DNA of 64,000 bases from Deltaproteobacteria bacterium (lineage in GTDB: Bacteria > Desulfobacterota > Desulfobacteria > Desulfobacterales > Desulfatirhabdiaceae). The translations under genes were made by a program, and so were the position numbers. The first letter of the stretch is position 1. Each line of letters opens with the position of its first letter. The stretch covers positions 1 through 64,000 of the forward strand of contig JACRBZ010000010.1 of the NCBI GenBank assembly GCA_016219185.1, given 5' to 3'. Shown here piece by piece: positions 1-64,000 of this stretch. The notes under the pieces were generated by a model, which saw nothing but the letters and a program-made list of their open reading frames with translations, searched no databases and was not told the origin of the DNA.

Positions 1-1704
1 CATCTGCTCGGCCTGAGCATTCATTTCCTCCGAAGCAGACGCGGACTCCTCGGCAGTGGCCGCGTTTTGCTGGGTCACCTTGTCCATTTCGGAAATCGCA
101 ATATTCACCTGCTCGATGCCCTTGGCCTGCTCGCTGGATGCGGCCGCGATTTCACTGATCAGGTCCCTGATTTTGGAAGTGCTCTCCGCAACGCGCGAGA
201 AAACCGCGTTGCTCCGGTTGACATGCTCAGAGCCTTCCCGGACTTTTTTGGAAGTTCCCTCGATCAGGTTTGCGGTGGTTTTGGCGGCTTCTGCTGCCCG
301 AAGCGCCAGGTTTCTGACCTCATCCGCCACAACAGCGAAGCCGGCGCCGGCCTCGCCGGCCCTGGCTGCTTCAACCGCCGCATTCAGGGCCAGGAGATTG
401 GTTTGAAATGCGATTTCGTCGATCGTTTTGATGATTTTGGAGGTTTCATCGCTGGCTTTCAGGATATCGCTCATGGAAGATGTCAACTCGGACATGGACG
501 CCGAGGCCGTCTGAACGCTGGCGGCTGCCTCCTTCATCATGGCATGGGCCTGGCCGGAGTTGTCGGCGTTTTGTTTGGTCATGGAAGACATCTCTTCCAG
601 GGAAGCGGATGTTTCCTCGATGGACGCCGCCTGCTCCGATGAACCTTCGGCCAGGGTCTGGCTGGCGGAAGACACTTCGCCGGCCGCGGAAGCCACCTGG
701 TCCGCGCCTTCATTAAGGCCCGCAATGATCTGATCGATAGGTTTTGAAATGCTGCGGCTGAATAACCAGATACATGCCAGCGCGATTCCCAGGAAAACAA
801 TGGATACCAGGATGATGGTCTTTCGCAGGTCTATGAGAGATGCCATGAATTCATCCGTGGACTGGGTGACGGCAACGCTCCATCCGGTTAACTCGACCGG
901 GGCAAAACCGGCAATTTTATCGACGCCTTGAAAGTTATAGGCTTCAACGCCGGTCTGATGCGAGAGCATTTTATCCTGAATCGCCTTCATGTCCTTTAAA
1001 GTGGACATGCTGAGTTCAAGAATGAATTTGGGATTGGGGTGGACAATGACAAGCCCATTTTGATCCACCATGAATGGATATCCGGTCTTTCCGAGCTTGA
1101 CAGCCAGTATCTTTTCAGACAGGATATCTATTTTAAGCATAATTGCCAGGGCTCCCGTGAACTGCCCGGAAGGAGAAAGAACCGGAACGCAAATGGGTAT
1201 TATCGGATTTCCGGTTTTTTTGGATTTTACGGGGGTTGATATGTTGATCTTGTTGGCTTTGGCATCCTGAAAATATGGCCGGTCCTTTACAGATATCCCT
1301 TTGGTGCCTCCGCCCACGCTGTCCGCGTAAACAATGCCCTCCGGATCGAAGACAACAATGCTTTCATAGTTTTCCCCGATCTGTTTCATGGTATTGACCA
1401 GCTTCTTATCCAGTCTCTGAATATCCGCGGATGCGCCGGCAATGCCGACTTCAGCCACCCTGGCAGCCACTTCGATGGTGGTGTTGCCAACAGCCAGGTC
1501 CTTGGCAAGTTTGATTTCCTCCTGCAACACCATCTGGGTTAAAGAGGAAAGGCTTTTTGCTATGTTTTCAGTGTGTTGTTTATTTGTTTCCGTCAGAACT
1601 TTGCTCAATTTAACATCCGAAAAAACGCCGAATGCCAGAATCGGCAGCAATACGCACAACGTGCCGCCTGCAAGAAGTTTGAAACTGAGACTTCGCTTTT
1701 TCAT
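1..1704 (-). CDS. Methyl-accepting chemotaxis protein (C-terminus beyond window)
   Basis: Membrane chemoreceptor that senses a ligand outside the cell and controls CheA. The start ATG at 1704 has an AGGAG ribosome site 8 bp upstream. The reading frame stays open to base 1, so 568 codons are visible and the end is missing. A transmembrane helix at about residues 8-30 is followed by a periplasmic region of roughly 260 residues with the look of a double Cache (dCache) sensor, and a second helix at about 290-312. A signalling domain follows with the highly conserved hairpin tip ([16 protein letters not shown]). No obvious long HAMP segment is seen after the second helix. The gene stands alone, divergent from the superoxide dismutase gene. 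The ligand cannot be predicted. Confidence 0.93.
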
Positions 1705-1951
1705 TTTTGTTCTCCTTTGCATGAAGGGGAATTCGTAATAAAAATATTTTCCGAAAAAATGCCGGATGAATGCGTGGAAATCGCGTATTTCCCGCTTTCA
1801 TGGTATTTTCCTCTTTATTTCATTTTCTTTAGCATATGAAACATGCCATGCGGTTGTCAAGGAGTGTTCAATTCCGTACGTTTTTAGCCGATCCTTTTGC
1901 GAATCTCATCTGAATATAAAAAACATCCAGATGGGCCTTTTCCTTTGTCTA

Positions 1952-1990
1952 TTGACAAAAAAAAACCGCGAAATATCATTTATAATGATA
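1952..1990 (+). promoter_or_regulatory. Candidate promoter and inverted repeat upstream of sodA
   Basis: TTGACA at 1952-1957 and TATCAT at 1974-1979 are separated by 16 bp, a good sigma-70-type pair. The -10 lies inside an inverted repeat, TATCATT-TAT-AATGATA (1974-1990). The ATAATGATAA core resembles half of a Fur box, which would suit a superoxide dismutase gene, but the second half is poor (13 of 19 positions of the classical box by eye). The rest of the 350-bp gap (1705-2054) shows nothing else clear. Confidence 0.4.
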
Positions 1991-2054
1991 AGAAAAATGA
2001 GCCTGTTGAAATGGCGAGATGAAAAAGTAACAGGGAAAAATGCGAGGTGACATT

Positions 2055-2654
2055 ATGATTCATAAACTTGAACCCTTACCATATTCATACGATGCTCTGG
2101 AACCGTACATCGATGCGCAGACCATGCAAATTCATCACTCCAGGCATCATCAGACATATATCGATAAATTGAATGCCGCGCTTGAGGGATACCCCGAGCT
2201 TCAAAAGCATCCCATGGAAGTCTTGTTGCGGAATCTGAATGAAATTCCGGAAGCGATTCGAACCGCTGTCAGAAATCATGGCGGCGGACACGCGAATCAC
2301 TCCTTTTTCTGGCCCATACTCAAAACAGATGTCGGTTTCTCGGGTGAAATCGCAAGCGCGATCACACAGCGGTTCGGAAGCTTTGAAAAATTCAAGGCGG
2401 ATTTTTCATCGGCGGCAGCCATGCTGTTTGGAAGCGGATGGGCCTGGCTGGTCTGGAATAATGGCGCATTGGAAATCATGACGACATCCAATCAGGACAG
2501 TCCCCTGAATCTACGCAGCACGCCCATTCTTGGGTTGGATGTGTGGGAGCACGCGTATTACCTGAAGTATCAGAATCGTCGCGTCGACTATATCGACGCG
2601 TTTTTTCATGTAATCAACTGGCAGAAAGTGAATGAAAATTTTTTAAACCGGTAA
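2055..2654 (+). CDS. sodA: Superoxide dismutase, Mn-type signature
   Basis: Dismutates superoxide to O2 and H2O2 in the cytoplasm, protecting an anaerobe during oxygen exposure. The 199-residue product has the usual Fe/Mn-SOD length. Metal ligands are visible: the first His of IHHSRHH, the second His of [10 protein letters not shown], and the Asp and His of DVWEHAYY. The second-shell glutamine sits in NQDSPL and glycine in GGHANH, the arrangement of Mn enzymes rather than Fe enzymes (which carry Gln in the AAQ.WNH segment). ATG 2055 is preferred over an in-frame ATG at 2040 because GAGGTGA lies just upstream of 2055. Metal use is inferred from residues only; cambialistic activity is possible. 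Confidence 0.95.
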
Positions 2655-2714
2655 ATGAATGGCTGCCTTAAAGGTAAAACCGGGGGCGTCCGCCCATCCG
2701 TGCATTAAACCTGA

Positions 2715-2766
2715 TTGCAAACATGAAACCCATTTAAAGAAACAATGGCGGGTTTCATGTTTGCAA
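2715..2766 (+). terminator. Hairpin downstream of sodA
   Basis: A perfect 17-bp inverted repeat (arms 2715-2731 and 2750-2766, 18-nt loop) lies 60 bp after the sodA stop. Only AAAAATCAT follows the right arm, so there is no U-tract in the sodA direction. It may act as a terminator or mRNA stabiliser. Confidence 0.55.
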
Positions 2767-2890
2767 AAATCATATCACCTATGGTAATAATCAGGGGCAG
2801 GAGTCAAAAGGCGGGGCAATCGACGTGAGAGAAAACAGCTCCATCTGATCGCAACCCGACTTACAACTTAAACTGATAAGGAAACGACGC

Positions 2891-4531
2891 ATGGCGATTT
2901 CCCCCCTTGCCGGCAAACCGGCCCCACCGGAAATGCGGATTGACCCGGCCCGAATCGAGCAGGCGTATTATGAGCGCAGGCCGGACCCGGATGATCCCGA
3001 TCAACGGGTCAGTTTCGGCACCAGCGGGCATCGCGGCTCGCCGATCCATGGCACGTTTACCGAAGCGCACATTCTGGCTGTCACTCAGGCCATCTGTGAT
3101 TACCGGCAGAGCCGGGACATTGACGGCCCGCTTTATATGGGAAAGGACACGCACGCACTGTCCGGGCCCGCCCAACGCACCGCTATCGAGGTTCTGGCCG
3201 CAAACGGCGTTGAAACCATCCTTCAGGAAAACGACGGTGTCACGCCGACACCGGTCATCTCACGGGCCATTCTCGTCCATAACCGCGACCGCGGGAAGCA
3301 CCTTGGTGACGGCATTGTCGTGACGCCGTCGCACAATCCCCCGGAGGATGGCGGCTTCAAGTACAACCCGCCAAACGGCGGCCCGGCAGACACCGATGTG
3401 ACGAAATGGATTCAGAACCGGGCCAACGAACTGATGCGAAAAAGCAATGCAGACGTCAAACGCATGCCGTTTGCCACGGCCATGAAAGCGGATACGACGC
3501 ACGCAAAAGACTTCGTTCTTCCCTACGTCAGCGACCTTAAAAACGTCATCGACATGGAGGCGATCCGTACATCGGGCATCAAGATCGGCGTTGATCCGCT
3601 CGGCGGCTCCGCAGGTCCCTACTGGGAGCCGATCCGTGACATGTATCACGTGGACCTTGCCGTTGTGAATGAAACGGTGGATTCAACCTTTTCGTTCATG
3701 AGCGTCGATCACGACGGCAAGATCCGCATGGACTGCTCCAGCCCTTATGCCATGGCAAGCCTTGTCGGTCTCAAGGATCGGTATCAGATCGCTTTTGCCA
3801 ATGATCCGGACGCGGATCGCCACGGCATTGTCACCCGTTCCGTGGGGCTGATGAATCCCAACCATTATCTGGCCGTGGCCATTCACTATCTACTTACGCA
3901 TCGGCCCCTGTGGTCCGCGGCATCCATGGTCGGCAAAACCCTGGTCAGCAGCGGTCTCATCGATCGGGTGGCGAATGAACTGGGACGCCGGTTATTCGAA
4001 GTGCCGGTCGGCTTCAAATGGTTTTCGCCGGGATTATTTGACGGCTCCTGCTGTTTCGGCGGGGAAGAGAGCGCCGGCGCCAGCTTCCTTCAAAAGGACG
4101 GGAGCGTATGGACTACCGATAAGGACGGGTTGATCCTGGGCCTGCTGAGCGCGGAAATCACAGCCATCACCGGAAAAGATCCGGGAGAATATTACCGGGA
4201 TCTCACAAAAAGGCATGGATCTTCCTATTATACGCGTATCGATGCCCCGGCCACGCCATCGCAGAAAGCCGCGCTCAAGAAACTCACCCCCGAGGTCGTG
4301 ACGGCAACGGAACTGGCCGGTGAGCCCATTGTGGCCAAACTGACACGTGCCCCGGGAAATGACGCCCCCATTGACGGTCTCAAGGTTGTAACCCGTGAGG
4401 GATGGTTCGCGGCCAGGCCATCGGGAACGGAAAATATTTACAAACTCTATGCCGAAAGCTTCAAGAGTCAGACGCATCTGGATGCCATCCTGGAAGCGGC
4501 GCAGAAAATCGTTACCCGATCTCTGCAATAA
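2891..4531 (+). CDS. pgm: Phosphoglucomutase
   Basis: Interconverts glucose 1-phosphate and glucose 6-phosphate, linking glycogen and sugar-nucleotide metabolism to glycolysis. The 546-residue length equals that of the E. coli Pgm type. Motifs in order: N-terminal [10 protein letters not shown]; the phosphoserine loop TPSHNPP at about residue 145; the Mg-binding DPDADRHG; the sugar-binding [10 protein letters not shown]; and the phosphate-binding [12 protein letters not shown] near the end. The ATG follows AAGGA. It lies 88 bp upstream of pyruvate kinase in the same direction, so a joint transcript is plausible. It may serve the glycogen debranching enzyme located 33 kb away, but that link is functional inference. 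Confidence 0.97.
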
Positions 4532-4619
4532 CAGCCTCAAATGCGAGGAGCCGAAGAGCGATTTTTCCTGCTTTTCCGTTTCTCCAGGCTCCCCAGTTCT
4601 ACGATAGAGAGGACAGGTA

Positions 4620-6047
4620 ATGCAAATTCCGACACACAAAACCAAAATCGTCTGTACGATCGGCCCGGCGTCACAATCTCCCGAAGTGATGGAACGCATG
4701 CTGCTTGCCGGAATGAATATCGCCCGCCTCAATTTCTCCCACGGGGATTTTTCGGAACACAAAGCCGTCATCGAGAATCTTCGGGCCGCATCGCGCCGGA
4801 CAGGACGGCGTCTGACACTTCTGGCAGATCTTTCCGGTCCAAAGATGCGTGTCGGAAAGATCGCCGATGAACCCATTGAATTAAAGCCAGGCGAGCCGTT
4901 CACGCTGACCACGGACGAGATCATCGGCAACAGCAGCCGGGTTTCGGTATCCTTTGCCCGTCTGCCCCAGGCCGTGAAACCGGGGGACACGCTGTTTTTA
5001 AACGATGGGTACATCCAGCTCGAAGTCGTCGGTACCGCATCCCCCGATGTGCACTGCCGGGTGCTGGTGGGAGGCGAGCTGCGTTCCAGAAAAGGCCTGA
5101 ATCTTCCGGACATTGATCTTGGCATCGGCGCGTTCACCGAATGGGATCGCAAGTGTCTGAAGTTTGCCTTGGAGAACGGCGTGGATGCCGTGAGCCAGTC
5201 CTTTGTCGAGCGGGCAACCGACATCGAAGCCGTGCGCAAGGCGGCAAGCGATTTGGGATATTCCCCTTTTATCATCGCAAAGATCGAACGCTCCGGCGCG
5301 CTTGAGCATATCGATGAGATCATGGCGGCCGCGGACGGCATCATGATCGCCCGGGGGGACCTGGGTGTCGAGGTCCCCTTCGAGCAGATCGCCGTGGTGC
5401 AAAAAAGGCTGATGCGACTGGCCAACATGCACGCGAAACCCATCATCACCGCAACCCAAATGCTGGAGTCCATGACGGATAATCGGCGTCCCACCCGGGC
5501 CGAGGCCACGGACGTTTCAAACGCCATCCTTGACGGAACCGACTGCGTCATGCTTTCCGGAGAATCCGCAATGGGGAAATATCCTGTGGATAGCGTGGCA
5601 ACACTTGCAAAAATCGCCGCTGCCGTGGAACCGCATCGTCCCGCCATTACGGTAAAGGAACTGCATCCGGGAATCAATCTTGCCGGCAAACTCCGTCCGG
5701 CCCATCTTATTGCTTTGAGCGTGGAAACCTGCCTGGAATATATGCTGCCGGCCGCTGTTTTCACACCGACCCACGGCGGCGAGACCGCCAGAAAGATCGC
5801 AGGATTTCGCCTGCCGGTCTGGACCATTGCAGTCAGTTCGCTGAATTCAACGTGTCAGGCCCTTCAGTTTTCTCAAGGCGTTCATCCGGTACACGAACCC
5901 GAACACCCGGACGACTGGAACGCCTATGCCCGAAGCTGGCTGTTGGAACACGAACTTGCCGGGAATTTCGCCCTGCTCACCGAAGGCCCTTCATCAAAAT
6001 ATCCGAAGGCAAACAACCGACTGGAAATCATTGATCTGATGCGATGA
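4620..6047 (+). CDS. pyk: Pyruvate kinase
   Basis: Converts phosphoenolpyruvate and ADP to pyruvate and ATP. The 475-residue protein begins with the family N-terminus (TKIVCTIGPAS), carries ARLNFSHG, the catalytic segment IIAKIERSGALEHIDEI, the metal-binding MIARGDLGVEVP, and ITATQMLESM followed by PTRAEATDVSNAILDG. The C-terminal regulatory domain is present, so the protein is full length. An AGAGAGGACAGG stretch precedes the ATG. Likely cotranscribed with pgm upstream. Confidence 0.97.
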   Translation: MQIPTHKTKIVCTIGPASQSPEVMERMLLAGMNIARLNFSHGDFSEHKAVIENLRAASRRTGRRLTLLADLSGPKMRVGKIADEPIELKPGEPFTLTTDEIIGNSSRVSVSFARLPQAVKPGDTLFLNDGYIQLEVVGTASPDVHCRVLVGGELRSRKGLNLPDIDLGIGAFTEWDRKCLKFALENGVDAVSQSFVERATDIEAVRKAASDLGYSPFIIAKIERSGALEHIDEIMAAADGIMIARGDLGVEVPFEQIAVVQKRLMRLANMHAKPIITATQMLESMTDNRRPTRAEATDVSNAILDGTDCVMLSGESAMGKYPVDSVATLAKIAAAVEPHRPAITVKELHPGINLAGKLRPAHLIALSVETCLEYMLPAAVFTPTHGGETARKIAGFRLPVWTIAVSSLNSTCQALQFSQGVHPVHEPEHPDDWNAYARSWLLEHELAGNFALLTEGPSSKYPKANNRLEIIDLMR

Positions 6048-6118
6048 ACGATGCCCATGGGGCTGTCTTTTGGTGTCTGTGTTCGGTTATGTTAAACAAA
6101 AAAAATAGGAGACATACG

Positions 6119-7837
6119 ATGAAAAAGATATTGATGCGGACATGTCTGTGGTTGCTCGTTCTGTCACTCATGATCCCTGCTTACGGGTTCGCCCAGGACG
6201 CGGGAACCGGCCCCCCGGTATTCAGGCAGGAAGAGCTGGATCAAATGCTGGCGCCGATCGCCTTGTACCCGGATTCGCTTCTGATCCAGGTGTTCATGGC
6301 AGCCACCTATCCCCTGGAAGTGGTGCAGGCGTCCCGGTGGGTCAGTCAAAACCCGAATCTGAAAGGCAAAAATCTGGCAGCAGCCCTGGAGCAAAAGTAC
6401 TGGGATCCCAGCGTCAAGTCATTGGTGAATTTTCCTTCGGTCCTGGCCATGATGAACGATAAACTGGAATGGACCCAAAATATCGGGGACGCTTTTCTGG
6501 GACAAAAAGATCAGGTGATGGCCACGGTTCAGGACCTGCGCGCCAGAGCCCAGGCCCAGGGCACCCTCAAAACAACGAGAGAGCAGGTGGTGGTGGTTGA
6601 GGAGAAGACGATCTATATTGAACCCGCGAGCCCCGAAGTCGTCTATGTTCCGGCTTATAATCCGACCGTGGTGTACGGCGCCTGGTGGTACCCGGCATAT
6701 CCCCCCTATTATTATTATCCGCCGGGTTATGTGGTTGCCAGCGCCAGCTTCGTTTCATTCGGCGTTGGCGTGGCCTGCGGAGCCGCCTGGGGCTATGCCT
6801 GGGGAAGTGCTAATTGGGCCACCCATCAGGTATATGTAACCCCGGTTCAGAACGTCTCGATCAACAACACTTATACGACCAACATCACGCAACGCACCGC
6901 AAACGTTAATGTTAATAATACCTTCAATCAGACTAATGTGAATGCACAGAATACGGTAAATCGGGCTAATGTTAATGCGCAGAATACCGTAAATCGGGCC
7001 AACGTCAACGCACAGAATACGGTTTCGGGACAGGGAACCACTCAACAATGGCAGCATGACCCGAGCCACCGGAAAGGTGTGCCGTACAAGGACCCCGGTT
7101 TGCGGCAGCAGTTCGGGCAGGCGGGAAATCCCGGATCACAAGCCAGAAAAGATTTCAGAGGATATGACCAGGGGACTGGAAAGACCATGGGCACGAATCA
7201 ACCTCTGGGCACCGCTACCCCAAATCGCTCAACCGGTGGGTCGGGAAAAGGTGCGATTGGCGGCACGGGCGGTGCAACGCATGGCCAGCAAACTTTGAAC
7301 CAGAGAAACGGGCAATTTCCGACCCGGAATAATGCTGCGGGAAGTGGACAAACCATGGATAGAGGTAAAGGCGCCGTGAACCAGAATCGGTCAGCGACGC
7401 CGCAGAGCAAGCCTTCGGATGTCATCGGAGGAGTCCGGAGCGGCAGCGAAGTGAAACAGCAGAGTGAACGCGGCCGTATGAGCCGTGAAAGCATTCCGTC
7501 GCAAAAGCCCAGTCAGACGTTTCAGGGCGGGAAAACCAGCCAGGGTGGCGGAGGAGGCTTTCCCAATATGGGTGGCGGCAACCGGAGTGCCGGAGGCGGG
7601 GGAGCCATTCCCAATATCGGCGGCAGTGGCCACAGTGGCGGGGCTGGCGGTGGAGCCTCTCCCGGCGGTGGCGGCGGCTTTCCCAAAATCGGTGGGGGTG
7701 GGGGGGGTGGAGTTCCTTCCGGTGGAGGAGGAGGCGCTCCCAAAATCGGCGGCGGAGTTTCTCCCGGAGGTGGCGGTGGTGGAGCTCCTTCCGGTGGAGG
7801 AGGCGGCGGCGGTCATGGCGGCTTTCATCGCCCGTAA
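6119..7837 (+). CDS. DUF3300 secreted protein with Gly-rich tail
   Basis: Exported protein of unknown function. ATG 6119 is preferred to the longer reading frame from 6044 because TAGGAGA lies just upstream and a signal peptide begins here (about residues 1-26, ending GFAQ). Residues ~40-220 match the DUF3300 family: ALYPDSLLIQVFMAATYPLE, then VVYVPAYNPTVVYG and a Tyr/Pro-rich patch. An Asn-rich section follows with three copies of an 11-residue repeat (NRANVNAQNTV, about 6931-7030). The last ~110 residues are almost pure Gly with Pro/Ser/Lys and FP.IGGG motifs, suggesting a disordered or surface segment. The DUF2950 gene follows 54 bp downstream, the usual family partner. Confidence 0.88.
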   Translation: MKKILMRTCLWLLVLSLMIPAYGFAQDAGTGPPVFRQEELDQMLAPIALYPDSLLIQVFMAATYPLEVVQASRWVSQNPNLKGKNLAAALEQKYWDPSVKSLVNFPSVLAMMNDKLEWTQNIGDAFLGQKDQVMATVQDLRARAQAQGTLKTTREQVVVVEEKTIYIEPASPEVVYVPAYNPTVVYGAWWYPAYPPYYYYPPGYVVASASFVSFGVGVACGAAWGYAWGSANWATHQVYVTPVQNVSINNTYTTNITQRTANVNVNNTFNQTNVNAQNTVNRANVNAQNTVNRANVNAQNTVSGQGTTQQWQHDPSHRKGVPYKDPGLRQQFGQAGNPGSQARKDFRGYDQGTGKTMGTNQPLGTATPNRSTGGSGKGAIGGTGGATHGQQTLNQRNGQFPTRNNAAGSGQTMDRGKGAVNQNRSATPQSKPSDVIGGVRSGSEVKQQSERGRMSRESIPSQKPSQTFQGGKTSQGGGGGFPNMGGGNRSAGGGGAIPNIGGSGHSGGAGGGASPGGGGGFPKIGGGGGGGVPSGGGGGAPKIGGGVSPGGGGGGAPSGGGGGGGHGGFHRP

Positions 7838-7891
7838 CAGATGGTCACATCGTGGTGTTGTTCCAAATAATCTCATGAGGAGGCAAATCAT

Positions 7892-8887
7892 ATGATGCAG
7901 GTTTTCGACCATACAAAACGTTCTTATCCATGCCGTATTGGCGGTACCATTATCATGCTGTTTCTGATGTCAATGTTCTGGATGCCCGGTGGAGCCGATG
8001 CAACACCCCCGATGTCACCGAAACAGAAAATCTTCGTTTCTCCGGAAGAAGGCGCAAATGCCATGATAGCGGCCATGAAAATGAATGACGTCAAAATGCT
8101 GACCGAGATTTTCGGCCCGATCGGCAACAAATTGATCTTTTCCAGTGATGCGAATATCAATATGGAACGCCGGGAGACTTTCGTAACGTCCTATGAGGAA
8201 AAGAACAGGTTTGAGATGTTCGGCAGCTCGATCGCAATACTTTATACCGGAAAGGACGATTGGCCCTTTCCCATTCCGCTGGTGAAAACCAGCGGGGGAT
8301 GGCACTTCGATACAAAGGCCGGCAAGGAGGAGATGTTAAACCGCGTCATCGGCAGGAATGAACTCAATGCCGTGCAGGTATGCCTCGCCTATGTCGATGC
8401 ACAAAGGGAATACGCCCTGGGAGACCATGACAGGGATGGCTTTTTCGAGTACGCGCAGAAATTTGTGAGCGACCCGGATCAGAGAAACGGTCTTTTCTGG
8501 GAGACCCAGGAGGGTGAAAAACCGAGCCCCCTGGGACCGGCCATTGCAAGGGCTTCCAAAGAAAGCTGCGGGAAGATGTCATCGACGACATGCCCGCCCC
8601 TTCCCTATCACGGATATTACTATAAGATTCTGAAGGCCCAGGGAAAGAATACTCCCGGAGGCGCATACGATTACATCGCGAACGGCAAGATGATCGGCGG
8701 TTTTGCGCTGGTGGCGTATCCTGCGGAATACGGTCACTCCGGAATCATGACATTTATCGTGCACATGGACGGAATCGTCTATGAGAAGAATCTCGGGAAG
8801 AATTCCGCTAACACCGCCGAGGCGCTGAAAATGTTTGATCCCGACAAGAGCTGGAAGATTGCAGAGTATGGACATGCCGTAAAATAA
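7892..8887 (+). CDS. DUF2950 family exported protein
   Basis: Exported protein of unknown function, 331 residues, with a hydrophobic N-terminal segment (about residues 17-37) that looks like a signal peptide or anchor. Recognisable DUF2950 features are FVSPEEGANAMIAAMK near the start, the GGWHFDTKAGKEEMLNRVIG segment, and the C-terminal VAYPAEYGHSGIMTFIV. Two adjacent ATGs occur at 7892 and 7895 behind TGAGGAGG; either could be used. DUF2950 genes are commonly adjacent to DUF3300 genes, as here. No catalytic role is established for the family. Confidence 0.88.
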   Translation: MMQVFDHTKRSYPCRIGGTIIMLFLMSMFWMPGGADATPPMSPKQKIFVSPEEGANAMIAAMKMNDVKMLTEIFGPIGNKLIFSSDANINMERRETFVTSYEEKNRFEMFGSSIAILYTGKDDWPFPIPLVKTSGGWHFDTKAGKEEMLNRVIGRNELNAVQVCLAYVDAQREYALGDHDRDGFFEYAQKFVSDPDQRNGLFWETQEGEKPSPLGPAIARASKESCGKMSSTTCPPLPYHGYYYKILKAQGKNTPGGAYDYIANGKMIGGFALVAYPAEYGHSGIMTFIVHMDGIVYEKNLGKNSANTAEALKMFDPDKSWKIAEYGHAVK

Positions 8888-8899
8888 AGGGGGGTTATC

Positions 8900-9670
8900 T
8901 TGGAAAACCGGGAACTGGGAGGAATCGGATTTACCGCGGGCCATTGGCCACTCGATCCGGAAAAACCGACATTGATTTTCATTCATGGGGCCGCTTCAAA
9001 CAATGCTTTCTGGAATCCACAGGTCGAATATTTTTCGGAAATCGTGAACACGATTGCAATGGATCTCCCCGGTCATGGAACCAGTCGAGGTCCGGGCAAG
9101 GAAAAGGTCGCCGACTATGCGGATTCGGTTCTGGATTTTATCGATCTGATCCAGGCGCCCCGGCCCGTTCCCTGCGGACTGAGCATGGGCGGCGCCATTG
9201 CTCAGCATCTTCTTATCAGCCATAACGATCGTTTTCCCGCGGGTATTCTCATCAACACCGGCGCCAGATTAAAAGTGATCCCCTTAATCTTTGAAACGAT
9301 CGAGAAGAACTACGGGGATTTCGTGCAAATGCTTTTTGCCTTTGCGATTTCAGGAAAAAGCAGCGCTGAAAAGCTTCGGTCCGAAATCGAAGCATGTTCG
9401 GTATGCCGGCCCGCCGTTGCATCCGGTGATTTCCGGGCATGTGACGGCTTCAATGTGATGGACGCGCTTGGCCGGATCGCAGTTCCGGTTTTGGTGCTGA
9501 ACGCAACCGACGACAACTTGACGCCTTTAAAATATGGAAGTTTTTTGGCAAACAGCATTAAAGATGCCGAACTGGTAACCATCCAGGATGCGGGTCATTT
9601 TTCCCCCATTGAAAAACCGCTTGAAGTGAATCGGGCAATCCATGACTTTTTTACCCGGACGCTTCGGTAA
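8900..9670 (+). CDS. Alpha/beta-fold hydrolase
   Basis: Cytoplasmic hydrolase of the alpha/beta fold; substrate unknown. The start is TTG at 8900, supported by the strong AAGGGGGG site a few bases upstream and the absence of a better ATG. The 256-residue protein has the oxyanion segment FIHGAAS, a nucleophile elbow GLSMGG (Ser at about residue 95), an acid candidate in NATDDNLTP and the catalytic His in DAGHFSP. Length and arrangement suit esterase or lactonase-type members. It follows the DUF2950 gene by 12 bp, so it is probably part of that transcription unit. Confidence 0.88.
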   Translation: MENRELGGIGFTAGHWPLDPEKPTLIFIHGAASNNAFWNPQVEYFSEIVNTIAMDLPGHGTSRGPGKEKVADYADSVLDFIDLIQAPRPVPCGLSMGGAIAQHLLISHNDRFPAGILINTGARLKVIPLIFETIEKNYGDFVQMLFAFAISGKSSAEKLRSEIEACSVCRPAVASGDFRACDGFNVMDALGRIAVPVLVLNATDDNLTPLKYGSFLANSIKDAELVTIQDAGHFSPIEKPLEVNRAIHDFFTRTLR

Positions 9671-9679
9671 TCACGGCAC

Positions 9680-9955
9680 ATGAAAACGGAACACGAGATC
9701 CATGACAGGGAACGGCGCTGCCCCAGGCTGGGCGGATCCGTAAGATTCGGTTATTGTCACGCGGGCGATGATGCCCTGCCCTGTTTCAAGATCTGTGATT
9801 GCTGGTGGGAGTATTTTGACGTGGTTGACTATCTCAAGGGCAAGCTTTCGGACAGGGATTTTGAAAATCTGATGAAAAGCCGGCCGAAACCCAAAATTAC
9901 CGGCTTGCTTCAGTTGATCGAGCTGGCGCAGAAAAGGAGCTGCATTGATGATTAG
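9680..9955 (+). CDS. Small cysteine-rich hypothetical protein
   Basis: I do not recognise this 91-residue protein. It has no signal peptide. Five cysteines lie in its first half in the order C14-x11-C26-x8-C35-x3-C39-x-C41, next to a Trp pair (CWWEYFDV), which suggests metal or Fe-S binding. The second half is a Lys-rich helical segment. It starts 9 bp after the hydrolase stop and its last 8 bp overlap the start of the outer-membrane protein gene, so coupling with both neighbours is likely. No clear ribosome site precedes the ATG (GGTAATCACGGCAC), which lowers certainty on the start. Confidence 0.65.
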   Translation: MKTEHEIHDRERRCPRLGGSVRFGYCHAGDDALPCFKICDCWWEYFDVVDYLKGKLSDRDFENLMKSRPKPKITGLLQLIELAQKRSCIDD

Positions 9956-10910
9956 ACGTTTTCTTGCTTATACCGTGATACTATGCCTGTGCACTTCCAC
10001 CCTGTCATTTGCCGGCGGGTCCGGGGCTTATCCCAACGGCGCCGAGGATTTTATGAGCGGTGCCGTGCCGCCGCCCGGCACCTATTTTCTGGCCTATTCC
10101 AATTATTATTCCGCGAACCAATTCAAGGACAATCATGGAAATAATTATAACGTTGGACCTCTGGCCAATGTCGATATCAATGTCTGGGCCAATGTGCTGA
10201 GGGTGCTGCATGTCACGGATATCAAGATCCTGGGCGGCAATTATGCATTCCATGCCTTCGTACCGTTTGTGAACATGGATTTTAAATTCGGTGAACCTTA
10301 CGGCAGCCTTGGCAAATCGCGATTCGGTCTGGGGGACATCATCGTGGATCCGTTCATCCTGGCCTGGCACAGCAAGAATTTTCACTGGGTCACGGGCCTG
10401 GACATCTTTCTGCCGACCGGAAGATACGCCAAGGATGATGAGCCCGTCAACCTGGGCAATAATGTCTATACGTTCGAGCCGCTTTTTGCAGTGTCATATC
10501 TGAACGGTCCGTGGGATGTTTCGTTCAAATTCATGTACGATATCAGCACGGACAATAATGACTACGTCATCTCGCCCTATGAAGCCGGAGCCATGGGAAA
10601 TCCGAATGTTGCCGGCCAGACCGGCACGCTGTCGCCCGGACAGGAATTTCATTTCGATTACGCCCTGGGCTTCAGTCCGGTTCCCGAATGGACCCTGGGA
10701 GTCAACGGATATGTTTATCAGCAGACAACCGATGACCAGATCAGCGGCACCCGGGTAAGCGATATGAAAGGATCCGTGCTGGCAGCCGGTCCGGCAATCA
10801 AGTACAACTACAAAAACATGTCATTCATCTTCAAAAATATGTGGGAAACCTCGGTGGAAAACCGGCCGGCCGGTACATCCACATGGCTTAAATTTGTTTA
10901 TGCATTTTAG
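9948..10910 (+). CDS. SphA/MetA-pathway-type outer membrane protein
   Basis: A predicted outer-membrane beta-barrel of 320 residues. A signal peptide ends near LSFA (about residue 23). The mature start has the family hallmark [17 protein letters not shown], then alternating hydrophobic strands with many aromatic residues, ending in an aromatic C-terminus (KFVYAF) as expected for BAM-inserted barrels. The family (phenol-degradation meta-pathway/SphA) is linked to uptake of hydrophobic compounds, but the substrate here is unknown. ATG 9948 is used because AGGAG lies 8 bp upstream. Its stop overlaps the end of the convergent chemoreceptor gene by 4 bp. Confidence 0.82.
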
Positions 10911-12445
10911 CGGTTGTTTGAAAAATCCTCATACATGATTTGTTTCCTGTCCGTCCGATCCAAGCCTGCATCCTCCGTCTTGAACATAGCCATGATGGAG
11001 GATAGTTCTTCCGCAGTGGCGGCGTTCTGCTGAGTCACATCGTTCATCTCGGCAACGGCGCTGTTGAGCTGATCCACTCCCAGGGACTGTTCCTGGGAGG
11101 CAGCCGCAACCTCAGCGACGAGCCTGACCACTTTAGAGGATCGATCGGTCACCGCCTGGAAAGCCTCATAGGTCGTGGAGACGAGTTGCTCGCCGTTTTT
11201 TACCTTTTTGACGATATCCTCGGTCAGGGCCGTGGTGTTCTTTGCGGCTTCCGCGGCTCGCATGGCCAGGTTACGAACCTCGTCGGCCACCACCGCGAAT
11301 CCGGCCCCTGCCTCGCCCGCGCGGGCCGCTTCCACCGCGGCGTTCAGAGCCAGCAGGTTTGTCTGGAAGGCGATTTCATCGATGGTCTTGATGATTTTCC
11401 GGGTCTGTTCACTGGCGCCGCTGATTTCCTTCATGGAACCGGTAAGTTCGACCATGGACCTGTCGGCACTGCGGATCAGGCCCTCGGCTTCAGCCATAAG
11501 CTGGTTGGCCTGAGCCGTGTTGGCAGCGTTCAGCCGCGTCATTGAAGCCATTTCCTCCAGAGAGGACGAGGTTTGCTCAAGGGAGGCAGCCTGACGGGAG
11601 GCCGCATCCGAAAGGCTGAGAGACATGCCCACGGACTTACCCACGGCACCAGCCATTTTCTTCCGCATTACATCGACCGAACGCGCCAGTTCTCCGATCT
11701 CATCCCTGAAAGTAATGCCGATTTCCCGGGTCAGATCACCGTCTTCAATCATCTTGATGACGCCCATGGCCTGACGGATGGGGGATGTGATGATGCGCGC
11801 CATGAAGATGCTCGTCATCAGGGAGAGCACGATTGCTATTGCCAGCATCATACCAATGGATTTCAGTACCAGACTGTAACTTGTCAGCGACTGATTATGC
11901 CTCTGCGTATTCAGTGCCGTCTCGTAATCCAGAAGTTCCGCCATCTTCTGATTCAGCGCCTGGAACTGGTTCTCCAGGGGAGCCATCATGGTGAGCGCCA
12001 GGCTGACATCGGCAGCCGTCATCTGAATCACTTTTTGCACCGCGGTTTCATAACGCTCGATTTCCTTTAGAAAGGAGAGAAAAAAATCCCGCTCCTTGGA
12101 GGTTAGCTGGCCAGCTTTTCCCGCGTTTGCCACAAACGTTTTGAGCTGTTCAAGGGATTGCAGGCTCTCTTTCGAGAGTTGCCGGATCTTGTTCTCGTCA
12201 GCCCCGGCATCGGCAAACCCAAGCAGTTTAAACACGTCCTTATGGGTGGTTGTCATCTGATGCATCATCTGTGATGCGTCCTGGTAGGTTTTGAACCTGA
12301 CATGGGTCAGATCGTCTATTGCAAGCTTCTGCTCCGACAGTCCTTTGTACGATACTGCTGTCAGCAGCACGAGAAAGAGCATCGCGATCAGCGGTGCGAT
12401 CATCAGCTTCCTGCTCATTCTAAGGTTTCCGATGAAACGTTTCAT
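10907..12445 (-). CDS. Methyl-accepting chemotaxis protein (4HB type)
   Basis: Complete 512-residue chemoreceptor. Transmembrane helices lie at about residues 13-33 and 190-212 and enclose a helical ~155-residue periplasmic region of the four-helix-bundle type. A HAMP domain (~213-265, containing [16 protein letters not shown]) and a signalling domain with the conserved tip [16 protein letters not shown] follow. No CheR-docking pentapeptide is seen at the C-terminus. The gene for a periplasmic Cache protein lies 85 bp upstream on the same strand, behind a sigma-28-like promoter, so the two are probably one operon. Ligand unknown. Confidence 0.95.
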
Positions 12446-12530
12446 TACACTCCTGCTCCCCGCTCCCCCGCTGCCCGTCGCAAAGAAGTGGTCTCTGTTT
12501 TTGAATCAAGGACAAAAAAAGTATGCCGGA

Positions 12531-12983
12531 TCACTTATATGTTCCGCATGCGAAAATATAGTCGCCTACTTTTTTGAAAAATGTGGTTTTCTGCTCGACC
12601 TTGCCGCTGACGGGGTTTTTATATTTATAGTCCACCACGGCTGATCCGTTCTGCCTGACCTTCTCAATGGCCTCTTTTCGCCAGAGTTTTCCATCCACAT
12701 CCGGAACGTCCTGGTTATTCAGGCCGATCAGTTTCGCGTTAATCGGGTGCGCAACCATTGTACCGACCGCATCATAGGCAAAAACATAAAGATCACCCTT
12801 TACGAATTCCCCCTTGGGATTGTTTAATTCCTGAAGGGTTTTCTCCTTGCCATTGGCCTGGAAATAAGCCTCCGCCTTCTCCACCATGGCTTTGGCATCA
12901 TCGATCGTGGCTCTTGCAGAATTGGGCAATACGAACATAAATGAAATCAAAAACACGGACATCAAAACAGCAAATTTTTTCAT
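12531..12983 (-). CDS. Periplasmic single-Cache domain protein
   Basis: A 150-residue exported protein consisting of a signal peptide (about residues 1-26, ending SARA) and one sCache_2-type sensor domain: an N-terminal helix (AMVEKAEAYFQANG), the LYVFAYDAVGTMVAHP strand pair, and a C-terminal GDYIFACGTYK. ATG 12983 is chosen over an upstream in-frame ATG because GGAGAAG lies just before it and a signal peptide starts here. It has no transmembrane or signalling part of its own. Being upstream of a chemoreceptor in the same operon, it could bind a small ligand and dock on that receptor, which is inference. Confidence 0.85.
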   Translation of the reverse strand: MKKFAVLMSVFLISFMFVLPNSARATIDDAKAMVEKAEAYFQANGKEKTLQELNNPKGEFVKGDLYVFAYDAVGTMVAHPINAKLIGLNNQDVPDVDGKLWRKEAIEKVRQNGSAVVDYKYKNPVSGKVEQKTTFFKKVGDYIFACGTYK

Positions 12984-13038
12984 TTTCTTCTCCTTCATCT
13001 GATAGCTGAAATAATGGATCTTTAACGGCATAAATTTT

Positions 13039-13066
13039 TTATCGGCATTTCGGGCGTGAAACTTTA
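13039..13066 (-). promoter_or_regulatory. Sigma-28 (FliA)-type promoter
   Basis: Read on the minus strand, TAAAGTTT (13066-13059) and GCCGATAA (13046-13039) match the flagellar sigma-28 consensus at all 16 positions. The spacer is 12 bp, one longer than the common 11. The expected start is about 50 bp before the Cache gene ATG at 12983, so this should drive the Cache/chemoreceptor operon together with the flagellar regulon. Confidence 0.75.
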
Positions 13067-13237
13067 GACTTTTTTTAACGATCGTCGGGCCTGCTGATCA
13101 CCTTCTGATAACAATGCGCATTTTGCTTTTGCCTGATCTCTGCTATGATGATATCTGGCTCGCCTGCCCCGTACAGGACTTTTTGTTGTGAGCATTCGGT
13201 TTTCAGTCAATTTCAGATCGTACCTATGAAAATGGAC

Positions 13238-15784
13238 ATGACATCACTTCCCATCGAAGCCCGGCTTCCGGAGCTTAAAGAAATACTGCGTGCGCACCGG
13301 AATGCGGTCCTGGCCGCGCCGCCGGGGGCGGGCAAAACAACACGGGTACCGCTTTGCCTGCTCGCCGAAGCATGGTTGACAGGCCAAAAAATTATCCTGC
13401 TGGAACCCCGTCGTCTGGCAGCTAGGGCCGCGGCCCGGCGCATGGCATACATAATGAATGAAGCGGTGGGCCAAACCGTGGGGTACCGGATGCGCCTGGA
13501 GCGAAAAGTGAGCGCTGCCACGCGGATCGAAGTGGTCACCGAAGGCGTTTTGACCCGCCTCATTCAAAATGATCCGGCGCTCACAGGCGTCGGACTCGTT
13601 ATTTTCGACGAATTTCATGAGCGCAGCATCCATGCCGACACGGGCCTTGCCCTTTGCCTGGATAGCCAGGAAGGGTTTCGACCGGATCTGCGGCTCCTGG
13701 TCATGTCGGCCACAATCGACACCGAAGCCATCTCCCGCATGTTGGGAAACGCCCCCATTGTTCAGGTGCAGGCAAGACAATTCCCCGTGGAAACCAGGTA
13801 CCGGCCCGCATCTTCGGCCTTGAACCCGGCAGCATCCGCGGCCGAAGCTGTTTTGCGTGCACTCCGGGAAGAAAACGGGAACATTCTCGTCTTTTTGCCG
13901 GGTATCCGTGAAATCAGGCAGGTCCGCGACCGGCTCGCACTGGCACGGCTCGATGCTTCGGTGGTGGTGGCGCCGCTTCATGGCGGCCTGCCCGGAAAAT
14001 TACAGGATCTGGCGATTGAACCCACACCCATCGGCAGGCGAAAAATCGTTTTGTCAACATCCATTGCCGAAACCAGTTTGACCATCGAAGGCATTCGGAT
14101 CGTCATTGATTCCGGGCTGATGCGTGTTTCAAGATTTGATATCGGAAGCGGCATGGCCCGCTTGATCACCATTCCCGTCAACCGGGACACGGCAGCCCAG
14201 CGGCGGGGACGAGCCGGACGTCTGGAGCCCGGAATCTGTTATCGCCTGTGGTCGGAGGAACATCACCGGATGCTATTGGCACACGGCAGCCCGGAAATCC
14301 TGAATACGGACCTGACCCCGCTGGCTCTCGAGCTGGCCGCATGGGGGATTTCAAATCCGGACCGGCTTTCCTGGCTCGATCCGCCGCCGACTGCCGCATT
14401 CAACCAGGCCAGAATGCTGTTGACCCGGCTGGGCGCATTGGACAACCAGGGACGGATCACCGGGCACGGCAAGCAGCTATCCGCCCTGGGGCTTCACCCG
14501 CGACTGGGACACATGATCTATAGCGGAAAGTCCCTTGGCCTGGGAGACCTTGCCTGTGAGCTGGCGGCCCTTCTTGAAGAAAGGGACATTTTGTTTTTGC
14601 CGCCGGGTCAGCGGGATGCGGACCTGCGCCTGCGGGTGGCCGAACTCCGTTCCCTGTCAACCGGTTCCGGGGGAACAGGCTCGCAGGGCATGGGTTCAGG
14701 AGGGAATACGGCCGACTTGTCCGTGGACATCTTTGCGTGCCGGAGGGCACGGAAAACCGCTGATCATTTGAAATCGAGACTGAACTGCCAGGGACTCCTA
14801 TCGCCATTGGACTCATGCGGCCTGCTGCTGGCCTTTGCCTATCCGGACCGGATTGCCAGCAGGCGCCCGGGGGAAACCCTCAGGTATCGATTATCCAACG
14901 GCCGCGGGGCTTATTTTGCGGACCCGGAGCCCCTGTGTGCGGAAGAATATTTGGTGGCCGCATCTTTGGATGGAGAGCAGCAGGAGGCAAAGATTTTCCT
15001 TGCCGCACCGGTTTCATACGAAACCCTCATCGGGCATTTTAGTGAGCATATCACCGAGCAGTCCCAAATTACCTGGGATCACAGAAGCCAGGCGGTTAAG
15101 GCCCGCCGGGAAATGCTCTTCGGAAAAGCGGTGCTGAAAGACTTTCCCCTGCCGAAGCCGGACCCGTCCCGAATCGCCGAAGCCCTGTGTGATGGTATCC
15201 GCAGGGAAGGCATTCACCTGCTGCCGTGGACCCAACCCCTTCGGGCATGGCAGGCCCGTGTGCTGCTGCTTCGACGCCTGGATGCCGCGGGAATGGAATG
15301 GCCGGATGTATCGGATGAAACCCTGAAAAAAAACATCGAGGCCTGGTTGACGCCCTATGTCACCGGCATCACGAGGGGTGAGCATTTGCGGCGTATCGAC
15401 CTTTCAAGCGCGCTCTTTGCCATGCTGACATGGAAACACCGGCAGGATCTTGACATGCTGGCCCCGACTCATTTCACGGCTCCCAGCGGCTCCCGCATCC
15501 CCATCGACTATACCACCGGGGATACGCCCGTACTATCCGTGCGGCTCCAGGAAATGTTCGGCGCCACCGAAACCCCGACCATCGCCGCCGGAAAACTCCC
15601 CCTTCTGATCCACCTGCTGTCGCCCGCCGGACGGCCGGTCCAGATCACCCGCGACTTAAAAAGTTTCTGGGCCCATGCCTATTATGAAGTCAAAAAGGAT
15701 TTGATGGGCCGCTATCCCAAGCACCACTGGCCGGATGATCCATGGACGGCACCGGCCACAAACCGCGTAAAAAGAAGGGGATAA
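13238..15784 (+). CDS. hrpB: ATP-dependent helicase HrpB
   Basis: DEAH-family ATP-dependent RNA/DNA helicase of the HrpB type, cytoplasmic, exact bacterial role uncertain. With the start at 13238 the protein has 848 residues, close to the family's usual 800-850. Motifs in order: Walker A PPGAGKTTRVP, motif Ia LEPRRLAARAAA, motif II DEFHERS (the DExH variant), motif III SATID, motif V TSIAETSLTIEG, motif VI QRRGRAGR, and the HrpB C-terminal YPKHHWPDDPW. The N-terminus TSLPIEARLPEL matches HrpB proteins, favouring 13238; an in-frame ATG at 13226 is also possible. No strong ribosome site is visible for either. It converges on the flavoprotein gene with a 10-bp gap. Confidence 0.94.
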   Translation: MTSLPIEARLPELKEILRAHRNAVLAAPPGAGKTTRVPLCLLAEAWLTGQKIILLEPRRLAARAAARRMAYIMNEAVGQTVGYRMRLERKVSAATRIEVVTEGVLTRLIQNDPALTGVGLVIFDEFHERSIHADTGLALCLDSQEGFRPDLRLLVMSATIDTEAISRMLGNAPIVQVQARQFPVETRYRPASSALNPAASAAEAVLRALREENGNILVFLPGIREIRQVRDRLALARLDASVVVAPLHGGLPGKLQDLAIEPTPIGRRKIVLSTSIAETSLTIEGIRIVIDSGLMRVSRFDIGSGMARLITIPVNRDTAAQRRGRAGRLEPGICYRLWSEEHHRMLLAHGSPEILNTDLTPLALELAAWGISNPDRLSWLDPPPTAAFNQARMLLTRLGALDNQGRITGHGKQLSALGLHPRLGHMIYSGKSLGLGDLACELAALLEERDILFLPPGQRDADLRLRVAELRSLSTGSGGTGSQGMGSGGNTADLSVDIFACRRARKTADHLKSRLNCQGLLSPLDSCGLLLAFAYPDRIASRRPGETLRYRLSNGRGAYFADPEPLCAEEYLVAASLDGEQQEAKIFLAAPVSYETLIGHFSEHITEQSQITWDHRSQAVKARREMLFGKAVLKDFPLPKPDPSRIAEALCDGIRREGIHLLPWTQPLRAWQARVLLLRRLDAAGMEWPDVSDETLKKNIEAWLTPYVTGITRGEHLRRIDLSSALFAMLTWKHRQDLDMLAPTHFTAPSGSRIPIDYTTGDTPVLSVRLQEMFGATETPTIAAGKLPLLIHLLSPAGRPVQITRDLKSFWAHAYYEVKKDLMGRYPKHHWPDDPWTAPATNRVKRRG

Positions 15785-15794
15785 CCATCAAAAT

Positions 15795-17138
15795 TCACCG
15801 GGCGATCTTTTTCAACAGTTGGTTGGCGGCTGTCAGAAGCGGATCCCATACCGGGCCAAACGGCGGGGCATAGGCCAAATCGGTCCGGCTGAAGTCTTCC
15901 ACCGTCATCCGGTTGTGAAGGGCAACGGCCACGGCATTGATGCGATGGCAAACGCCTTCCCTGCCAACCATCTGAACGCCCAGAAGCCGTCCGGTTCGCT
16001 GATCGGCCACCATCTGAACCCGGATCTGCGATGCGCCCGGATGTGCGTGCGCACGGGACCGGCTTTGAATCACGCCGGAAACCGGGTGAAATCCGGCTGC
16101 CACGGCTTCCTGAGCCGTTAACCCGGTCCTGGCCACTTCCATGCCAAATACCCTGAACACCGCAGTGCCGACAATTCCCGGCAAGGACACGGGTTTTCCG
16201 CAGACATTGTCGGCAACGGCCCATCCGGCCCGGTTGGCTCGAAGCGCCAGCGGTATCCAGACTTTTTGTCCGGTAACCGCATGAATGGCATCCGCGCAGT
16301 CACCGGCCGCATAGATGCGGGGATCCGATGTTCTCAGGCATTCATCCGTTGATATCGCCAGGTAAGGGCCGGTTTCCAGGCCGGCTTCAACCGCAATGCC
16401 GCTGTTTGGCCGGATACCGACAGCCAAAAGAACCATGTCCGCTTCGATGTCGATACCTTCTCCATGAACGGTCAACCCCTTTTCATCCTGAGAGACGCCA
16501 AGTATGCGAACACCGGGATGGAGCGCAACACCATAATATTCCAGCTCCTGTTGAATGACTCCGGACAGTTGCGGTTCCATCCACGGCAACAGTCCGGGTC
16601 CGGGCTTGATCATCGTGACATGGATATCGCGCTCCCGAAGGGCTTCACACATTTCCATGGCGATATATCCCATGCCGATAATCGCCGCTCGTTTCACAGC
16701 GGCGTCCCGAATATAATTTTTGATCCGCCGCCCATCTTCAAGATGTTTCAGCACCATGACACCGGGCGCATCCAGCCCAGGAATATCCGGAACAATCGGG
16801 GATGCACCCGTTGCTATCAGCAGCGTGTCATAGGAAACAGAAAAAGGGTTTCCTTCCGAAGTCCGGCCGCTGACCGTTTTTGCCGTTCGATCGATGCGGG
16901 TTGCATGATGCCCCGTCAATACCGCGATGCCCTGCTTGCGGAAGACATCGGCTTCTCGTACGACAAGATCTTCCATGGGGCGGGACGGATCGGCGATATT
17001 GTACGGCATGCCGCACGCGCTGAACGAGACATCATGGGTTTTTTCGATAACCGTCACCCGGATATCGGGCTGATTGCGTTTGGCCCGGCTGGCCGCACTC
17101 ATTCCCGCGGCATCGCCGCCGATCACAACAAAGTCCAT
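15795..17138 (-). CDS. CoA-disulfide reductase / NADH oxidase-type flavoprotein
   Basis: FAD- and NAD(P)H-dependent disulfide oxidoreductase of the single-cysteine class that includes CoA-disulfide reductase, NADH oxidase and NADH peroxidase. The 447-residue protein opens with an FAD-binding VIGGDAAGMSAAS; the redox cysteine is C42 in SFSACGMPYNIAD. A second dinucleotide site is IIGMGYIAMEMCE, and IYAAGDCAD binds FAD. The C-terminal PPFGPVWDPLLTAAN is typical of CoA-disulfide reductases. There is no rhodanese domain. ATG 17138 is supported by GGAGGAAAA; a longer frame to 17198 lacks this support. In an anaerobe it may handle polysulfide, CoA disulfides or O2; which one cannot be decided here. 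Confidence 0.9.
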   Translation of the reverse strand: MDFVVIGGDAAGMSAASRAKRNQPDIRVTVIEKTHDVSFSACGMPYNIADPSRPMEDLVVREADVFRKQGIAVLTGHHATRIDRTAKTVSGRTSEGNPFSVSYDTLLIATGASPIVPDIPGLDAPGVMVLKHLEDGRRIKNYIRDAAVKRAAIIGMGYIAMEMCEALRERDIHVTMIKPGPGLLPWMEPQLSGVIQQELEYYGVALHPGVRILGVSQDEKGLTVHGEGIDIEADMVLLAVGIRPNSGIAVEAGLETGPYLAISTDECLRTSDPRIYAAGDCADAIHAVTGQKVWIPLALRANRAGWAVADNVCGKPVSLPGIVGTAVFRVFGMEVARTGLTAQEAVAAGFHPVSGVIQSRSRAHAHPGASQIRVQMVADQRTGRLLGVQMVGREGVCHRINAVAVALHNRMTVEDFSRTDLAYAPPFGPVWDPLLTAANQLLKKIAR

Positions 17139-18636
<1,498 letters not shown>

Positions 18637-18705
18637 TTCTACGTTAAAATGGCCATCATCCGGCTTAGGGTGTTGGAAGATTCCAATAGACCGGTTACAA
18701 GAGGC

Positions 18706-18738
18706 AGACCGACTCGGTTTTCAAAACCGAGTCGGTCT
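18706..18738. terminator. Bidirectional terminator between mdh and kamA
   Basis: Arms 18706-18721 and 18723-18738 form a perfect 16-bp inverted repeat (AGACCGACTCGGTTTT and its complement). Its position between two converging genes fits a shared rho-independent terminator; the follow-on sequence TTTCAAA is moderately U-rich. Confidence 0.8.
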
Positions 18739-18756
18739 TTCAAACCCCTTGACCTC

Positions 18757-19959
18757 TCATTCCCTATCCGGGTAATGGAAAATTTTCCCCTCATAATTTC
18801 TCAGAATAATGCCGTTTTCATCCCGGCCGATCACATATTCCGGAAGCAGCGGTATTTTCCCTCCCCCTCCGGGCGCATCGATCGCAAACGTCGGCACGGC
18901 ATAACCGCTGGTATGGCCCCTTAGTCCCTGAATCATTTCGAGCCCCTTTGAGACGGGCGTGCGAAAATGCGAAGAGCCGGGAATTGGATCGCACTGGTAC
19001 AGGTAATAGGGCTTGACGCGGAATTTAATCAGCCCGTGCATGAGATTTTTCAAGGGCGAAATGCTGTCGTTGACCCCTTTAAGAAGCACGGTCTGGCTGC
19101 CCAGCGGAATTCCGGCATCCGCCAGTCTGGCGCAGGCAGCCTCGCATTCGGGCGTCAGCTCTTCCGGATGCGTCACGTGGATGCTCATCCACAAGGGGTG
19201 ATATTTTTTCAGCATCGAAACCAGAGAAGACGTGATCCGCTGGGGCAGGGCCACGGGCATTTTGGTTCCGATGCGAATCATCTCCACATGGCGGATGCGC
19301 CGCAGCCTTTGAACGATCGACTCCAGCGCGTCATCTGAAAGCGTTAACGGATCTCCGCCGGATACGAGTACATCCCTTACCTCGGGATGGGCCTGGATAT
19401 AATCAATGGCGGCCGACCACCGGGAAGGATTATATGATACATTGTCGCGTTTGCCGACCATCCGGGATCGGGTACAGTACCGGCAGAAGGTCGAACACGT
19501 ACCGGTAACCAGAAACAGCGCCCTGTCCGGGTACCGGTGCACCAGGCCCGGAACCGGACTGTGATCATCTTCGCAAAGGGGGTCCCTGCTTTCGCCCGGG
19601 GAAAAAACAAATTCATCCTGAGTGGGGACAACGGATCTTCGCAGGGGATGAGCTGGATTTTCCCGATCCAGAAGCGATGCATAATAAGGGGTGATGCGAA
19701 GGGGGAGATTATGAGGATGAATATCCGGTTTGCTGCATTCGGCGGGTGAAAGCGTGATCACCCGTGAAAGGGCCTGAACATCCGTGATACAGTTCTTCAA
19801 CTGCCAGTGCCAGTCATTCCACTCGGCAAGGGTCACATTCGGATAAAAGTGTTTGAGAAAAGCCCTGGATCTTGAGCTGCTGAAAAAAGTCAGGAGCGGA
19901 GGTTCAGCGGCTTCTTCGGATTCCAGGGTTTCCTGTTCAAGCGAGACGGTTGGTTCCAT
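18757..19959 (-). CDS. kamA: Lysine 2,3-aminomutase (radical SAM)
   Basis: Radical SAM, PLP-dependent enzyme converting L-lysine to beta-lysine. The 400-residue protein has the SAM cluster motif CSTFCRYCTR (CxxxCxxC) near residue 158, the downstream VLVSGGDPLTLSDD segment, and the C-terminal FAIDAPGGGGK, a KamA-family signature around the PLP region. ATG 19959 follows AAGGA. In some archaea and bacteria kamA (ablA) pairs with an acetyltransferase (ablB) to make the osmolyte N-acetyl-beta-lysine; no such partner lies in this window, and no lysine-fermentation genes either. A KamA-related EpmB role is less likely given the length. Confidence 0.88.
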   Translation of the reverse strand: MEPTVSLEQETLESEEAAEPPLLTFFSSSRSRAFLKHFYPNVTLAEWNDWHWQLKNCITDVQALSRVITLSPAECSKPDIHPHNLPLRITPYYASLLDRENPAHPLRRSVVPTQDEFVFSPGESRDPLCEDDHSPVPGLVHRYPDRALFLVTGTCSTFCRYCTRSRMVGKRDNVSYNPSRWSAAIDYIQAHPEVRDVLVSGGDPLTLSDDALESIVQRLRRIRHVEMIRIGTKMPVALPQRITSSLVSMLKKYHPLWMSIHVTHPEELTPECEAACARLADAGIPLGSQTVLLKGVNDSISPLKNLMHGLIKFRVKPYYLYQCDPIPGSSHFRTPVSKGLEMIQGLRGHTSGYAVPTFAIDAPGGGGKIPLLPEYVIGRDENGIILRNYEGKIFHYPDRE

Positions 19960-20009
19960 GCGGGGTTCCTTTTATAAAAATTAAAGATTTTGTTAATTAT
20001 AATGGTGTC

Positions 20010-20032
20010 TTTCCCCTTTTCAAGGGGGGAAA
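20010..20032. terminator. Hairpin between kamA and uvrC
   Basis: TTTCCCC/GGGGAAA (7 bp, 9-nt loop) in the 108-bp gap between two minus-strand genes. On the minus strand no U-tract follows, so termination after uvrC is only a possibility. A similar C-run/TTTTTT/G-run occurs near 22321-22341. Confidence 0.35.
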
Positions 20033-20067
20033 TATTTTAATTTACAAGGTCGATAACCTTTACGTGT

Positions 20068-21927
20068 CTATTCATCTTCTGTCAATGGAATTGACAATCT
20101 GCCCTGAATTATTTCGGCTGTTTTACGGCTCATTCCGGATACCTGGCACAATTCATCAAGGGATGCGGCCCGAATGGCCCGGATGCTTCCGAAATGCTTG
20201 AGAAGCGCCTGTTTTCGTTTTGGACCGACTCCGGGAATTGCGTCAAGCACCGAACGGATCGCCGCCGCTCCCCGCCTGGACCGGTGATAGGTGATGACAA
20301 ACCGATGGGCCTCATCCCGAATCCGCTGCAAAAACAGGAGAAGATTGGCGTCCCTGTCCAGATTTACGGGGTTGAGCCGCCCCGGCTTATAGATTTTATC
20401 CTGAGTTTCTCCTTTCTTATCATCTTTTTTGGCAATTCCGATCACATCAAACCGGCCTGACAGACTGAGCTCATCCAGCACGGACACGGCAATGCCAAGC
20501 TGCCCTTTTCCGCCGTCAACCATCAAGAGATCCGGAAGCGGGGCAGAAGCGTCGCCTCTGCCATACCGCCGTTTGAGGACCTCTGCCATGGTTGCATAAT
20601 CGTCGGGCTCGGAAACGGTCTTGATGCCATATTTTCGATAATCGGATTTTTTGGGCCGGGTCTGTTCAAAAACCACCATCCCGGAAACCGGATGGGTCCC
20701 GGATATATTGGAGTTATCGAAACATTCGATTCTCACCGGAAGCCTTGCAAGGCCCAACTGTTTCTGAAGCCGCAGCAGCAGGGTCTGATCATTCAAGCGA
20801 TCCGCGATGAGATTCTTCAGCTCATTTCCGGCGTTCTGTTCAGCCATGTGAATCAGATGGGATTTGGGTCCTCTTTGGGGCCGGATCATATCCACCCTGG
20901 CTTTCTTTAAGTCCGTCAGCCACTCCTGAACCACATCCATGCCGTCAAAGGCCGCGGAGACCAGAATTTCATCCGGGATATGGGTTGCCCGCTCATAGAA
21001 TTGCTGAATGAACGATCCGATCAATTCAGCGTCGGATGCCAGGGTTTCCGAAAAATGGAAATTTCTGGATCCCACAAGATGCCCGGCCCGGACAAAAAGA
21101 ATCGTCACAATCGCATCCGCCGGGGATCTGGCAAAAGCGATAACGTCCCGGTCCAGGAAATCCGGCATGACCACGATCTGCTTTTCCAGGGTTTTTTCGA
21201 TGGCAAAGAGCTTGTCACGGATTTCAGCCGCCAGTTCATACTGCCTTTCCCGGGCCGCGGCATTCATATCCTGTTTCAACTTCGCCACCAGATCCGGCGT
21301 TCTTCCCTTTAAAAACAGAACGACTTCCCGGACCATTTCCTGGTACTCATCCGGAGAAATCTCGATGCAACACGGCCCCAGGCATGACCCGATCTGATAA
21401 TTCAGACAGGGTCTAGTCCGGGTTCTGAATGTCCGATCCTTGCATTTGCGGAGCTTGAATGTCTTGTTGATGATTTTAAGGGTTTGATGGACCGCGGTCG
21501 GAGAGGTGTATGGCCCGAAATACAAGGCCCCGTCCCTGCTGATTTTTCGGACCACCGTTAAATTGGGACAGGGGCTCGTGATATCCAGCCGCAGGGACGG
21601 ATAACGTTTATCGTCTTTAAGAATCACATTATACCGGGGCCGGTGTTTTTTGATCAGCGTCGACTCCAGAATCAAGGCTTCGTTTTCCGTTGCCGTGATG
21701 ATGGTTTCGAGGGATGCGATTTTTTTCACCAGAACCGCGGTTTTCGGATCCGGATGCTCCGGTCTGTTGAAATAGGAATTCAGGCGTTTCTTTAAATTCC
21801 TTGCCTTACCCACATAAATCACCTTTCCCGAGGCATCTTTCATCAGATAGACACCCGGATCGGCGGATATGCCGGCCAGAAACTGCGTCTGTTCTTGGGA
21901 TTGTGACTCCAATAAATTATCTTTCAT
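20068..21927 (-). CDS. uvrC: Excinuclease ABC subunit C
   Basis: The nuclease that makes both incisions in nucleotide excision repair, acting with UvrA and UvrB. The 619-residue protein has an N-terminal GIY-YIG domain (GVYLMKDASGKVIYVGKARN), a UVR motif in the middle, the RNase-H-like catalytic half (ECFDNSNISGTHPVSGM and LLMVDGGKGQL), and tandem helix-hairpin-helix motifs at the end (IPGVGPKRKQALLKHFGS). ATG 21927 is preferred; an alternative TTG at 21963 would add 12 residues of unlikely sequence. No strong ribosome site is seen for either. Confidence 0.96.
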   Translation of the reverse strand: MKDNLLESQSQEQTQFLAGISADPGVYLMKDASGKVIYVGKARNLKKRLNSYFNRPEHPDPKTAVLVKKIASLETIITATENEALILESTLIKKHRPRYNVILKDDKRYPSLRLDITSPCPNLTVVRKISRDGALYFGPYTSPTAVHQTLKIINKTFKLRKCKDRTFRTRTRPCLNYQIGSCLGPCCIEISPDEYQEMVREVVLFLKGRTPDLVAKLKQDMNAAARERQYELAAEIRDKLFAIEKTLEKQIVVMPDFLDRDVIAFARSPADAIVTILFVRAGHLVGSRNFHFSETLASDAELIGSFIQQFYERATHIPDEILVSAAFDGMDVVQEWLTDLKKARVDMIRPQRGPKSHLIHMAEQNAGNELKNLIADRLNDQTLLLRLQKQLGLARLPVRIECFDNSNISGTHPVSGMVVFEQTRPKKSDYRKYGIKTVSEPDDYATMAEVLKRRYGRGDASAPLPDLLMVDGGKGQLGIAVSVLDELSLSGRFDVIGIAKKDDKKGETQDKIYKPGRLNPVNLDRDANLLLFLQRIRDEAHRFVITYHRSRRGAAAIRSVLDAIPGVGPKRKQALLKHFGSIRAIRAASLDELCQVSGMSRKTAEIIQGRLSIPLTEDE

Positions 21928-22206
21928 GGGAAATGGGTAACAGGTGATGCATTTCTGATGCAAAACCCCGGATTTCTTTTTACCCGTTCATCATAAATTC
22001 TATTGAAATTTTTTTCAATTGCGATGAACGCGTAAAAACTCACGATTGGGGTGGCAATGCACCGGCGTTTTGCTTTTCAAGATCAATTTATCAGTAAGAT
22101 ACTTCCGGTTCGGGCATGGACCGCACCGAACAGGCTTTATCCCGCGTAAATCCCCGATGTTGCTGCCGTGACAGGAACCTGGCCCCTTGATCCCCCTTAT
22201 AAAAAC

Positions 22207-22234
22207 TTGACAAAATTAAAAATGGCATGATAAA
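22207..22234 (+). promoter_or_regulatory. Promoter of the acyl-CoA degradation cluster
   Basis: TTGACA (22207-22212), 16-bp spacer, GATAAA (22229-22234). It lies about 225 bp before the acyl-CoA dehydrogenase start and just before a palindromic operator. The remaining part of the gap 21928-22460 contains two hairpins and no gene. Confidence 0.55.
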
Positions 22235-22240
22235 GTAATT

Positions 22241-22258
22241 TGACTGAGCGCTCGTTCA
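22241..22258. promoter_or_regulatory. TetR-family-type operator
   Basis: TGACTGAGCGCTCGTTCA is an 18-bp palindrome with 7 of 9 matching pairs. It matches the TGAnYGAnCGnTCGnTCA layout of operators bound by TetR-type regulators of fatty-acid and acyl-CoA genes. It overlaps the expected transcription start of the promoter at 22207-22234, a repression position. No TetR gene is present in the window, so the regulator would be encoded elsewhere. Confidence 0.65.
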
Positions 22259-22282
22259 GATAATACCAACCGCTCTAACCGC

Positions 22283-22309
22283 CATGCTTTGTTTACACAC
22301 GAAAGCATG
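22283..22309 (+). other. Leader hairpin before acyl-CoA dehydrogenase
   Basis: CATGCTTT/AAAGCATG, 8-bp perfect stem with an 11-nt loop, within the predicted 5' leader. Function not apparent. Confidence 0.35.
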
Positions 22310-22460
22310 AAAGTACTGTTCCCTTTTTTTCAAAGGGGGGAGGTCAAAGGAAGATGAGCCGATTGGGTGAATAAGGGTTAGCCGTTTTCTGAAAAAATTG
22401 TTTTTGTCAATCCGGTTTTGTTCCATTCTTTCCACAGTTGCCGAAAAAGGAGGAAATCCG

Positions 22461-23609
22461 TTGGATTTTGATCTTACAAAAGAACAGGAAATGATCCGCA
22501 AGGAAGTTCGAAAGTTTTCTCTCAGCGAAATCGCCCCCATTGCCCCGGATCTGGATGAATCAGAGACGTTCTCTCCGGAACTCACCCGTAAAATGGGAGA
22601 CATCGGTCTTTTTGGCATGTTTGTGTCGGAAGACTATTCAGGTCAGGGCATGGATTATCTGTCCTATATCATCGCCGTGGAGGAGGTTGCCAGGGTTGAC
22701 GGTTCTCAGGCCGCGACCGTTGCCGCCGGGAATTCACTGGGCATCGGGCCCCTTTATTATTTTGGTTCCGAAGCGCAGAAAAGGAAATATCTGCCCGGGC
22801 TTTGCTCCGGAAAAGGGCTGTGGGGCTTTGGCCTTACGGAACCGACAGCCGGATCGGACGCCGGCGGCAGCAAGACCACTGCCGTTAAAGACGGAAATGA
22901 TTGGATCATCAACGGCTCGAAAATTTTTATCACCAATGCCGCGTGCGAGATGACAATGGGTGTTACGGTTCAGGCCATCACCGGAACCCGTGCCAATGGC
23001 AGGCCGGAATATACCTGTTTTCTGGTTGAAAGCGGAACCCCCGGGTTTAAAGCCGTACCCATGCACAAAAAAATGATGTGGCGCTCCTCCAACACCGCAG
23101 AGCTGTATTTTGACAATGTGCGGGTGCCGGACAGCAGCATTCTGGGGAAACGCGGAGATGGATTTCACCAGATGCTGAAAACCCTGGATGGCGGAAGGCT
23201 TTCCATCGGCGCCATGGGACTTGGCGGCGCACAGGGGGCTTATGACGCGGCACTGAAATACGCCAGGGAGCGGGTTCAGTTCGGTCAGCCGATCTGCAAA
23301 TTCCAGGCAATCGCCTTTAAGCTGGCGGACTGCGCCATGGAGATCGAATGCGCCCGAAACCTGATGTATAAAGCATGCTGGCTGAGAAACCAACACCGGC
23401 CCTTTGAAAAAGAAGCTGCCATGGCCAAGCTTTACTGCTCCGAAGTCATGGGACGGGTGGTGAATCATGCGGTCCAGATTCACGGCGGCTACGGACTGAT
23501 GAAGGATTACGGCGTTGAAAAGTTCTTCCGGGACCAGAAGCTTCTTGAAATCGGCGAAGGCACCTCGGAAGTCCAGAGAATCGTGATTTCACGGTATATC
23601 GGATGCTGA
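22461..23609 (+). CDS. Acyl-CoA dehydrogenase
   Basis: FAD-dependent alpha,beta-dehydrogenation of an acyl-CoA, passing electrons to ETF. The start is TTG 22461, chosen because AAAAAGGAGG lies 7 bp upstream; the frame upstream of it lacks family similarity. The 382-residue length is typical. Visible motifs: FAD/substrate-binding GLTEPTAGSDAGG, ARERVQFGQPI, IHGGYGLMKDYGVEKFFRD, and GEGTSEVQRI whose first Glu occupies the catalytic-base position of MCAD/SCAD enzymes. Followed after 53 bp by an enoyl-CoA hydratase, giving the first two steps of a beta-oxidation spiral. Chain-length or branched-chain preference cannot be read from sequence by eye. Confidence 0.95.
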   Translation: MDFDLTKEQEMIRKEVRKFSLSEIAPIAPDLDESETFSPELTRKMGDIGLFGMFVSEDYSGQGMDYLSYIIAVEEVARVDGSQAATVAAGNSLGIGPLYYFGSEAQKRKYLPGLCSGKGLWGFGLTEPTAGSDAGGSKTTAVKDGNDWIINGSKIFITNAACEMTMGVTVQAITGTRANGRPEYTCFLVESGTPGFKAVPMHKKMMWRSSNTAELYFDNVRVPDSSILGKRGDGFHQMLKTLDGGRLSIGAMGLGGAQGAYDAALKYARERVQFGQPICKFQAIAFKLADCAMEIECARNLMYKACWLRNQHRPFEKEAAMAKLYCSEVMGRVVNHAVQIHGGYGLMKDYGVEKFFRDQKLLEIGEGTSEVQRIVISRYIGC

Positions 23610-23662
23610 TGTCCGGCGGCCTGAAATGAATAACTTAAAAACAGGATTGTTATCGGAGAACC

Positions 23663-24445
23663 ATGGAAGAAAATATCTTACTGAAGGAAAAAAAGGACGG
23701 GGTTATCCTGCTGACATTGAACCGGCCGGGGGTGATGAATTCGCTGAGTTTTGATCTGCTTCGGGCTCTGCAGCAGGAAGTGGATGCGATCCGGTTCATG
23801 CCGGATGTTCGTGTGGTCATTATCACAGGTGCGGGCGAAAAAGCGTTTTGTTCCGGCGCGGATCTGAAGGAAAGGGCCACCCTGAGCCCTGCCCAGGTCA
23901 AGGAATACATTCTGACTATTCGAAATCTGTTTACCGCCATCGAATACCTGAACAAACCGGTCATTGCCGCAGTCAACGGCATTGCGTTGGGGGGCGGCAC
24001 CGAGCTAGCACTTGCCTCCGATATCCGGATTGTATCCAAAACAGCCTTGATGGGACTTACCGAAACCCGGCTGGCCATTATCCCCGGCGCTGGCGGAACC
24101 CAGCGGCTTCCCCGGCTGGTGGGAAAGGGCAAGGCCAAAGAGCTGATCTTTACCGGCCGAAGGGTGGGCGCGGACGAGGCGCTGACCATCGGGCTTGCCA
24201 ACCAGATCTGTGAACCCGACCAACTCCTTAACGAAGCCCATAAAATGGCTGCCATGATTCTTGAAACCGGGCCCATTGCCATCGAACAGGCCAAATACGC
24301 CATCAACTACGGCCTTGAAACCGACCTTTCCACCGGACTTGCCATTGAATCCAATGCCTACTGGGTGTGCATACCGACTCAGGACCGGCTGGAGGGCCTT
24401 GCCGCTTTCCGTGAAAAGCGAAAACCGGTTTACAAGGGAATGTAA
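23663..24445 (+). CDS. Enoyl-CoA hydratase
   Basis: Crotonase-family hydratase adding water to a 2-enoyl-CoA. The 260-residue protein has the CoA-binding/oxyanion segment AFCSGADLKERA and VNGIALGGGTELALASDIR. Both catalytic glutamates of the rat enzyme (Glu144 and Glu164) are present with the exact 20-residue spacing: the Glu of GGGTELAL and the Glu of GLTETRLAIIPG. True hydratase activity is therefore likely. It follows the acyl-CoA dehydrogenase and precedes the HMG-CoA-lyase-like gene on the same strand. Confidence 0.94.
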   Translation: MEENILLKEKKDGVILLTLNRPGVMNSLSFDLLRALQQEVDAIRFMPDVRVVIITGAGEKAFCSGADLKERATLSPAQVKEYILTIRNLFTAIEYLNKPVIAAVNGIALGGGTELALASDIRIVSKTALMGLTETRLAIIPGAGGTQRLPRLVGKGKAKELIFTGRRVGADEALTIGLANQICEPDQLLNEAHKMAAMILETGPIAIEQAKYAINYGLETDLSTGLAIESNAYWVCIPTQDRLEGLAAFREKRKPVYKGM

Positions 24446-24514
24446 AATTGCAAGAGGATTTTATCAATTCCCTTTGATTCTGCAATATCCATCCTTATTT
24501 TTATTAAAGATAAT

Positions 24515-24538
24515 ATCCCCCTGTTGAATCAGGGGGAT
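24515..24538 (+). terminator. Hairpin after enoyl-CoA hydratase
   Basis: ATCCCCCTG/CAGGGGGAT, 9-bp stem, 6-nt loop, in the 176-bp gap. No U-tract follows (GGAGGAATTCCC), so it may be a processing or attenuating structure rather than a full stop. Confidence 0.45.
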
Positions 24539-24621
24539 GGAGGAATTCCCAGTAAGGTCGAATTCATAATACATTGAATTCAGATCCAATATCCAACACT
24601 TTATGAGGAGATCAGGCCATC

Positions 24622-25785
24622 ATGACCGAGTATGATTACTGGAAAATATTTCCCAGAATGCCCCGAAAAGTCACCATCGGCGACATTACGATTCGAGATG
24701 GTTTCCAGCACGAGGAAAAATTCATTTCCACGGCTGCAAAAATATTTTATATTGAAGAATTGATCTTTGCCGGATGCCGCGATATCGAGGTCACCAACCT
24801 GGGCAACCCCTTTTCAATGCCCCAGTTCAGGGATGCCGAGCAGCTTCTGGCGCATTTAAGAAGCGACCGGTTCAAAAGCCGCTGCGCCAAAAAAGGAATC
24901 GACTACGCGGATATCTGTCTTACCGCCATCACCATTCGGGAATCCGCTGTAGACCGGGCCATTGCCCTCAAACAAAAAGGCGTGGGACCGGATCGACTCC
25001 TCATGATGGTCTCCACGGAAGAGGAGCATCATTTTGCCAATTCCGGCACCTCGCTACCGGATTACTGGAAGGAAGCCGAACGGTGCATTCAAAAATGCAA
25101 TGACGCCGGCATGAAAATGTGCGGTACCGTCAGCACCATATGGGGAAGCCCCATTGGCGGCGCCACGGAATTAAAGGACGCGGTCGAGTTTACCAAACGA
25201 TGGCTTTCAATCGGCGCTCACGACGTGGAGCACGCGGATCACGACGGCAGCGCATCGGCTGCAAACGTCTACCGCTATTATTCCATGATCCTGGATGAAA
25301 TCCCCAATCCCGATCTTCACATTGCGCATTTCCACGAAACCAAGCGGGTTGCGTCCGCATCGGTTCTGGCCGCGCTTCAGGCAGGCATCACGCATTTTGA
25401 AGCCACGCTGGGCGGCCTGGGCGGACAGCCCGCCAATTTCCTGGATGACTGCCCCACCAAGGGAACCGGAGACTATTATTACGACCCCCGGTACGTGGGC
25501 CTGGTTACCCTGGAAGACACCCTGGTTCAGATCGATGAAATGGGCATCGAGCACGGCTATGATGTGGACCGGATCCTGTGGCTGGGTAAGAACATGGAAA
25601 AAACCATCGGCCGCAGGCTGCGTTCCGAAGCCATCATCAATGGCCGCACCCTGAAAGAAGGACACATGCAGTACGCAAGGCCCGGGCTGAAAAAAGTAAA
25701 AGCCAAACTCGGGGAAACCCCGGACCAGAAACTGCCTGCCGACTGGCAGGGACCCCCCGTCCTTCCACAAAGGTGTTTTTTGTAA
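24622..25785 (+). CDS. HMG-CoA-lyase-like (HMGL family) protein
   Basis: TIM-barrel carbon-carbon lyase/transferase of the HMGL-like family, 387 residues. The divalent-metal site is recognisable: TIRDGFQ near residue 26 and HIAHFHETK near 235, equivalent to the HxH.T of the family. In HMG-CoA lyases the glycine loop carries the catalytic cysteine (GGCPYAPG); here the loop reads GGLGGQPANFLDDC, so that cysteine is replaced by Gln. The protein is also longer than ordinary HMG-CoA lyases (~300). It may therefore act on another CoA ester or hydroxy acid. It follows acyl-CoA dehydrogenase and hydratase genes. ATGAGGAGATCAGGCC precedes the start. Confidence 0.8.
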   Translation: MTEYDYWKIFPRMPRKVTIGDITIRDGFQHEEKFISTAAKIFYIEELIFAGCRDIEVTNLGNPFSMPQFRDAEQLLAHLRSDRFKSRCAKKGIDYADICLTAITIRESAVDRAIALKQKGVGPDRLLMMVSTEEEHHFANSGTSLPDYWKEAERCIQKCNDAGMKMCGTVSTIWGSPIGGATELKDAVEFTKRWLSIGAHDVEHADHDGSASAANVYRYYSMILDEIPNPDLHIAHFHETKRVASASVLAALQAGITHFEATLGGLGGQPANFLDDCPTKGTGDYYYDPRYVGLVTLEDTLVQIDEMGIEHGYDVDRILWLGKNMEKTIGRRLRSEAIINGRTLKEGHMQYARPGLKKVKAKLGETPDQKLPADWQGPPVLPQRCFL

Positions 25786-25834
25786 TCGCAGGTGATTCTT
25801 TCTTACGGATGACGCGTTGCCATCTCGCAGGTTA

Positions 25835-25869
25835 TCGGTCAGGGTGCGACCCCATCGCTTCCTGACCGA
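25835..25869 (+). terminator. Hairpin after the HMGL-like gene
   Basis: TCGGTCAGG/CCTGACCGA, 9-bp stem, 17-nt loop, 50 bp after the stop codon and ahead of the DUF6125 gene. Only CTTGCTTC follows, so termination is plausible but weak. Confidence 0.5.
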
Positions 25870-25921
25870 CTTGCTTCATGACATCCAAACTATCTGAACC
25901 CTAATCCAAAGGATATTGTCC

Positions 25922-26659
25922 ATGCTCCCTGTTACCCGAATTGAAGATCTTGATCACGAATCCACTGCAAAACTGGTTATTGACCTGTTTCACCGGATTA
26001 TCATTCACCATGCCCTGTGGTTTACCGAAGTCCGCCACCAGATGGGCATGGAGAAAGCACTCGATACCTTAAAAACCGCCTTTGACCGCAGCTATGGCAT
26101 TCAGATGAGCCGGCTGGCCAAGGTGCTGGGTTTTGAGATGAAGGACAATATTCCGGTGCCGCTCCTGAACATGTCCCAGGAATCACTGTTGACCCTGCTG
26201 GACAGCGTGGCAATAAACTGGCTGGCCAATGACGGCGTCTGGTTTCAGGCCGTCGAGTTTGAAAGCGGCATGAATGACGCCAAGCGCTGCAACGACTCTT
26301 GCTGGGGCCATTTTTCCCCGTTTGAAGCCAAATCCATCAAGCATTTCCTGAATCTTTCCGATCAGCCCGGCCTTGCCGGTTTGAAGGCGGCCCTCAATTT
26401 CCGGCTTTATGCCAGGATCAACACCCAGTCTTTTGTTGATGAAAGCGAAAACAGCCTGATCTTCCAGATGAATGAATGCCGCGTGCAATCCGCCAGAAAA
26501 CGCAAAGGGCTTCAGGATTATCCTTGCAAATCCGGGGGACTGGTGGAATATACATATTTTGCCCGGGCCATCGATCCCCGGATCAAAACCGAATGCATCG
26601 GATGCCCGCCGGATGACCATCCGAACACCTGGTACTGCGCCTGGCGGTTTTCAATTTAA
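25922..26659 (+). CDS. DUF6125-like protein
   Basis: Cytosolic protein of unknown function, 245 residues. Two similar halves can be seen: HHALWFTEVRHQMGMEKAL and NDGVWFQAVEFESGMNDAK, the second matching the WxAxDGxWFQAVE pattern I associate with DUF6125. The C-terminal third is Cys-rich (NECRVQ, YPCKSGG, TECIGCPPDDHP, WYCAW), suggesting metal binding, and is reminiscent of L-2-amino-thiazoline-4-carboxylate hydrolase-like proteins. ATG 25922 is chosen over TTG 25916 because AAAGGA is correctly spaced for it. Family name is from memory and the function is not known. Confidence 0.65.
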   Translation: MLPVTRIEDLDHESTAKLVIDLFHRIIIHHALWFTEVRHQMGMEKALDTLKTAFDRSYGIQMSRLAKVLGFEMKDNIPVPLLNMSQESLLTLLDSVAINWLANDGVWFQAVEFESGMNDAKRCNDSCWGHFSPFEAKSIKHFLNLSDQPGLAGLKAALNFRLYARINTQSFVDESENSLIFQMNECRVQSARKRKGLQDYPCKSGGLVEYTYFARAIDPRIKTECIGCPPDDHPNTWYCAWRFSI

Positions 26660-26692
26660 ATTGCATTCTCCATAGCCGGCAGCGGATATTTG

Positions 26693-26720
26693 TTGACAAA
26701 ATGACCGGTTGCGATTAAAA
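26693..26720 (+). promoter_or_regulatory. Candidate promoter upstream of pdaD
   Basis: TTGACA at 26693-26698, 16-bp spacer, then TTAAAA at 26715-26720. The -10 is imperfect. It lies 113 bp before the decarboxylase ATG. Confidence 0.35.
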
Positions 26721-26832
26721 AAATACGTTTTTGTTCATCTATTTTTTATTTGCAATCACTATATTGGTTGCCGTCGGTTTCGGTGCGTATTCCGACGGCA
26801 AGCGTATCCTAACTGTATGGGAGGGTCAATCC

Positions 26833-27378
26833 ATGTATGTACCACGATATATGGTTTTCACCAAAGGTGTCGGCGTTGCCAAAGAAAAACTGTCTTCTTT
26901 TGAAAATGCCCTGCGTGAGGCGCGTATCGCTCACCTCAATCTTGTAACTGTTTCATCCATTTTCCCCCCCCACTGCAATATCATTGACATCGAAAAGGGA
27001 ATTGACCGTCTGGAGCCAGGTGAAATAACGCACTGTGTAATGGCCAGAGAACAGATCAACGAACCCGGACGCAGAATTGTCGCCAGCATCGGTCTGGCTC
27101 TGCCCGCCGAAAGGGGCCGTTATGGTTATCTTTCGGAACATCATGGGTTTGGTCAAACCGAGATCGAGGCCGGCGATTATGCTGAAGACCTGGCGGCAAC
27201 CATGCTGGCCAACACCCTGGGCATTGAATTCGATGCGGATAAGGACTATGACGAACGCCGGGAAGTCTATAAAATGTCCGGCAAAATCGTTAAATCCCAG
27301 CATACCAGCCAAGGCGCTCTGGGCGCTGAAGGCAATCTGTGGACGACTGTCGTGGCAGCGGCCATATTCGTAAAATAA
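26833..27378 (+). CDS. pdaD: Pyruvoyl-dependent arginine decarboxylase
   Basis: Decarboxylates arginine to agmatine using a self-generated pyruvoyl group instead of PLP. The proenzyme cleaves between the two serines of TVSSIFPP (S41/S42). The 181-residue length fits the family. ATG 26833 has GGAGGGT upstream; the open frame continues to 26731 and would add a hydrophobic stretch, but it would begin at TTG without a ribosome site and is unlike the family. Agmatinase follows 10 bp downstream, so the two make putrescine from arginine. This enzyme class is common in archaea and scattered in bacteria. Confidence 0.92.
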
Positions 27379-27388
27379 GACAGCAGAT

Positions 27389-28285
27389 ATGAGTCATGAG
27401 CCCGTCATGAGCCCCCTTTCTTTTGGAGAGCCCGAATATCAGTTGCCCGGCCCGGAAAGCGCACGGGTGATTGTGCTGCCCCTGTGCTATGAAAATGCGG
27501 TTTCTTATGGAACCGGGACCGGCAGCGGACCGCTGCATATCCTGAATGCCTCGGTGCAACTGGAAATGATGGATGAAGAAACATTCATCAACTGGGGGAA
27601 AATCGGCATTCATACGCTACCGCCGCTTTTCCCCTCACGGAATCCGGAGCAGGCTGTCAGCGAAATGAAGCAGGCTGCCCGGACCGTACTTAAAAGGCAT
27701 CAATTTCTGTTGTCCCTTGGAGGCGACCATGCCATCGCCATCGGTCCCATCATGGCGGCCGTTGAAATTTTCCCCAATCTTGGCGTACTTCAGGTAGATG
27801 CCCATCTGGATCTGAGAAACACCTGGAACGGGAGTCGGTACAATCACGCCTGCGTGATGCGCCGGGTGGTTGAAGACATGGCGCTTCCCGCGGTTCAGGT
27901 CGGTATTCGCTCATTTTCATCCGAGGAGGCCGATTTCATCCGGCATCGCGGCTTATCTCCTTTTTTTGCCCATCGGATTGCACAGGATGACCCGTCGTGG
28001 ATTCAGCAGGTGGTCGATCGGTTGCCGGAGCATGTGTATATGACCATCGACCTGGATGGGCTCGATCCATCGGTTTTACCCGGAACCGGCACGCCGGAAC
28101 CGGGCGGACTTCTCTACCGTCAGCTCGTCGGCCTGATTCAGGCAGTGGGACGATCCCGAAAAGTGGTGGCTGCCGATATTAATGAACTGTCCAAAATCGA
28201 AGGAACCACGGTTTCGGAATTTACAGCCGCCAAACTGGCAACCAAATTATTCGTATATTGCGCGAGCAAAACGGTTCTGAATTGA
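27389..28285 (+). CDS. speB: Agmatinase
   Basis: Mn-dependent ureohydrolase, 298 residues, hydrolysing agmatine to putrescine and urea. Metal-binding motifs are complete: GGDHAI, DAHLDLR, IDLDGLDPS, and the TPEPGG segment near the end that is shared by agmatinases. It directly follows the arginine decarboxylase, forming a two-step putrescine pathway. A second in-frame ATG at 27407 could be the true start; neither has a strong ribosome site, in keeping with translational coupling. Confidence 0.93.
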   Translation: MSHEPVMSPLSFGEPEYQLPGPESARVIVLPLCYENAVSYGTGTGSGPLHILNASVQLEMMDEETFINWGKIGIHTLPPLFPSRNPEQAVSEMKQAARTVLKRHQFLLSLGGDHAIAIGPIMAAVEIFPNLGVLQVDAHLDLRNTWNGSRYNHACVMRRVVEDMALPAVQVGIRSFSSEEADFIRHRGLSPFFAHRIAQDDPSWIQQVVDRLPEHVYMTIDLDGLDPSVLPGTGTPEPGGLLYRQLVGLIQAVGRSRKVVAADINELSKIEGTTVSEFTAAKLATKLFVYCASKTVLN

Positions 28286-28308
28286 AGTCAGGACTGATGG
28301 AGAGACCT

Positions 28309-29265
28309 ATGTATAGATTAATGATTGTGGATGATGATGCGATCCTTACGACACATCTTGAAGAACTCCTGGCAATGATGGGATATTCCGTGGTTGCCGT
28401 GTCTTCATCCGGAAAAGAAGCCATTGATATCGCCCGGCAGGTCATGCCCGATCTGATTCTGATGGATATTCTCTTTCCGGACCAGGATATGGACGGCATC
28501 GAAGCCGCCGGAATAATAAACCAGGATCTGGATATCCCCGTGGTCTTCATATCCGGCCATTCCCGTGAAGAAATCGTTCAGCGGTCCCGGACATCCGGGG
28601 CATACGGCTATCTATCCAAACCGCTCTCCGCGGAACAAATCAAACCAACGGTTGAGATCGCCATTTATCAAAAAGAAGCGGACCGTAAGCTTCGAAAAGC
28701 TTATGACGAACTGGACAGACGGGTCATGGAACGCACGGCGGAATTGACCCGTGCAAATCAACAACTGATTATTGAAATCGCCGAGCGCAAGCGGGTGAAT
28801 CTTGAACTTCAGGAAAAGGAAAGTGAGCTGGAATATAAATCCCTGAACCTTGCGGAAACCAACGCCGCGCTGAAGGTCTTGTTAAAGCAGCGCAAAGAAG
28901 ACCGGCTGCAACTGGAGGAAAAAGTCATCGCCAATGTCCGGGAATTTGTGCTTCCCTTCATTGAAAGGCTTAAGCAAACCGGACTCACCGAAACCCAGTC
29001 CACATTCACCGGAATTGTCGAAACCAACCTGAAAGACATTACCGCGCCGTTTTCCCCCAAACTTTCTCCCCGGTACATGACCCTGACCCCAAACGAGATT
29101 CATGTGGTCAACCTGGTCAAGCAAGGCAAAAGAACCCGGGAGATCGCGGATCTTCTGGATCGTACCTACGGCACGGTAGGATCGAGAAGGTGTCTTATTC
29201 GAAAGAAAATCGGCATCAAGGGGAAGAAGGCCAACCTCAGGACCCAGCTTCTGTCCTACCAGTGA
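28309..29265 (+). CDS. Response regulator with LuxR-type HTH
   Basis: Cytoplasmic response regulator of 318 residues. Residues 1-120 are a receiver domain: acidic pocket VDDDAI, phospho-acceptor Asp in LILMDILFP, and the conserved Lys in YLSKPLS. A long coiled coil (~125-205, MERTAELTRANQQL) follows. The C-terminus is a LuxR-like helix-turn-helix (LTPNEIHVVNLVKQGKRT and IRKKIGIKGKKANLRT) of a kind common in Desulfobacterales PAS/receiver proteins; its recognition helix (RTYGTVGSRR) is atypical. ATG 28309 is preferred because GGAGAG is well spaced; ATG 28297 is an alternative. It lies 23 bp after speB. Its cognate kinase is not evident. Its last 29 bp overlap the converging radical SAM gene. 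Confidence 0.9.
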   Translation: MYRLMIVDDDAILTTHLEELLAMMGYSVVAVSSSGKEAIDIARQVMPDLILMDILFPDQDMDGIEAAGIINQDLDIPVVFISGHSREEIVQRSRTSGAYGYLSKPLSAEQIKPTVEIAIYQKEADRKLRKAYDELDRRVMERTAELTRANQQLIIEIAERKRVNLELQEKESELEYKSLNLAETNAALKVLLKQRKEDRLQLEEKVIANVREFVLPFIERLKQTGLTETQSTFTGIVETNLKDITAPFSPKLSPRYMTLTPNEIHVVNLVKQGKRTREIADLLDRTYGTVGSRRCLIRKKIGIKGKKANLRTQLLSYQ

Positions 29266-30856
29266 GTTTGTCCACCCATTTCCATTGAATTCTGTCCGCT
29301 GTCACGGCATACTTCAGAAAGCCTTTTTCCAGAGCATGGGACAGCGCGGATACCCGTTTTTCACGGCCGGCGGCTTCTGTCGCCCCCAGATGGTCGGCCA
29401 GGGCATTGACCAGGTCCCCGGAATGATCCGCCGGAGTGCGGATTGTCCACCCGCCCCGCTTTTCAAGCGCATTTGACATCATCAGGTCATAGATGGCTAC
29501 GGTGCGCTCCAGATTCACCAGGGGCCAGGCTTCTGCTTCCGAAGCCTCTCCCGCGGCCATGCGTTCGGCAACCAGGCCAAGGTATCGGTTGAAATCGTTT
29601 TCCCAGCGGATGACGATGTCATCCAGCATCCGGCGGGTTACCGCGGGCGTTTCAACAATGGCCCGGTTGGCATGATAATCCGACCAGTCGTTGGAAAGAA
29701 TCGTAATTCCCAGCTCGGCACTGTCCCGCCGAACCCTTGTACCCGGAAAAGGGGCAAGCAGATGAAATCCATACGAAACCCCCAGCTTTTTCAGCTCCTC
29801 ACCAAAGGCAAGGGTTTCCTTCAAGGTCTCCGGCGTCTCGCCCGGCAGGCCCAGGATGAACGAGCCATGCGGCAGGAGCCCGGCCTGATTGCACAGGGTG
29901 ACGGCCGCGATCACCTGGCTTAAGGTGATTCCCTTTCGAATGATTTTCAGGATTTCGGCGTTTCCGGATTCAATGCCGAAACTGACCGCCTGGCACCCGG
30001 CATCTTTCATCCGCTGGAGTACATTCAGGGAAACCGTATCCACCCGCGCAAACGATGTCCATTTGACCTTCAGGTTTCTTTTCAGGATCTCATCGCATAC
30101 CGCAAGGCAGTGACGGGCGTTGGCGGTGAAGAGATCATCGGCCACATTGATCTGGCAGAAACCGTAACCAGCCAGGGTTTCCATTTCATCCACCACTTTT
30201 ACCGGGTCCCGGTACCGGACCTTTGCCCCCACCATTTTTCTGCCCACGCAAAAAATGCACGCATGCGGGCAGCCGCGGCTCGTGGTCATGGAAATCGGCA
30301 TTCCCAGGGCCCGGTATCTGCCAAGTGCCAGAAGATGCCGGGCAGGCGTTTCCAGCGTATTCACGTCAATGGGATGGGGCCTTTTTCCGGTTGAAACCAG
30401 AGTCTCGCCTTGGCGAAATACCAGTCCGCGAATATGCCGCCAGTTTCTCCCCCTGCCGGCTTCCGCGGCGATTTCGACAAGGGTCTCCTCGCCTTCCCCC
30501 AAAACCACGAGATCCAGCTCGGGAAAGGCCGATAGCGTCTCTTCGGCGCAGAAGGTCACATGAGGACCCCCCATGACCGTCAGGCAGTCGGGACACCATC
30601 TCCTGGCTTCCTGAATGATTCGAATGGCCCGATCAAATGTCATGGTGACGGCTGTCGCGGCCACGATATCGGGATTGAACTGCTCCAGCTTCAAGTGGAA
30701 ATCGGCTTCGATATAAGGGAAAACCACAAAATCGAGGATTTCGACTTCAACGCCGGCTTTTTCAAGGGCCGCAGCCAGATAGGCCAGGCCCAGCGGCGGC
30801 GAAGGATTTTCGGACAAGGGATAAAATGGATTGATCAATAAACAGCGCATCAACAT
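29237..30856 (-). CDS. B12-binding radical SAM protein
   Basis: A 539-residue enzyme with an N-terminal cobalamin-binding-like domain (LLINPFYPLSENPSPPLGLAY, PDIVAATAVTMTF, VMGGPHVTF) and a radical SAM barrel with the cluster motif CPHACIFC near residue 200. The downstream FGIESGNAEILKIIRKGIT and GLPGETPETLKETL are standard for this superfamily (P-methyltransferase/BchE-like group). The ~150-residue C-terminal part is not recognised. The substrate is unknown. ATG 30856 follows AAGGTAG; ATG 30850 is possible. Its 3' end overlaps the response regulator gene on the other strand. Confidence 0.9.
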   Translation of the reverse strand: MLMRCLLINPFYPLSENPSPPLGLAYLAAALEKAGVEVEILDFVVFPYIEADFHLKLEQFNPDIVAATAVTMTFDRAIRIIQEARRWCPDCLTVMGGPHVTFCAEETLSAFPELDLVVLGEGEETLVEIAAEAGRGRNWRHIRGLVFRQGETLVSTGKRPHPIDVNTLETPARHLLALGRYRALGMPISMTTSRGCPHACIFCVGRKMVGAKVRYRDPVKVVDEMETLAGYGFCQINVADDLFTANARHCLAVCDEILKRNLKVKWTSFARVDTVSLNVLQRMKDAGCQAVSFGIESGNAEILKIIRKGITLSQVIAAVTLCNQAGLLPHGSFILGLPGETPETLKETLAFGEELKKLGVSYGFHLLAPFPGTRVRRDSAELGITILSNDWSDYHANRAIVETPAVTRRMLDDIVIRWENDFNRYLGLVAERMAAGEASEAEAWPLVNLERTVAIYDLMMSNALEKRGGWTIRTPADHSGDLVNALADHLGATEAAGREKRVSALSHALEKGFLKYAVTADRIQWKWVDKLTGRTEAGS

Positions 30857-30880
30857 CTACCTTGAAAATTCCAAAAAAAA

Positions 30881-30904
30881 GGGCCCGAGCAATGCTTCGG
30901 GCCC
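30881..30904 (-). terminator. Rho-independent terminator of fhs
   Basis: On the minus strand a GC-rich stem (GGGCCCGA-type arms at 30881-30890 and 30894-30904, one bulge) is followed by eight Ts (30880-30873). It sits about 100 bp after the fhs stop codon. Confidence 0.9.
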
Positions 30905-31005
30905 TTAAGAACTTACCGTTCACGGGAGTGAGGCGTCAGGGGATCTGAACTCAGCGGTTTTACTGCCTCCAGAAAACTATCCCCTGACTCCGGTATCAGT
31001 CGGAT

Positions 31006-32769
31006 TTAGAACAGGCCGCTGACTTTTCCGGTTTCGGTATCCACGTCGATTCTTCTGAATGCCGGATTGGAGCTGGTTCCGGGCATCAGGCTGATGGTAC
31101 CTGCACAGGGGCAGAGGAATTTGGCGCCTGAATAAATAAGAACGTCCCGAATCGGAAGGGTCCATCCCTTGGGCACGCCCTTCACCGTTGGGTCATGGGT
31201 CAGGCTCAGGTGGGTTTTAACCATCATGGTGGAAAAATCCGCATATTTGGGATCGTTTTCCAGCATTTTGGCTTTGGCCTCGGCTTCCGGGGACCAGGAC
31301 ACGCCGTCTGCGCCGTAAACTTCCTTGGCGATCAGGGACACGCGATCACGAAGCTTGGTTTCCAGCGGATACAGGAATTTAAAATCGCTTTTTTCGTCGC
31401 AGGCTTCGATGACGGCGTCTGCCAGTTCCAGTGCCCCGTCCCCACCGTCTGCCCAATGGGTCGACTTGGCGCAGCGGGCGCCGGCAGCTTCGGCAGCTTT
31501 TCGAACGATGGCAACTTCAGCATCGGTGTCCGTATGGAAGCAGTTGATGCAGACCACCGGGTTGATACCGGATTTTCGAATGGTCTTGATATGATGAACC
31601 ATATTCTCGACGCCTTTTTCAACCAGCGCCAGATTCTCCTTAACATAAGCTTCGGGAAGCGCGATACCGGCAACGACCTTGGGTCCGCCACCGTGCATCT
31701 TGAGGGCGCGGATGGTGGTGGTCAGAACGGACACATGGGGTTTCAGCCCGCTGTTTCGACATTTCACGTTCCAGAATTTCTCGAATCCGATGTCTGCGGC
31801 AAACCCGCTCTCGGTGACATGGTAATCGAACATTTTCAGACCGATCCGGTCGGCGATGATGGAGGACTGGCCGACGGCGATATTGGCGAAGGGTCCTGCG
31901 TGAATCATGCAGGGCTGATGTTCGGCGGTACTCAAGAGGGTGGGGTTGATGGTGTTTCGCATGAAAGCGGTCATGGCATTGCCGACTTCCAGATCGCCGG
32001 TGGTGACCGGTTTTCCGCTCTTGTCAAAACCGACGGTAATGTTGTTAAGGCGTGTTTTCAGATCCGCCAGATCCCGGATGATGGACAAAATGGCCATGCA
32101 CTCGGAACCCACGGCAATACCGAATTTGGATTGCATGGTATATCCATCGGTTCTGCCGCCCATGCCGATAATGATGTTTCTGAGGGATTGGGCACAAAAA
32201 TCAATGATCCATCCCATTTCAATCCGGGTGGGATCCAGATCGAGCCGGCGCATTTTGGTGAGCCGGGCAAGCTGCTCATCATTATAATTGCGTTCATGCT
32301 GCATTCTGGCGGTCAGTGCGACCATGGCCAGGTTGTGGGCGTTCATGATGTCGTTGATATCGCCGGTAAGGCCCAGTGAGAACTCGGTCATGGGGATGAT
32401 CAGTGCGTTACCGCCGCCTGCAGCCGTTCCCTTAACATTCATGGTCGGTCCGCCCGAGGGCTGACGCAGTGCGCCGCCGACATTTTTGCCACGTTTTCCC
32501 AGGCCTTCCATCAGGCCCACGGAAGTGGTGCTTTTGCCTTCGCCCAGAGGAGTCGGGGTGATGGCGGTGACTTCAATGTATTTGCCGTCCGGTCTGTTTT
32601 GAAGGCGGTTGATGATTTTGAGAAAATCCAGCTTGGCCAGTCTTCCCATGGGAAGTATTTCATCTTTTTGCAGGCCCAGTTCGTCTCGCCATTGTTCCGG
32701 CGTTTTCATGTGGGCTTCGGCAGCTTCGGAAATCTGCCAGTCTTTCATTTCTACTGCATTGTAAGCCAT
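31006..32769 (-). CDS. fhs: Formate-tetrahydrofolate ligase
   Basis: ATP-dependent formation of 10-formyl-tetrahydrofolate from formate, the entry or exit step of the methyl branch of the Wood-Ljungdahl pathway. The 587-residue protein has the P-loop [59 protein letters not shown] and the C-terminal [14 protein letters not shown], all diagnostic. ATG 32769 has GAGGAGG upstream. It is divergent from cooS across a 461-bp region. In sulfate reducers that oxidise acetyl-CoA completely the pathway can run in reverse, releasing formate and ATP. Confidence 0.97.
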
Positions 32770-33116
32770 TGATTCGGTCCTCCTCTGAATTGATGATTAA
32801 TGATTTTGTTGGAACCTGATAAAGCATCCGGGGTTCCCCAGCGGATTCAGTACAATTATCGGAAGATGCGCCCCATTTCCTGCTCTCAGGCATATGGGAT
32901 AATTGTTATTGTCAAAAGGCAATTGCCGTTACAAACAGGAGATCGCGTTGCAGAAGATGTTCATATACCCTTTATGATCGCGTTTCAGTATCATGGGATA
33001 GGCGTTTTGGCAAGCAATAAAAAGACGGTTTTGACACATCGTTTTCAATCCGCGTCCCCGGAAGGCAAAGGCAAAAAGACTTGACGCCCCCCGCAATGAA
33101 ATTGTTGAATAATTAC

Positions 33117-33145
33117 TTGACAAAATGAAAATGAATAACTATTCT
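33117..33145 (+). promoter_or_regulatory. cooS promoter
   Basis: TTGACA (33117-33122), exactly 17-bp spacer, TATTCT (33140-33145). It lies 85 bp before the cooS ATG and directly precedes the Fur-like box. Confidence 0.7.
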
Positions 33146-33147
33146 AC

Positions 33148-33164
33148 TTGATAATTATTCTCAA
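33148..33164. promoter_or_regulatory. Fur-like box at the cooS transcription start
   Basis: TTGATAATTATTCTCAA is a 17-bp palindrome with 7 of 8 pairs. Its inner 15 bases differ at only one position from the 7-1-7 Fur consensus TGATAATNATTATCA. It begins 2 bp after the -10, covering the expected start site, which suggests repression by an iron-responsive (Fur-family) regulator. A further similar half, GAATAACTATTC, overlaps the -10. Confidence 0.6.
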
Positions 33165-33230
33165 TAGATCAACCAAAGAAATCTTCGCCCAACTGCCCCA
33201 ACCCCAATAATCTCATGAAGGGAGAACAAA

Positions 33231-35204
33231 ATGGAACCCAAAAAAACGGATACCCTGAAGCTGATTAACCCCAGCGATGTAACCATCTGTGAAGCCACGG
33301 CACAAATGCTTCGAAAAGCCCAGAGAGACGGCGTTGAAACGGCCTTTGACCGTGCCGCCAATATGAAAGCCTGCCCCATCGGCGCGGATTCGGCCTGCTG
33401 CAAGCATTGCGCCATGGGACCCTGCCGGCTGAATGCCAAAGATCCGTACGGCAAAGTCGGGGTCTGCGGCGCGGACATCGACACGATCCAGGCCCGTAAC
33501 TTTGCCCGCATGGTGGCCTCCGGTTCGGCCGCGCATACCGACCACGGCATGGGCATTCTGGATCTGTTCCGCGGCGTGGTCAATGGTAAAATCACCGACT
33601 ATAAAATCAAAGACACCATCAAGCTGGAAAATGTCGCCAAATCCGTCGGCATCGTAGTGGAAGGCAAGAGCACCACGGAAATTGCCAAGGAACTCTGTAC
33701 CGAACTCGAAAAAACCTACACCCAGCTTGAAGGAGAAATTCCATTTGCCAAAAGAGTGCCTGCAAAAACCCTGGAAAACTGGCGAAAACACGACATCGTT
33801 CCCCGAGGCGCCATGCGGGAAATCATGGAAATGATGCACCGGTCCCATATGGGCGTTGACCAGCAGTATGAAAATCTCACCCAGCAGATCAGCCGGACCG
33901 CCCTTTCCGATGGCTGGGGCGGGTCCATGGTCGCGACCGAACTGGAAGACATCATGTTCGGCACCCCATCGCCCGTCTGCGTTGAAGTCAACATGGGCGT
34001 TCTGAAAGAAAACCAGGTCAATATCATCATCCACGGACACGAGCCAAGCCTGTTTGAATCCGTGCTGGAATCGGTCAATGAACCCTCCCTGATTCAGGCA
34101 GCCAAAGCCGCGGGCGCAGCCGGCATCAACCTGGTCGGGATGTGCTGTTCAGGCTTAGAAATGTTGTCTCGCCACGGCATCCCCCATGCCGGCAACTTCA
34201 TGTCCACCGAGGCGGTTCTGGTGACCGGCGCGGTCGATGCCCTGGGTGTCGATGTTCAGTGCATCAAGCAGGGTCTTGCCAAAGTCGCCGCATGCTATGG
34301 CACGCCGATGTTTACCACCAATTCCCGATGTAAAATCGAGGGAGCCGTGCACATTCCCTTTGATGACCATAATGCCAGAGCCTGCACCGATGAAATCGTC
34401 ATCAAGGCCATTACCCGTTTTAAAAACAGAACCTGCCCCATTGAAATTCCCAAAATCGTCAACACCGGCGTTCACGGATTTTCGCATGAATACATCAGTT
34501 ACATGCTGGGCGGCAGTTTCAGGGGCAGCTACACGCCCTTGAACGACAACATCATCAACGGCCGAATCCGTGGCGTTGCCGGCGTTGTGGGCTGCACCAA
34601 CCCCAGGGTCAAACAGGACTGGGTCCATGTGGAACTGGTCAAGGAACTGATCAAAAACGACGTGCTGGTGCTTCAGACCGGTTGCTCCCAGATCGCCCTG
34701 GCCAAGGCCGGGCTCACGGTTCCGGAAGCTGCGGTCATGGCCGGTCCGGGCCTCAGGGAGGTTTGTGAAACCGTCGGCATGCCGCCGGTCCTGGGTTTGG
34801 GGGCCTGCGTGGACAACAGCCGTATTCTGGTGGCCGCATCCCAGATGGTCAAGGAAGGCGGCCTGGGAGACACCATTGCCGGCCTTCCGGTTGCAGGCGC
34901 GGCCCCGGAATGGATGAGTGAAAAAGCCATTGCCATCGGTCAGTACTTTGTGGCCTCCGGCGTTTACACGGTCTTTGGCGTCACCTTTCCAATCGTTGAG
35001 GGCACTCGTTTTCACAAGCATTTATTCGAGGAGCTGGAAGAAATGGGCATGGGCAAATGGGGATTTACCGTGGATCCCTATGAAATGGCCCGTATGATGA
35101 TCGCCCATATCGACAAGAAAAGAAAGGCCCTGGGCCTGGATAAATCCCGCGAACGCGTCCTGATGGATATGGCGGACCGCAGAGCCATGGAAGCCGCAGC
35201 ATAA
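33231..35204 (+). CDS. cooS: Anaerobic carbon monoxide dehydrogenase, catalytic subunit
   Basis: Ni-Fe-S enzyme interconverting CO and CO2, 657 residues. Cluster ligands line up with the Carboxydothermus enzyme: C48 and C56 (D cluster); C57, C60, C65 and C79 (B cluster); and for the Ni-containing C cluster the His of GHEPS and Cys in CCSG, DVQC, VGCTN, QTGC and GACVD, with the expected spacings of 38 and 30 residues between CCSG/DVQC and VGCTN/QTGC. All are intact. No acetyl-CoA synthase, CooF or maturation gene (CooC) is adjacent, so the electron partner and whether it serves CO oxidation or the acetyl-CoA pathway remain open. AAGGGAG precedes the ATG. Divergent from fhs. Confidence 0.97.
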   Translation: MEPKKTDTLKLINPSDVTICEATAQMLRKAQRDGVETAFDRAANMKACPIGADSACCKHCAMGPCRLNAKDPYGKVGVCGADIDTIQARNFARMVASGSAAHTDHGMGILDLFRGVVNGKITDYKIKDTIKLENVAKSVGIVVEGKSTTEIAKELCTELEKTYTQLEGEIPFAKRVPAKTLENWRKHDIVPRGAMREIMEMMHRSHMGVDQQYENLTQQISRTALSDGWGGSMVATELEDIMFGTPSPVCVEVNMGVLKENQVNIIIHGHEPSLFESVLESVNEPSLIQAAKAAGAAGINLVGMCCSGLEMLSRHGIPHAGNFMSTEAVLVTGAVDALGVDVQCIKQGLAKVAACYGTPMFTTNSRCKIEGAVHIPFDDHNARACTDEIVIKAITRFKNRTCPIEIPKIVNTGVHGFSHEYISYMLGGSFRGSYTPLNDNIINGRIRGVAGVVGCTNPRVKQDWVHVELVKELIKNDVLVLQTGCSQIALAKAGLTVPEAAVMAGPGLREVCETVGMPPVLGLGACVDNSRILVAASQMVKEGGLGDTIAGLPVAGAAPEWMSEKAIAIGQYFVASGVYTVFGVTFPIVEGTRFHKHLFEELEEMGMGKWGFTVDPYEMARMMIAHIDKKRKALGLDKSRERVLMDMADRRAMEAAA

Positions 35205-35229
35205 ATTCCCACCGTGTCACCTTGTGATG

Positions 35230-35251
35230 GGGGCGGCCGCCCGGTCGCCCC
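35230..35251. terminator. GC-rich hairpin between cooS and the sigma-54 regulator
   Basis: GGGGCGGCC (35230-35238) pairs with GGTCGCCCC (35243-35251) with one wobble and a 4-nt loop, between two converging genes. No U-tract. It resembles the GC-rich intergenic palindromes often dispersed in deltaproteobacterial genomes. Confidence 0.55.
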
Positions 35252-35261
35252 TACGCGCCTT

Positions 35262-36746
35262 TCATGATTCCTCAGCAGTCCCTGAATTTCCGCTATTTTT
35301 CAGATACCGGTACAGCGTCGCCCTTCCCACACCCAGCAGCTTTGCAGCCTTGACCTTGTTGTCGCCGCTTCGCTCCAGCGCGGATTTCACCAGAAAATCA
35401 GTGAGTTTTCCCGAAACATGCCGCGCTTTATCCATCTGCATTCTATCTGGCTGCATTTTATCCGGCCGGGTCCCGCAATGGATTTCAAGTGGGATATCCT
35501 TTGGCAGGATGATGTTTCCCTGGCATTTCACCACCGCATACTGAATGGCATTCTGAAGTTCCCGAATATTTCCCGGCCAGCGATAGCCCGTCATCAGGGA
35601 CAGGGCCTCAATGGAAATCCTTCGCGGTTTCTGACCATTGCGCCTGGCGGCTTCCTTCAGAAAATGCTCGATCAGAAGGGGAATATCGCTTTTTCGCTCC
35701 CGAAGCGGCGGCAGGTGAATGGGAATCACATTGAGGCGGTAATACAGGTCATCCCGGAAACGGTTCGATCGGACTTCTTTTTTGAGATCCTTATTGGTGG
35801 CGCTGATTACCTTGACATTCACCGAAATGGTTTTTTCCCCGCCGACCCGCTCGAATTCGCCTTCCTGAAGAAACCGCAGCAGCTTCACCTGAACCGGCTT
35901 GGTCAACTCCGCCACTTCATCCAGAAATACCGTTCCGCCGTCTGCCAGCTCAAAGCGCCCTTTTTTATCCCGTATCGCGCCGGTAAAGGCGCCTTTTACA
36001 TGTCCGAAAAGCTCGCTTTCGATCAGCCCTTCGGGCAGGGCTCCGCAGTTAATGGGCACAAAAGGCCCCTGGCTTCGCGGGCTTTCACTGTGAAGGGCAG
36101 CGGCAACCAGTTCTTTTCCCGTACCGGTCTCACCGGAAATATGAACCGGATAATCATAGCCGGCGATGTTTCGGATCTGATGAAAAATTTCCAGCATCTT
36201 GACATCCTGGCCGATGATATCGGCAAATCCCTGGAATTTTTCCGCCTTCAACTGGAGATTCAAAAGACCCGTGACATCCCGAAACGCGGCCAGCACTCCC
36301 AGAAGGGTTCCCTGGTTATCCGCCATCGCCGTAACGCGCATCTCGATGCGACGGAATTCCCCCTGCCGGGTCTGGATATGCGTGATGCATTCATCCTTGT
36401 CGCCAAGCACCGGCAGATCACTGCAAAAATGACAGCGGCTACCGCAAAACGGCTTTCCAAAAGCCTGGTGGCAGTCTTTGCCCAGGACCTCTTCCTTTGA
36501 AAACCCGGTTATTTTTTCAGCCTCTTGATTGAAAAAGAAAATGCGGCGGCAGGTGTCGTGGGCAATGATCCCTTCCTTGAGATTATCCAGAACCCGCTCG
36601 AGATTATGAGCATACGAGATGATTTCTTCCAGCATCAAGGCGGCGCAATCCTTCGTTGGGGTGTCTATCGGAGTCAAGGCCATCTGTATGGAGGGCTGCT
36701 TTACGAACCGGCCCTGCTTCATCTTGCCGTCCAAGGCGGGTGCCAT
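35262..36746 (-). CDS. Sigma-54-dependent activator with cysteine-rich PAS domain
   Basis: Enhancer-binding protein of 494 residues that activates sigma-54 RNA polymerase. Residues ~45-165 are a PAS domain, ~170-410 the AAA+ domain (Walker A GETGTGKE, sigma-54 loop GAFTGA, Walker B GTVFLDEVAEL, RFRDDLYYRL), and ~455-490 a Fis-type HTH (KVKAAKLLGVGRATLYRYLK). The PAS region holds C92, C101, C105, C108 and C120; such a cluster could bind an Fe-S centre or metal, or sense redox. It lies beside cooS in convergent orientation, but I see no sigma-54 promoter in front of cooS or fhs, so its target is not known. ATG 36746 lacks a clear ribosome site. Confidence 0.93.
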   Translation of the reverse strand: MAPALDGKMKQGRFVKQPSIQMALTPIDTPTKDCAALMLEEIISYAHNLERVLDNLKEGIIAHDTCRRIFFFNQEAEKITGFSKEEVLGKDCHQAFGKPFCGSRCHFCSDLPVLGDKDECITHIQTRQGEFRRIEMRVTAMADNQGTLLGVLAAFRDVTGLLNLQLKAEKFQGFADIIGQDVKMLEIFHQIRNIAGYDYPVHISGETGTGKELVAAALHSESPRSQGPFVPINCGALPEGLIESELFGHVKGAFTGAIRDKKGRFELADGGTVFLDEVAELTKPVQVKLLRFLQEGEFERVGGEKTISVNVKVISATNKDLKKEVRSNRFRDDLYYRLNVIPIHLPPLRERKSDIPLLIEHFLKEAARRNGQKPRRISIEALSLMTGYRWPGNIRELQNAIQYAVVKCQGNIILPKDIPLEIHCGTRPDKMQPDRMQMDKARHVSGKLTDFLVKSALERSGDNKVKAAKLLGVGRATLYRYLKNSGNSGTAEES

Positions 36747-36792
36747 GGTCTGTTGATCTGTGTATATGAGATGATAATAAAAGTCAATTGGC

Positions 36793-36807
36793 AGATCATC
36801 ATTCTCA
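36793..36807. promoter_or_regulatory. Possible second Fur-like site
   Basis: On the minus strand the 15 bases read TGAGAATGATGATCT, matching the 7-1-7 Fur consensus at 12 of 15 positions. It lies 47 bp upstream of the sigma-54 activator gene. TTGACA at 36808-36813 on the plus strand abuts it. Weak evidence alone; noted because a better box is at cooS nearby. Nothing else is clear in 36747-36949. Confidence 0.3.
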
Positions 36808-36949
36808 TTGACAAGTTTTCAATTTCATTTTAGGAAGATACAGATCTATTTCCGTGTCGATTGTTATCCGCACCCGAACTTCACATCTTTCATTCATAAT
36901 CGGCAGTCTTATGTATCACTTGCAGTCATTTTTATAAAGGAGGTCAACA

Positions 36950-37240
36950 ATGGCGCCATCAAGGGAAAAAAGCAAAAAACGGAAAATCACCTTTTCGCTG
37001 AACGCTGATAAAGCCGCCCAGGTTGCCCTGGTGGGCGACTTCAGCAATTGGAGTCAGACGGCTCACCCCATGAAAAAAAATAAAAAAGGCATATGGGAAA
37101 AAAGCCTGATGCTGGATATCGGCAGATATGAATATAAATTTCTGGTGGACGGTAACTGGCAGAGCGACCCCCAGAACGGACAGGTCTGTCAAAACTGCTT
37201 CGGGACCATCAATAACGTCCTGATGGTCACCCATCCATGA
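36950..37240 (+). CDS. Glycogen-binding CBM48 domain protein
   Basis: A 96-residue cytoplasmic protein made of a single isoamylase N-domain/AMPK-type carbohydrate-binding module (CBM48): ITFSLNADKAAQVALVGDFS, W of NWSQTAHPM, and GRYEYKFLVDGNWQSDP, which contains the usual carbohydrate-contact Trp and Lys. AAAGGAGG precedes the ATG. Its stop overlaps the start of the debranching enzyme gene (ATGA), so they are translationally coupled. It may help target the enzyme to glycogen (inference). Confidence 0.9.
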   Translation: MAPSREKSKKRKITFSLNADKAAQVALVGDFSNWSQTAHPMKKNKKGIWEKSLMLDIGRYEYKFLVDGNWQSDPQNGQVCQNCFGTINNVLMVTHP

Positions 37241-40200
37241 CCGTCTCGAGCCGCCTTCGGCAAAATCCCTTGCCCGGAAACCATATTGTGGCGTTTCGAG
37301 GGGATGTCCGGGCATTTTCACTCAGTCTGGATGTTCCCCTGAAGGGAAAGGCCTGGATTCGAACCAATATCGGGCATATCGGGGTCTGCCGCAAAGAGAT
37401 CATCGATCGCATAGAACGGGGAATTCCCTCGCTTGACCAGGACTGGTTCGACATTCCCATGCGCCGGGTTCATGACCGGCTGTTTCAGATAACCCTTGCC
37501 CTGACCGAAATCGGCCATGCCGAGGCCAAATGTTTTTTTCTCGAAGACGGCAAAACGGATCCCGAATGGCCCGAAGGCCCCAATACGGTTCTTAACGTCG
37601 GGTCTGCCCATGCCTGCTGCGCCAACATCATCTATAACGCCTTTGTCCGGCAGTTCGGTCCGAACAAGGCCGGAAATGCCGCACCTCTTGCGGAAGAGCA
37701 GGGCTGGATTCACGCACTCGACAAGTCCGGATATACGGTGATTCCCAAATCCGGTACGTTCCGCGATCTGATCGCGGAGCTGGACTTCATCGTTGGAAGG
37801 CTCGGCTGCCGCTTTCTGCATCTTTTGCCCATCCACCCGACGCCGACAACCTACGCGCGAATGGGCCGCTTTGGCAGTCCTTATGCGGCGCTCAGTTTTA
37901 CGGCCGTGGATCCGGCCCAGGCCGAGTTTGACCCCACGGCCACGCCCCTGGAGCAGTTCATCGAACTGGTGGATGCGGTGCATGGCCGCAATGCCCGGAT
38001 CCTGATCGATATCGCTACCAATCACACGGGTTGGGCGGCCGATCTGCATGAAACCCACCCCGAGTGGCTGGTCCGGGGACAGGACGGCCGCATCGAAGTT
38101 CCCGGAGCCTGGGGCGTTCAGTGGGAAGACCTCACCCGGCTGGACTATTCCAAACCCGAACTCTGGAAGTACATGGCCGATGTGTTTCTCACCTGGTGCC
38201 GCAGAGGGGTGGATGGTTTCCGGTGCGATGCCGGCTACATGATTCCGGTTTCCGCCTGGCAATATATCGTCGCCATTGTCCGGGAACAGTATCCGGACAC
38301 CATTTTTTTCCTGGAAGGCCTTGGCGGAAAAATTTCCGTTGCAAGGGATATCCTGAATACGGCCGGTTTTGACTGGGCCTATTCCGAGCTGTTTCAAAAC
38401 TATGATCGGGGCCAGATCGAAGCCTATCTTCCCGGGGCCCTGGATATTTCCAGGCAGGACGGACTTCTGGTGCATTTTGCCGAAACCCACGACAACAACC
38501 GGCTGGCAGCCCGCTCCATTGCCTATGCCCGCATGCGGACCGCGCTTTGCGCGCTGTTTTCCCATCTGGGGGGCTTCGGGTTTGCCAATGGCGTGGAATG
38601 GCTGGCCACGGAAAAGATCGTTGTCCACGAATCCCCATCCCTGAACTGGGGCGCGGAAATCAACCAGATCGATTTCATCCGCAGGCTGACCGCCATTTTA
38701 AAGACGCATCCGGCGTTTCAGGATCAAACCCGCATGCAGTTCGTTCAGGCCGGCTCCGGCAATCATCTTGCCCTGCTTCGCTGTCATGAGCCTTCGCAGA
38801 ACAGGCTTCTGGTTGTGGTCAACCTGGATGATCAAAACTCCGCCCCGGCATTCTGGACCTCCCAGCATGAAACACTCATGCCCTGGGATCTTCTCTCCGG
38901 TGAAGCCATCGGGCTTTCCGAATTCGAGGGCCTTCATTCCTGCCACCTTGGCCCTGGCCAGGTGCTGTGCCTTACCGATGATGTGAATGTCCTCCACCGG
39001 CTTCACCGGGAACTGGAGCAGCCACCGGCCATTGCGGATCACCTGGCCCGCCAGTGTCTTTTCGCCAAAGTTCTGGATATCAGAAACGCAATCCACGGAC
39101 TTCAGGATATCGAAGGCTTTGATTTGAACCAGGCCGCATCCCTTCTGGCCAAGGATCCGGTTGCCTGTTGCCGCAAGCTGAATCCATTCACCAGCGAGCC
39201 TCGCATCATTTTCTGGAACTGGCCCAGTGACGGCCGGCGCCTGGTGATGATTCCGCCGGATCATTTTCTGCTGATCCGCGCAGATACCGCTTTCCGGGCC
39301 AGAATCACCGACGGCGACAAGACCCTGGTTCAGGAACAGAGCCTGACCGGTTCGGATGGAAACCATTTCGCCCTTTTCACCCCCCTGCCCGCTCCATCCC
39401 GATCAAGGACTTACGGGCTGAAACTGTCCGTCTATTCAAAGGAGGGCTGCGAGCATCTGGATGCATCCATTCTGGCTTTGTCCCGGCCCAATGATCCTTA
39501 TTTTCCGCCCCGTTACTCCCATGCTGATATCGCGGGTTCGCCCGCCATCTTTCTATCCACCAACGACCGGGGCGCCATGCTGCGTGCGCCCATTGCCTGG
39601 GGCGATCTGACCAGCCGGTACGATGCGCTGCTGGCCGCGAATCTAAGCCCGGACATTCCCGAAAACCGCTGGATCATGATGACCCGGTTTCGCGCCTGGG
39701 GACTCTATCAGGGGTATTCCACGGAAATCTGCATGGACTGTTTCGACGCCTTTACCCTGGATGAAACCGGCTGGGGCCTCTGGCGGTTTCGCGTGCCTTC
39801 GGGCCAGGGAGAGCATGTCCTTTTAACCGTCGCTATGCGGCTGGATCCCCATGAAAACCGGCTTAAAATGCTCTGGTATCGTTATCCGGCAGACGGCAAT
39901 CTTTCCTCCCTTCCGGATGCCAAACCCGTCCAGGTCATTCTTCGCCCGGATATCGAAAACCGGAATTTTCACGAAACCACCAAGGCCTATCTGGGATCGG
40001 AAACCCAGTTTCCCGCGGCTGTGACCGCCGTACCCGACGGTTTTATTTTTCATCCGGATCCGTTTCACCGCCTGGAAGTCAGGGCACCGGCCGGCCAGTA
40101 CCATTCCGAGCCGCACTGGCAGTATATGGTTCACCGCCGACTGGAAGCCGAACGGGGGCTGGATCCGGATTCTGACCTGTTCAGTCCCGGCTATTTTTCC

Positions 40201-41526
40201 ATTTCATTAACCGGCGGACAAAAGGCGGAGTTGACGGCTCATGTCACGGCAGCCGATGCCACGTCCCCGGCCCAGACCCAAACCCGCTTTCGAAAAAAAA
40301 TTGCCTCAGCTTTCGACAGTCCAATGGCGCCCTCTTTCTCCGATGGATTAAAAGCTGCGCTTCATCAATATATCGTCAACCGCGGGAACCTCAAATCCGT
40401 GATCGCTGGCTTTCCCTGGTTTCTGGATTGGGGGCGCGATGCGCTGATCGTGGTCCGGGGCATGGTCAGCGCCGGGTTTCTGAGCGAAGCCAGGGACGTG
40501 CTCATTCAGTTCGGTCAGTTCGAGCACGGCGGGACCCTTCCGAACATGATCTGCGGAGACGATGCCGCCAACCGCGACACCTCCGATGCCCCGCTCTGGT
40601 TCTTTGTCGCCTGCAACGATCTGATCCGGGCCGAGGGCAAGGACCGGTTTTTAAACCATGCCTGCGGCAACCGGACCCTTCGGCAGGTTCTGGTTTCCAT
40701 CGGTGAGTCTTACCTTTCCGGAACCTCAAACGGCATTCGCATCGATCCGGATACCGGGCTTGTTTTCAGCCCCGCCCACTATACCTGGATGGACACCAAC
40801 CACCCGGCCGGAACCCCGCGGGAAGGCTATGCCATCGAAATCCAGGCCCTGTGGTTTGCGGCCCTGACGTTCCTGTCTCGTCACGACCTGCCGGAGAAAT
40901 CTGGAAAATGGCAGGAGCTGGCGCAAAAAGTCCGGCAATCGGTGATGGAGCTTTTTGTCCTTCCCGAAGAGGGATTTCTTTCGGACTGCCTGCATGCAGT
41001 GCCCGGAACCCCGGCCCGCATGGCGGAAAGAGACGACGCCCTAAGGCCAAATCAGCTTCTGGCCATCACCCTTGGGCTCATCTGCAATGCCGACATCTGC
41101 GATGCGGTTCTTAAGGCCTGTCAAACGCTTCTTATTCCCGGCGCCATCCGGAGCCTTGCGGACCGGCCCCTGAAGCGCCCGCTTGAAATCCGGCGAAACG
41201 GCCAGCTCATCAATGATCCCCACAACCCCTATCAGGGTCGGTATACCGGAGACGAAGACACCCGCCGCAAACCCGCTTACCATAACGGCACCGCCTGGAC
41301 CTGGCAATTTCCCTCCTACTGCGAAGCCTGGATGCTGCGCTACGGCGATGAAGGCAAGGCCACGGCAAGGGCTTTGCTTTACAGCAGCATCGATCTGATC
41401 CGAACCGGCTGTATCGGCCACATTCCCGAAATCCTGGACGGCAATTTCCCCCACACGCCCCGCGGCTGCGACGCCCAGGCCTGGGGCGTCAGCGAACTGC
41501 TGCGGGTATGGCTGCTGACGTCGTGA
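37237..41526 (+). CDS. Glycogen debranching enzyme, GH13 plus GH133
   Basis: A 1429-residue two-part enzyme. The N-terminal half is an alpha-amylase-type GH13 domain: LLPIHPTPTTYARMG, DIATNHTGWAAD, nucleophile Asp in VDGFRCDAGY (~residue 328), acid/base Glu in FFLEGLGG (~358) and ETHDNN (~417). A middle region of unclear beta-rich domains follows. The C-terminal ~390 residues are a GDE_C/amylo-alpha-1,6-glucosidase domain (GH133): FPWFLDWGRDALIV, TLPNMICGDDAANRDTSDAP, EGYAIEIQALWFAAL and YHNGTAWTWQFPSY. This is the layout of the bifunctional eukaryotic debranching enzyme (4-alpha-glucanotransferase plus glucosidase). It overlaps the CBM48 gene by 4 bp. It ends 4 bp before the hsdM remnant. 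Confidence 0.92.
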   Translation: MTVSSRLRQNPLPGNHIVAFRGDVRAFSLSLDVPLKGKAWIRTNIGHIGVCRKEIIDRIERGIPSLDQDWFDIPMRRVHDRLFQITLALTEIGHAEAKCFFLEDGKTDPEWPEGPNTVLNVGSAHACCANIIYNAFVRQFGPNKAGNAAPLAEEQGWIHALDKSGYTVIPKSGTFRDLIAELDFIVGRLGCRFLHLLPIHPTPTTYARMGRFGSPYAALSFTAVDPAQAEFDPTATPLEQFIELVDAVHGRNARILIDIATNHTGWAADLHETHPEWLVRGQDGRIEVPGAWGVQWEDLTRLDYSKPELWKYMADVFLTWCRRGVDGFRCDAGYMIPVSAWQYIVAIVREQYPDTIFFLEGLGGKISVARDILNTAGFDWAYSELFQNYDRGQIEAYLPGALDISRQDGLLVHFAETHDNNRLAARSIAYARMRTALCALFSHLGGFGFANGVEWLATEKIVVHESPSLNWGAEINQIDFIRRLTAILKTHPAFQDQTRMQFVQAGSGNHLALLRCHEPSQNRLLVVVNLDDQNSAPAFWTSQHETLMPWDLLSGEAIGLSEFEGLHSCHLGPGQVLCLTDDVNVLHRLHRELEQPPAIADHLARQCLFAKVLDIRNAIHGLQDIEGFDLNQAASLLAKDPVACCRKLNPFTSEPRIIFWNWPSDGRRLVMIPPDHFLLIRADTAFRARITDGDKTLVQEQSLTGSDGNHFALFTPLPAPSRSRTYGLKLSVYSKEGCEHLDASILALSRPNDPYFPPRYSHADIAGSPAIFLSTNDRGAMLRAPIAWGDLTSRYDALLAANLSPDIPENRWIMMTRFRAWGLYQGYSTEICMDCFDAFTLDETGWGLWRFRVPSGQGEHVLLTVAMRLDPHENRLKMLWYRYPADGNLSSLPDAKPVQVILRPDIENRNFHETTKAYLGSETQFPAAVTAVPDGFIFHPDPFHRLEVRAPAGQYHSEPHWQYMVHRRLEAERGLDPDSDLFSPGYFSISLTGGQKAELTAHVTAADATSPAQTQTRFRKKIASAFDSPMAPSFSDGLKAALHQYIVNRGNLKSVIAGFPWFLDWGRDALIVVRGMVSAGFLSEARDVLIQFGQFEHGGTLPNMICGDDAANRDTSDAPLWFFVACNDLIRAEGKDRFLNHACGNRTLRQVLVSIGESYLSGTSNGIRIDPDTGLVFSPAHYTWMDTNHPAGTPREGYAIEIQALWFAALTFLSRHDLPEKSGKWQELAQKVRQSVMELFVLPEEGFLSDCLHAVPGTPARMAERDDALRPNQLLAITLGLICNADICDAVLKACQTLLIPGAIRSLADRPLKRPLEIRRNGQLINDPHNPYQGRYTGDEDTRRKPAYHNGTAWTWQFPSYCEAWMLRYGDEGKATARALLYSSIDLIRTGCIGHIPEILDGNFPHTPRGCDAQAWGVSELLRVWLLTS

Positions 41527-41530
41527 GTAG

Positions 41531-41881
41531 GTTTTTATTGATACTCGCAATATCGGTCACCTGATCAACCGCAGAACACGGGAGCTTTCGGAAGAAGATA
41601 TCGCCTACATCTCGGGCACCTATCATAACTGGCGCAATCCTGACGGTGATTATGAAGATGTGAAAGGGTTCTGCAATTCCGCCTCAATTGAGAGGGTGCG
41701 GGAACTGGATTATGTGCTGACCCCTGGACGGTATGTGGGTTTGCCGGATGATGAAGATGATTTTGATTTTGTCGAACGCTTTACCACATTGAAAGCGGAG
41801 TTTGAAGCTCAATTGAAAGAGGAAAAGAGACTGAATGCGTTGATTGCTGAGAATTTGGGAAAGGTGAAAATCAATGGCTAA
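41531..41881 (+). pseudogene. hsdM: hsdM 3' fragment (type I methylase remnant)
   Basis: An open stretch with no start codon of its own, reading VFIDTRNIGHLINRRTRELS, then DIAYISGTYHNWR, GDYEDVKGFCNSASI and YVLTPGRYVGLPDDEDDFDF, followed by a coiled C-terminus. This is the C-terminal ~115 residues of a type I restriction N6-adenine methylase. A stop codon at 41528 and the debranching enzyme stop (41526) lie immediately upstream, so the catalytic N-terminal ~400 residues are deleted and the break is within a few bases of the neighbouring gene. Its stop overlaps the KilA-N start by 8 bp. Confidence 0.85.
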
Positions 41882-42683
41882 AATTGAGGTGCAGGGAAAA
41901 GAAATTACTGTCATTTCAACCGACCAGCAGGATTATATATCCTTAACCGATATGGTCAGAAATATTAAAAACGGGCTTTCGCTGATCGAAAAATGGCTGA
42001 GAAATAAAAACACCATAGAGTTTCTGGGCATATGGGAAGAGATCTACAATCCAGATTTTAATTCCCCCGAATTCGAGGGAATTAAAAATCAAGCTGGATT
42101 AAACCGGTTTGTTCTCTCTGTAAAACAATGGGTTGATAACACAAATTCAAAAGGAATTATTGCCAAAGCCGGGAGATATGGCGGTACTTATGCCCATAAG
42201 GACATCGCCTTCGAGTTTGCCTCATGGATCTCTCCGCGATTTAAACTCTATCTTATCAAAGAATTTCAGCGCCTCAAAGATCAGGAAAGAAAACTGCTTG
42301 GCTGGGACATCCGCCGGAATCTGGCCAAAATCAATTACCGGATTCATACCGATGCCATCAAGGAAAACCTTGTCCCCCCAGAACTGAGCAAATCCCAGAT
42401 CAACCAAATCTACGCATCTGAAGCGGATATTCTGAATATGGCCCTTTTCGGCAGGACTGCCGCCATATGGCGGGATGCAAACCCGGATAAAAAGGGTAAT
42501 ATCCGGGATTATGCCGATGTCACACAGTTGGTCTGCCTGTCCAATCTCGAAAACCTGAACGCGCTTTTTATCAATGACGGTCTTCCTCAGGAAATACGCC
42601 TTGAACGCTTGAACAAAATCGCCATCAAGCAGATGCGAATATTGACCGCTGATGATGGGATAAAAAAGCTGGAGGGGAAATGA
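41874..42683 (+). CDS. KilA-N domain protein
   Basis: A 269-residue, apparently intact protein with an N-terminal KilA-N DNA-binding domain: YISLTDMVRNI, LIEKWLRNKNTIEFLGIWE, and KAGRYGGTYAHKDIAFEFASWISPRF. The C-terminal half (LGWDIRRNLAKINYRIHTDA) is a conserved extension found in chromosomal members. KilA-N genes are typical phage/MGE genes and also recurrent passengers in type I restriction loci between hsdM and hsdS/hsdR, as here. AAAGGTG precedes the ATG. Activity unknown. Confidence 0.85.
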   Translation: MAKIEVQGKEITVISTDQQDYISLTDMVRNIKNGLSLIEKWLRNKNTIEFLGIWEEIYNPDFNSPEFEGIKNQAGLNRFVLSVKQWVDNTNSKGIIAKAGRYGGTYAHKDIAFEFASWISPRFKLYLIKEFQRLKDQERKLLGWDIRRNLAKINYRIHTDAIKENLVPPELSKSQINQIYASEADILNMALFGRTAAIWRDANPDKKGNIRDYADVTQLVCLSNLENLNALFINDGLPQEIRLERLNKIAIKQMRILTADDGIKKLEGK

Positions 42684-42737
42684 TGGGTGAGCGCAAGAAA
42701 CTGGGTGTAAAATAAACGGGGCATAGGGAAATCGAAA

Positions 42738-42844
42738 ATGAATAACGATCAACGCTGGAGACAAAGATTTCAGAATTTTTCCAATGTCTATCAGACGTTC
42801 TGCAGAGTTATTGAGCGATATGAAGGAAATCAGGAAGACGAGGT
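42738..42844 (+). pseudogene. 5' fragment of HEPN/MNT-type substrate-binding gene
   Basis: ATG 42738 begins NNDQRWRQRFQNFSNVYQ, which resembles the N-terminus of HI0074-like nucleotidyltransferase substrate-binding (HEPN) proteins, the partners of MNT toxins/antitoxins. Similarity stops after ~35 residues and the frame then ends at 42878 within hsdR sequence in another frame. The match is short, so the call is tentative. Confidence 0.45.
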
Positions 42845-43832
42845 GACTCAAATGCCCAAGAAAAAGCGGTACAACTGATGCTTGAGAAAGTGGAAGTCAT
42901 TTCACAAATGTTCCATGGCTTTGCCTATGAAGATTACTTCGAGGCAGACACCGGAAAAAAACTTTCTCTGATACTGGCTGCGGAAGAACACATTCTGGAT
43001 CTGGAAAATGGAAGAATAAGATATATCCGCGAAGTCATTTCCTTGTCCCAGGCTTTTGCCATTGCCATCCCCCGCGAACAGGCAATGGATGTAAAAGATG
43101 AGGTTGCTTTTTTTCAGGCCGTAAAATCACGGCTTGCTAAATTCGACGGCACTGGCGCCGGCGGAACGGATGAGGATATTGAAACAGCGATCCGGCAGGT
43201 CATTGACAAAGCATTGGTTACCGAGCAGGTCATCGATGTCTTTGATGCAGCCGGGATTAAAAAACCGGATATTTCGATTCTTTCAGAAGAATTCCTTCTG
43301 GAAGTTAAAAGTATGGAGCATAAGAACATTGCTCTTGAGGTCCTGAAAAAACTGTTGAATGACGAAGATCAGGGCAAGAATCAAAAAAAACCTCATCCTG
43401 GGCAAATCGTTAATGGAAATGCTGGAAAATTCCATCAAGAGGTACCACAACAAGATCATTACCGCCGCGGAAGTTATTGAAGAGCTAATCGCGTTAGGCA
43501 AAGACATCCAACAGATGGATATAAAGCCTCAGGAGATGGGGCTATCTGAAATCGAGTATGCTTTTTATACAGCCATTGCCAATAACGACAGCGCCCGAGA
43601 GGTGATGGGAAAAGACAAATTAAGGGAACTTGCCGTCGTGTTGTATAAAAAAGTTAAAGAAAACGCATCTATCGACTGGACCATCAAGGAAAGCGTGAAA
43701 GCCAAGTTGAAGGTTATTGTAAAGAGGACTTTGCGGCAGTATGGCTACCCGCCGGATGTGCAAAAACTGGCTACTGAGACGGTTTTAAAACAGGCCGAAA
43801 TGATTGCGGAAGAAATTACGCACAGCAAATAG
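42845..43832 (+). pseudogene. hsdR: hsdR 3' fragment with frameshift
   Basis: C-terminal ~325 residues of a type I restriction endonuclease R subunit (DUF3387-type region). Family sequence starts at about AQEKAVQLMLEK (from 42854, upstream of the ATG at 42878) and runs through EVISQMFHGF, FFQAVKSRLAKF, AAGIKKPDISILSEEFL to KKLLNDE. At about 43367 one extra base shifts the frame; the protein resumes as IRARIKKNLILGKSLMEMLE and continues to GYPPDVQKLATETVLKQAE, stopping at 43832. The helicase and nuclease domains are absent. The piece is joined directly to the HEPN-like fragment. Confidence 0.85.
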
Positions 43833-43913
43833 ATCCCTGTAACGAGCGGCGAAGCCTTACTACCAGTATATCTACGCCCCTTCAATCGCTCCTGACGGTG
43901 AAGGAGAAATATC

Positions 43914-44246
43914 ATGCCGAAATCAAAAAAAATCCCGGATAATCAAATCACCGTCTACCAGACATCCGACGGGAAAATCAATATCGAGGTACTGTATACC
44001 AATGAAAATGTCTGGCTTTTCCAGAAACGTTTAGCGGAACTGTTCGATGTTGACCGAAGTGTTATTACCAAGCATCTGAGAAACATCTTCTCATCCAACG
44101 CGTTACGGGAAGATTCAGTATGTGCAAATTTTGCACATACTGCCGAAGACGGTAAGGAATATGAAAAATACCGGAGCATTCAGGACAAAAATTATGTCTC
44201 CGATTTTGACAAAGAAATAAAGCGTATCGCCACGGATAAAAATTGA
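43914..44246 (+). pseudogene. rhuM with internal in-frame deletion
   Basis: 110-codon frame with AAGGAG upstream. Residues 1-80 match the RhuM N-terminus (ITVYQTSDGKINIEVLY, NVWLFQKRLAELFDVDRSVI, HLRNIFSSNALREDSV, TAEDGKEY). The last 30 residues (EKYRSIQDKNYVSDFDKEIK) match the extreme C-terminus of RhuM proteins, normally about 200 residues further on. The central part is lost in frame. RhuM genes often accompany type I R-M loci. Confidence 0.75.
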
Positions 44247-45106
44247 CGAATAAACGAACGGGCCTTATACAAATAAATCTTGCCGTATTCCTGTTCGGCT
44301 TTGCCGGCCTGTTTGGAAAATTCATCCATATTCATCCGGCTGCCATTACTTTTGGTCGGACGTTTTTTGCCGGAATCACGCTTTTCATTGGTTTGATTCT
44401 GACACGGACAGCCCTCTCAATTCAATCATTCAGGGACTTTTTAACCCTTCTGCTTTCAGGCTTTGTTTTAGCAGTTCATTGGTTTACCTTTTTTCAATCC
44501 ATTCAGGTCTCATCCGTGGCGATCGGGCTGTTGTCTTTCTCATCATTTCCTCTCTTTGTAACCTTTATGGAGCCTTATTTTTTTGGTGAGAGGTTAAAAG
44601 TCTTTGATGTGATCATCAGCGTGATCGTGGTAATGGGACTGGTCTTAGTCATCCCTGCCTTCGATTTTTCCAACCACGTCACACAAGGGGTGTTTTGGGG
44701 AGTTCTTTCCGGCCTAACTTTCGCCTTCCTCTCGCTGCTCAATCGCATGCATGTCGGCCGGCATCAGCCGTTGGCAATTGCCTTCTATCAACTCGTCTTT
44801 GCCACGCTATTCAGCTTACCCGCGGTTTTCTTTTCCGGTGCGTCACCCACATCGCGGGATATATTGCTTTTATTGGTTCTTGGAGTTATGTGTACAGCTT
44901 TGGCCCAGTTGCTTTTTATCGGCAGTTTGAGGCACATAAAAGCCCAATTGGCGAGCGTGATAGCAGGGCTGGAACCCGTGTACGGCATTGTCTTTGCTTT
45001 TTTGCTGTTAAGTGAAGTTCCATCGCTTAGAACCTGCATCGGCGGATTATTGATCCTGGGCGCTGTTTTCGCTGCGATGGTCAAGCACATGAAAGTGGCG
45101 CAATAA
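44243..45106 (+). CDS. EamA-family (DMT) membrane transporter
   Basis: Inner-membrane transporter of 287 residues with about ten hydrophobic helices in two EamA repeats (first near LIQINLAVFLFGFAGLFGKF, second from GVFWGVLSGLTFAFLSLLNR). DMT-family members export or import small metabolites; substrate unknown. The only suitable start is TTG 44243, overlapping the rhuM stop (TTGA); no ribosome site is seen, so translation may depend on coupling to the rhuM remnant. The gene may mark the right border of the decayed defence locus. Confidence 0.85.
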   Translation: MTNKRTGLIQINLAVFLFGFAGLFGKFIHIHPAAITFGRTFFAGITLFIGLILTRTALSIQSFRDFLTLLLSGFVLAVHWFTFFQSIQVSSVAIGLLSFSSFPLFVTFMEPYFFGERLKVFDVIISVIVVMGLVLVIPAFDFSNHVTQGVFWGVLSGLTFAFLSLLNRMHVGRHQPLAIAFYQLVFATLFSLPAVFFSGASPTSRDILLLLVLGVMCTALAQLLFIGSLRHIKAQLASVIAGLEPVYGIVFAFLLLSEVPSLRTCIGGLLILGAVFAAMVKHMKVAQ

Positions 45107-45196
45107 CATAAATTCGGGGGAATATCATCAAAATGACCATTGAAAATTGACCCCCTCTGGACCTATTCCATCATCACAACGAATCAGGAGGCGTAA

Positions 45197-46615
45197 ATGA
45201 GAAGTAGATGTACGTGGGTATTGGTATTTATCTGGCTGTTTGGCACATTCACCGCGGCCGGCTTTGCAGAAATTGTTAAAAGGACCAATGAGACCGGTTC
45301 GGCAACCATTTCTTCATCGCAAATTGACGCATTCAAGGCCGCTCTCGGCAAAGACGGCTTCACGGTTACGGAGTGGAATTACGGGCAAGTCGATGTGGCG
45401 CAACTGGTTTGTAATGGCGCAATGAAGACGGGTTTTGCCAATAATGCCGGCGGCAACTATCTGGCCATTACGAACATTATCCAGGGGAAAAATGTTCCAA
45501 GCGAATACCAGCTTCAGCCCAACGACGCCATCGTTATCATTGGTCGTACCCCGCCTCCGGTGGCCTATTTCAGCTATCGCAGCTATCTGTACAAACGCCA
45601 ATATGACGGTGAGTTGGCGCCAAGAACACTTTTTGCCAGTCTGGGCGATATGCTGAACAATCTCGTCATCAAAACGGAAGGAACCGCGGACGGCAACCCG
45701 TACAGCCAGGACGTAATCGTCGTGAGCACAGCCGACAAAGGAGTGGATACGCGTGTAAGGGCTTCGGCCCAGGCAGCCGGGTTCTCACCGGATATCATAA
45801 ACACGGATGTCATCCCCTCATCCGTGGTCAAACTTGGCAAAGGCAGAGACAGCGACACGTTCGCATTCCTGAACCGACTCACCGTGCCTGCCGATGAGCA
45901 GGAGCTTACCGATTATATGCAAAATCCGGGGGTGACAGTGCTTTACCTCAGCCAGAAATCGAGTGCCCCACCCCTTGACCCCTTTCCGACACCGCCGCTT
46001 CGCGTGCGCGGCAACGGAATAACCGAGGCTGACCTGATACCCCCGCTTGAAGCATTGCGAAAGGCTATTCTGGATAATTATTCTGGATTCAAGGCAACGG
46101 AGTTCACCACCAAGGTCTGGATCACCGAGTGGCTGGATGGTATCCAGAGGAAAAAGAACGTCCTTGCAGAAACCCGTGATACAATCTATCTTCGGACCAC
46201 TGCTGATTTCTGGCTGGCCGATGATCCCGACGAGTTCCTGATCATCTATGGTGTCAACCACCAGGCTTTCGGAAAGGCGACTTATTCAAGCTTTTCCGTC
46301 TATCAGAAAGAAAAGGATCTCGGAGTCAAAGGGCTGAACAGCCCGGACTTTGCAAAACATTCCATCGGTATCATTCCCCAGGGTAAATATGCTCCCTATC
46401 TCTATGCCATTAAAGTGGCACGCAACTGCGGTGATGATCCACAATGCATCCAGATAGAATTCCCCGAGTATCTCCAACCCTGCAATGAAGTGGATCTGGA
46501 TAGGGAACTGTTTGTTGGATTTCGGGCTTATCTCGAACCTGCCACAGCGGTTGGACCTAATCCGGCCGAGCTTCTTTATGATCAAGTCATCAAGTTCAAG
46601 AAGCCTTTAAGATGA
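45197..46615 (+). CDS. Unrecognised exported protein
   Basis: A 472-residue protein with a signal peptide (about residues 1-24, ending AGFA) behind CAGGAGG. I do not recognise a domain. Visible features are a region rich in short beta-type segments (AIVIIGRTPPPVAYFSYRSY), repeated references to Tyr/Phe-rich strands, a Pro-rich linker (APPLDPFPTPPLRVRG) near residue 260, and two C-terminal Cys pairs (NCGDDPQC). Probably periplasmic or surface. It is followed by an exported sugar dehydrogenase on the same strand, 98 bp away. Confidence 0.7.
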   Translation: MRSRCTWVLVFIWLFGTFTAAGFAEIVKRTNETGSATISSSQIDAFKAALGKDGFTVTEWNYGQVDVAQLVCNGAMKTGFANNAGGNYLAITNIIQGKNVPSEYQLQPNDAIVIIGRTPPPVAYFSYRSYLYKRQYDGELAPRTLFASLGDMLNNLVIKTEGTADGNPYSQDVIVVSTADKGVDTRVRASAQAAGFSPDIINTDVIPSSVVKLGKGRDSDTFAFLNRLTVPADEQELTDYMQNPGVTVLYLSQKSSAPPLDPFPTPPLRVRGNGITEADLIPPLEALRKAILDNYSGFKATEFTTKVWITEWLDGIQRKKNVLAETRDTIYLRTTADFWLADDPDEFLIIYGVNHQAFGKATYSSFSVYQKEKDLGVKGLNSPDFAKHSIGIIPQGKYAPYLYAIKVARNCGDDPQCIQIEFPEYLQPCNEVDLDRELFVGFRAYLEPATAVGPNPAELLYDQVIKFKKPLR

Positions 46616-46713
46616 CAAGACCATAGTGGCGATGGTCGCGGTTGAGAATGCGACCATCGACCATCCGACAGGCAGCGGTTCAAGCAATGAAAATAACTTT
46701 AAAGGAGGATGCC

Positions 46714-48309
46714 ATGGGACGAACCGCCAACCAATATGTCAAACTTCTTATACTTCTGATTTTCTTCCTCTGTCTCGCCCCTGAAGGCGCAGAAACCCAG
46801 GTGCCGGGTGATCCGCCTGCCGTCGCCACGAATCGTTATGTCGGCGGGTTTACCTCTCCAGTGCATATCACGCATGCCGGAGACGGCAGCGGCAGGCTTT
46901 TTGTGGTGGAGCAACCCGGACGCATCAGGATCGTGAAAGACGGCAGGACGCTTCCGACTTCTTTTCTCGACATCTCCGGTCGCGTCAGTTGCTGCGGAGA
47001 ACGTGGGCTCCTGAGTGTGACCTTTCCCCCGGGGTATGCGGCAAAGGGGCACTTCTATGTCGACTATACGAATCCGGCCGGTGACACCGTGGTGGCCCGC
47101 TACCGTCTCAGCGCCGACCCTGATGTTGCCGATGCATCGACGGAAGAGATTCTCCTGACGATAGCCCAGCCCTATGCAAACCATAACGGCGGCCAGCTCG
47201 CCTTCGGCCCTGACGGGTATCTTTACATCGGTATGGGGGATGGCGGATCGGGCGGTGATCCGCTCAACAACGGCCAGAATACAAATGTCCTCCTGGGCAA
47301 GCTCCTGAAAATCGATGTGGAGGCGGGTATTGCGCCCTATGCCATCCCGGCGACAAATCCTTATCGCCTGTTGGCCGGGTACCGGCCGGAGATCTGGGCC
47401 CTTGGATTGAGGAACCCCTGGCGGTTTTCGTTCGACCGGCTGACAGGGGACCTCTATATCGGCGATGTTGGACAAAATATGTATGAAGAGATAGACTTTC
47501 AACCTGCTGCAAGTACGGGTGGTGAAAATTATGGATGGCGCATCATGGAAGGTTTTCACTGCTACGATCCCCCAACGTGTAACCCGAACGGGCTCACCCT
47601 TCCGGTGGCGGAGTACGATCACAGTCTGGGGAACTGCTCGGTTACCGGAGGGGGAGTCTACCGCGGCGGCTTCTATCCCAATCTCTTCGGCTTCTACCTT
47701 TATGGCGATTATTGCAGCGGCAGGATATGGGGGCTCAAGAGAAACGGCGACACATGGCAAAACTCCCTGCTGCTGGATACTCCTTACACGATAACCACCT
47801 TTGGTGAGGATGAGGCAGGAACTATCTATTTCAGCGACTACACCAACGGCGACATCTACCTGATGTCGGATGCGCTCGGGGTAATGCCGCTTCCGACGGG
47901 AACCCGCGCCTTCTCCTATCCTGCCGAGACTCTCCCGACGGTCTCGATCGATCCTGCCCTGGCAAAGCCCATCGCTACGGGACTCGACGCTTTCGGAGGC
48001 CCCGCGCTGAACCTGCGCATCGCCCTGCCCCAATTGGGCGGAAGCGCGGATATCTATTTCGGGGTATATGCCCCGTACATTGATACCTCGCAGCTTTATC
48101 TGCTTACAGCCGACAACAGGCTGGCGCCCCTTTCTTCAGGAGTTGTTCGCTGGAAGGAAAAAACAACAGGCCCTATGGACGAACTGCCTTTCGGCACCAT
48201 CCCAATCTCTGCGCTGCAATCAGGCCCCTATTATCTCTATCTCCTTGTGACACCGGCCGGTGACCTGAGCAATTATTACCTCTGGACTACCTCGTTCAGT
48301 GTTCCCTGA
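46714..48309 (+). CDS. Exported PQQ-type glucose/sorbosone dehydrogenase-like protein
   Basis: Six-bladed beta-propeller of the glucose/sorbosone dehydrogenase family, 531 residues, with a signal peptide (about 1-30, after MGRTANQYVKLL). Family motifs: FTSPVHITHAGDGSGRLFVV, GGQLAFGPDGYLYIGMGDGG, WALGLRNPWRFSFD, GDVGQNMYEEIDF, GENYGWRIMEG and GVYRGGFYPNLFG. About 110 extra C-terminal residues form an unrecognised module. ATG 46714 is chosen for its AAAGGAGG; the frame upstream to 46642 lacks a signal. In family members PQQ-dependent sugar oxidation is known, but many homologues have no shown activity. Confidence 0.9.
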   Translation: MGRTANQYVKLLILLIFFLCLAPEGAETQVPGDPPAVATNRYVGGFTSPVHITHAGDGSGRLFVVEQPGRIRIVKDGRTLPTSFLDISGRVSCCGERGLLSVTFPPGYAAKGHFYVDYTNPAGDTVVARYRLSADPDVADASTEEILLTIAQPYANHNGGQLAFGPDGYLYIGMGDGGSGGDPLNNGQNTNVLLGKLLKIDVEAGIAPYAIPATNPYRLLAGYRPEIWALGLRNPWRFSFDRLTGDLYIGDVGQNMYEEIDFQPAASTGGENYGWRIMEGFHCYDPPTCNPNGLTLPVAEYDHSLGNCSVTGGGVYRGGFYPNLFGFYLYGDYCSGRIWGLKRNGDTWQNSLLLDTPYTITTFGEDEAGTIYFSDYTNGDIYLMSDALGVMPLPTGTRAFSYPAETLPTVSIDPALAKPIATGLDAFGGPALNLRIALPQLGGSADIYFGVYAPYIDTSQLYLLTADNRLAPLSSGVVRWKEKTTGPMDELPFGTIPISALQSGPYYLYLLVTPAGDLSNYYLWTTSFSVP

Positions 48310-48777
48310 TAGAAAATATAAATCCTCATCCGGGCAAATGGCTCGTTAACAATCAGTAACTGTCATCATAATGATCCCCCCAAGTTACATCTGGCTGGCT
48401 CCGGGCAGGACAAGAACAGCATCTCGTATTCAGCTCGAAATTGATTCAGCCCTTCCGACTTGCTCGGGCCCCGCAGTGGGGTGTTCAGGGTTTCCCGTCC
48501 GCTGATAAATTTACATAAATGTCTTTCAAATCTAAAATAGAAACAATAATGTGATTTATGATCGCCACCAAAAAGATGTCTCTCATTTTTTTATCATGCG
48601 AATCAGGAGATATATTGTTTATTTTCTGAACGAAAACATGCTAACATTTTGATATCAATAATGACTTTTGCAATTTTATTACAATCAATCCACCGAACGA
48701 CTCACCCGTCTTGACTATTGGCATTTAATTTGCTTGTCAACTGCTTCGTTTACTTTCATCAAACAGGAGTTGTTGAT
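48310..48777. other. 468-bp intergenic region upstream of the receptor/EAL pair
   Basis: No gene seen on either strand. It contains a short CCCC/GGGG hairpin near 48465-48480 and, at its right end, the sigma-54-type promoter listed separately. Confidence 0.55.
48719..48734 (+). promoter_or_regulatory. Sigma-54-type promoter
   Basis: TGGCATTTAATTTGCT matches TGGCAYRNNNNYTGCW at 15 of 16 positions, with the invariant GG (48720-48721) and GC (48732-48733) exactly 10 bp apart. The expected start is about 48745, 33 bp before the receptor ATG. Confidence 0.65.
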
Positions 48778-50226
48778 ATGTCAATGAACAAAAGAGGCTG
48801 GATTGTTTTGACTGTGCTGGTGGCGATGATTCTATTGCCTCAAGTGTTCGTGCTCACGGAACTGGACCGAATTATCAAGGATGGGCCTGTCCTTGAAGCG
48901 TCGGTGAAAAATGCCGCGGCCGAATCGAGTCGCAATACAGACAAATTGCAGGCAGGCGACGCCGTTTCCAGACTGCACGGCTTGCGCTGGCAGATAGCGG
49001 GAGCCGCATTATTATCCGCGGTTCTGGTCCTTATAGCGGTCGCCGCCACGCTTCACGGGTCTAAAATTTTTTTTCACGATATCATCGTTGTGCTGGATAA
49101 ACTGGCCGGCAGAATCGACAGCACCTCCTATGCGGTTAAAACCACCGGCACCTTGTTAGCCGACGACACCCGGCGCCAATCCAGCGCCATCATGCAAACC
49201 GCCCAGACCCATAAAGGCATCGCGACCCTGAGTCGCGACAACGCAGCCCACGCCAGGAACGCGAACGCACGGATACGGGATTATAGCGAAAAAGTCGAAA
49301 CCGCCAACCAGACGTTGCAGCGGCTTATCCAATCCATGAACGATATCAAACACGCCAGCGAGGGAATCAAAAAAATCGTGGACGATATCAACGGCATTGC
49401 CGCCAAAACAAATCTGCTCGCCATCAACGCCGGGGTGGAGTCGGCCAAGGCCGGAATGGCGGGGCGGACCTTTGGCATTATAGCGGATGAGGTCCGCAAT
49501 CTGGCTCTCGTATCGAGTGATTCGGCGAAGCAGACAAACACGCTGATCGAATCAACGATCGAAAAAATCAATAACGGTGCGGCCACGGTCAGCCAGGTTG
49601 TGGATGTCTTCAGAGATACCGCCGCTTTTGTTGAGGATATCAAGGTGAACATGGAGGCCATCTCCGGTGCCGCACGCGATCAATCGGATAAGCTTCACAG
49701 TCTTGAGGCGCCCCTCGATGAGCTTGAATCCCTGACCGACCGCAATGTCGATAATTCAAAGCAGACCGATGCGATCTCGGAAGAACTGCAAAAAAACGGC
49801 GAGGAGTTGCGTGTCTTTCTCGGCAACTTCATTTTAAAAACGATATCCCGGCGAAGTTTATCCGAAAGCGTGCTATCCCGAACACTTGCGGAAATTGAAA
49901 AACTTGTCTGCCATCTTCAACCGGCGGGCCTGGACAAAACAGCGCACATGCGCATTTTAACCATCGGGAAAAAAAGATTTAACCATCGCGTTGAAGCCAT
50001 CTATACGTGTCGCGATGACGGCTCCTTTATCTATTCCGACCCACCGGCGGGCATCCCGGATGCCAGGATTCGACCCTGGTGGCAAAAGGCCATTTCCGGC
50101 CGGCCTTACGTATCCCCGATTTACATCTCGGCCATTAACCAGAAGCCATGCTGCACCATTTCAGTCCCATTTTACGCGCAGAACGACCTGATCGCCGGCG
50201 TTCTGGGCGTTGACCTGAACGTATGA
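48778..50226 (+). CDS. Chemoreceptor-like protein with C-terminal cytoplasmic sensor module
   Basis: 482 residues. Two helices (about 8-28 and 72-94) bracket a short ~45-residue periplasmic loop, so little outside sensing is expected. No HAMP is evident. The signalling domain is divergent: the tip reads TNLLAINAGVESAKAGMAGR and [12 protein letters not shown], with Met replacing the conserved Glu of AGE. After it comes a ~110-residue cytoplasmic domain of Cache/PDC appearance (EAIYTCRDDGSFIYSDPP, RIRPWWQKAISGRPYVSPIY, ending GVLGVDLNV). ATG 48778 follows AGGAG. It probably forms a unit with the EAL gene 103 bp downstream. Confidence 0.85.
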   Translation: MSMNKRGWIVLTVLVAMILLPQVFVLTELDRIIKDGPVLEASVKNAAAESSRNTDKLQAGDAVSRLHGLRWQIAGAALLSAVLVLIAVAATLHGSKIFFHDIIVVLDKLAGRIDSTSYAVKTTGTLLADDTRRQSSAIMQTAQTHKGIATLSRDNAAHARNANARIRDYSEKVETANQTLQRLIQSMNDIKHASEGIKKIVDDINGIAAKTNLLAINAGVESAKAGMAGRTFGIIADEVRNLALVSSDSAKQTNTLIESTIEKINNGAATVSQVVDVFRDTAAFVEDIKVNMEAISGAARDQSDKLHSLEAPLDELESLTDRNVDNSKQTDAISEELQKNGEELRVFLGNFILKTISRRSLSESVLSRTLAEIEKLVCHLQPAGLDKTAHMRILTIGKKRFNHRVEAIYTCRDDGSFIYSDPPAGIPDARIRPWWQKAISGRPYVSPIYISAINQKPCCTISVPFYAQNDLIAGVLGVDLNV

Positions 50227-50329
50227 TCCGATTTCTCCATGCCATTGTAAACTTTACGGCAATGTGCCGCAGTGCTTCCATGCCTTCGTATCTCCGCCCG
50301 GTATCGTGGTCTGGAAAAAGGAATATCCC

Positions 50330-51589
50330 ATGAAAGAAACATCGCCTGTTTACGGCGCGGATTTTATCGGGCAATCGACCCGCCGGGTGGATGGTCAAAC
50401 ATACGGGGCCTTCAAAGGTTGCCGGCTCAGCAGCGTGTATCAACCGATTTTCAGTCTGGCCCATAAAAGAATCGTCGGCTATGAGGCATTGATCCGGGCT
50501 GAAAATTCACAAAACCAGGCGATACGGCCCGATGAGCTGTTCCGACCGGAAGAAAGCCTCTCCGATATTGTCCTTCTGGACAGATTGTGCCGATATATCC
50601 ACATCGATAATTTTCAGGCCTTTGGCGACAGGATCAACTGGCTTTTTCTCAACGTATCCCCCCAGACGATCATTCATGGAAAGGAATTCGGTTCCTTTTT
50701 TGGTTCGGTGCTCGAACGATTCGATCTTCCATCGTATCGTGTTATCATTGAAATTGTGGAGTATCCGATTTCAGGGGCAGATAACATCCGCCTCATCGAA
50801 ACCGTGAAATATTACCATGAACTGGGGTGTCTCATCGCCATCGATGACTTCGGGGCCGGGTATTCGAATTTCGACCGGATCTGGACGTTGAAGCCCGATA
50901 TCGTAAAGCTCGATCGCTCCATGCTTTTGCGCGCCACCGACAGGAAAAATATCCGGCAATTGCTTCCGGGCATCGTATCTCTCCTTCACCAAGCCGGATC
51001 CCTTGTTATCATCGAAGGAATCGAGACGGAAGAACAAGCCATCATTGCACTGGAGAGTGACGCCGACATGGTCCAGGGGTATTTTTTTGCAAGACCGCAT
51101 CATGACCTGAGTGAACTTTCCGGCGTTACGCCTCCCTTTAAATCGCTTTTTGAATCCTATAAAGCCTCCGAAGCACTTCGCGGAAAAGAATTTCAACACA
51201 CATACCACCGTTATCACAAGCCCTTTCAGACCGCCGTCATCCTGCTTAAAACCGGCCATTCGCTGGTTGATTCGAGCAAACCGCTTTTTGAGGACGACTC
51301 GATCATTCGATGCTACCTGCTGGAACCAAGCGGGCTGCAGATCGGATATACGGTTACTTCCCAGGTGCATGCCGACAAGGTCGATCTTCGCTTCAAGCCA
51401 TTGGAGGATGCAAAAAGCGCGGACTGGTTCAGACGTCATTATCTCCGGCGTGCCATCATGCATCCGGGTCAACTCCAAATCACCCGCCCCTATCTTTCCA
51501 TCACCGGCGCCCATATGTGCAGCACGCTCTCCATGATGATTCATACCTCTTCGGGCGATATTATTTTGTGCTGCGACCTGAAACTTTGA
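50330..51589 (+). CDS. EAL-domain c-di-GMP phosphodiesterase with C-terminal sensor module
   Basis: Cytoplasmic, 419 residues. The EAL domain (~35-270) keeps the catalytic set: YEALIRAEN, NVSPQT, EIVEYP, DDFGAGYSN, DIVKLDR and EGIETEEQ, so hydrolysis of c-di-GMP is expected. The C-terminal ~130 residues form a PAS/Cache-like module (SIIRCYLLEPSGLQIGY, ADWFRRHYLRRAI, RPYLSITGAHMCSTLS, ending CCDLKL) resembling the end of the preceding receptor protein. ATG 50330 follows AAAGGA. Confidence 0.92.
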   Translation: MKETSPVYGADFIGQSTRRVDGQTYGAFKGCRLSSVYQPIFSLAHKRIVGYEALIRAENSQNQAIRPDELFRPEESLSDIVLLDRLCRYIHIDNFQAFGDRINWLFLNVSPQTIIHGKEFGSFFGSVLERFDLPSYRVIIEIVEYPISGADNIRLIETVKYYHELGCLIAIDDFGAGYSNFDRIWTLKPDIVKLDRSMLLRATDRKNIRQLLPGIVSLLHQAGSLVIIEGIETEEQAIIALESDADMVQGYFFARPHHDLSELSGVTPPFKSLFESYKASEALRGKEFQHTYHRYHKPFQTAVILLKTGHSLVDSSKPLFEDDSIIRCYLLEPSGLQIGYTVTSQVHADKVDLRFKPLEDAKSADWFRRHYLRRAIMHPGQLQITRPYLSITGAHMCSTLSMMIHTSSGDIILCCDLKL

Positions 51590-51596
51590 TACATCC

Positions 51597-51670
51597 AGAT
51601 GATTTTTGTCATCACCTGCCAGGAATTTGCTCGTAAATGTCATTGACAGCATCCGAGACAGGTGCTAACC
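51597..51670 (+). repeat. Interspersed intergenic repeat, copy 1
   Basis: 74 bp beginning GATGATTTTTGTCATCAC and ending GACAGGTGCTAACC. It contains two potential hairpins (GATGA/TCATC at the left end; around TTGACAGCATCC at the right). It starts just after the EAL gene stop. Alignment with copy 2 needs one gap and shows roughly four-fifths identity by eye. The rest of 51590-51837 holds nothing clear. Confidence 0.8.
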
Positions 51671-51837
51671 CCAAAAGCTGCAAAAAGCGATTTCTTGCCT
51701 TCGATAACAGGTCTGCATGGGCATGACGAGAAAACTGCCTGAGATGTAAGGAACCGGCATCGCGGGTACCGCGTCTCAATAAGTGAGTGACTCCGGAAAA
51801 AAAGGCCGATGATGGATGAGATAGAAATATTCCACAT

Positions 51838-52353
51838 ATGAGAATAAGCATCATTTATATCGCATATCTAATTTTATCAGTCTATTATTTTGATTCGAAC
51901 AATTATGCAGATTGCCAGATGCAATTCATGGATTCCGTTTCCACAGATCACCGTTTTCTTGCTAACATGAATTGTGAGAATATCAATCCCGATATGGTCA
52001 CTGATGGAAAAATCTGTAATCAGATCGGCTTTCAGTACTATGAAAATGGAGATTTTGCAAATGCGATAGGCTACTATAAAAAAGCCATTGCACTGTCTCC
52101 GGAATATCCGGTCCCCCTTAACAACCTCGGTGTGGTCTATTTGAAATCGAATAAACTGGAACTGGCCCGTGAATGCTTTTCTAAAGCCATTGTCTTGAAT
52201 CCCGAATATGTTAAAGCAATATGTAATCTGGCAGTCGTATCCTACAAAGTGGGAGATTTAGAAGCAGCCAGGCAGCTTTACCAAAAGGCGAAACGCGTTG
52301 ACGGCTCCTATGTTAAGCAGCGAATTGATAATTATATTAATCATAATCAGTAG
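51838..52353 (+). CDS. TPR-repeat protein
   Basis: 171 residues with an N-terminal hydrophobic segment (1-18) and at least two to three tetratricopeptide repeats from residue ~60: QIGFQYYENGDFANAIGYYK, LNNLGVVYLKSNKLELARE and CNLAVVSYKVGDLEAARQLY. TPRs mediate protein contacts; no specific partner can be named. No ribosome site precedes ATG 51838, and internal ATGs (51919, 51967) are also unsupported, so the start is uncertain. Flanked on both sides by copies of the intergenic repeat. Confidence 0.75.
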   Translation: MRISIIYIAYLILSVYYFDSNNYADCQMQFMDSVSTDHRFLANMNCENINPDMVTDGKICNQIGFQYYENGDFANAIGYYKKAIALSPEYPVPLNNLGVVYLKSNKLELARECFSKAIVLNPEYVKAICNLAVVSYKVGDLEAARQLYQKAKRVDGSYVKQRIDNYINHNQ

Positions 52354-52426
52354 GTTATATATTTAATGCATAAAAACCGATTTGAGCCGAACTGCCCACG
52401 ATTCGCCGGCAACAAATGACACCCCG

Positions 52427-52501
52427 AGATGATTTTTCTCATCACTTGCCGGGAAATCGACTCGGAAATGTCCTTGACAGCATTCAGGACAGGTGCTATC
52501 C
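52427..52501 (+). repeat. Interspersed intergenic repeat, copy 2
   Basis: 75 bp, GATGATTTTTCTCATCAC to GACAGGTGCTATCC, same orientation as copy 1. The internal TGTCCT/AGGACA pair forms a 6-bp stem around TGACAGCATTC. Lies between the TPR and SHOCT genes. Confidence 0.85.
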
Positions 52502-52563
52502 AAAACTCTCAGACAGTGCATATCACCGACAGGTAAATACTAAAGACATGGGAGGAAGAAGCG

Positions 52564-52815
52564 ATGAGAGTCTGTAAGGCTTTTCTGGTGGGAATGGCGA
52601 TCATGGTCATGGTTGGCCTGGGTGGTTGTTGCGGAGGCGGTACCACGGTCAAGGAGCAGCCCATCACCACGACCACAACAACAAACACAACAACTTTGGG
52701 AGAAGAATTGAAATCCCTTAAGGATGCCTATGACAAGGGTATCATCACAGAGAAGGAATATAACGCAGCCAAAGAAAAAATCATAAAGCAGAGAACCGAG
52801 ACCGATAAAAAATAG
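52564..52815 (+). CDS. SHOCT-domain lipoprotein
   Basis: 83-residue predicted lipoprotein. A short hydrophobic signal leads to the lipobox LGGC with Cys22; a Gly then Thr-rich linker (nearly all Thr at ~36-45) is followed by a C-terminal SHOCT motif (LKSLKDAYDKGIITEKEYNA). SHOCT domains are small helical modules of unknown function at protein termini. GGAGGAAG precedes the ATG. It is 34 bp upstream of the yidD-like gene. Confidence 0.85.
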   Translation: MRVCKAFLVGMAIMVMVGLGGCCGGGTTVKEQPITTTTTTNTTTLGEELKSLKDAYDKGIITEKEYNAAKEKIIKQRTETDKK

Positions 52816-52849
52816 TCGGAAAATGTTGAAATAAGGAGAAAATCTGATC

Positions 52850-53290
52850 TTGCAAGGGTTCCGGACAGCCGGCAATAAATGGACCATCATCTTGGCATTG
52901 TGCGTCCTCATTTTCTGGTTTGCTCCTGGTTCCAGCATCGGCGCCGGGGCTGCGGAAGGGCCTATGAAAGGGCCCCGTGCCGGCACCCTGCAACCTTCCC
53001 CGGCTCGGAAACCCCCAACCTCAAGCGTTCAAATTGCTTTTCTCGAGTCCATCAAATTCTATCAAAAATGGGTCTCCCCCATCGGCGGGGATCGTTGCGG
53101 GTTTCGCCCCAGTTGTTCGCGGTATGGCTATACGGCCATCACAACCCAGGGGCCCGTCGTGGGCCTCATGATGACCGGAGATCGGTTGATCCGGTGCAAT
53201 ATCTGGAAAAGCCCCGGACCCGATTATTTCCTGCTCCCCAACGGGAGACTCTACGACCCCCTTTCAAACAATCTGTTTGTAGATAAATGA
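52850..53290 (+). CDS. yidD: YidD-family membrane insertion factor
   Basis: 146 residues with the YidD core FYQKWVSPIGGDRCGFRPSCSRYG-type motif (three Cys) and a following amphipathic helix (VVGLMMTGDRLIRCN). YidD helps insert inner-membrane proteins with YidC. Unlike ordinary ~80-residue YidD, this one has an added N-terminal signal-like segment and a Pro-rich linker, so it may be exported or anchored. The start is TTG 52850 with AAGGAG 11 bp upstream, a slightly long spacing. It is not next to rnpA/yidC, the usual place. Its stop overlaps the TPR gene start (ATGA). Confidence 0.85.
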   Translation: MQGFRTAGNKWTIILALCVLIFWFAPGSSIGAGAAEGPMKGPRAGTLQPSPARKPPTSSVQIAFLESIKFYQKWVSPIGGDRCGFRPSCSRYGYTAITTQGPVVGLMMTGDRLIRCNIWKSPGPDYFLLPNGRLYDPLSNNLFVDK

Positions 53291-54177
53291 GACAATCGCC
53301 TGGCGTGCTCGCCTTATTGATTCTCTGCTTTTGCCTTCCGCCGGGCTCACCGCTTGCTTCGGAAAAAGGGATTATCCTGACCGAAGACACGGAACTGAAG
53401 GTTGCCGACGCATTCATGAATGAGCGTGAGTATTACCGGGCGATTACCGAGTATAAAAAATTCCTGATCCTTTTCCCCGAGTCGGACAGAGCGGATTATG
53501 CTTTGTTTAATATCGGCATGGCGTATTACCACGGCGAGGAATTTGAGGCATCTGCCCGGACGCTCGCAAATCTGAGGGAAAAATACCCGGAGAGCAGCCA
53601 CGCCCCCGAAGCGCTGTATTTTGAGGGACTCGGCTATCGGAAGCTCAAGAATGACTCACATGCAAAAACCGCCCTGAAAGAAGTCGCGGACACCTATCCC
53701 GACTCTGAATATGCTCCCATGGCTCTGGTTGCGGATGCGATGCTGTCGCTGGAACAGGACAATGTCAACGCCGGCAGGCAAGACATGGAAAAACTGGTTG
53801 CTGCCTATCCCGATTATCCTGTTTCAATGAAGGCAAAAGAAACATTAGGGCTGTTTGACCAGTATCAGGACCTTCCCATAAAATCGGAGATACTGGCCGG
53901 GATCATGTCTGCAGTGGTTCCGGGGAGCGGCTACATTTATGCTGAACATTACGGCGATGGCATTACCGCCTTTCTCATCAATGCTCTGGCCATCGCCGGA
54001 ACCGTAACCGCCCTCAATCAAGAGAACTATGCCGTAGCAGCCATTGTGGGCGGCGTCGGTCTGCCCTTCTACCTCGGAAACATCTACGGTTCAGCCAATG
54101 CCGCGAAGAAATGGAACATTGCGGTGAGGAATGATTTGCGCAACCGGATCTCCGTTACCCTCGACTACGATTTTTAG
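53287..54177 (+). CDS. Exported TPR protein with C-terminal membrane segments
   Basis: 296 residues: signal peptide (about 1-24), TPR/BamD-like repeats (~35-190: EYKKFLILFPESDRADYALF, ALYFEGLGYRKLKNDSHAK), then a hydrophobic C-terminal part (EILAGIMSAVVPGSGYIYAE, ITAFLINALAIAGTVTAL, AAIVGGVGLPFYLGNIYG) with two membrane helices. This arrangement downstream of a YidD gene recurs in deltaproteobacteria as far as I recall. Probable envelope assembly role; not established. Coupled to yidD by a 4-bp overlap. Confidence 0.85.
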   Translation: MRQSPGVLALLILCFCLPPGSPLASEKGIILTEDTELKVADAFMNEREYYRAITEYKKFLILFPESDRADYALFNIGMAYYHGEEFEASARTLANLREKYPESSHAPEALYFEGLGYRKLKNDSHAKTALKEVADTYPDSEYAPMALVADAMLSLEQDNVNAGRQDMEKLVAAYPDYPVSMKAKETLGLFDQYQDLPIKSEILAGIMSAVVPGSGYIYAEHYGDGITAFLINALAIAGTVTALNQENYAVAAIVGGVGLPFYLGNIYGSANAAKKWNIAVRNDLRNRISVTLDYDF

Positions 54178-54259
54178 GAGGTCGGACCCTCCGTCTCATT
54201 GCCGGCCGGGGGCCATACCATGCCGAATCTCTCTGTCTGATCGCCCGAAATTTCCGAAT

Positions 54260-56185
54260 TCATGAAGTGATATCTTCCTCAAGAAGCTCAATATAGCGCT
54301 CATTGGAATATTGCCCCGGCAGCACCGTACAATTTGTTGAATATTGCCGGTGTCCTTCCGCAGTTATCGTCAATACATATTCCCCTGCCGGCAACCCATA
54401 GAAACAAAAACTAGACTTGATCGCAAAGTCCGCCCCCGCCAGATAAGAATCAAAATAATTGGCATCTTCTTTCAACGGAACCAACGTGCGATTGATCCCG
54501 GCGCCTTTCAGGTTTATGGATTGAACCCTGACCTTTTCATCCGGCCCCCGGTATACTCCTGCCTGATAGTTCTTTTTGGAGGAATTGACGATATAGCCGA
54601 TAAGGCTCTTGCGCGGATTCATCTGAAATCTTACGCTGGGAACAGCGCCATCTCCAATGATAATCGGCATGCTGACCGGATCGGGTGCAAATCCGTTTGC
54701 AACAAGGCTCACGACATAATTTCCCGAAGGAAAGGGACCGACTTCACATTTGCGATCTTCCTGGCTGAGGTAAAGCACGGTTTCCGCGTGGTTGTTATCG
54801 CGTGAACGAAGCAGAAGAACGGGGCGCGGCCTTGGCAGTTCCTTGGGACAATCAAATGCAATTTCAACTTGCAACATGTTTGCGGGCACCTGAGCCGTGT
54901 GAGCACTTTTCTCGTATAATGCGTTAAGCAGTGCATTATATTGAGCCATGACCGGTTCACTCGATAGAATACTGTCGTGGTCTTCGTTGAAGCCATATAT
55001 TCTAATGGCTTCCGCCTGTGAACGCTCATCAAGAAGGCTCGATAAAGTGACGACGGCATCGTTATTGGGCCGTATCGGATTGCGATTTCCCCGGTAACCG
55101 AAAAAAAGATAATGCTCGACCGTTGGCGGCATTTTTTTCCGATACAGGGATTGAATAAAATCACCCTCCGCCTGAATATCCTTCCATGCCGGAATCACGG
55201 CAGGAGAATATTTTACCCCTTTTTCCGCAAGCGCGTCCCCGCCCCACGGCGTTGAAATAGATATGAATTCGGTTTTAAAAGGAAGGGTATTCCCAAAATC
55301 CGTAAGAAATGACCGCACGACCAATCCGCCCATGCTATGAGCCGTAATAAACAACTCTTTAAATTTATACTTGATCTGAAGATTATATATTTTCCAGTAC
55401 AACAAATAGGACATTGATTCAATTGAAGCTCCGGAAGGATAGTAATAAAACCACGGTTGAAATCTGCTTCTGTCAATCTTTTCAAAAAAACCTTTCCAGC
55501 CTGCCGGAGATCCACAAGCACCGTGTACAAAAAGGATCGGAATCTTAGCAGGATCATACGCATCCAAGAAATAGATATTGCCGCCGACTTCCTTAAAAAA
55601 CTCCAAAGGCATCCAATATCCTTTATTCCCGAACGCTTCCGAAAACAGCGGATCATCCAAATCTGCGATTGCTCCCGGAGAAGTGCTGTGAAATTTCGGT
55701 GATGTATCGAAGGCAACCGGGGAACCAACGGGAAAATCAACTGAAACGGTTTCAGGCTCGGATATGACGATATCCAAATCCAGAACGACGCCGCCCGCAG
55801 GTGCGATGACGTATTCAGCACCAACATACTGGCCTGCCGCCTCCCCTTTATCATAACAAAGATTCCGGTTCTTATCCGCAAAAGCGACAATTGAATAATT
55901 ACCCTTGGGAACAATCAATTCGTAAGGGCCCAACTGGTGAAGCGTCGTGTAATGACCGATTTCTCTCTTGCTCTTTTCCCTGGTATAGGCTGCAACAACA
56001 ATCGGCAGGTCATTGCAGGAGAATGCACTTGAAACGTTTCCGACCAGAATGGTCGAATATTGTATGATTTTCGTTTCTTCTCTAAGGTGCAGAAATGTGC
56101 AGCCCGTTAAAAAGAAAAGAGCGACTGAAAGAACCATTCGAATATGAACTGTTTTTGTCTGTTGGGTTTTTGTCAGGGATTTCAT
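54260..56185 (-). CDS. Lipase-like alpha/beta hydrolase lipoprotein
   Basis: 641-residue predicted lipoprotein (lipobox LTGC). An N-terminal beta-sandwich-like part (GNYSIVAFADKNRNLCYDKG) precedes a PGAP1/triacylglycerol-lipase type alpha/beta hydrolase: FVHGACGSPAGWKGF, AHSMGGLVVRSF with the nucleophile Ser near residue 284, STPWGGDALAEKG, an Asp candidate in NNDAVVTLSS and His in EDHDSIL. The last ~210 residues form two carboxypeptidase-regulatory-like beta domains (PSGNYVVSLVANGFAP, PAGEYVLTITAEGHR). Likely acts at the outer membrane or periplasm; substrate unknown. Monocistronic on the minus strand. Confidence 0.88.
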   Translation of the reverse strand: MKSLTKTQQTKTVHIRMVLSVALFFLTGCTFLHLREETKIIQYSTILVGNVSSAFSCNDLPIVVAAYTREKSKREIGHYTTLHQLGPYELIVPKGNYSIVAFADKNRNLCYDKGEAAGQYVGAEYVIAPAGGVVLDLDIVISEPETVSVDFPVGSPVAFDTSPKFHSTSPGAIADLDDPLFSEAFGNKGYWMPLEFFKEVGGNIYFLDAYDPAKIPILFVHGACGSPAGWKGFFEKIDRSRFQPWFYYYPSGASIESMSYLLYWKIYNLQIKYKFKELFITAHSMGGLVVRSFLTDFGNTLPFKTEFISISTPWGGDALAEKGVKYSPAVIPAWKDIQAEGDFIQSLYRKKMPPTVEHYLFFGYRGNRNPIRPNNDAVVTLSSLLDERSQAEAIRIYGFNEDHDSILSSEPVMAQYNALLNALYEKSAHTAQVPANMLQVEIAFDCPKELPRPRPVLLLRSRDNNHAETVLYLSQEDRKCEVGPFPSGNYVVSLVANGFAPDPVSMPIIIGDGAVPSVRFQMNPRKSLIGYIVNSSKKNYQAGVYRGPDEKVRVQSINLKGAGINRTLVPLKEDANYFDSYLAGADFAIKSSFCFYGLPAGEYVLTITAEGHRQYSTNCTVLPGQYSNERYIELLEEDITS

Positions 56186-56303
56186 AGTAAGACTTTAACT
56201 CCAATTGGGGCTGCACGGGTTGCGGCTGAGCAACCCGTGCATTTGCTGGGGATCGCATCGAATTCATGATCAGGTCTGTTGACTATCCTCTAAACATGTT
56301 TTT

Positions 56304-56390
56304 GTCAACACCTGTCCTGGATGCTGTCAAGGACATTTACGAGCCGATTTCCTGGCCAGTGACGACATAAATCATTTTGGATAGCACCTG
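56304..56390 (-). repeat. Interspersed intergenic repeat, copy 3
   Basis: Inverted relative to copies 1 and 2. Read on the minus strand it runs AAATGATTTATGTCGTCAC ... GGACAGGTGTTGAC, and is also preceded by GCAGGTGCTATCC, the end of a neighbouring unit. CAGGTG thus occurs at both ends, 76 bp apart, as if from a tandem array. Lies in the 388-bp gap between the lipase-like and TAXI genes. Confidence 0.8.
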
Positions 56391-56437
56391 CTCCCGCGTG
56401 ACATCGAGAACCCATCATTTCAGAACTGAACCCGTGA

Positions 56438-56466
56438 TTGACATGAATCCGGTTTTAGAATAAAAT
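56438..56466 (+). promoter_or_regulatory. Promoter of the TAXI/histidine kinase operon
   Basis: TTGACA (56438-56443), exactly 17-bp spacer, TAAAAT (56461-56466). It lies about 108 bp before the TAXI gene ATG at 56574. Confidence 0.65.
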
Positions 56467-56573
56467 TTAGGATTCAATATATCCAATTCAGCCGAAAAAT
56501 CGGGACCAATCCGCATTCCTTTTTTAAGCGAACCGACTCTGTTTTGATGATATCACCTCCTGGAGGAAATCAA

Positions 56574-57686
56574 ATGAATACGCCACTGCGAATTTCCCTT
56601 ACCGGGGCCTGCCCGATGCCGATCCCTGCTGCACGCAAAGTCCCTTCATGGCGGTGGTCAATTTTGAAATCTGTTTTTCCGGCGTTAATGATTCTTCCGC
56701 TGTTTCTGGTGCTGGCACTTCCCTCCCCTGCTGCCGGAGAAATAATACATCTGTTTCGCATCGGAACCGGAGGACCCACCGGCGTCTATTATCCGATCGG
56801 TAAATTGATCGCAGAGGGACTGACCAAACCGGTGAACGAAAAGGATTCCCCCTGCGCCGCGGTAAATGCTGGGCCCGGTATCATTGGTGTGGCACAGTAC
56901 TCTGCCGGCTCAATCGAAAATGTCCGGGCCGTTGTCTCCGGCCAGATCGAAGCCGGATTGGTCCAGGCCGATGTCGCGGCCTGGGCGTTTCTGGCGGAAC
57001 ACGCTTTCTCCGGAGATCCGAGTGGTCGTTCCGTTCGCGCAGTGGCAAGCCTCTATCCCGAAATGTTTCAGCTTGTTACCCGCCGGGATGCCAATATTCG
57101 CAGTGTATCGGATCTTCGCGGGAATCGCATTGCCATTGACGAGCCAGGCTCAGGAACATTGCCGGTCATGCGAATTGTTCTGGGTGCTTACGGTCTTTCG
57201 GAAAGCGATTTTTTCCCGGTGCATTTAAAGCCCGTGTTCACCCATGACAAAATGGCTCAAAACGAAATTCAGGGCTTTGCGATGATGGCCGGTGCCCCGA
57301 TGGAAGCGGTCACGCAACTTTCCGATATCGGTCTGTTTCTTGTTCCCATCGATTCGAATACGGCATCGGGAATTACCGCTCGCTTTCCCTATCTTGTTCC
57401 GGGCAAAATCCTCTCAGGGGTGTATTCCGACATTCCCGAGACACCAACCCTTCAGGTGTATGCCTTGCTTGTGGTAAGTGCGGATATTTCAGAAGATCTG
57501 GTCTACCAGGTAACCTCCGCCCTGTGGAGTGAACGGACCCTTTCTTTACTGAAACGAGGTCCTCCCCAGGGAAAATTGATCACTCCAAAAACCGCACTGA
57601 CAGGATTATCCATTCCACTTCACGCCGGGGCAGAACGTTTTTACCGGGAAAAGGAATTGTTGTTAAAGGGAACCCTTTCGCCATGA
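56574..57686 (+). CDS. TAXI-family solute-binding protein
   Basis: Periplasmic binding protein of the TRAP-associated extracytoplasmic immunogenic (TAXI) family, 370 residues. A long N-terminal region and hydrophobic signal (about 35-57, ending PAAGE) precede the mature FRIGTGGPTGVYYPIGKLIAEG, GSIENVRAVVSGQIEAGLVQ, RSVSDLRGNRIAIDEPGSG and DIPETPTLQVYALLVV, all TAXI landmarks. ATG 56574 follows GGAGG; the frame extends to 56544 but without support. No TRAP permease lies nearby; instead the stop overlaps a histidine kinase start (ATGA), suggesting the protein is the sensory subunit of that kinase. Confidence 0.93.
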   Translation: MNTPLRISLTGACPMPIPAARKVPSWRWSILKSVFPALMILPLFLVLALPSPAAGEIIHLFRIGTGGPTGVYYPIGKLIAEGLTKPVNEKDSPCAAVNAGPGIIGVAQYSAGSIENVRAVVSGQIEAGLVQADVAAWAFLAEHAFSGDPSGRSVRAVASLYPEMFQLVTRRDANIRSVSDLRGNRIAIDEPGSGTLPVMRIVLGAYGLSESDFFPVHLKPVFTHDKMAQNEIQGFAMMAGAPMEAVTQLSDIGLFLVPIDSNTASGITARFPYLVPGKILSGVYSDIPETPTLQVYALLVVSADISEDLVYQVTSALWSERTLSLLKRGPPQGKLITPKTALTGLSIPLHAGAERFYREKELLLKGTLSP

Positions 57687-60226
57687 AACCGTCTCGCCAC
57701 TTTTCCCAGATACTGCAATGGAGCGCCATTGCAGTGGTTGTTGCCGCCGTGGTTACAACCGGAGTTTTGACCAACATCACGCTGAGATCCATCGAAAAAA
57801 ATCTTCCGATCACGCTGCTCACGGAACTTGAAGCCCTTGAACTGCTGATCGAGGATCTTGCCGAAGTCGTTTCGACTGCGGAAGCAACCCGAATGACGCC
57901 TACTCCTGAAAACTATACTCAACTTCGCCATAAGGTCAGGATCGTCTCAGAGGGCGTGGTGAAACTTCGGAATACGTACGTATTTGACAATCTGGTTCAG
58001 GCTTCCGCATTTCACGCTGTTGTCGCTCCGGCCATCAGCGACATGAAACTCTGGCTTGAGGAAGGCGTATCGGGGTATGGTCCGGAAACAGCCACGACAC
58101 TGGATATCGCCCTGTCCCGAATCACCAGGGCATTTTCGAAAGCCAGAGCCCTATACCACGACTCCCAGAAAATTGCCCAGAACATCATGAATGAGCAGCG
58201 CAATCGGCTGGAACATTTTCTGCTCAGCGTCAACCTGCTCTTCCTGCTGACGCTGGTAATTACGGCTATCATGATTTTTCTCATTGCTCGCAGACAGGTG
58301 TTTTTTCGAAGGGAGCTTGAAGTCCAGACGGAACTCCGGCGTACCGAAAAAACACTGCAGGAGACCGAGGAGCTTTACGGTAAGCTAATCGCCGCCATAT
58401 CCGATATCGTGGTCCGAACGGATGTCAACGGTCGGATTCTCTTCCTGAATGATGTTGCGCTCCGGATCAGCGGGTATCAGTCAGCAGAGGTCCTGGGGAA
58501 AAACCTTCTGGAGTTTATCGCACCCGAGGATCGGGCGTCCGCCATCGAAAACCTGAAACTCATCTTCGATCACAAAATAGACCCCAAAAAATACGCTATC
58601 GTGATGAAGGACGGGAAAAAAATTCCCTTTGAAATCAGTTCGGATGTTCTTCGCAGAAATGACGGATCGCCATACGAGATCGTAAACATCTGCCGCGATA
58701 TCAGCAAACGCCTGCAGGCTGAGGAAGCACTCAGGGAAAGTGAAAAACAATACCGGCTGCTGGTTGAAAATGCCAATGACGCAATTTTCATCGCACAGGA
58801 TGGAAAAATCAAGTTTCCAAATCCAAGGACCCTGGAAATCCTCGGGTTTACAGAGGAACAACCGGAAGAAATTCCTTTTATTAACTTCATTCACCCCAAA
58901 GACCGCGAAATGATCGTTGATCTGCATCGTCGAAGAATGTCCGGAAAAGATCACCTGCCGACAAATCTTTCCTTCAGGATCATTAACACCGCCGGCAGGG
59001 AATATACCGTGCAACAGAATGCCGTCAGTATCGCATGGGAAGGGCGACCCGCCTCTCTGAATTTCGTCAGAGACATCACCGACCAACTGAATCTGGAAGC
59101 CAGTCTTCGACAGGCTCAAAAAATGGAGGCCATCGGCACCCTTGCAGGCGGCATCGCACACGATTTCAACAACTTATTGATGGGAATTCAGGGCCGGATA
59201 TCACTGATGATGTTCGGAATGGGGGCCGCGCATCCTTTTTTTGAACACCTCACCTGCATCGAGGATTGTGTGAAAAACGCTACCGACCTGACCCGGCAGC
59301 TACTGGGATTTGCCAGAGGAGGCAAATACGAAATCAAACCAACCCGAATGAACGATATTCTGGATCAGAGCATTGAAATGTTCGGGCGGACGCGAAAAGA
59401 AATTCAAATACACAAGAATTACGAGGCACATCTCTGGACAGTGGAGGTTGACCAGGGGCAAATGCATCAGGTGCTGCTGAATTTATTCGTCAACGCCTGC
59501 CAGGCAATGCCAGGCGGCGGGAATTTGCATCTTCGGACGGAAAACTGTGTCATTCATCAAGACATGCATCGGCCCCCGGAATTGAGTCCTGGCAATTATG
59601 TAAAAATATCCGTCACCGATACGGGCGTTGGAATGGATGATGCTACAAAGGCGCGTATATTCGAGCCATTTTTCACCACAAAGGAAATGGGACGGGGAAC
59701 GGGATTGGGACTGGCTTCATCCTATGGCATCATTCGAAACCACGGCGGATGGATTTGTGCGGACAGCAATATCGGACAGGGCAGCACTCTTAGTTTTTAT
59801 CTGCCGACATCAGAAAAAACCGTAAAACCACAGAGTCATGTTCCAGAGACTGAGTTGAAAGAAAACAAATCGATTCTGCTCGTTGATGATGAAGACATTA
59901 TCATCGATGTCGGCAAACAATTCCTTGAAGTCCTCGGATACACCGTTTTCTCCGCGCGTTCAGGCCAGGAAGCCCTGGATATCTACACCCGGGAATTCGG
60001 AAAAATCATTTTGGTGATTCTGGATATGATCATGCCGACGATGGATGGCGGGGAGACGATTCAGCGCCTCAAAGCCATCAATCCCACAGTCAGGATTATT
60101 CTTTCAAGCGGCTACAGCTTCAATGGGCAGGCAGCGGAAATCATGGATCGTGGATGCAACGGATTCATCCAAAAACCATACAGCCTCAATGAGCTGTCTC
60201 AAACGATTCGCAAGGCTCTCGAATAG
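57683..60226 (+). CDS. Hybrid sensor histidine kinase, PAS-PAS
   Basis: 847-residue inner-membrane kinase. Helices at about 12-33 and 179-201 enclose a ~145-residue periplasmic region, predicted helical. Two PAS domains (~225-345 and ~350-470), a HisKA region with phospho-acceptor His in GGIAHDFNNLL (~493), HATPase_c (NLFVNACQAM, DTGVGMDD, FFTTKEMGRGTGLGL) and a C-terminal receiver (ILLVDDEDI, Asp of LDMIMPTMDGG ~780, Lys of QKPYS) follow. It starts inside the TAXI stop codon. No separate output regulator is adjacent. Confidence 0.95.
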   Translation: MKPSRHFSQILQWSAIAVVVAAVVTTGVLTNITLRSIEKNLPITLLTELEALELLIEDLAEVVSTAEATRMTPTPENYTQLRHKVRIVSEGVVKLRNTYVFDNLVQASAFHAVVAPAISDMKLWLEEGVSGYGPETATTLDIALSRITRAFSKARALYHDSQKIAQNIMNEQRNRLEHFLLSVNLLFLLTLVITAIMIFLIARRQVFFRRELEVQTELRRTEKTLQETEELYGKLIAAISDIVVRTDVNGRILFLNDVALRISGYQSAEVLGKNLLEFIAPEDRASAIENLKLIFDHKIDPKKYAIVMKDGKKIPFEISSDVLRRNDGSPYEIVNICRDISKRLQAEEALRESEKQYRLLVENANDAIFIAQDGKIKFPNPRTLEILGFTEEQPEEIPFINFIHPKDREMIVDLHRRRMSGKDHLPTNLSFRIINTAGREYTVQQNAVSIAWEGRPASLNFVRDITDQLNLEASLRQAQKMEAIGTLAGGIAHDFNNLLMGIQGRISLMMFGMGAAHPFFEHLTCIEDCVKNATDLTRQLLGFARGGKYEIKPTRMNDILDQSIEMFGRTRKEIQIHKNYEAHLWTVEVDQGQMHQVLLNLFVNACQAMPGGGNLHLRTENCVIHQDMHRPPELSPGNYVKISVTDTGVGMDDATKARIFEPFFTTKEMGRGTGLGLASSYGIIRNHGGWICADSNIGQGSTLSFYLPTSEKTVKPQSHVPETELKENKSILLVDDEDIIIDVGKQFLEVLGYTVFSARSGQEALDIYTREFGKIILVILDMIMPTMDGGETIQRLKAINPTVRIILSSGYSFNGQAAEIMDRGCNGFIQKPYSLNELSQTIRKALE

Positions 60227-60336
60227 CAACTCACCCTTGATCAGACCGTATTGACAGAAAAATATTTCATCTTAATGTTATTTAAAACCTGTTTTTCGGA
60301 GCGGATTCAACAATCAAACAGAAAAGGAGAGGCATC

Positions 60337-60558
60337 ATGGCATATACATGTAAAAATTGCGGAGCCGTCGCAAACGATCCCGGCCATTTGTGCAATCCCT
60401 GCGGGGATAAGGCCAATTGCAGTTTTTGTGGAACCCCGAATGTTGATGCCGGCCATATGTGTAAAGATAAACTGGCAGCCATGAAATATGTTTGCGAGGG
60501 ATGTGGCCGCGTGGCCATGGAAATGGGTCACCTTTGCAAACCCTCGGCCATCAAATGA
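60337..60558 (+). CDS. Small protein with three zinc-binding-like modules
   Basis: 73 residues, AAAAGGAGAGG upstream. Three modules share the exact pattern C-x2-C-x8-H-x-C: C5/C8/H17/C19, C28/C31/H40/C42 and C53/C56/H65/C67, with C22 extra. Each could bind one zinc or other metal. I do not recognise a named family; similar short Cys-rich proteins are known in deltaproteobacteria. TTGACA at 60251-60256 may be its -35 but the -10 is unclear. Single gene. Confidence 0.8.
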   Translation: MAYTCKNCGAVANDPGHLCNPCGDKANCSFCGTPNVDAGHMCKDKLAAMKYVCEGCGRVAMEMGHLCKPSAIK

Positions 60559-60583
60559 TCGGCCACGAGAATATCTTTTATCA

Positions 60584-60633
60584 CGACATAAGCAGGAAAC
60601 CGGATTTTACAACCTGGTTTCCTGCTTATGTCG
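60584..60633. terminator. Perfect 18-bp inverted repeat after the Cys-rich gene
   Basis: Arms 60584-60601 and 60616-60633 (CGACATAAGCAGGAAACC and its complement), 14-nt loop, 26 bp after the stop. No U-tract follows, so it may be a terminator of atypical form or an mRNA 3' protecting structure. Confidence 0.6.
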
Positions 60634-60739
60634 GATGGTAGCTTGTTGAAATCCATTTCACCCACGAGGTTGGTAATGTGAACTTTGAATGCGCAATGGT
60701 AACGATCTTGATCTGTTTTTTACAAAAGGAGATAACACC

Positions 60740-61159
60740 ATGAAAGATAAGGGAAGTTTACATTTGAAAGTACAGGAACTGTGTGATTGTTATGTAACCA
60801 CGGACCCGCTTAAAGAAATGTCAATTGTAAAAAACGACGCGGACAAGGAAGAAGCTGCATTAAAATGGCTGGCCTTGGCCGCGCTGCATGGCGTGAATGA
60901 CAACGCCGAACAAATTTCCATCACAAAATCAGATGACGGCAAAGTGGAAGTCACCGCCGAATACCGCACAACAGACCTTCCCTCTCCCGGCAGCGAGGTG
61001 GCTGAAAAGATCATCGAGTCGCTGGTCGGCATTACGCATCTTGAGGGCGGTGAAGGAAAAACCCAATTAGCGTTGGGAATCCGGGACAGCAGCATCAATC
61101 TGAGGATTAAAATGAAATCCAGGGATGGCGGAAAGAAAGTAACGATAAAATTTCAATAA
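60740..61159 (+). CDS. Conserved-looking hypothetical protein
   Basis: 139 residues, cytoplasmic, no signal peptide. I do not recognise a family. It is acidic in the first two thirds, with a Leu/Ala-rich helix (EEAALKWLALAALHG) and alternating strands towards the end (GKTQLALGIRDSSINLRIKM, KKVTIKF). ATG 60740 has AAAAGGAGA upstream; the frame open to 60689 lacks a site. Converges on livF. Confidence 0.75.
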   Translation: MKDKGSLHLKVQELCDCYVTTDPLKEMSIVKNDADKEEAALKWLALAALHGVNDNAEQISITKSDDGKVEVTAEYRTTDLPSPGSEVAEKIIESLVGITHLEGGEGKTQLALGIRDSSINLRIKMKSRDGGKKVTIKFQ

Positions 61160-61205
61160 TACGGCAGCGGCACGTCGGCTATCAGTTTCTGGGGTCCCCT
61201 GAGGT

Positions 61206-61907
61206 TCAAACCCCAAGATAGCGCAGGCGGATGGAAGAAGCGGCCTGAAGTTGATCGGATGTCCCGCTCCAGACCGACCGTCCCTTTTCCATGATATAGT
61301 GGCGGTCCGCAATGCGGCAGAGCGCGCGAACACTCTTATCGATAATCAGGATGGCCAGTCCGGAATCCTTCAGTTCCCGCAGACAGCGCCAGATCTCGGC
61401 ACGAACCAGCGGAGCCAGCCCTTCGGTGGCTTCATCCAGAATCAAGAGGATGGGATTGGTCATTAGAGCGCGGCCGATAGCGACCATCTGCTGCTCCCCG
61501 CCGGACAACCGGTTCCCCAGATGATACCGCCGCTCCGCCAGAATCGGGAAGAGCGTCCAGATCCTTTCCAGGGTCCAGGGATCGCTCGATGCAAAGCGAT
61601 TTGCGGCGGTTGCCGTTAAATTCTCGCAAACCGTCAGGCCGGGAAACACCTGACGGTCTTCGGGAGCCAGCGCAATCCCCATCTTGGCGATCCGGTAAGG
61701 GGCCAGATTCCGGATTTCGCATCCTTCAAAGCGGATCGATCCGCGCCGGGCCGGCGTGAGCCCCATGATGGAGCGAAGCGTGGTTGTTTTCCCCATCCCG
61801 TTTCGCCCCAGAAGCCCCACCACTTCTCCTTTTCGAACCTCCAGGCTCATTCCGAAGAGTCCCTGACTGGCGCTATAAAATGTCTCAATCGACTCGACTT
61901 CAAGCAC
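61206..61907 (-). CDS. livF: Branched-chain amino acid ABC transporter ATPase LivF
   Basis: 233-residue ATPase of the HAAT-type importer. Walker A GRNGMGKTT, Q-loop PEDRQVFPGLTVCENL (the LivF EDR signature), signature LSGGEQQM, Walker B LLILDEATEGLAP. The H-loop position reads IIDKSV in place of the usual His-containing sequence, a variation seen in LivF proteins. It overlaps livG by 8 bp and is the last gene of the visible liv operon. Confidence 0.94.
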   Translation of the reverse strand: MLEVESIETFYSASQGLFGMSLEVRKGEVVGLLGRNGMGKTTTLRSIMGLTPARRGSIRFEGCEIRNLAPYRIAKMGIALAPEDRQVFPGLTVCENLTATAANRFASSDPWTLERIWTLFPILAERRYHLGNRLSGGEQQMVAIGRALMTNPILLILDEATEGLAPLVRAEIWRCLRELKDSGLAILIIDKSVRALCRIADRHYIMEKGRSVWSGTSDQLQAASSIRLRYLGV

Positions 61908-62661
61908 CTTCCAACTCCTCGTCTCCCAGATAAGCCTTGCGCACTTCCGGAAGGGAACGAATCACATCCGGCGTTCCGGTAGCGATCATCTTACCGTAGA
62001 CCAGAACCGATATTCTATCGGCCAGGGCAAAGACCGCCTCCATGTCATGTTCAACCAGCACGAGGGTCTGCCTGCCTTTCAGACCCATCAACAACGCGGT
62101 CAGGTGTTCGGACTCCTCCTGGCCCATACCCGCCATGGGTTCATCCAGCAGCAGGAGTTTTGGTTTTATGGCAAGCGCCATCGCGATTTCCAGTTGCCGC
62201 TGCTCCCCGTAGGAAAGTCTTGCGGCAACGGTCTGGGCCCGTTCGGATAGTCCCACCTGCTCCAGTATGGCCAGGGCAGGTTCTCTTAAAGCTGAAATCA
62301 ATCGGGCATTTTTCCAGAAACGGAAACTATGCCCGCAGCAGGCCTGAACCGCCAGTGCCACATTATCGAGCGCGGAAAAACCCGGGAAAATGCTGGTTAT
62401 CTGGCAGGATCGGGCCAGTCCCAGACGCGAGCGCTCGTGGACGGCAAGCGTTGTGATCTCCTTTCCGGAAAAGCGGATGAGGCCCGCATCCGGTCGCAAT
62501 TCCCCCGCAATCTGAGCAATCAACGTTGATTTTCCAGCGCCATTGGGGCCAATGATCGCGTGCACCTCGCCCGGCATGACGGAGAGATTGAGTCGGGCCG
62601 TAGCCATAATGGCGCCAAAGCATTTTACCAGGCCCTTAACCTCCAGAAGCGCCTCAGCCAT
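61900..62661 (-). CDS. livG: Branched-chain amino acid ABC transporter ATPase LivG
   Basis: 253-residue ATPase. Walker A GPNGAGKST, LARSCQITSIFPGFSALDNV (LivG Q-loop region), signature LSYGEQRQLEIAMAL, Walker B LLLLDEPMAGMGQEE and H-loop LVEHDMEAVFALADR. Overlaps livM upstream and livF downstream by 8 bp each. Confidence 0.94.
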   Translation of the reverse strand: MAEALLEVKGLVKCFGAIMATARLNLSVMPGEVHAIIGPNGAGKSTLIAQIAGELRPDAGLIRFSGKEITTLAVHERSRLGLARSCQITSIFPGFSALDNVALAVQACCGHSFRFWKNARLISALREPALAILEQVGLSERAQTVAARLSYGEQRQLEIAMALAIKPKLLLLDEPMAGMGQEESEHLTALLMGLKGRQTLVLVEHDMEAVFALADRISVLVYGKMIATGTPDVIRSLPEVRKAYLGDEELEGA

Positions 62662-63604
62662 TCTCTTTTGCTCCCCCCAGCAGGCAGTAAATGCCGTTTC
62701 TGCCGTACAGAACCACCAGAATCAAGAGCGGCCCGAGAATGACCATCCAGTGTTCCGTATAGTTGGACAGAACTTCCTCGGCCAGGAGCAGCGCCACGGC
62801 GCCAAATATGGGCCCGGCCAGGCTCTTCATGCCGCCGAGAATCACCATTACAAGAACTTCGGCGGATTGCTTCCAGTGCATGAGCGCCGGACCCACATAC
62901 AGACTTTGATTGGCCATGAGGGCCCCGGCCAGCCCGGCAATGCCGGCGGCAAGGACGAAACAGACCAGCTTATAACGAAACGTGGGAAATCCGAGCAAGC
63001 GCATCCGGCGTTCATTGTCGCGGATACCCTGAATCGCCATGCCGAAACGAGAATGGACAATACGATGGCCTGCAAAAAAGATCAGAATCAGGATGACCAG
63101 AACCAGATAGTAAAAGCTGGTGTGCCGGCTGATGTCCAGAAGACCCGCCAGGGAGCTTCTAGTAGGAAGGGTCATGCCGTCGCTGCCACCGTAACCCTTC
63201 AGGCTGATAAAGCAGTAATAGAGCATCTGGGCAAAGGCCAGGGTAATCATGATAAATGAGACGCCGCGGGTACGAAGGCTGATCGCGCCGATAACAAGTG
63301 CAATCAGCATGGAAACCAGCATGGCCAGGGGCCAGGACAAAAACGCACTCTGAGTCCCCCCACCCCAAAGCGATAGAATTCCCACGGTATAGGCGCCAAC
63401 GCCTAAAAACGCGGCATGTCCCAGGCTGACCATGCCGCCGTAGCCAAGAATCAGATCCAGGCTGAGGGCGGCCATCGCATAGATCATGATCCGCGTAAAC
63501 AAACGCGTGTAAAATATATCCCCAAAGAGGGGAATTACAGCCAGAGCCGCCAGCAACAAAAAAAGAGCGGCGCGGCGAGGATTGAAATGTCCGGAATCAG
63601 CCAT
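62654..63604 (-). CDS. livM: Branched-chain amino acid ABC transporter permease LivM
   Basis: 316-residue inner-membrane permease with about eight to nine hydrophobic helices, including the family segment LDLILGYGGMVSLGHAAFLGVG-type motif and a cytoplasmic loop GIRDNERRMRLLGFPTFRYK that contacts the ATPases. It has 8-bp overlaps with livH and livG. Confidence 0.93.
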   Translation of the reverse strand: MADSGHFNPRRAALFLLLAALAVIPLFGDIFYTRLFTRIMIYAMAALSLDLILGYGGMVSLGHAAFLGVGAYTVGILSLWGGGTQSAFLSWPLAMLVSMLIALVIGAISLRTRGVSFIMITLAFAQMLYYCFISLKGYGGSDGMTLPTRSSLAGLLDISRHTSFYYLVLVILILIFFAGHRIVHSRFGMAIQGIRDNERRMRLLGFPTFRYKLVCFVLAAGIAGLAGALMANQSLYVGPALMHWKQSAEVLVMVILGGMKSLAGPIFGAVALLLAEEVLSNYTEHWMVILGPLLILVVLYGRNGIYCLLGGAKENG

Positions 63605-64000
63605 TTGCGGGAAACAACCCTTGCGGACGCCGGCATAAAATTGCGGCCATCAGCAGATAAATCACCATGGAGGCCAGGGCCGGGGGAAGCAAGATGCGGC
63701 CGAACGTATCAGCAACCCCGACCATGATGGAAGCCAGCAACGCGCCGCGGATCGACCCGAGTCCGCCGATAACGATCACCACCAGTGCCAGGATGAGAAC
63801 CGAATCCCCCATGCCGGACTCTATGGAAAGGATGGGACCTGCCATCATTCCGGCCAGACCCGCCAGGGCCGAGCCGATCCCGAACAACACCGTGTACAGC
63901 AGTTTGATATTGACCCCGAGGGCCCCGACCATTTCGCGGTGGCTGGCACCTGCCCGGATGAGCATGCCCAGACGGGTTTTCATGATTAATACATATAAAA
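63597..64000 (-). CDS. livH: Branched-chain amino acid ABC transporter permease LivH (partial)
   Basis: C-terminal ~134 codons of LivH. The frame stays open to base 64000, and the residues before the internal ATG at 63983 (LYVLI) continue the family pattern, so the gene starts beyond the window. TRLGMLIRAGASHREMVGAL is the permease loop for ATPase contact, and VIVIGGLGSIRGALLASIMVG is typical. The binding protein gene (livK) is not in the window. Confidence 0.92.
   Translation of the reverse strand, partial: LYVLIMKTRLGMLIRAGASHREMVGALGVNIKLLYTVLFGIGSALAGLAGMMAGPILSIESGMGDSVLILALVVIVIGGLGSIRGALLASIMVGVADTFGRILLPPALASMVIYLLMAAILCRRPQGLFPANG

Follow-up and report, generated by a model that had tools for sequence, protein, structure and literature searches.

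Sensor kinases that take their signal from a binding protein are an established kind of signalling system. In Escherichia coli, TorT-TorS consists of a periplasmic binding protein and a hybrid kinase with its own receiver, and no transporter is involved. XylFII is a sugar-binding protein (Peripla_BP), and its partner LytS, a kinase of the LytS type, is not a hybrid and has a response regulator of its own. Orphan binding proteins are also thought to be the kinase receptors of the AioX-AioS and ArrX systems. About ten binding-protein-activated sensor kinases have been characterised (PMC9602780). XylFII-LytS was described in Clostridium beijerinckii (Li et al. 2017; PDB 5XSJ), as cited in PMC10384115 and PMC11113362, and TorT is cited in PMC10384115. 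In Bordetella pertussis, BctC, a TctC-family protein of a TTT system that is still encoded with its permease, has a double role in that it binds both the sensor kinase BctE and the transporter (PMC5812351). TAXI proteins normally pair with a fused TRAP permease; the one further membrane partner known for a TAXI protein is GltS (PMC12344293).

The locus described here lies in a window of 64,000 nucleotides (i.e. the whole stretch of DNA that was analysed) and combines a gene for a TAXI-family solute-binding protein with a hybrid histidine kinase gene, both located on the + strand. The features of the locus are the following.

56438-56466, + strand: promoter-like site of the sigma-70 type (TTGACA-17-TAAAAT), 11 of 12 consensus matches
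56562-56567, + strand: GGAGGA resembling a ribosome-binding site, ahead of the TAXI ATG (from the sequence)
56574-57686, + strand: TAXI-family solute-binding protein, 370 aa (TIGR02122, 228 bits; PF16868, 194 bits)
56784-57065, + strand: TAXI pocket residues Y72, S113, Q131 and E163, the alignment equivalents of VcGluP Y45, S75, Q93 and E125
57683-57686, + strand: ATGA, 4-base overlap of the TAXI stop and the kinase start (translational coupling, from the sequence)
57683-60226, + strand: hybrid sensor histidine kinase, 847 aa (PAS, HisKA (weak), HATPase_c, Response_reg)
57773-58228, + strand: periplasmic all-helical sensor domain, about residues 31-182 (AF2 four-helix bundle; conservation in 15 sequences)
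58382-59092, + strand: two cytoplasmic PAS domains (PF00989/PF13426/PF13188)
59135-59809, + strand: HisKA and HATPase_c (Pfam), with the phospho-acceptor H493 in place (codon 59159)
59873-60208, + strand: C-terminal receiver (PF00072, 78 bits), phospho-acceptor D781 (codon 60023)

The original prediction had the two genes share an ATGA and a single good promoter. The ATGA is present, and the putative promoter, which precedes the gene pair, is the top-scoring of seven promoter-like sites in the region.

The first gene clearly encodes a TAXI protein. Its product matches the TRAP_TAXI profile TIGR02122 with 228.4 bits (cut-off 84.35), covering positions 10-319 of the 320 of the profile, exceeds the PF16868 cut-off of 27 bits by far, and contains a hydrophobic N-terminal signal segment (about residues 31-53). 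In Foldseek comparisons, based on the one good model among five AF2 models, every one of the top seven matches was a TAXI structure (E 3e-26 to 1e-23), the model matching 4DDD, 1US4, 8S4J and 9IBP; the two-domain binding fold of solved TAXI proteins is thus present in the model. The structures of AioX and ArrX were found as distant fold matches. In the glutamate-binding protein VcGluP, binding depends chiefly on Y45 and Q93, and S75 and E125 are also in the site (PMC11574862). The equivalents of these four residues are invariant in all 13 kinase-linked TAXI proteins analysed (see below), and therefore these proteins probably bind a ligand. Other residues of the VcGluP site are altered in them (H123 to Y, D157 to T and Y200 to M or L), so that glutamate cannot be assumed to be the ligand; part of these changes are common to alphaproteobacterial TAXI relatives. 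Judging from the pocket residues that were kept, our guess is that the ligand may be a small carboxylate or an amino-acid-like compound.

The kinase has the layout TM, periplasmic region, TM, two PAS domains, HisKA, HATPase and REC. The periplasmic region comprises about 150 residues between the two TM segments, close to the loop of about 145 residues that had been predicted. The HisKA domain of the window kinase scores below the Pfam cut-off (21.2 versus 26.9 bits), whereas that of its relatives scores above it, and H493 is kept in the motif AHDFNN. Together with HATPase_c and a C-terminal receiver carrying its Asp, these are the features of a hybrid histidine kinase. As was also predicted, the kinase has its own receiver and no output regulator adjoins it in the window.

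The periplasmic sensor domain was modelled by AF2 as a four-helix bundle between two membrane helices (mean pLDDT 84, pTM 0.62). Two motifs are conserved among 15 sequences, RNTYVFDNLVQASxFHxxVAP in the H2-H3 loop and the start of H3, and GxSGxxP in the H3-H4 loop. The domain had no match in Pfam and no relatives by sequence in the PDB. Foldseek matches were weak throughout: the best was the QseE sensor complexed with the lipoprotein QseG (E 0.003), the sensor of an Anaeromyxobacter kinase (4K0D) had an E of 0.013, and LytSN of the XylFII-LytS complex ranked 16th (E 0.15). In VIA-align the best Z values were 12-13, which designed helical bundles equal or exceed, and four-helix bundles resemble many things; kinship with the structural matches is therefore not shown by these values. 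Several chemoreceptor four-helix sensor domains were also present among the structural matches.

Conservation of the gene pair was analysed using residues 1-223 of the kinase, its periplasmic part, as query. A single-sequence search of 57 genomes of the order plus plasmids gave no sensor relatives, and a scan of 84,980 genomes with the sensor query gave five loci. A profile built from these five loci revealed further loci when it was run on genomes of the phylum (395) and of the class (389). After merging duplicates (L037 with L062, and L038 with L061) there were 16 distinct loci, being that of the window, L037-L041 and L063-L072. A TAXI gene was located directly upstream of the sensor-domain kinase in all 15 loci for which upstream DNA is available; L069, which starts at a contig end, was left out of this count. 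In L063 the TAXI gene is truncated at the contig end; L072 has an internally deleted TAXI gene and a frame-shifted sensor. A 4-base overlap (ATGA or GTGA) joins the two genes in 13 loci, L067 has TAATG instead, and L070 was assigned to neither group. The pair occurs in several lineages of bacteria, most of them related to sulfate reducers; among its hosts are Desulfobacterota, Desulfonatronum and a Proteobacteria MAG without further assignment. Two further, weak profile matches in the phylum, G178 and G206 (E about 6e-4), were rejected as sensor relatives because they cover only part of the domain and have no TAXI gene nearby; we take them as chance or very distant matches.

The genes flanking the pair differ in every locus, which indicates that the pair is a self-contained module, and neither DctM nor a fused TRAP permease is present in the flanks of these loci. 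The search that had been suggested, for other genomes with adjacent TAXI and kinase genes and for TRAP genes near them, thus gave the pair with no TRAP permease beside it. No conserved neighbour gene names a ligand or an output across the loci. In L063 a downstream gene of 435 aa reads like an outer-membrane protein, and in L068 a REC-HD-GYP regulator gene follows 14 bases after the kinase, which hints at an output via cyclic-di-GMP in that locus. Deducing the ligand from gene neighbours was abandoned because the flanks all differ and these two cases are too few.

When the same queries were applied to TAXI genes of the order other than the kinase-linked ones, most of these genes were seen to adjoin a fused TRAP permease. 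The three best annotated plasmid matches, encoding proteins 41-45% identical to the window TAXI protein, were inspected, and downstream of each comes a gene with the annotation TRAP transporter permease. As sampling by the sensor domain might miss TAXI genes that have no kinase, a reciprocal search with a TAXI profile was carried out on the 389 class genomes. It gave 10 TAXI matches above 500 bits, nine of which are kinase-linked and one of which (G541) lies at a contig edge; each of the next three matches (350-368 bits, 42-44% identity) adjoins a fused permease. Two observations had been named in advance that would speak against the proposal, a TRAP permease just outside the window and a pairing that is not conserved in related genomes; neither was made, and the reciprocal search agrees with this.

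In a maximum-likelihood tree, which left out the three intermediate Desulfobacterota proteins of 350-368 bits, the 13 kinase-linked TAXI proteins form one clade (100/100) on a branch of 1.21 changes per column, and the nearest relatives of the clade are alphaproteobacterial transporter TAXI proteins. A segment at TAXI residues 215-223 (PVYLKPxFT) is specific to the kinase-linked clade. The simplest reading of these sequence relationships would be a single switch from transport to a kinase partner. The closest relatives outside the clade are 42-45% identical and adjoin TRAP permeases, and hence offer a direct before-and-after comparison.

The distances among 12 pairs provide evidence on where the two proteins would meet. 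TAXI distances correlate with those of the sensor (r 0.885; partial 0.81 when the kinase core is held constant), whereas the correlation with the kinase core (r 0.63) drops to a partial value of 0.19. In addition, the cytoplasmic parts vary: some contain between one and three PAS domains, others a GAF domain, and the HisKA type is AHDFNN in most kinases and SHEIRT in L041. Every complete relative ends in a receiver. The co-variation of TAXI and sensor, together with the exchange of cytoplasmic modules, argues that the functional contact lies between the TAXI protein and the periplasmic domain. Linked inheritance of neighbouring genes could account for part of the co-variation.

The genome to which the window belongs is informative with respect to transport. 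The absence of a permease near the pair had been predicted; no TRAP permease was found within the window, no TAXI-type one just outside it, and in the whole 6.38-Mb genome no protein matched the TAXI-type fused TRAP permease (TIGR02123) over the cut-off. The PF16868 profile detected a single TAXI gene, that of the window, and GltS (PF03616) had no match in this genome and was discarded as a TAXI partner there. Four DctM permeases are encoded on contigs other than that of the window. We rejected them as permeases acting in trans, since each adjoins its own DctP and DctQ genes (Q and M being fused in one) and stays below the TAXI-type cut-off. Completeness of the genome is 99.7% and contamination 5.74%, and at this completeness it is possible but unlikely that a TAXI-type permease was missed. 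TAXI-type permeases are encoded, away from the pair, in the genomes of ten further hosts, and therefore a role in transport through such permeases is excluded only for the genome of the window.

Together, these results support the view that the pair is a dedicated ligand-sensing unit in which a TAXI protein, recruited once, serves as the external receptor of a hybrid kinase; we give this reading a probability of roughly 0.8. The pairing in 15 of 15 loci and the lack of a TAXI-type permease in the genome of the window fit the original proposal of a dedicated ligand sensor in which a transporter subunit has become a receptor, and very probably the TAXI protein of the pair is the external receptor of a signalling system. 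Chance neighbourhood, or membership of a general operon without a functional link, is extremely improbable: four-base overlaps are common in bacterial operons, but adjacency in every one of the 15 loci, in several families and with different flanks each time, refutes it. In a more serious alternative, the TAXI protein would supply a transporter whose genes lie elsewhere, and the co-expressed kinase would only regulate that transport without touching the TAXI protein. The usual partnership of TAXI proteins with a fused TRAP permease (PMC12344293) and the presence of such permeases elsewhere in other hosts would fit. We consider it unlikely nevertheless, as neither a TAXI-type permease above the cut-off nor GltS nor another TAXI gene is present in the genome of the window, a permease lies beside the pair in no locus, and it is the sensor, not the kinase core, that tracks the TAXI protein.

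A double role as in BctC (PMC5812351), in which the TAXI protein would be both kinase receptor and carrier for a permease in trans, has a small chance of applying, given the 10 hosts that encode TAXI-type permeases. For the genome of the window such a role is excluded as far as TAXI-type permeases go, and hence it cannot hold in general, and the long branch under the clade (1.21) suggests a released or new constraint. Chemoreceptors have four-helix sensor domains to which small ligands bind directly. Domains of that kind are among the structural matches of the sensor, and the four-helix domain might therefore bind the ligand itself, with the TAXI protein merely scavenging or buffering it; the strict pairing and the co-variation with TAXI would then be needless, and we regard this as quite improbable.

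As to the preferred reading, the external receptor, it is likely that the TAXI protein left transport altogether and that, with a new four-helix sensor, it forms a portable two-gene module onto which varied kinase cores were grafted in several lineages; this would be a class of receptor not described before. In the mechanism we propose, the TAXI protein would be exported to the periplasm and close around a small solute like other TAXI proteins. Binding of the closed form to the periplasmic four-helix domain would alter the phosphorylation state of the kinase, and the phosphoryl group would pass to the kinase's own receiver and from there to a phosphotransfer protein and a regulator encoded elsewhere. 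The physical contact, the ligand-dependent signalling and the phosphorelay output are what we infer; docking and switching as in XylFII-LytS and TorT-TorS are, by analogy, the likeliest. The TAXI protein would have been recruited once from the transporter type that is now found beside TRAP permeases in Alphaproteobacteria and a few Desulfobacterota. In a genome that has no TAXI permease, a TAXI protein can be useful only outside TAXI-type transport, and the genome of the window thus allows a clean study of the way in which a transport protein turns into a receptor. Ligands of the TAXI family are poorly known, and the module could help to find them, the kinase read-out replacing an uptake assay.

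Comparison with known systems shows both precedents and differences. AioX and ArrX belong to a phosphate- or oxyanion-binding PhnD-like family and not to TAXI. The BctC-BctDE system (PMC5812351) resembles our proposal in that a secondary-transporter binding protein binds a sensor kinase, but differs in keeping its permease. The TAXI-GltS case of Bordetella pertussis (BP0403, PMC12344293) is similar in that a TAXI protein left its TRAP permease and became translationally coupled to a new membrane partner; that partner, however, is a glutamate symporter with a role in transport, whereas here it is a kinase. TorT-TorS shares with the pair a periplasmic binding protein, a hybrid kinase with its own receiver and the absence of a transporter, although TorT belongs to a binding-protein family unrelated to TAXI, and the match of the window kinase to NCBIfam TorS is that of a generic core (135 bits versus a cut-off of 676). 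As in XylFII-LytS, a solute-binding protein would receive the ligand for a histidine kinase whose sensor domain is all-helical, through the contact proposed above; unlike in that system, the receptor is a TAXI protein and the kinase a HisKA hybrid with PAS or GAF domains, and no relation in sequence was shown. In the literature searched (TAXI, TRAP and kinase), the coverage of which is incomplete, we found no TAXI protein acting as a kinase receptor. Binding-protein-activated kinases are an established kind, to which the present locus apparently adds a new member, a TAXI protein in the role of receptor.

At L068, a locus in another genome with the same kinase sensor domain and an upstream TAXI gene, the pair kinase is followed by a possible output gene:

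L068 (G756:C10), from 3621 onward: response regulator with receiver and HD-GYP domains

The regulator starts 14 bases downstream of the kinase and its HD-GYP domain retains the motif HHEKFNGKGYP, and we consider it a candidate output partner of the TAXI-pair kinase in that lineage. Genes downstream of the kinase in the window include:

60337-60558, directly 3' of the kinase: small cysteine-rich protein of 73 residues
61206-63998, minus strand: four branched-chain amino acid ABC transporter-like genes, read from sequence

The small protein contains three CxxCG...GHxC repeats. The putative transporter set, comprising two ATPases and two permeases, faces the kinase; no link between these genes and the TAXI-kinase pair was seen.

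Three further loci contain TAXI genes:

L080 (G053:C362), 5295-8326, minus strand: orphan lipoprotein-type TAXI gene, then hybrid kinase gene
L078 (G042:C7), 6070-7086, minus strand: TAXI gene
L072 (G639:C72), 4904-5936: TAXI gene and kinase sensor domain, both damaged

The L080 TAXI protein belongs to a different TAXI branch, no periplasmic domain is visible in its hybrid kinase and a permease is absent from the neighbourhood, which is perhaps a second, independent TAXI-kinase neighbourhood. No TRAP permease was found within about 6 kb of the L078 TAXI gene. At L072, most of the middle of the TAXI gene is missing and the kinase is frame-shifted within its sensor domain, reflecting either joint decay or an assembly error (the host genome is 78% complete).

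Finally, at L063, another pair locus, the kinase is followed by:

L063 (G470:C17), 3363-4667: 435-residue gene

Judged by eye, its predicted product looks like a FadL type outer-membrane protein.
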